Shown piece by piece: positions 1-13,504 of a DNA stretch of 13,504 nucleotides. How positions within the stretch are numbered: position 1 is the stretch's first letter; each line of letters opens with the position of its first letter. The DNA is from Bacteroidetes bacterium QS_8_68_15 (lineage in GTDB: Bacteria; Bacteroidota; Rhodothermia; Rhodothermales; Salinibacteraceae). The DNA is taken from assembly GCA_003023245.1 (NCBI GenBank), contig PXTR01000040.1, forward strand, positions 1 to 13,504, written 5' to 3'. The notes below the pieces were generated by a model, which worked only from the letters and a program-made list of their open reading frames with translations, was not told the origin of the DNA and did not search any database. A program made the position numbers and the translations under genes.

Positions 1-366
1 AGGGGCGTGACGTGGCTTTCGGTCGTTTCCTCCGCTCCCGGCAAGCAGGGGTACCACCCGCCGGAAAAAATGAACGCCCTTAATGAAAAGAAGGGCGGCC
101 ACCAGACGGCCATTCTGATGGACCCGAAGGGCAAGGTGGGCAAACGGTACGGCGCCAAGACGACGCCGCACATGTACGTCATCGACCCCGAGGGCACCCT
201 GATCTACAAAGGGGGCATCGACGATCGCCCGACGACGGACCCGGCCGACCTCGAAGGGGCGACCAACTACGTAGTCAACGCGCTGGAGGCGTCCATGAAC
301 GGCAACGAGGTCGAGACGAAAACGGCCCGGCCCTACGGCTGCTCGGTGAAATACGCCGCGAAGTAG
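1..366 (+). CDS. Thioredoxin-like redoxin (AhpC/TSA-type), C-terminal part; 5' end outside window
   Basis: The reading frame is open from base 1 (Arg-Gly-Val-Thr-Trp-Leu...) to TAG at 364-366, so the N-terminus lies left of the window. The visible 121 residues match the second half of a thioredoxin-fold redoxin. They include SSAPGKQGY, a strand-turn-strand ILMDPKGKVGKRYGAKTTPHMYVIDPEGTLIYKG with the cis-proline region (TTPHMYVID), and a C-terminal PYGCSVKY tail. These features are typical of the roughly 200-residue 'thioredoxin family protein' of Bacteroidota and Rhodothermota. The peroxidatic Cys would be in the missing part. The likely role is thiol-dependent peroxide or disulfide chemistry, with the compartment unknown because any signal peptide is off the edge. 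The valine GTG at 7 is probably internal, not a start. Only 11 bp separate the stop from the CRISPR array. Confidence 0.85.
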   Translation, partial: RGVTWLSVVSSAPGKQGYHPPEKMNALNEKKGGHQTAILMDPKGKVGKRYGAKTTPHMYVIDPEGTLIYKGGIDDRPTTDPADLEGATNYVVNALEASMNGNEVETKTARPYGCSVKYAAK

Positions 367-377
367 GAGGGCTTGGC

Positions 378-1625
378 GAGCGATCTCCGCGTGGGCGGAG
401 TCATCGAGAGCGCGCGGGCGACCTCCTGGGCCAGCGGCGGTCTATCTCCGCGTGGGCGGAGTCATCCAATGAAAAACCGAATCGAATATCTCCGCAACCG
501 GTCTATCTCCGCGTGGGCGGAGTCATCAGTGTCGCGCGGACAGCTGGAGATAACCTGCAAGGTCTATCTCCGCGTGGGCGGAGTCATCACCTCGTTCTGT
601 GGAAGACGGTCCATTATGTAGGGTCTATCTCCGCGTGGGCGGAGTCATCCCTGATATGGCGCGTGAGCGACGCACAAGGAAAGGTCTATCTCCGCGTGGG
701 CGGAGTCATCAGCTACCAGGTCGTGAAGGTGTCGGAGAAATGAGGTCTATCTCCGCGTGGGCGGAGTCATCCAGTTCGCCGTTGGCTTCCTTGCGAGCGT
801 ACAGGGTCTATCTCCGCGTGGGCGGAGTCATCCCGGAACGGGGTAAGATCCGCCCGAATCGCCAAGGTCTATCTCCGCGTGGGCGGAGTCATCAAGTCTT
901 GCCCGGTGAAGAGGGGACCGACCTGGGGTCTATCTCCGCGTGGGCGGAGTCATCTCGCTCAACTCGAACCGCTTTCGCAGAGAAGCAGGTCTATCTCCGC
1001 GTGGGCGGAGTCATCTGTCGGCGAAGGAACAGTGTTTCAAGATCATTAGGTCTATCTCCGCGTGGGCGGAGTCATCGTGCCTTCCTCCTCCACGAGCATC
1101 GAGTCCATGGGTCTATCTCCGCGTGGGCGGAGTCATCGCTCGCGATACGGGAGTCACCCGCACGTGACCGGGTCTATCTCCGCGTGGGCGGAGTCATCGG
1201 TCTTGTGGCTTACATGTGGCACCGTGGTGACGGTCTATCTCCGCGTGGGCGGAGTCATCCCGGCCCGGTCGCGGTAAGAGCCCCGACGAAGGGGTCTATC
1301 TCCGCGTGGGCGGAGTCATCAAATTTTGCCGTGAATATCTCCAAACCTTGGCGGGTCTATCTCCGCGTGGGCGGAGTCATCCTCGCTCACGCGGTCGGCC
1401 ACGATGCGCGAAAAGGTCTATCTCCGCGTGGGCGGAGTCATCCCACCATGAAAGACCTGCCTGGCGAGGAGCTGAGGTCTATCTCCGCGTGGGCGGAGTC
1501 ATCCACGTCGCGATCTCGCCAGCGCGGCGAAGCAGAGGTCTATCTCCGCGTGGGCGGAGTCATCGCATCGAGCGAGTAAATGAGTGAGCCTCAGCGGGGT
1601 CTATCTCCGCGTGGGCGGAGTCATC
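378..1625 (-). CRISPR. CRISPR array, 21 repeats / 20 spacers, type I-E-like repeat, transcribed on minus strand
   Basis: A 28-bp unit (plus strand starts GGTCTATCTCC, ends GGCGGAGTCATC) recurs every 61 bp exactly at 378 + 61n, giving 20 spacers of 33 bp with no indels. All repeats are identical except the leftmost (378-405), which differs at three of its first five bases. A degenerate end repeat marks the leader-distal side. On the minus strand the repeat has a 6-bp stem CTCCGC/GCGGAG around a CCAC loop and ends ATAGACC. This resembles the ATAAACCG or ATGGACCG handle of type I-E repeats. I infer a Cas6e-type hairpin with an 8-nt handle whose last base is variable. Spacers are all different from one another, and none was recognised as matching other parts of the window by eye. 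No cas gene is present in the window. Open frames crossing the array arise because 61 leaves remainder 1 when divided by 3, and are not genes. Confidence 0.98.
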
Positions 1626-1829
1626 CTGTGCCACTTTGTCGGCCCGGGAGCGACGGGGAGCCGCTTCAGAGCGTCAAAGCGCCCGCATAGGAGCAACGCG
1701 CGCCATTTTTGCAGCGGCGCGAGCGGTGCAGGGCTTCACAACGTATCCATCCGTGGGTTCGCTGTCAAGCCTCGCCGCGGGCTTCCGCACGGCGGTCCGG
1801 GCGCGACGGCAGCGCAACGACCCAGACCC
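1626..1829 (-). promoter_or_regulatory. Probable CRISPR leader
   Basis: This is the non-coding stretch between the perfect, leader-proximal repeat (1598-1625) and the stop of the FtsX-like permease gene at 1830. It is assigned as the leader for three reasons. The degenerate repeat is at the opposite end. The left side of the array has no room for a leader (11 bp from the redoxin stop). A promoter-like sequence here points into the array. It is not notably AT-rich apart from a short ATTTTTG tract near 1706. Confidence 0.75.
1740..1768 (-). promoter_or_regulatory. Candidate pre-crRNA promoter
   Basis: On the minus strand a consensus -35 hexamer TTGACA (1768-1763) is followed, after exactly 17 bp, by TACGTT (1745-1740) as a -10. 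The predicted start is near 1733, about 108 nt before the first repeat. The hexamers and spacing are seen directly; promoter function is inferred. Confidence 0.5.
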
Positions 1830-3233
1830 TCAAACACTACCCAGCGCCTCCAGCGGTTCGACGCGGGCGGCGCGGCGGGCCGGGAAAAACGCCGCCGCCA
1901 GGCTCACCGCCAGTGTGACGGCGAGGATGCCCAGAGCCGTCCACGCGGGCGTGTGGAAGACGCTGATTGCCGGCAGGCCGCGCTGTACCAGAAAGTAGCC
2001 CACCAGCGCGTCGAGGCCCAGCGTCACGAGCCAGCCCAGCGCGAGCCCCGCCAGGCCGCCGAGCAGGCCCAGCAGTCCGCCCTCCAGCACGAACAGGCGC
2101 GTCAGGTCGCCCTCCGCGCCGCCGACGGCCTTCATCACGCCGATCTCGCTGAAGCGCTCGCGCACGTTCATCGCGGTGGTGTTGGCGATGCCGACGGTGG
2201 CGACCAGAAGCGCGATGAGGCCGACGACCGTGAGCGCCAGGTCGGTGATGAGGAAGAGCCGCTCCAGGCGGTCGAACTGTTCGCGGAAGCTGGTGGTGTA
2301 GACGCCCATCTCCTCGACGGCGGAGCGCACCGCCGCGTGGCGGCCCGCGCCGGCGAGCTGTATGCGCGCGGCCCGGTAGCCCTGTTCGGACGCCCCCCGG
2401 TTCAAAAGTAGATCGAGCGTGGAGAAAAACGAAATCTTCGGCATCTGCTTCGCCCGCCCCAGCGGCAGCAAGACGCGGGAGAAGCCCGAGAGCGCCGTGT
2501 CCTCGCTCGACAGCAGCCCCGCCACGCGCATCGGCACCTCGCGCTCGTCGATCGGCAGCGCCGAGAGGCCGCGCTGAAGCATCGCCGTGGCCGCACCGAT
2601 CCCCGAAAAGTCGAGCGTGGCGGTCGTCACCGTCAGTGTGTCGCCGACGATGTCCGCCGGGGCACCGTCGTAGCCGAGGCGTCGCGCCATCGACGGGCTC
2701 ACCAGGAGCGCGCGCGCATCGGTCGAGTCGAAGAAGGCGCCGTGGGCCGGCCGGTACGCCTTCAGCCGGCGGAAGCGCATTGGGATCGCCTCGGCGTTGG
2801 CGACGACGGCCTGGGCGCCGCTGGTTGCACTGTCGCCGCTCGTCGCCGCCGCCGTGCTGCGCGCAATCTGCACGGGAAAGCCGATCTCCGGGTAGGCCGC
2901 CATCACCCCGTCGAGCCGGTCGATTTCGGTGAGCAGGCTGTCGGTGAGCGGGACCGTAGCCTCCGCCGCACTGTCGCCGCGCGCGGAGTCGGGGCGGAAG
3001 GCCAGGCCGCCGAGCTTGCCCAGCGCCGAGGGGCTGGAGGTCACGCGCAGCGTGTTGTAGAGCCGCAGCGCGTCGAACTCGCCGCGCACGGCCCGCTGCA
3101 CGCCGCTACCGTAGGACAGGAGCGCCACAAGCGCCGCCGCCCCGATCATCACGCCGACGAGCGTCAAAACGCTGCGCGCGCGGTTGCGCCGCAGGTTCGC
3201 CGCCGCCATCTTGAGCAAGTCGGTCGAGCGCAT
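1830..3233 (-). CDS. FtsX/MacB-family ABC transporter permease
   Basis: This is a 467-residue membrane protein with the FtsX/MacB layout. It has an N-terminal transmembrane helix (about residues 22-42, SVLTLVGVMIGAAALVALLS), a large extracytoplasmic MacB-type domain of about 280 residues, then three C-terminal helices. The first of these is followed by the conserved cytoplasmic loop NVRERFSEIGVMKAVGG, and the protein ends FFPARRAARVEPLEALGSV. Family members use ATP hydrolysis in a partner to move lipoproteins, peptides or drugs mechanically across or out of the membrane; the substrate cannot be told here. I chose ATG at 3233 (MRSTDLLKMAAANLRRNRARS) because family homology begins there. The open frame continues to 3305, but that extension is pyrimidine-rich repeat translation. 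The ATPase gene lies 128 bp upstream on the same strand, so the two probably form an operon. No Shine-Dalgarno is visible. Confidence 0.9.
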   Translation of the reverse strand: MRSTDLLKMAAANLRRNRARSVLTLVGVMIGAAALVALLSYGSGVQRAVRGEFDALRLYNTLRVTSSPSALGKLGGLAFRPDSARGDSAAEATVPLTDSLLTEIDRLDGVMAAYPEIGFPVQIARSTAAATSGDSATSGAQAVVANAEAIPMRFRRLKAYRPAHGAFFDSTDARALLVSPSMARRLGYDGAPADIVGDTLTVTTATLDFSGIGAATAMLQRGLSALPIDEREVPMRVAGLLSSEDTALSGFSRVLLPLGRAKQMPKISFFSTLDLLLNRGASEQGYRAARIQLAGAGRHAAVRSAVEEMGVYTTSFREQFDRLERLFLITDLALTVVGLIALLVATVGIANTTAMNVRERFSEIGVMKAVGGAEGDLTRLFVLEGGLLGLLGGLAGLALGWLVTLGLDALVGYFLVQRGLPAISVFHTPAWTALGILAVTLAVSLAAAFFPARRAARVEPLEALGSV

Positions 3234-3308
3234 GGTTTTTGGGAAGGTGTGAAGGGCTCGCTTCGCTCGCCGAGGGGGGGGTGTGAAGGTGGAGGGAGTG
3301 AGCAACGT

Positions 3309-3364
3309 CCCTTTTCACCTTTGCTCTCTTCCCCTCGTCCCTTCTCCCCCTTCCCACCATCCTA
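3309..3364. repeat. Degenerate heptad tract starting at the ATPase stop codon
   Basis: Eight consecutive 7-bp steps of the form NNYCCNN (plus strand, e.g. GTCCCTT, CTCCCCC, TTCCCAC, CATCCTA) run from 3309. The last step contains the TAG stop (3362-3364, minus strand) of the ABC ATPase gene. On the coding strand it is a purine tract with GGG about every 7 bases. A complementary pyrimidine tract (CTTCACA, CACCTTC) precedes the permease start at 3233, so the 128-bp spacer has inverted ends. Unit conservation is loose. Confidence 0.5.
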
Positions 3365-4069
3365 AACGAGTTGTCCGTCGCGCAGGCGAAACACGTCTTC
3401 CGCTGCGTCTTCGACTTCCGCGAAGTGGTGCGTGACGACGACGACGGTGCGGCCCTGCTCGTCGTGGATGTCGCGGAGGAGGTCGATGACGGCCGCACCG
3501 GTCTCGGCATCGAGATTGCCGGTCGGCTCGTCGGCCAAGAGCAGCGGCGGGTCGCCGGTCAGGGCGCGCGCGACGGCCACGCGCTGCTGCTCCCCGCCGG
3601 ACAGCTCGGCGGGGCGGTGCCCGGCGCGGTCCGCGAGGCCCACCTGCGCGAGGCACGCCTCAGCGCGGGCGCGGCGGCGCTCCGGGGCGCCGCCGGCGAG
3701 GATCATCGGCAGGGCCACGTTCTCCAGCGCCGTCATGGTGGGGACGAGGTGAAACTGCTGAAAGACGATCCCGACCATGCGCCGCCGGAACTGCGCCTGC
3801 TCGCCGCGCGAGAGGTCGGCCAGGCGCCACTCGCCGAGGCGAATCTGGCCGTCGGAAGGCCGGTCGAGCGCGGCGGCGAGGTGCAGGAGCGTCGACTTGC
3901 CGGAGCCGCTCGGTCCCACGACGGCGGCGAAGCGGCCGGCCGGCACCGTCAGCGACACGTCGCGCAGGGCGTCGACAGCAGAGCGCCCGCGCCGGTAGCG
4001 CTTCGAGACGCCCCGCAGCGCGAGGTCGGCATCGTGGGGCTGCTGCTGCGCAGGAGAAGAGGCGGCCAT
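3362..4069 (-). CDS. ABC transporter ATP-binding protein, LolD/MacB type
   Basis: This 235-residue nucleotide-binding protein has all ABC motifs in order. Walker A GPSGSGKST is at about 52-60, the Q-loop FQQFHLVP at about 103-110, the signature LSGGEQQR at 156-163, Walker B LLLADEPTGNLD beginning at about 176, and the H-loop VVTHH at about 211-215. The ADEPTGNLD sequence and short length are typical of the LolD/MacB/FtsE group, which pairs with FtsX-like permeases, and such a permease follows directly. It acts on the cytoplasmic face to power that permease. The start is set at ATG 4069 (MAASSPAQQQ). The open frame reaches 4207, but the 46 extra residues overlap the lexA stop and include translated heptad repeat. 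No Shine-Dalgarno is visible. The substrate is unknown. Confidence 0.92.
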   Translation of the reverse strand: MAASSPAQQQPHDADLALRGVSKRYRRGRSAVDALRDVSLTVPAGRFAAVVGPSGSGKSTLLHLAAALDRPSDGQIRLGEWRLADLSRGEQAQFRRRMVGIVFQQFHLVPTMTALENVALPMILAGGAPERRRARAEACLAQVGLADRAGHRPAELSGGEQQRVAVARALTGDPPLLLADEPTGNLDAETGAAVIDLLRDIHDEQGRTVVVVTHHFAEVEDAAEDVFRLRDGQLV

Positions 4070-4175
4070 GCGGGGCGGCGGGGCGTCGCCGGGGAAGATA
4101 CTACATGTTGTTCTACTTCGGGGGACCGATCGTCGTTTGTTCGACTCCACGAAGGCTTCTTGGATTTGACTGCCG

Positions 4176-4203
4176 TCCGCCCTCCACGGTCCACCGTCCC
4201 CAC
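4176..4203. repeat. Four heptads TCC-N4 abutting the lexA stop codon
   Basis: The plus strand reads TCCGCCC, TCCACGG, TCCACCG, TCCCCAC with no gap, ending at 4203, the base next to the lexA stop (4204-4206). On the lexA coding strand the tract begins immediately after TGA as units NNNNGGA. It lies in the 134-bp spacer between lexA and the ABC ATPase gene. Confidence 0.75.
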
Positions 4204-4839
4204 TCACGCCGTGGCGCTGCGCTTGAAAATGCCCTCATCGTTGACGTGGCCGACGTAGCGGCCCAGGACGGTCACCTCCTCGAACACGTCGGGCGTGATG
4301 TGAATGTCGTCGTATTCCTCGTTGGCCGGCTCCAGGCGCAGCCCCCGGTCGCCGTGGTAGACGCGCTTCAGCGAGGTTTCGCCGTCGTAGAGCACCGCCC
4401 CGATGCCGCCTTCGGGAATGTCTTCGTCGATGAGGAGAACGTAGTCGCCGTCGTGGATGTCGGCCCCGTTCATCGACTGCCCGGCCACGCGAATAGCGAA
4501 CAGCTCGTCGAGGTTGGGAAAGAGCGTGTCGAGCGTGATGGTGCCGAGGTCCGCCTCGACGGCTTCCTGGAGCGACCCGGCGGAGATGAGCCCTTTCACC
4601 GGGATACCGCCGACCGAGCGCACGGATTTTTTGTCGGCCAGGTGGTACCCCTGCTCGTCGCGCGTGAGGAAGCCCTTCTTGCGAAGCGCCTTCAGGTTCT
4701 GGGTGACGCTGTTGGGCGAGCGGTAGCCGAAGTGATCGGTAATCTCGCGGTAGGTGGGCCAGACGTCCTCCTCGCGCACGTAGCGGATGAGGTACTGGAG
4801 GAAGGCGTGCTGCTTGGCGGTCAGCTTCTTGCGACTCAT
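4204..4839 (-). CDS. lexA: LexA SOS repressor
   Basis: This 211-residue protein carries an N-terminal winged helix-turn-helix (about 1-65: LTAKQHAFLQYLIRYVREEDVWPTYREI, with the recognition helix near YRSPNSVTQNLKAL) and a C-terminal S24 autoprotease domain. The Ala-Gly self-cleavage bond is at about 87-88 (LISAGSL), the nucleophile Ser is at 122 (VAGQSM), and the general base Lys is at 158 (TSLKR). All catalytic parts are present, so it should be a functional RecA-triggered repressor of DNA-damage genes. The start is ATG 4839 (MSRKKLTAKQ), matching the family. The frame is open to 5031 but the extra 64 residues have no homology. No other obvious SOS gene is adjacent. Palindromes upstream (4902-4914, 4962-4986) are candidate autoregulatory sites. 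Confidence 0.95.
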   Translation of the reverse strand: MSRKKLTAKQHAFLQYLIRYVREEDVWPTYREITDHFGYRSPNSVTQNLKALRKKGFLTRDEQGYHLADKKSVRSVGGIPVKGLISAGSLQEAVEADLGTITLDTLFPNLDELFAIRVAGQSMNGADIHDGDYVLLIDEDIPEGGIGAVLYDGETSLKRVYHGDRGLRLEPANEEYDDIHITPDVFEEVTVLGRYVGHVNDEGIFKRSATA

Positions 4840-4892
4840 GGCAGCGGGGGCAGGAAGCGGGGAACGAGCGGGCGGTTGCACATGCTTTCCAC

Positions 4893-4922
4893 AGTTTACG
4901 GACGCCGCCGGCGTAGTTGCAA
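4893..4922 (-). promoter_or_regulatory. Candidate lexA promoter with a palindrome between -35 and -10
   Basis: On the minus strand TTGCAA (4922-4917) and TAAACT (4898-4893) are separated by 18 bp, about 55 bp upstream of the lexA ATG. Between them lies a perfect 6+1+6 palindrome ACGCCG-C-CGGCGT (4902-4914), placed where a repressor would block polymerase. GC-rich palindromes of this size also occur by chance, so operator function is only a suggestion. Confidence 0.3.
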
Positions 4923-4961
4923 GTCGTGGGTTGTTCGCTACTGGTGAACTCTTTAGCTTAA

Positions 4962-4986
4962 GTGCCCGCGCAAAAATTTCGGGCAC
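4962..4986. promoter_or_regulatory. Perfect inverted repeat GTGCCCG-N11-CGGGCAC upstream of lexA
   Basis: Seven-base arms at 4962-4968 and 4980-4986 flank an A/T-rich 11-nt centre (CGCAAAAATTT). It lies between lexA (-) and the truncated DUF4249 frame (+) and could be an operator or a hairpin. It coincides with the GTG that opens the DUF4249 frame. Confidence 0.4.
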
Positions 4987-4988
4987 AG

Positions 4989-5016
4989 ACGATGGACGAC
5001 CGACCATGGACGATGG
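4989..5016. repeat. Four heptads ACSAYSG upstream of lexA
   Basis: The plus strand reads ACGATGG, ACGACCG, ACCATGG, ACGATGG in uninterrupted 7-bp steps. This is followed by an inverted pair GACGATG (5009-5015) / CATCGTC (5029-5035). The tract sits exactly where the missing 5' part of the DUF4249 gene would be expected to start. Confidence 0.7.
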
Positions 5017-5718
5017 TTCGTCAAGACGCATCGTCCGTCGTCAATGTGTATCGCAGCTTTGACCGCGATACCGGGCCGGAGCAAAGCGAGACGTACGCGA
5101 TTCGCGTCTCAGCGCCGGGCTTTTCGGGCGTCGCCGAGGCCGTCGGACGCGCACCGGCGCCCGTGCCGTTCGGGAGCCTCTCGCGCGGCGAGGCGCCGGA
5201 GCCGGAGCAGACGGAAATCGACGTGCAGCTCACTGACCCCGAAGGCCGCGACGACTATTACACCTTGTCGGTCTATCAGCAGGCCGTGCGCAGCGACACC
5301 GTCGGGCTACAGGTGGAACTGTCATTCTCTTCCACCAGCCCGCTGTTGCAAGAAAACGCGCAGGAGCAGTTCATCGACGATGGGCCGGGCAAGGTGCGCA
5401 CGACCTACTACGACGGCGCGCTCTTTAGCGACACCGCCTTCGAGGGAGAGACGCGCCGCATGAGCATTCGCTTTACCGCCGACAACATTGGTGGCCTTCC
5501 CCCTGACGTCGAGAAGCGCACCGTCGTGGTGCTTACCTCGCTTTCGGAAGACCGCTACGAGTACCGGCGCACCCTGCGCCTCAGCGAGCGCACTGGCGAA
5601 AACCCCTTTTCTGGACCGGTGCAGATCCACTCCAACGTGCGCGGCGGGTTGGGCATTTTCGCCGGCGCGGCCCGCGTAGGGCGCGTCGTATTGCGCGAGG
5701 GGGCTTCGCCGTGAACAC

Positions 5719-6357
5719 CTACTGCCGTTCTTCGGCGAAGCGCGCCTCGAGATGCGTGTGCATCGCGTCGAGCGCGCGCCGGCGGTGACTGACCGCGTTT
5801 TTGGCCTCGGCGCTCATCTCGGCGAAGGTCTGGTCGGCGGGGGCGTCGTTGGGGACGAAGAGTTCGTCGTAGCCGAAGCCGCCGTCGCCGCGTTCGCTGC
5901 GGGCGATGCGGCCCCGGCAGACGCCTTCGACGCAGTGCGTATCGCCGGGGTCGTCACGGGAGGCGTCGGCGGGGGCGGCCAGGGCGACGACGGTGCGAAA
6001 CTGCGCGCCGCGGTCGGCCCGGCCGTCGAGGGTGCGCAGCAGCTTGCGCCGGTTGTCGGCGGCGGTGGCGTCGGCGCCGGCGAAGCGCGCGGTGTGCACG
6101 CCGGGACGCCCGTCGAGCGCGTCGACTTCCAGGCCCGTGTCGTCGGCGAGGGCGGGGACGGAGGCGAAGGCGGCGAGCGTTTCGGCTTTTTTGCGCGCGT
6201 TGCCGTCCAGCGTGTCGCGGTCTTCGACGACGGCGGGCGCACCGGGAAACTCGTCGAGCGTGCGCAGGCGGACGGGCAGCTCGGAGAGCAGGGCGCGCAG
6301 CTCGGCAACCTTGCCGTCGTTGCGCGTCGCCAGGAGGAGGTCGAACGGGTCGTTCAC
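5719..6357 (-). CDS. rdgB: XTP/dITP diphosphatase (RdgB/HAM1, non-canonical purine NTP pyrophosphatase)
   Basis: This 212-residue cytosolic enzyme hydrolyses dITP, XTP and ITP to monophosphates and so keeps deaminated purines out of DNA and RNA. Family motifs are clear: the N-terminal LLLATRNDGKVAELRALL phosphate-binding loop, GNARKKAETLA, ALADDTGLEVDALDGRPGVHTARFAG with the catalytic Asp-Asp, GDGGFGYDELFVP, and the C-terminal SHRRRALDAM. The length is slightly above the usual ~200, with a small insertion around ASRDDPGDTHCVEGV. The start is GTG at 6357 (VNDPFDLLLATRN), the only start that keeps the conserved N-terminus; no Shine-Dalgarno precedes it. It is convergent with the DUF4249 remnant. 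Confidence 0.93.
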   Translation of the reverse strand: MNDPFDLLLATRNDGKVAELRALLSELPVRLRTLDEFPGAPAVVEDRDTLDGNARKKAETLAAFASVPALADDTGLEVDALDGRPGVHTARFAGADATAADNRRKLLRTLDGRADRGAQFRTVVALAAPADASRDDPGDTHCVEGVCRGRIARSERGDGGFGYDELFVPNDAPADQTFAEMSAEAKNAVSHRRRALDAMHTHLEARFAEERQ

Positions 6358-6519
6358 GGAGAGGGGGGAGTGATGGGCGTCAAGTAGGTCCGGAACAGTA
6401 CGCTGATGATGCGGTCAGTAGCAACGACGGAGGGCCTTTTGTCATTACCCTCGCGTGGTGCGCAAGCGGACCGAAGGTCGTGCCTCTGACGCTGCTGACG
6501 ACGTTCTCGGCCCGAAAAG

Positions 6520-6554
6520 CCGTCGTCCACGGTCCGCCGTCTGTCGTCGGTCAG
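6520..6554. repeat. Five heptads (CCGTCGT-type)
   Basis: Consecutive plus-strand units are CCGTCGT, CCACGGT, CCGCCGT, CTGTCGT, CGGTCAG, i.e. roughly CNGYCGT. They resemble on the opposite strand the units near lexA (ACGATGG, GGTGGAC). Confidence 0.65.
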
Positions 6555-6605
6555 CAAGCGGAGTTTCGCTGATCTACGTAATCGGGCGGCTCGTCGGTTT
6601 GGAAA

Positions 6606-6633
6606 GCTAACGGCCAACGGCCGGAAGCGCCAC
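6606..6633. repeat. Heptads GCYAACG and derivatives
   Basis: GCTAACG, GCCAACG, GCCGGAA, GCGCCAC follow one another at 7-bp steps. The first two differ by one base and the later ones are increasingly degenerate. Confidence 0.45.
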
Positions 6634-6693
6634 CCGGCGCCGGAAGCGCGAAACATGGCCGGGCACATGCTGTTGCAGAAAAGTACCTATTTT

Positions 6694-6723
6694 CGGAAGG
6701 GCTGCTCTCCAGCCTCGCTTCCG
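6694..6723 (+). promoter_or_regulatory. Hairpin with T-rich 3' flank upstream of rpsU
   Basis: The outer stem is CGGAAG (6694-6699) / CTTCCG (6718-6723) and the inner stem is GGCTG (6700-6704) / CAGCC (6710-6714) around CTCTC. Only three unpaired bases lie on one side. GTTTTCGCTTT follows. No plus-strand gene lies upstream to be terminated, so it is either in the rpsU 5' leader (attenuator or r-protein feedback site) or is incidental. A possible -10 TAATTA (6742-6747) downstream would instead exclude it from the transcript. Confidence 0.4.
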
Positions 6724-6760
6724 GTTTTCGCTTTCCTCGAATAATTATCCCGAACATCCC

Positions 6761-6970
6761 TTGCCCGTTGGAGTCAAAGTTCGCGACAAAGAATCCATCG
6801 ACCGCGCCCTCAAGCGCTTCAAGCGCACGGTGGGCCGCAGCCGCGTGTTGCGCGACTACCGCAAAAAGATGTCGTACACCAAGCCTTCCGAGCAGCGCCG
6901 CCTCGATGAGAAGCGCTCAGTGCGTCGCCGCCACCGCCGCCGCAAAGAAAGCCGCCGCCCGCCGCGCTAA
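6761..6970 (+). CDS. rpsU: 30S ribosomal protein bS21
   Basis: This 69-residue, very basic protein starts MPVGVKVRDKESIDRALKRFKRTVGRSRVLRDYRKKM and is unmistakably bS21 of the Bacteroidota/Rhodothermota type. It has an Arg/Lys-rich tail (RRRHRRRKESRRPPR). It binds the 30S platform next to the 3' end of 16S rRNA. The start is TTG at 6761. No ATG or GTG in frame would keep the conserved PVGVKV start, so this is a real non-ATG initiation. No Shine-Dalgarno is visible upstream, although some Bacteroidia keep one on rpsU for autoregulation. The gene is monocistronic, ending in a strong terminator hairpin shared with the convergent dehydrogenase gene. Confidence 0.95.
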   Translation: MPVGVKVRDKESIDRALKRFKRTVGRSRVLRDYRKKMSYTKPSEQRRLDEKRSVRRRHRRRKESRRPPR

Positions 6971-7008
6971 ATAAGCGGCGCGCAGCCGGTTAGGCGATCT
7001 TACCGAAA

Positions 7009-7048
7009 GCCGCTTCCACGCTGGGGCGTTCCCAGTGGCGGAAGCGGC
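7009..7048. terminator. Bidirectional hairpin terminator between rpsU and the dehydrogenase gene
   Basis: Nine-base arms GCCGCTTCC (7009-7017) and GGAAGCGGC (7040-7048) are perfect complements. An inner TGGG/CCCA stem and small internal loop lie between them. AAA precedes and CTTT follows, so it can work for either convergent transcript. The U-tract is short. Confidence 0.7.
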
Positions 7049-7079
7049 CTTTGCTATGGGCGCACGGCCTTGTTTCCCC

Positions 7080-7109
7080 AAAGGCTGACTGCTAAAGGGC
7101 TGACCGCTA
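7080..7109. repeat. Two 15-bp tandem copies ending at the dehydrogenase stop codon
   Basis: AAAGGCTGACTGCTA (7080-7094) and AAGGGCTGACCGCTA (7095-7109) agree at 13 of 15 positions. On the coding strand the array begins exactly with the TAG stop (7109-7107), and the second copy again starts TAG. Fifteen is 7+8, so this may be a heptad tract with a one-base insertion. Confidence 0.65.
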
Positions 7110-8180
7110 CGCGCCCGGCGCGACGACCGCCTTGATGACGCCGTCGTCGTAGCGCGCGCCCTGCGCCAGCGCCTCGGGCGTCTCCTCGAGCGCGAAGCGG
7201 TGCGTCACCAGCGAGGCGAGGTCGACGGCGCCGCGCTCTACCATCTCGATGGCGCGCGGGTAGACGCGCTTCATGCGGCGCGAGAATTTGACGGTCAGTT
7301 CCTTGCGGCGGGCCTGCGCGGCGGTGAGGTCGTAGGCGTCGCCTTCGGGAATCCCGACGAGCACGACGCGCCCGCCGATGGCGGCGGCCTCGGTCGCGTG
7401 CTGAATTCCGACCGGTGCGTTCGTCGCTTCGAGCACCACGTCGGCACCGCGTCCGTCGGTCCACTCCATGACGGCGTCGTGCGTTGCGGCCGCCGCGTCC
7501 GCTGCGCTGGGCAGCTTCGTTGCCGCCTCGGTGCGGTAAGCGAGCGGGTCGACGATGTAGACGCGGCCCGCCCCGGCGCGGCGCGCCACCTGCGCCAGCA
7601 GCAGCCCGATGGGGCCGGCGCCCAGCACGGCGACCGTCTCCATCGGGCGAAGCTCGGCGAGGTCGACGGCGTGAATCGCCACGCCCAGCGGTTCGAGGAG
7701 GGCGGCCTCGTCGGCGGTGAACGCCGGCGGCACCGGGACGACCTCTTCCGGGCGGGCGACGAGCCATTCGGCCAGCCCACCGGGGTGCGGCGCCGCGCCC
7801 TTGAAGCGCACGTGCGGGCAGAGGTTGGGATCGCCGCGCCGGCACCACTCGCACGCGCCGCACGGACGCGCCGGGTCGACGGCCACCAGCGCGCCGGGGG
7901 CCCGGTCGAGGCGCTCGGCGCTCTCCTCGGACACCGCGGCGGCAATCTCGTGACCCGGCACGAATGGGAGGTCGTCGTGCTCCCCGTCGCCGCCGGTCGT
8001 CCCTTCGTAGAACAGGTGCAGATCGCTTCCGCAGATCCCGACGCTGCGCACCGTCAGCAGCACCTCATCGCCGTCGGCCGCAGGCCGGGGCAGGCGTTCG
8101 ACGCGCACGTCGCCGGGGCCGTGCAGCCGCGCGGCACGCATCGTGGGTTCGGAACGCGAAGACCCGTCGTCGCCGCTCAT
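7107..8180 (-). CDS. Zinc-dependent medium-chain dehydrogenase (sorbitol/xylitol or threonine dehydrogenase-like)
   Basis: This 357-residue cytosolic NAD(P)-dependent alcohol dehydrogenase has the catalytic zinc Cys50 in VGICGSD and His77-Glu78 in VPGHE. The structural zinc site has Cys107, 110, 113 and 121 (CGACEWCRRGDPNLC), and the Rossmann loop GAGPIG is at about 187-192. The sequence MRAARLHGPGDVRVERLPRP and the GSDLHLFYEG pattern fit the polyol (iditol/xylitol) branch, though threonine dehydrogenase-like members look similar. Its neighbour upstream was an L-ribulose-5-phosphate 4-epimerase, which supports a pentose or pentitol role. I list ATG 8180. The homologous N-terminus begins at Met14 (8141), and without a Shine-Dalgarno either could be right. 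A terminator separates it from araD. Confidence 0.85.
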   Translation of the reverse strand: MSGDDGSSRSEPTMRAARLHGPGDVRVERLPRPAADGDEVLLTVRSVGICGSDLHLFYEGTTGGDGEHDDLPFVPGHEIAAAVSEESAERLDRAPGALVAVDPARPCGACEWCRRGDPNLCPHVRFKGAAPHPGGLAEWLVARPEEVVPVPPAFTADEAALLEPLGVAIHAVDLAELRPMETVAVLGAGPIGLLLAQVARRAGAGRVYIVDPLAYRTEAATKLPSAADAAAATHDAVMEWTDGRGADVVLEATNAPVGIQHATEAAAIGGRVVLVGIPEGDAYDLTAAQARRKELTVKFSRRMKRVYPRAIEMVERGAVDLASLVTHRFALEETPEALAQGARYDDGVIKAVVAPGA

Positions 8181-8211
8181 GTGCGCTTTGCGTCAGGCGT
8201 TTGGGTAAGGG

Positions 8212-8243
8212 GTGAGTGACTCGTGATCCGTGACTCGTGAGGT
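8212..8243. repeat. Heptads GTGAYYC upstream of the dehydrogenase
   Basis: GTGACTC (8216), GTGATCC (8223), GTGACTC (8230) and GTGAGGT (8237) are consecutive, preceded by a partial GTGA. On the gene's strand this reads GAGTCAC/GGATCAC, roughly the complement of the tract that follows the araD stop, so the two could pair across the intergenic region. Confidence 0.7.
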
Positions 8244-8260
8244 TGTGTGCCACGGATGCT

Positions 8261-8300
8261 AAAAAAAGAGGCAAGCGCCGATGCTTTCGGAATAGCCTCT
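8261..8300 (-). terminator. Rho-independent terminator after araD
   Basis: On the minus strand, AGAGGC (8300-8295) pairs with GCCTCT (8272-8267), with an inner CCG/CGG pair in the loop region. The stem is followed directly by a run of T (A7 on plus at 8261-8267). It ends transcription coming from araD 70-110 nt after its stop and before the dehydrogenase gene. Confidence 0.75.
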
Positions 8301-8344
8301 GCGGGTAGAGGAAAGCCGGAAGCGACGCGGCCCGGCTTCATCAC

Positions 8345-8372
8345 GCAACACGAATCACGCAATACGCCTCAC
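8345..8372. repeat. Four heptads (GCAACAC/GAATCAC dialect) beginning in the araD stop codon
   Basis: The plus strand reads GCAACAC, GAATCAC, GCAATAC, GCCTCAC at exact 7-bp steps. The last unit contains the araD TGA (8369-8371). The units are the same type as the longer tract at 9092-9147. Confidence 0.75.
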
Positions 8373-9014
8373 TCTTGCCCGTAGTACGCCTCCGCGCCGT
8401 GTTTTCGCAGGTAGTGTTTGTCGAGGAGCGCGCGGTCGAGCGGGTCGGCGTCGGGGGCGAGTTGGTAGGTGTCGAGCGCCTTGCGCGCGACCGATTCGAG
8501 GACGACGGCGTGTTCGACTGCGGCGTCCAGGTCCGCGCCCCAGGCGAAGGGGCCGTGTCCGTGCACCAGCACGCCGGGGATTTCCAGCGGGTCCAGGTCG
8601 TGCTCACGAAACCGCTCGACGACGACCGCGCCGGTGTTTTTTTCGTAGTCGCTCTGGATTTCCGCTTCACGCATGGCGCGGGTGACCGGGATGGCGCCGT
8701 AGAAGTGATCCGCGTGGGTCGTGCCCAGGCACGGCTCCGCCGACGCCGGTGAACTGCCGGTACAGGTGGCGGTGGGTTGGGGTGTCAGAGGAGGGCTTGA
8801 GGTCGCCTTCGACGCGCTCGCCCGTCTGGAGCGACAGGACGGGCACGTCGTCGGGTGTGAGCGTGTCGTAGGCCACCCCGCTGGGCTTGATCGCCATGAC
8901 GCCGGCGTCGCGGTCGACGGCGCTGGCGTTGCCCCAGGTTAGCTCCACGAGTCCAGCTTCGACGATGTCCTGGTTCGCCTGCCAGACGGTCTGTTTGAGC
9001 GTGTCGTAGGCCAT
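8369..9014 (-). pseudogene. araD: L-ribulose-5-phosphate 4-epimerase, disrupted by an internal out-of-frame deletion
   Basis: The N-terminal part (from ATG 9014: MAYDTLKQTVWQANQDIVEAGLVELTWGNASAVDRDAGV, then IKPSGV, SSDTPTHRHLYRQF) and the C-terminal part (LGTTHADHFYG through MPGVLVH-type GVLVHGHGPFAWG, LLDKHYLRKHGAEAYYGQE) are both close to E. coli AraD. They lie in different frames. Between GGAV and GTTHAD only 4 nt remain where the family has about 60, so roughly 56 bp are lost near 8726-8730. This removes the HTHS zinc-ligand segment and shifts the frame. The enzyme (class II aldolase fold, L-ribulose-5-P to D-xylulose-5-P) cannot be made as is. The junction lies in a perfect short palindrome, so a sequencing or assembly artefact is possible. 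It is followed by its own terminator. Confidence 0.85.
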
Positions 9015-9091
9015 TGAAGGGGGGAGGGTGCTGTGTCAAGCGTGAATGTTTGACTTCCAGGCTGGCTACCTATCCCTTTCGGATGCGGGGG

Positions 9092-9147
9092 GCAACACGG
9101 ATCACGCAACACGCATCACGCAACACGGATCACGCAACACGCATCAT
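9092..9147. repeat. Eight perfect heptads beginning in the DAHP synthase stop codon
   Basis: GCAACAC alternates with GGATCAC or GCATCAC for eight unbroken 7-bp units, giving a higher-order 14-bp period. The final unit GCATCAT contains the TGA stop (9144-9146, minus strand) of the DAHP synthase gene. This is the cleanest tract in the window. Confidence 0.9.
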
Positions 9148-10535
9148 TCCTGAACCACCTCGCGCATGTGCACGACCGCGAAGGCCAGTTCGAGGGCCTG
9201 CTCGTAGTTGAGCCGCGGGTCCACGACCGACTTGTAGGCACGCTCCAGGTCCGTCTCCGTTAGGCCGCGCGCGCCGCCTACGCACTCGGTCACGTCTTCG
9301 CCGGTGACTTCGATGTGGAGGCCGCCCAGGTGCGACCCCTCGGCGGCGTGGATGGCGAAGGACTGCTCGACCTCCTCGCGCACGTTGTCGAAGTGGCGTG
9401 TCTTGACGTCGTCGGTGGTGCGCTCGGTGTTGCCGTGCATCGGGTCGCAGCACCAGAGCGCCGAGCGCCCCGCTTGCTGCATCGCCTCAATCAGCGACGG
9501 CAGGCGGTCTTCGACCGTGTCGGCGCCGAGGCGCGTGATGAGCGTCAGACGGCCCGGTTCGTCGTCGGGGTCGAGCGCGTCGGCGAGGGCGACCAGGTCG
9601 TCCGGCGCCAGGTCCGGCCCCACCTTCAGCCCAATGGGATTGGAAATGCCGCGCATGTACTCCACGTGCGCCTCGTCGAGGTGGGCGGTGCGCTTTCCGA
9701 TCCACGGCAGGTGCGTACCCAGGTTGAAGTAGCCGTCGGTGTGCGGGACGGTGCGGGTGAGCGCCTCTTCGTAGGGCAGGTGCAGCGCCTCGTGGCTGAT
9801 GCGGAAGGACGTCCGCTCCAGCTCGGGGAGCGGGCGGTCGCCGGCGACGGTGTCGACGAAGCCGAGCGCCTGCTGGATGTCGTCGATGACCGCCTCGTAC
9901 TCCGCACGCTGCTGCGAGTGGGCCACGAAATCGACGTCCCAGTACTCCGGGTGGTGCAGGTCGGCGAAGCCCCCTTCGGTGAGGGCGCGCACCAGGTTGA
10001 GCGTCATCGCCGAGCGCTGGTAGGCGCTGAGCATCCGCTCGGGGTCGGGCCGGCGCGCCTCCTCGGTGAAGGCGGGGTCGTTGACGAGGTCGCCGCGGTA
10101 GCTGGGGAGCGTCGTGCCCTGCTGCGTTTCGGTGTCGGAGGAGCGCGGCTTGGTGAACTGCCCGGCGAAGCGCCCCACCCGCACCACGCGCGTGCCGAGG
10201 CCGTAGGTCAAGACGATGCTCATCTGGAGCAAAATCTTGAGCCGCGCGGTGATGACGTCGGCGGAGCACTCGTCGAATAGCTCGGCACAGTCGCCGCCCT
10301 GGAGCAGAAACCGGTCGCCCGCTTCCGCCTCGGCCAGTTGGTTCTTGAGCGCGGCGACCTCCCAAGACGTCACCAGCGGCGGCAGCGTTTCGAGCTCCCG
10401 AAGGGCCGCCCCGAGCGCCGCGTCGTCGGGATAGGTCGGCTGCTGGCGGGCGGTGCGTTCGCGCCAGGAGGCCGGCGTCCAAGACGGCGGGACGGCGGAG
10501 GCAGTCGTTTCGGCGGCGGGGGCGTCAGTGGACAT
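9144..10535 (-). CDS. 3-deoxy-7-phosphoheptulonate (DAHP) synthase, class II
   Basis: This 463-residue enzyme condenses phosphoenolpyruvate and erythrose-4-phosphate, the first step of the shikimate pathway to aromatic amino acids. Class II (plant/Mycobacterium-type) motifs run through the whole protein. They are FLLQGGDCAELFDE, RVVRVGRFAGQFTKPRS, the FRISHEALHLPYEEALTR segment, LGTHLPWIGKRT, NPIGLKVGP, LWCCDPMHGNTE with the metal-ligand Cys/His region, and GGLHIEVTGEDVTECVGGA. The length is as expected. The start is ATG 10535 (MSTDAPAAET). The open frame extends to 10679, but those 48 residues show no homology and cover the inverted repeats in the leader. No other aro gene is nearby. Confidence 0.95.
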   Translation of the reverse strand: MSTDAPAAETTASAVPPSWTPASWRERTARQQPTYPDDAALGAALRELETLPPLVTSWEVAALKNQLAEAEAGDRFLLQGGDCAELFDECSADVITARLKILLQMSIVLTYGLGTRVVRVGRFAGQFTKPRSSDTETQQGTTLPSYRGDLVNDPAFTEEARRPDPERMLSAYQRSAMTLNLVRALTEGGFADLHHPEYWDVDFVAHSQQRAEYEAVIDDIQQALGFVDTVAGDRPLPELERTSFRISHEALHLPYEEALTRTVPHTDGYFNLGTHLPWIGKRTAHLDEAHVEYMRGISNPIGLKVGPDLAPDDLVALADALDPDDEPGRLTLITRLGADTVEDRLPSLIEAMQQAGRSALWCCDPMHGNTERTTDDVKTRHFDNVREEVEQSFAIHAAEGSHLGGLHIEVTGEDVTECVGGARGLTETDLERAYKSVVDPRLNYEQALELAFAVVHMREVVQE

Positions 10536-10549
10536 CGGCGAGGGGAAGT

Positions 10550-10619
10550 CCGTGTTACGGAAAAGAGACACGGGGCCAACGTCCGCGTCTGCGAAGGGTT
10601 CGAGCAAGGAAGCGAACCC
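10550..10619. promoter_or_regulatory. Two inverted repeats in the DAHP synthase leader
   Basis: CCGTGT (10550-10555) / ACACGG (10568-10573) lies 15 bp before the start codon. GGGTTCG (10596-10602) / CGAACCC (10613-10619) with a 10-nt centre lies further upstream. Both are perfect. They could be operators or hairpins of a 5' leader (feedback or attenuation of aromatic synthesis). No leader peptide rich in aromatic residues was found. Confidence 0.3.
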
Positions 10620-10672
10620 CGGCGCAAAACGCAAAGCGCGCGCCGCCGAGCCGCCCGCCGCCGGACGGGTCT

Positions 10673-11056
10673 TCAGCATATCCTCACGCGCGCATTGCGG
10701 GCGCTGAGCACGACCGCCCGCCCGAACAAGCCGCCCGCCGCGCCGCGGTCGGGGCCGGTGAGCCGCGCGGCTCGGGCGTAGGAGCCGTCTTCCGGGCGGC
10801 GCGTGAAGATGTAAGCGCTGCTTCGCCCTTCTGTGCCGCGCACGCTGTCGACCGGCGCGCCGACGAGGACGGTGTGGCCGTGCTTGTCAGCCGCAACGGC
10901 GGCTCCGAAAAACCCCGCCTCGGCGGCGGCGTCGGGAGGAGACAGTTCCGTTTCTTGCGCCTGCACCGGGGAACGGGCGGCCAGCCCTAACAACGTCGCC
11001 GCCAACAGCAAGACGAAGTATCGCCCGGCTTGCGGTGTACGCAACAGTCGGGGCAT
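10673..11056 (-). pseudogene. FG-GAP repeat exported protein, 3'-truncated remnant
   Basis: The 127-residue frame starts with a good signal peptide (MPRLLRTPQAGRYFVLLLAATLLGLAARSPVQAQ, cleavage likely after AQA/Q). It continues with one clear FG-GAP (integrin-alpha/beta-propeller) repeat, GFFGAAVAADKHGHTVLVGAPVDS...SAYIFTRR. A second repeat begins at GGLFGRAVVLS, then falls into non-homologous residues (ARNARVRIC) and stops. Family proteins have several such repeats and hundreds of residues, so the gene has lost its 3' part. No continuation is seen in other frames downstream before the DAHP synthase leader. If translated, the product would be a secreted fragment. Confidence 0.65.
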
Positions 11057-11204
11057 CGGCCGGAAGGGAAAATGCGAGAGACGCCCGCCGGAAACTGCGG
11101 GGTTAGAGCGAAGTCTATGTTTTGCAAGCTAATGCGACCCCGCCCCGCATGACAATAGGTCCCTGCGTCTTCTTCTTAATTCCTTGACCAAGTCCGCGCC
11201 TCTT

Positions 11205-11232
11205 CGTTCGACCGACGGACCGACCGCGAACG
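11205..11232. repeat. Inverted repeat CGTTCG-N16-CGAACG enclosing an 8-bp direct repeat, after the carboxypeptidase stop
   Basis: Perfect 6-bp arms enclose GACCGACG followed by GACCGACC. It lies 13 bp past the M32 stop on its 3' side. There is no T-run, so it is not a convincing terminator. Confidence 0.35.
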
Positions 11233-11245
11233 CTCCTCGTCACCC

Positions 11246-12772
11246 TTACAGCCCGTAGATCGCGCTGAACTTCTCGTGGGCGTAGTTCAGCCACGGCCCG
11301 GCCGACAGCGTCTCGCCGGTGACGCGCTCCAGCAGGTCGGCAGCCTGGAGTTTGCGCCCGTGCCGGTGAATGTGCTCGCGCAGCCATTCGCGAAGCGGGG
11401 TGAACGCGCCGCGCGCAAGCTGCGCGTCGAGGTCCCCCAGGTCGGCCCGAGCCTGCCGGAAAAGTGGCACGCTCATGAGGGTGCCCAGCGTGTAGGTCGG
11501 GAAGTATCCGAACGCGCCCATCGGCCAGTGCACGTCTTGCAAGACGCCGTTGGCGTCCGAGTCGGGGACGACGCCGAGATAGTCGTCCATTGCCGCGTTC
11601 CAGCGCTCGGGCAGGTCCTTCACGGCAAGGCGCCCTTCGATGAGTGCACGCTCGATTTCGAAGCGCAGCATCACGTGCAGGTTGTAGGTCACCTCGTCGG
11701 CCTCCACGCGGATCAGCGAGGGCTCCACCCGGTTGGCGGCGCGGTAGAACGACTCTTCCGATACGTCCGACAGCTGCTGCGGGAAGTGCTCTTGGAGCGT
11801 CGGGAAGTACCATCGCCAGAACGCGCGGCTGCGGCCGACGAGGTTTTCCCAGAGGCGCGACTGGCTCTCGTGCAAGCCCAGCGAGGCCCCCTCCGCCAGC
11901 GGCGTGCGCTCCAGTTCCTCGGCGACGCCCTGCTCGTAGAGGCCATGGCCGGCTTCGTGGAGCGTGGCGAAAAAGCCGGCGCCGAAAAACTGCGGGTCGA
12001 AGCGCGTCGTGAGCCGTACGTCGCCGGTCGAAAAGGAAGTCGTGAACGGGTGCGCCGAGCGGTCCTGCCGCCCGCGCCCGAAATCGTATCCGAAGGCGCG
12101 GATCACCTCCTCGCCGGCCGCCTGTTGCACGTCGGGAGCGAATTCGCCACGCAGGCAGGCGTCGTCGACCGGCTCGGCCTCTCCGATGGCGTTCACGAGC
12201 GGGACGAGGTCGTCGCGCAGCTGCTCGAAGAGCGGCGCCACGTCGGCGGTGCGCGCGCCGGGTTCGTACTCGTCGAGGAGCGCGTCGTAGGGCGTCGCGT
12301 CTCCGCCCGCCCCGTATCCGATCGCCTCGGCCTTCTCGCGATTCAGCTCCACGAGGCGCCGGAGGTGCGGAGCAAAGGCGTCGAAATCGTCCTCGGCGCG
12401 CGCGGCTTTCCATGCCTCTTTCGCCTCGGAGGCGGTCTGCGCGAGGCGCGCGACCAGATCCGACGGCAGCTTGCGCTTGCGTTCGTAGTCGCGCTGCGCG
12501 ACGCGCACGAGCGCCGCGTCGTCGTTCGACAGCGGATCGTCGTCGTCGAACTGCGGGGCGAGGTCGTCGAGCAGCGCGCCCACGTCGTCGCGGGTGAAGG
12601 CCCGGTGCGCGAGGCGCTGAAGCGTCGAGAGCTGACGGCTGCGCGCGGCGGCTCCGCCTTCGGGCATGAACGTTTCCTGATCCCATGACAGCACGGCGGC
12701 GGCGGCTTCGAGGTCGGCCGCTTCGGCAAGGTGCGCTTTGAGTTGACGTAGTTTGCTGGTCGGTTGGTTCAT
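11246..12772 (-). CDS. Carboxypeptidase Taq-type metallocarboxypeptidase (M32)
   Basis: This 508-residue cytosolic zinc carboxypeptidase removes C-terminal residues from peptides. The family motifs are complete: LSWDQETFMPEGGAAARSRQ near the N-terminus, HPFTTSFSTGDVRLTTRF, the zinc site HEAGH at 272-276, HESQSRLWEN at 301-310, IRVEADEVTYNLHVMLRFEIE, and HWPMGAFGYFPTYTLG. The length is normal for M32 (about 500). The start is ATG 12772 (MNQPTSKLRQLKAHL). The frame is open to 12943, but the added 57 residues translate the repeat-rich intergenic region. The first codons (NQPTS) themselves lie in the GGTT/AACC-type repeat sequence. No Shine-Dalgarno is visible. Confidence 0.95.
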   Translation of the reverse strand: MNQPTSKLRQLKAHLAEAADLEAAAAVLSWDQETFMPEGGAAARSRQLSTLQRLAHRAFTRDDVGALLDDLAPQFDDDDPLSNDDAALVRVAQRDYERKRKLPSDLVARLAQTASEAKEAWKAARAEDDFDAFAPHLRRLVELNREKAEAIGYGAGGDATPYDALLDEYEPGARTADVAPLFEQLRDDLVPLVNAIGEAEPVDDACLRGEFAPDVQQAAGEEVIRAFGYDFGRGRQDRSAHPFTTSFSTGDVRLTTRFDPQFFGAGFFATLHEAGHGLYEQGVAEELERTPLAEGASLGLHESQSRLWENLVGRSRAFWRWYFPTLQEHFPQQLSDVSEESFYRAANRVEPSLIRVEADEVTYNLHVMLRFEIERALIEGRLAVKDLPERWNAAMDDYLGVVPDSDANGVLQDVHWPMGAFGYFPTYTLGTLMSVPLFRQARADLGDLDAQLARGAFTPLREWLREHIHRHGRKLQAADLLERVTGETLSAGPWLNYAHEKFSAIYGL

Positions 12773-12812
12773 CAGTTTGGGAGTTGTTGGTTTGCCCACT
12801 TCGTTCGCGTTT

Positions 12813-12840
12813 GATTGTTGGTCATTGGTGGTTGGTTTTC
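12813..12840. repeat. Heptads GGTNNTT upstream of the carboxypeptidase gene
   Basis: GATTGTT, GGTCATT, GGTGGTT, GGTTTTC are consecutive at 7-bp steps, with looser GGTT-type sequence continuing to the start codon at 12772. The tract is the inverse of the AACC-type tract at 12953-13001 across the intergenic region. Confidence 0.65.
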
Positions 12841-12875
12841 GCGTTTGCGAAGCGTCTGCCGATCGAGAACCAAAA

Positions 12876-12953
12876 ATGAAAAACTCAGGAAGTCTCGAAG
12901 CGATCCGACGAATGCTCATCGCCCTGATGAAAAAGGTCGGCACGAACCGCTAA
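12876..12953 (+). other. 25-codon mini-ORF, possible C-terminal remnant of a four-helix-bundle (23S IVP-like) gene
   Basis: ATG AAA AAC ... TAA encodes an amphipathic helix ending LEAIRRMLIALMKKVGTNR. This resembles the last helix of the four-helix-bundle/S23 proteins that are common as orphan genes in Bacteroidota. The similarity is a judgement by eye over about 19 residues. It lies between inverted heptad tracts and on the opposite strand to its neighbours. It may equally be a chance frame. Confidence 0.25.
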
Positions 12954-13001
12954 CCAACCAAAAACCGACGACCAAAAACAAAAAACCAACAACCAAAAAC
13001 T
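12953..13001. repeat. Seven heptads (NNNNACC type) beginning in the permease stop codon
   Basis: The plus-strand units are ACCAACC, AAAAACC, GACGACC, AAAAACA, AAAAACC, AACAACC, AAAAACT, all in register. The last overlaps the TAG stop (13000-13002, minus strand) of the permease gene. On the coding strand this is a GGTTTTT/GGTTGTT tract after the stop. Confidence 0.85.
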
Positions 13002-13504
13002 ACCCCCGCAACCCCCTCGGCAGCACGACCCGCTCGACCGCCTCCAGCAGCGCCAGCAGCAGCATCGTCAGCACCGCCGCCGGGACCGTGCCTTCCAGGA
13101 TCAGCCCCAGGTCCGCGCGCCGAATGCCCGTGAGAATCGGCTGCCCGTAGCCGCCCGCCCCGATCAGTGCGCCGAGCGTAGCGGTGCCCACGTTGATGAC
13201 GGCCGCGATCTTGACCCCCGCCAGCACCGAGCGCGCCGCCAGCGGAAGCTCCACGCGCCGCAGCTTCGCCCACGGCGAGAGGCCCAGCGCGTCGGCGGAG
13301 GCGCGCGTCGGACCGTCAATGTCACGCAGGCCGGTGTAGGTGTTCCATACGACGGGCAGCAGGCTGTACAAAAAGAGCGCCGTCACGGCCGGGACGCGCC
13401 CCAGCCCCAGCGGCGGCACCATCAGCGCCAGGAGCGCCAGCGAGGGCACCGTGTACGTCAGCCCCACCGCCAGCAGCAAGCCTTGCCCGGCGAGGCCCCC
13501 TTTG
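13000..13504 (-). CDS. Osmoprotectant/glycine betaine ABC permease (OpuBB/ProW-like), N-terminus outside window
   Basis: The frame is open to the right edge (Lys-Gly-Gly-Leu-Ala-Gly-Gln-Gly upstream of LLLAVGLTYTVPSLALLALM), so the gene continues beyond 13504. The 168 visible residues are the core of a binding-protein-dependent permease. They include TVPSLALLALMVPPLG, the helix YSLLPVVWNTYTGL, and the EAA-type loop ADALGLSPWAKLRRVELPLA that contacts the ATPase. VINVGTATLGALIGAGGYGQPILTGI is characteristic of the OpuB/OpuC/ProW choline, carnitine or betaine uptake group, followed by a last helix (VLTMLLLALLEAVERVVL). It imports compatible solutes across the inner membrane, fitting a salt-adapted organism. 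Partner ATPase and binding-protein genes would lie to the right. Confidence 0.9.
   Translation of the reverse strand, partial: KGGLAGQGLLLAVGLTYTVPSLALLALMVPPLGLGRVPAVTALFLYSLLPVVWNTYTGLRDIDGPTRASADALGLSPWAKLRRVELPLAARSVLAGVKIAAVINVGTATLGALIGAGGYGQPILTGIRRADLGLILEGTVPAAVLTMLLLALLEAVERVVLPRGLRG

Follow-up and report, generated by a model that had tools for sequence, protein, structure and literature searches.

Short tandem tracts of seven-base units line the gene borders of a 13,504-nucleotide stretch (hereafter the window) of contig PXTR01000040.1 from Bacteroidetes bacterium QS_8_68_15 (Salinibacteraceae), and recur in the intergenic DNA of its relatives. The tracts show a period-7 step spectrum, intergenic confinement, anchoring at gene ends and strand polarity, and at a few loci they change in copy number or change their units in concert. 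On balance, we read them as heptad repeats that are driven by slippage and confined to non-coding DNA, with a bias for certain cores; they probably belong with the intergenic heptad simple-sequence repeats known from Xanthomonas, Nostoc and Beggiatoaceae. A first-pass annotation of the window, made from the sequence alone, had described such tracts as anchored at stop codons; its observation was largely right, and the period-7 pattern is real.

Period-7 tracts in the window

Tracts were defined as period-7 segments scoring at least 10, with dinucleotide shuffles as the null. The 2,742 intergenic bases of the window held seven such segments against a mean of 0.0 in ten shuffles, and no other period between 4 and 13 gave more than one segment. 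Six gene 3′ ends had been named as tract-bearing in the first-pass annotation. Four of them, behind lexA, araD, the DAHP synthase and the permease, carried a period-7 tract anchored at the stop, within the 50 bases that follow it (Table 1), and at all four the coding strand was G-rich, as claimed. The remaining two did not hold up: over the same distance the ABC ATPase end reached a score of 13 at period 8 but of 7 at period 7, and therefore has no heptad tract by this test, and behind the dehydrogenase lies a 15-base duplication that is also present in L243 (alignment). None of the six other 3′ ends in the window had a period-7 tract within 50 bases of its stop, so that 4 of the 12 ends examined were anchored. 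Further tracts reported near 4989 and 6520 were recovered, and that at 6606 fell below the threshold. A C-rich version of the repeat, said often to precede the next start, was clear at the dehydrogenase and M32 carboxypeptidase genes. The claim that each locus has its own unit stood only in part: the araD and DAHP synthase tracts have GTGTTGC/GTGATNC in common, and GGACCGT is common to the lexA tract and that at 6525. A search of the window against Rfam at the gathering threshold returned no matches, and a known RNA family was rejected as the identity of the tracts.

Table 1. Repeat features of the window, with strand, score and comparison where available.
Positions	Strand	Feature	Score or basis	Remarks
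3310–3362	−	G-rich stretch touching ABC ATPase stop (TAG 3362–3364)	Period-8 segment, 15	
4172–4199	−	Heptad tract, coding-strand GGACGGT/GGACCGT, 4 bases past lexA stop	Period-7, 11	
4988–5016	+	Heptad tract, GACGATG-type	Period-7, 10	
5029–5042		Inverted partner CATCGTCCGTCGTC of 4988–5016 tract	Read in sequence	
6525–6552	−	Heptad tract, minus-strand GGACCGT-type, upstream of ham1	Period-7, 11	
6606–6622	−	Weak heptad tract, GGCCGTT x2	Period-7, 8	
7080–7109	−	15-base duplication from stop codon of zinc dehydrogenase	Period-15, 11; period-7, 3	
8203–8240	+	Start-side arm, 22 bases before dehydrogenase start, CGTGACT-type on +	Period-7, 11	Coding strand C-rich; kept in L243 (alignment)
8339–8372	−	Stop-side arm after araD, stop included, GTGTTGC/GTGATTC	Period-7, 10; period-14, 12–13	Orthologue in L243 interrupted (alignment)
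9092–9146	−	Longest tract, DAHP synthase stop included	Period-7, 26; period-14, 33–35	Reads TGATGCG TGTTGCG TGATCCG TGTTGCG ...
12782–12836	+	G/T-rich start-side arm before M32 carboxypeptidase start, limits approximate	Sequence	Below period-7 threshold; pairs with stop-side arm in predicted fold
12956–13000	−	Heptad tract after permease stop, coding-strand TTTTTGG-type	Period-7, 18	Short stretch with this unit at the same junction in L001

Enrichment and confinement in related genomes

The window and seven relatives (G001, G002, G004, G007, G008, G013 and G036) made up eight sets, with genes called by a rebuilt caller that recovered 115 of 116 homology-supported stops in G001, 33 of 35 in G007, 77 of 78 in G008 and 35 of 35 in G036; start codons were the caller's own choice. 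Intergenic period-7 tracts exceeded shuffles in all eight sets, and stop anchoring likewise lay above chance in the relatives. In G008, 89 tracts compared with 1.9 in shuffles, flanked by side lobes at period 6 (18 vs 1.8) and period 8 (35 vs 2.1). The excess was smaller at periods 4, 9, 12 and 13 (8 to 12 vs 1.4 to 1.9), and it was slight at periods 5 (3 vs 1.7) and 10 (3 vs 1.1). For the closest relatives the assemblies are drafts or come from metagenomes, which might point to an assembly artefact, but the excess held in every set, including the single-contig 4.5 Mb genome G036 (23 tracts vs 0.4) and the cultivated Longimonas halophila (G002; 7 vs 0.8), which refutes chance or assembly as the origin and leaves either scarcely credible. 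Plain lag-7 autocorrelation, as the first-pass annotation had proposed, was a less uniform guide: intergenic self-match was raised in the window (0.321), G008 (0.304) and G036 (0.297) and slightly in G001 (0.294), with no rise in G002, G004, G007 and G013.

Tandem seven-base units were denser between genes than within them in all eight sets, at 125.9 against 5.2 tracts per 100 kb in G008 and 52.6 against 3.3 in G001; the equal commonness inside genes that had been named beforehand as counter-evidence was not seen. Purifying selection against frameshift may be what confines them: because a seven-base insertion shifts the frame of a gene, tracts would persist chiefly between genes and accumulate next to stops and starts. 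Tracts were also sparser in divergent spacers, which have a promoter at either side: density was 29.6 per 100 kb there (28 tracts in 256 spacers) compared with 78.8 in tandem spacers (169 in 1038). An earlier gene caller, whose recovery of homology-supported stops was 29 of 78 for G008 and 9 of 35 for G036, gave no divergent depletion per spacer.

Anchoring at gene ends and strand polarity

Tract edges fell at stops about twice as often as under random placement, and the excess was weaker at starts: with the window excluded, 37 of 212 tract sides lay within −5 to +4 of a stop (18.9 expected, sd 3.9, maximum 31 in 500 placements) and 27 of 222 at starts (16.8 expected, sd 3.4, maximum 29). The anchoring first seen in the window is therefore enriched, but it is a minority property of the tracts, and start codons are abutted too. 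Counts in the −30 to −6 bin were 26 against 13.5 at stops and 3 against 8.3 at starts, an unfair comparison because random placements were allowed at most 10 bases of gene overlap.

Near stops, the coding strand was G-rich in 63 and C-rich in 5 of 78 tracts in the window's group (background 0.46:0.23, p = 5 × 10−7), and in 9 and 1 of 14 in four more distant genomes (p = 0.0016), so that near-stop G-richness goes beyond gene-end composition. On the start side, where the non-coding strand was the G-rich one in 46 tracts against 2 of 50, polarity was equal to background (p = 0.77). The outward G-rich polarity is partly inherited from gene-end composition, though not wholly at stops. At both spacer ends the gene-exiting strand was the G-rich one, as expected of extended 3′ ends if the tracts were a footprint of break repair or reverse transcription, in which gene-exiting 3′ ends gain heptads and are then joined into inverted pairs. 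Such an origin is nevertheless very improbable: among 41 relatives, some with incomplete assemblies, Ku occurs in two (G026 and G040) and the RVT_1 reverse transcriptase in eight, three of them genomes with the tract pattern (G004, G015 and G033); neither is found in G001, G002, G003, G007, G008, G010, G012, G014 or G030, and both were rejected as generating factors that do not track the trait. Frame-independent stop cassettes were likewise rejected: the 58 stop-side tracts from the earlier gene caller held 95 stop triplets against 72.2 expected, no clear excess because the count includes the genes' own stops, and several common units contain no stop at all.

Units, cores and turnover

Many units coexist in one genome, with 47 distinct units among the 77 G008 tracts that have a clear one. 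Units are not strictly locus-specific: 77 of 154 tracts with a clear unit shared it exactly with another tract, compared with 30.4 after letter shuffling and just above the 67.8 (maximum 76) after dinucleotide shuffling. Cores such as GATTNNN and GTGNNGC are lineage-specific; GTGNNGCGTGNNGCGTG had 53 matches in G008 (reversed control 0) and GATTNNNGATTNNNGATT had 60 in G030 (control 3). A further pattern, GGANGGTGGANGGTGGA, occurred in 2 of 41 genomes and was set aside as uninformative, and the two informative patterns showed no association across genomes (Spearman 0.20, p = 0.21). Mismatches were unevenly distributed over the seven phases (2206 vs a null of 2030, sd 32; 121 of 192 tracts in an earlier tract set). 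Order-specific cores at tens of places in some genomes, together with this phase unevenness, are what would be expected of binding-site arrays in which an RNA- or DNA-binding protein reads a lineage-specific core in seven-base steps, and a binding-protein role has been suggested for TAACTGA arrays (MacGregor 2015; PMC4679880). We regard such arrays as unlikely, however, given the many units within a single genome and the fact that duplication of variant units also yields uneven phases.

According to the reading that we prefer, slippage-driven repeats, duplication and deletion with a preferred seven-base step, presumably through slipped-strand replication, would create tracts and turn them over; units would be homogenised within a tract, and occasional inverted copying may set a second arm at the opposite end of the spacer. 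Turnover was followed in a syntenic comparison based on the earlier gene caller (recovery 103 of 116 in G001, 30 of 35 in G007 and poor in G008), which gave 18 syntenic pairs, seven of them within length limits and carrying a flagged tract on one or both sides of the comparison (one window–G001, five G007–G001 and one G008–G001). Between G007 and G001, a GGCTGAC-type spacer differed in length by 14 bases, that of G001 being the shorter; both units of the 6606–6622 tract had changed alike in its L243 orthologue, to GGCTGTT x2 (alignment); and at a single junction the heptad-like units differed between G007 and G001. A few orthologous loci thus show length change in seven-base steps, concerted unit change and unit replacement, from which no rate is derivable. 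A mutational process that inserts 7-mers was the best-supported part of the first-pass interpretation. Several observations speak against slippage: local slippage from random seeds leaves the recurrence of cores at unlinked loci unaccounted for, and inverted arms match in tandem but not in divergent spacers, which is unexpected for a process acting purely on DNA. The narrow margin of exact unit sharing over dinucleotide shuffles, the background-level polarity on the start side, the unraised lag-7 self-match in four of the seven relatives and the small number of orthologous loci also count against it. Replacement of the unit at a junction that keeps its inverted pair would also fit a swappable heptad 'label' at gene borders with a lineage-specific core, which we consider unlikely; if true, it would imply a dedicated factor, either an enzyme writing seven-base units outward from gene ends or a protein reading them, and not passive slippage.

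Folding of tract-bearing spacers

The G-rich arm after a stop may pair with the C-rich one that precedes the following start, forming an RNA hairpin for 3′-end protection, termination or translational coupling whose unit could vary freely provided that the arms match. In tract-bearing tandem spacers, pairing was better between a spacer's own arms than after swapping (−23.04 vs −20.25, sd 0.49, n = 92), such spacers folded somewhat more strongly than those without tracts (z −1.13 vs −0.62), and a hairpin of about −31 kcal/mol was predicted at a single junction in two species with differing units. Inverted arms exceeded the swapped 95th percentile in 19 of 92 tandem and 0 of 14 divergent spacers. 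However, own-arm matching also appeared in tandem spacers without tracts (−23.25 vs −21.97; the swapped 95th percentile was exceeded in 21 of 150), pairing was no better than swapped in divergent spacers (−25.81 vs −27.77, sd 1.09, n = 14), and in convergent spacers the difference was not clear (−26.97 vs −25.88, sd 1.85, n = 14; 3 of 14 above the percentile). Selection for a sense-strand hairpin was rejected on two negative tests: mismatches between arms of the G.U and A.C types numbered 29 and 26, no clear excess, and in tract spacers the antisense strand was the more stable of the two, by 5.3 kcal/mol (se 0.95, n = 79), with a similar gap of 4.2 (se 1.0, n = 90) where tracts were absent. 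A crude and insensitive scan for terminator-like sites, a GC stem with a U run behind it, used gene calls faulty for two genomes; such sites were present in none of the 92 tandem spacers with tracts and in 7 of the 745 others. We therefore hold the hairpin to be a possible but doubtful explanation, and the role in 3′-end formation or mRNA protection proposed at first finds little support here.

Comparison with known heptad repeats

As set out in the portions of Rehm et al. (2015; PMC4692102) on which we draw, heptameric G-rich repeats of the GGGNATC type in Xanthomonas and Nostoc are mostly intergenic and degenerate, with the coding strand G-rich up to 50 bp past stops (overlaps included) and the non-coding strand up to 50 bp before starts; they form inverted pairs, are commoner between aligned than divergent genes and usually comprise four units. 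One quadruplex-capable consensus was followed per genome, and three Calothrix heptanucleotides are mentioned. Placement and strand polarity had thus already been reported, contrary to the earlier supposition that anchoring at stops was undescribed. Our tracts resemble those heptads in their degenerate, intergenic-enriched tandem units, G-rich coding strand near stops, inverted pairs in tandem spacers, under-representation between divergent genes and unit number (median 4.6 per tract), and on the start side the polarity here equals background composition. They differ in having many units per genome, in carrying GGGNATC or GGGGA(C/T)T units in 3 of 241 tracts and in their almost complete lack of quadruplex potential: at least four GGG runs occur in 6 of 241 tracts (at least four GG runs in 98), and quadruplexes therefore cannot be the common cause.

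TAACTGA direct repeats, patchily distributed across genomes of Beggiatoaceae, Cyanobacteria and Bacteroidetes, consist of a single unit lying chiefly before start codons in the BOGUAY genome, with indels mostly of seven bases between two Cyanothece strains (PMC4679880). They too are short intergenic heptad arrays near gene borders, but their unit occurs in 0 of our 241 tracts. Cyanobacterial STRR heptads are tandem heptanucleotides with several units per genome, as here, and were an apt analogue in the first-pass annotation. REP- and MITE-type dispersed elements are intergenic, recurrent and sometimes inverted; the one tract compared in this respect, at 9092–9146, matches an unlinked G001 tract (L097) within the repeat only. 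The gene-border geometry is not new; what differs here is the many units, the lineage-specific cores and the near absence of quadruplex potential.

Implications

Distantly related bacteria carry heptad repeats beside their genes, and the literature that we found contains no demonstration of the reason for a seven-base step or for the outward direction of the G-rich strand. In the clade studied here, genomes have many units, a given core is present in some relatives and absent from others, and most tracts lack the runs that quadruplexes need. The foremost hypothesis in print is thereby eliminated as a shared cause, and experiments could tell slippage, pairing of RNA arms and binding by a protein apart.

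Distribution of heptad tracts among relatives

Intergenic DNA of the window has seven period-7 segments scoring at least 10, whereas ten dinucleotide shuffles averaged 0.0. The closest relative found was the MAG Bacteroidetes bacterium QS_8_68_28 (G001; DAHP synthase 80% identity), with Longimonas halophila (Rhodothermota; G002) and Salinivenus iranica lying farther away. We sampled 2.18 Mb as stretches from seven relatives, plus the G001 stretch L001, with genes called by a caller built from homology-supported frames. Observed intergenic counts against shuffled means were 61 vs 2.1 (G001), 12 vs 1.0 (G007) and 89 vs 1.9 (G008) in the genomes that, with the window itself, make up the window's group, and 7 vs 0.8 (G002), 7 vs 1.0 (G004), 5 vs 0.8 (G013) and 23 vs 0.4 (G036) in four more distant genomes. 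Tract density across the seven ranged from 8.2 to 125.9 per 100 kb in intergenic DNA, compared with 0 to 5.2 in coding DNA.

In G008 the highest point of the period spectrum was 7, flanked by side lobes at 6 and 8. Harmonics stood at 14 and 21, a smaller excess was seen at 4, 9, 12 and 13, and counts at 5 and 10 were near chance. Intergenic DNA of G001 carried an extra excess at 15–18 bases, periods 15 and 16 each reaching about two thirds of the heptad count; tandem duplications of 15, 16, 17 and 18 bases in its stretches (L001, L089-L108, L157-L176) numbered 41, 38, 24 and 33 respectively, where shuffled sequence gave 1.7–3.1, and seemingly form a class apart from the heptads. The plain lag-7 self-match proposed in the first-pass annotation is a weaker test than segment counts: it picked out the window (0.278, 0.321 and 0.286 at lags 6, 7 and 8), G008 (0.296, 0.304, 0.285), G036 (0.286, 0.297, 0.283) and G001 (0.290, 0.294, 0.285), and gave no excess at 7 in intergenic DNA of G002, G004, G007 or G013.

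Position and polarity

Window genes were all ordinary by Pfam, encoding a MacB/FtsX permease, ABC ATPase, LexA, Ham1, zinc dehydrogenase, class II aldolase family protein (annotated earlier as araD), class II DAHP synthase, M32 carboxypeptidase and transport permease. Tracts had been described as anchored at the stop codons of six minus-strand genes; a period-7 tract was present in the 50 bases after the stop for four, whereas the dehydrogenase has a duplication of 15 bases and the ABC ATPase a period-8 stretch. The window's remaining 3' ends that were scored, six genes in all, had no such tract.

Across a set of 241 intergenic tracts (seven from the window, left out of the anchoring counts), 37 of 212 tract sides began at −5 to +4 of the facing stop, compared with 18.9 (sd 3.9, maximum 31 in 500) when tracts were placed at random within their own spacers; at starts the figures were 27 of 222 and 16.8 (sd 3.4, maximum 29). 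Anchoring at stops is therefore real and about twofold, and that at starts is weaker. Tandem spacers had the highest tract density (78.8 per 100 kb), followed by convergent (56.5) and divergent ones (29.6).

Near stops in the window's group, tracts read on the strand that leaves the gene were G-rich in 63 cases and C-rich in five (n = 78), exceeding the 0.46:0.23 of tract-free spacers (p 5e-7); the four distant genomes gave nine and one (n = 14, p 0.0016). The start-side split of 46 vs 2 (n = 50) equals what background composition gives (p 0.77). Among ends lacking a tract, too, the coding strand was C-rich in the 32 bases before starts, as placed by our own gene caller: 0.80 of 605 in the window's group and 0.72 of 530 in other genomes.

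Units and lineage-specific cores

Heptad units were degenerate and recurred between tracts. Among 154 clear-unit tracts (195 tracts in total, window's group), 77 had an exact unit in common with another tract, far above the 30.4 of letter-shuffled units and barely above dinucleotide-shuffled ones (67.8, maximum 76), and the strength of any lexicon therefore hinges on the null chosen. Whole-genome patterns built on the recurring cores GATTNNN and GTGNNGC were clearer. In counts where overlapping matches inside one tract count more than once, GATTNNNGATTNNNGATT matched 60 times in G030, 49 in G012 and 44 in G010, and not at all in 19 of 41 relatives; GTGNNGCGTGNNGCGTG matched 53 times in G008, 33 in G022 and 18 in G015, a partly different genome set. 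Either pattern matched five or more times in 20 of the 41. The same letters read backward gave zero or nearly so in most of the 41, with exceptions (backward vs forward) for the GTG pattern in G036 (31 vs 1), G030 (10 vs 8) and G035 (7 vs 0), and for the GATT pattern in G041 (31 vs 0) and G033 (6 vs 22). Preferred words vary by lineage, as seen in reversed GTGNNGC in G036 and reversed GATTNNN in G041.

Change between orthologous loci

Features of the window with coordinates
Positions	Feature	Detail
384-1625	CRISPR-like array	One repeat every 61 bases; 22-base core exact in 21 copies; full 28-base repeat GGTCTATCTCCGCGTGGGCGGAGTCATC in 20 copies
5616-9014	Region orthologous to L243, a stretch of G008	About 82% identity
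8261-8300	Middle of the araD-dehydrogenase spacer	AGAGGC...GCCTCT and then a run of T (coding strand), read from sequence
8369-9014	Aldolase gene	Two pieces, in open frames that overlap; both match part of PF00596

Orthologue comparisons serve as examples and give no rate. Between the window and L243, the araD-dehydrogenase spacer kept heptads at both ends around a diverged middle, the stop-side arm in L243 being split by an insertion. On the start side the window has TCACGAG TCACGGA TCACGAG where G008 has TCACGCG TCACGAG TCACGCG, with units 1 and 3 changed alike; upstream of ham1, two copies of GGCCGTT faced two of GGCTGTT. A convergent spacer with GGCTGAC-type units was 14 bases shorter in G001 than in G007, and another junction had an inverted heptad-like pair in both genomes, with units that differ between the two, the G007 pair lying below the tract threshold and being judged by eye and fold. 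The permease-M32 junction of G001 retained a short remnant with the window's unit; the lexA tract was missing in G001, and in G008 the lexA neighbour differs. Other compared junctions had a flagged tract in one genome only. The inverted sequence and T run between the two araD-dehydrogenase arms look like a putative intrinsic terminator. The aligned aldolase region is 56 bases shorter in the window than in L243, a difference that may stem from genuine loss or from faulty assembly.

Arm pairing and possible mechanisms

Within spacers of the window's group (tandem ones of 60–350 bases), stop-side and start-side arms of tract-bearing tandem spacers made a better-matched duplex than arms swapped between spacers (−23.04 vs −20.25, sd 0.49, n = 92), exceeding the swapped 95th percentile in 19 of 92 tandem, 3 of 14 convergent and 0 of 14 divergent spacers. 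Matching was weaker in tract-free tandem spacers (−23.25 vs −21.97, n = 363; 21 of 150 above that percentile), and folding of tandem spacers was somewhat stronger with tracts (z −1.13) than without (−0.62). Such geometry would suit an RNA hairpin. Neither between-arm mismatches (29 of G.U type vs 26 of A.C type) nor stability, which favoured the antisense over the sense strand by 5.3 (se 0.95) with tracts and 4.2 (se 1.0) without, pointed to selection acting on the sense transcript.

Quadruplex formation is ruled out as a common cause, with four GGG runs in only 6 of 241 tracts. Ku (2 of 41 relatives) and reverse transcriptase (8 of 41) did not track with the heptad trait. We favour a mechanism in which tracts would change length by slippage in 7-base steps and, excluded from coding DNA, would pile up at the codons bounding it, because this covers the spectrum of steps, the spacer that differs by 14 bases, the concerted unit changes, the confinement to intergenic DNA and the codon pile-up. 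Slippage and exclusion alone do not account for stop-side polarity and order-specific cores at many places, which would need copying between loci, a process that favours certain sequences, or a core that is itself under selection.

Relation to described repeats

Cyanobacterial STRR heptads are a known analogue. A 2007 survey, cited by Rehm et al., reportedly found a heptamer excess. Rehm et al. 2015 (PMC4692102) describe GGGAATC and GGGGA(C/T)T repeats that sit and point as our tracts do, likewise have degenerate units and inverted pairs, and are likewise scarce between divergent genes; some overlap the stop codon, and their function is left unresolved. MacGregor 2015 (PMC4679880) reports TAACTGA arrays, with other heptamers intermixed in Microcystis and some Bacteroidetes. 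The one literature collection searched yielded no published account of such tracts in Rhodothermota.

In conclusion, the heptad pattern is real and widespread, and is a member of an already described kind; new here are the diversity of units within one genome, cores that are specific to a lineage, tracts that generally lack quadruplex potential, and comparisons between orthologues.
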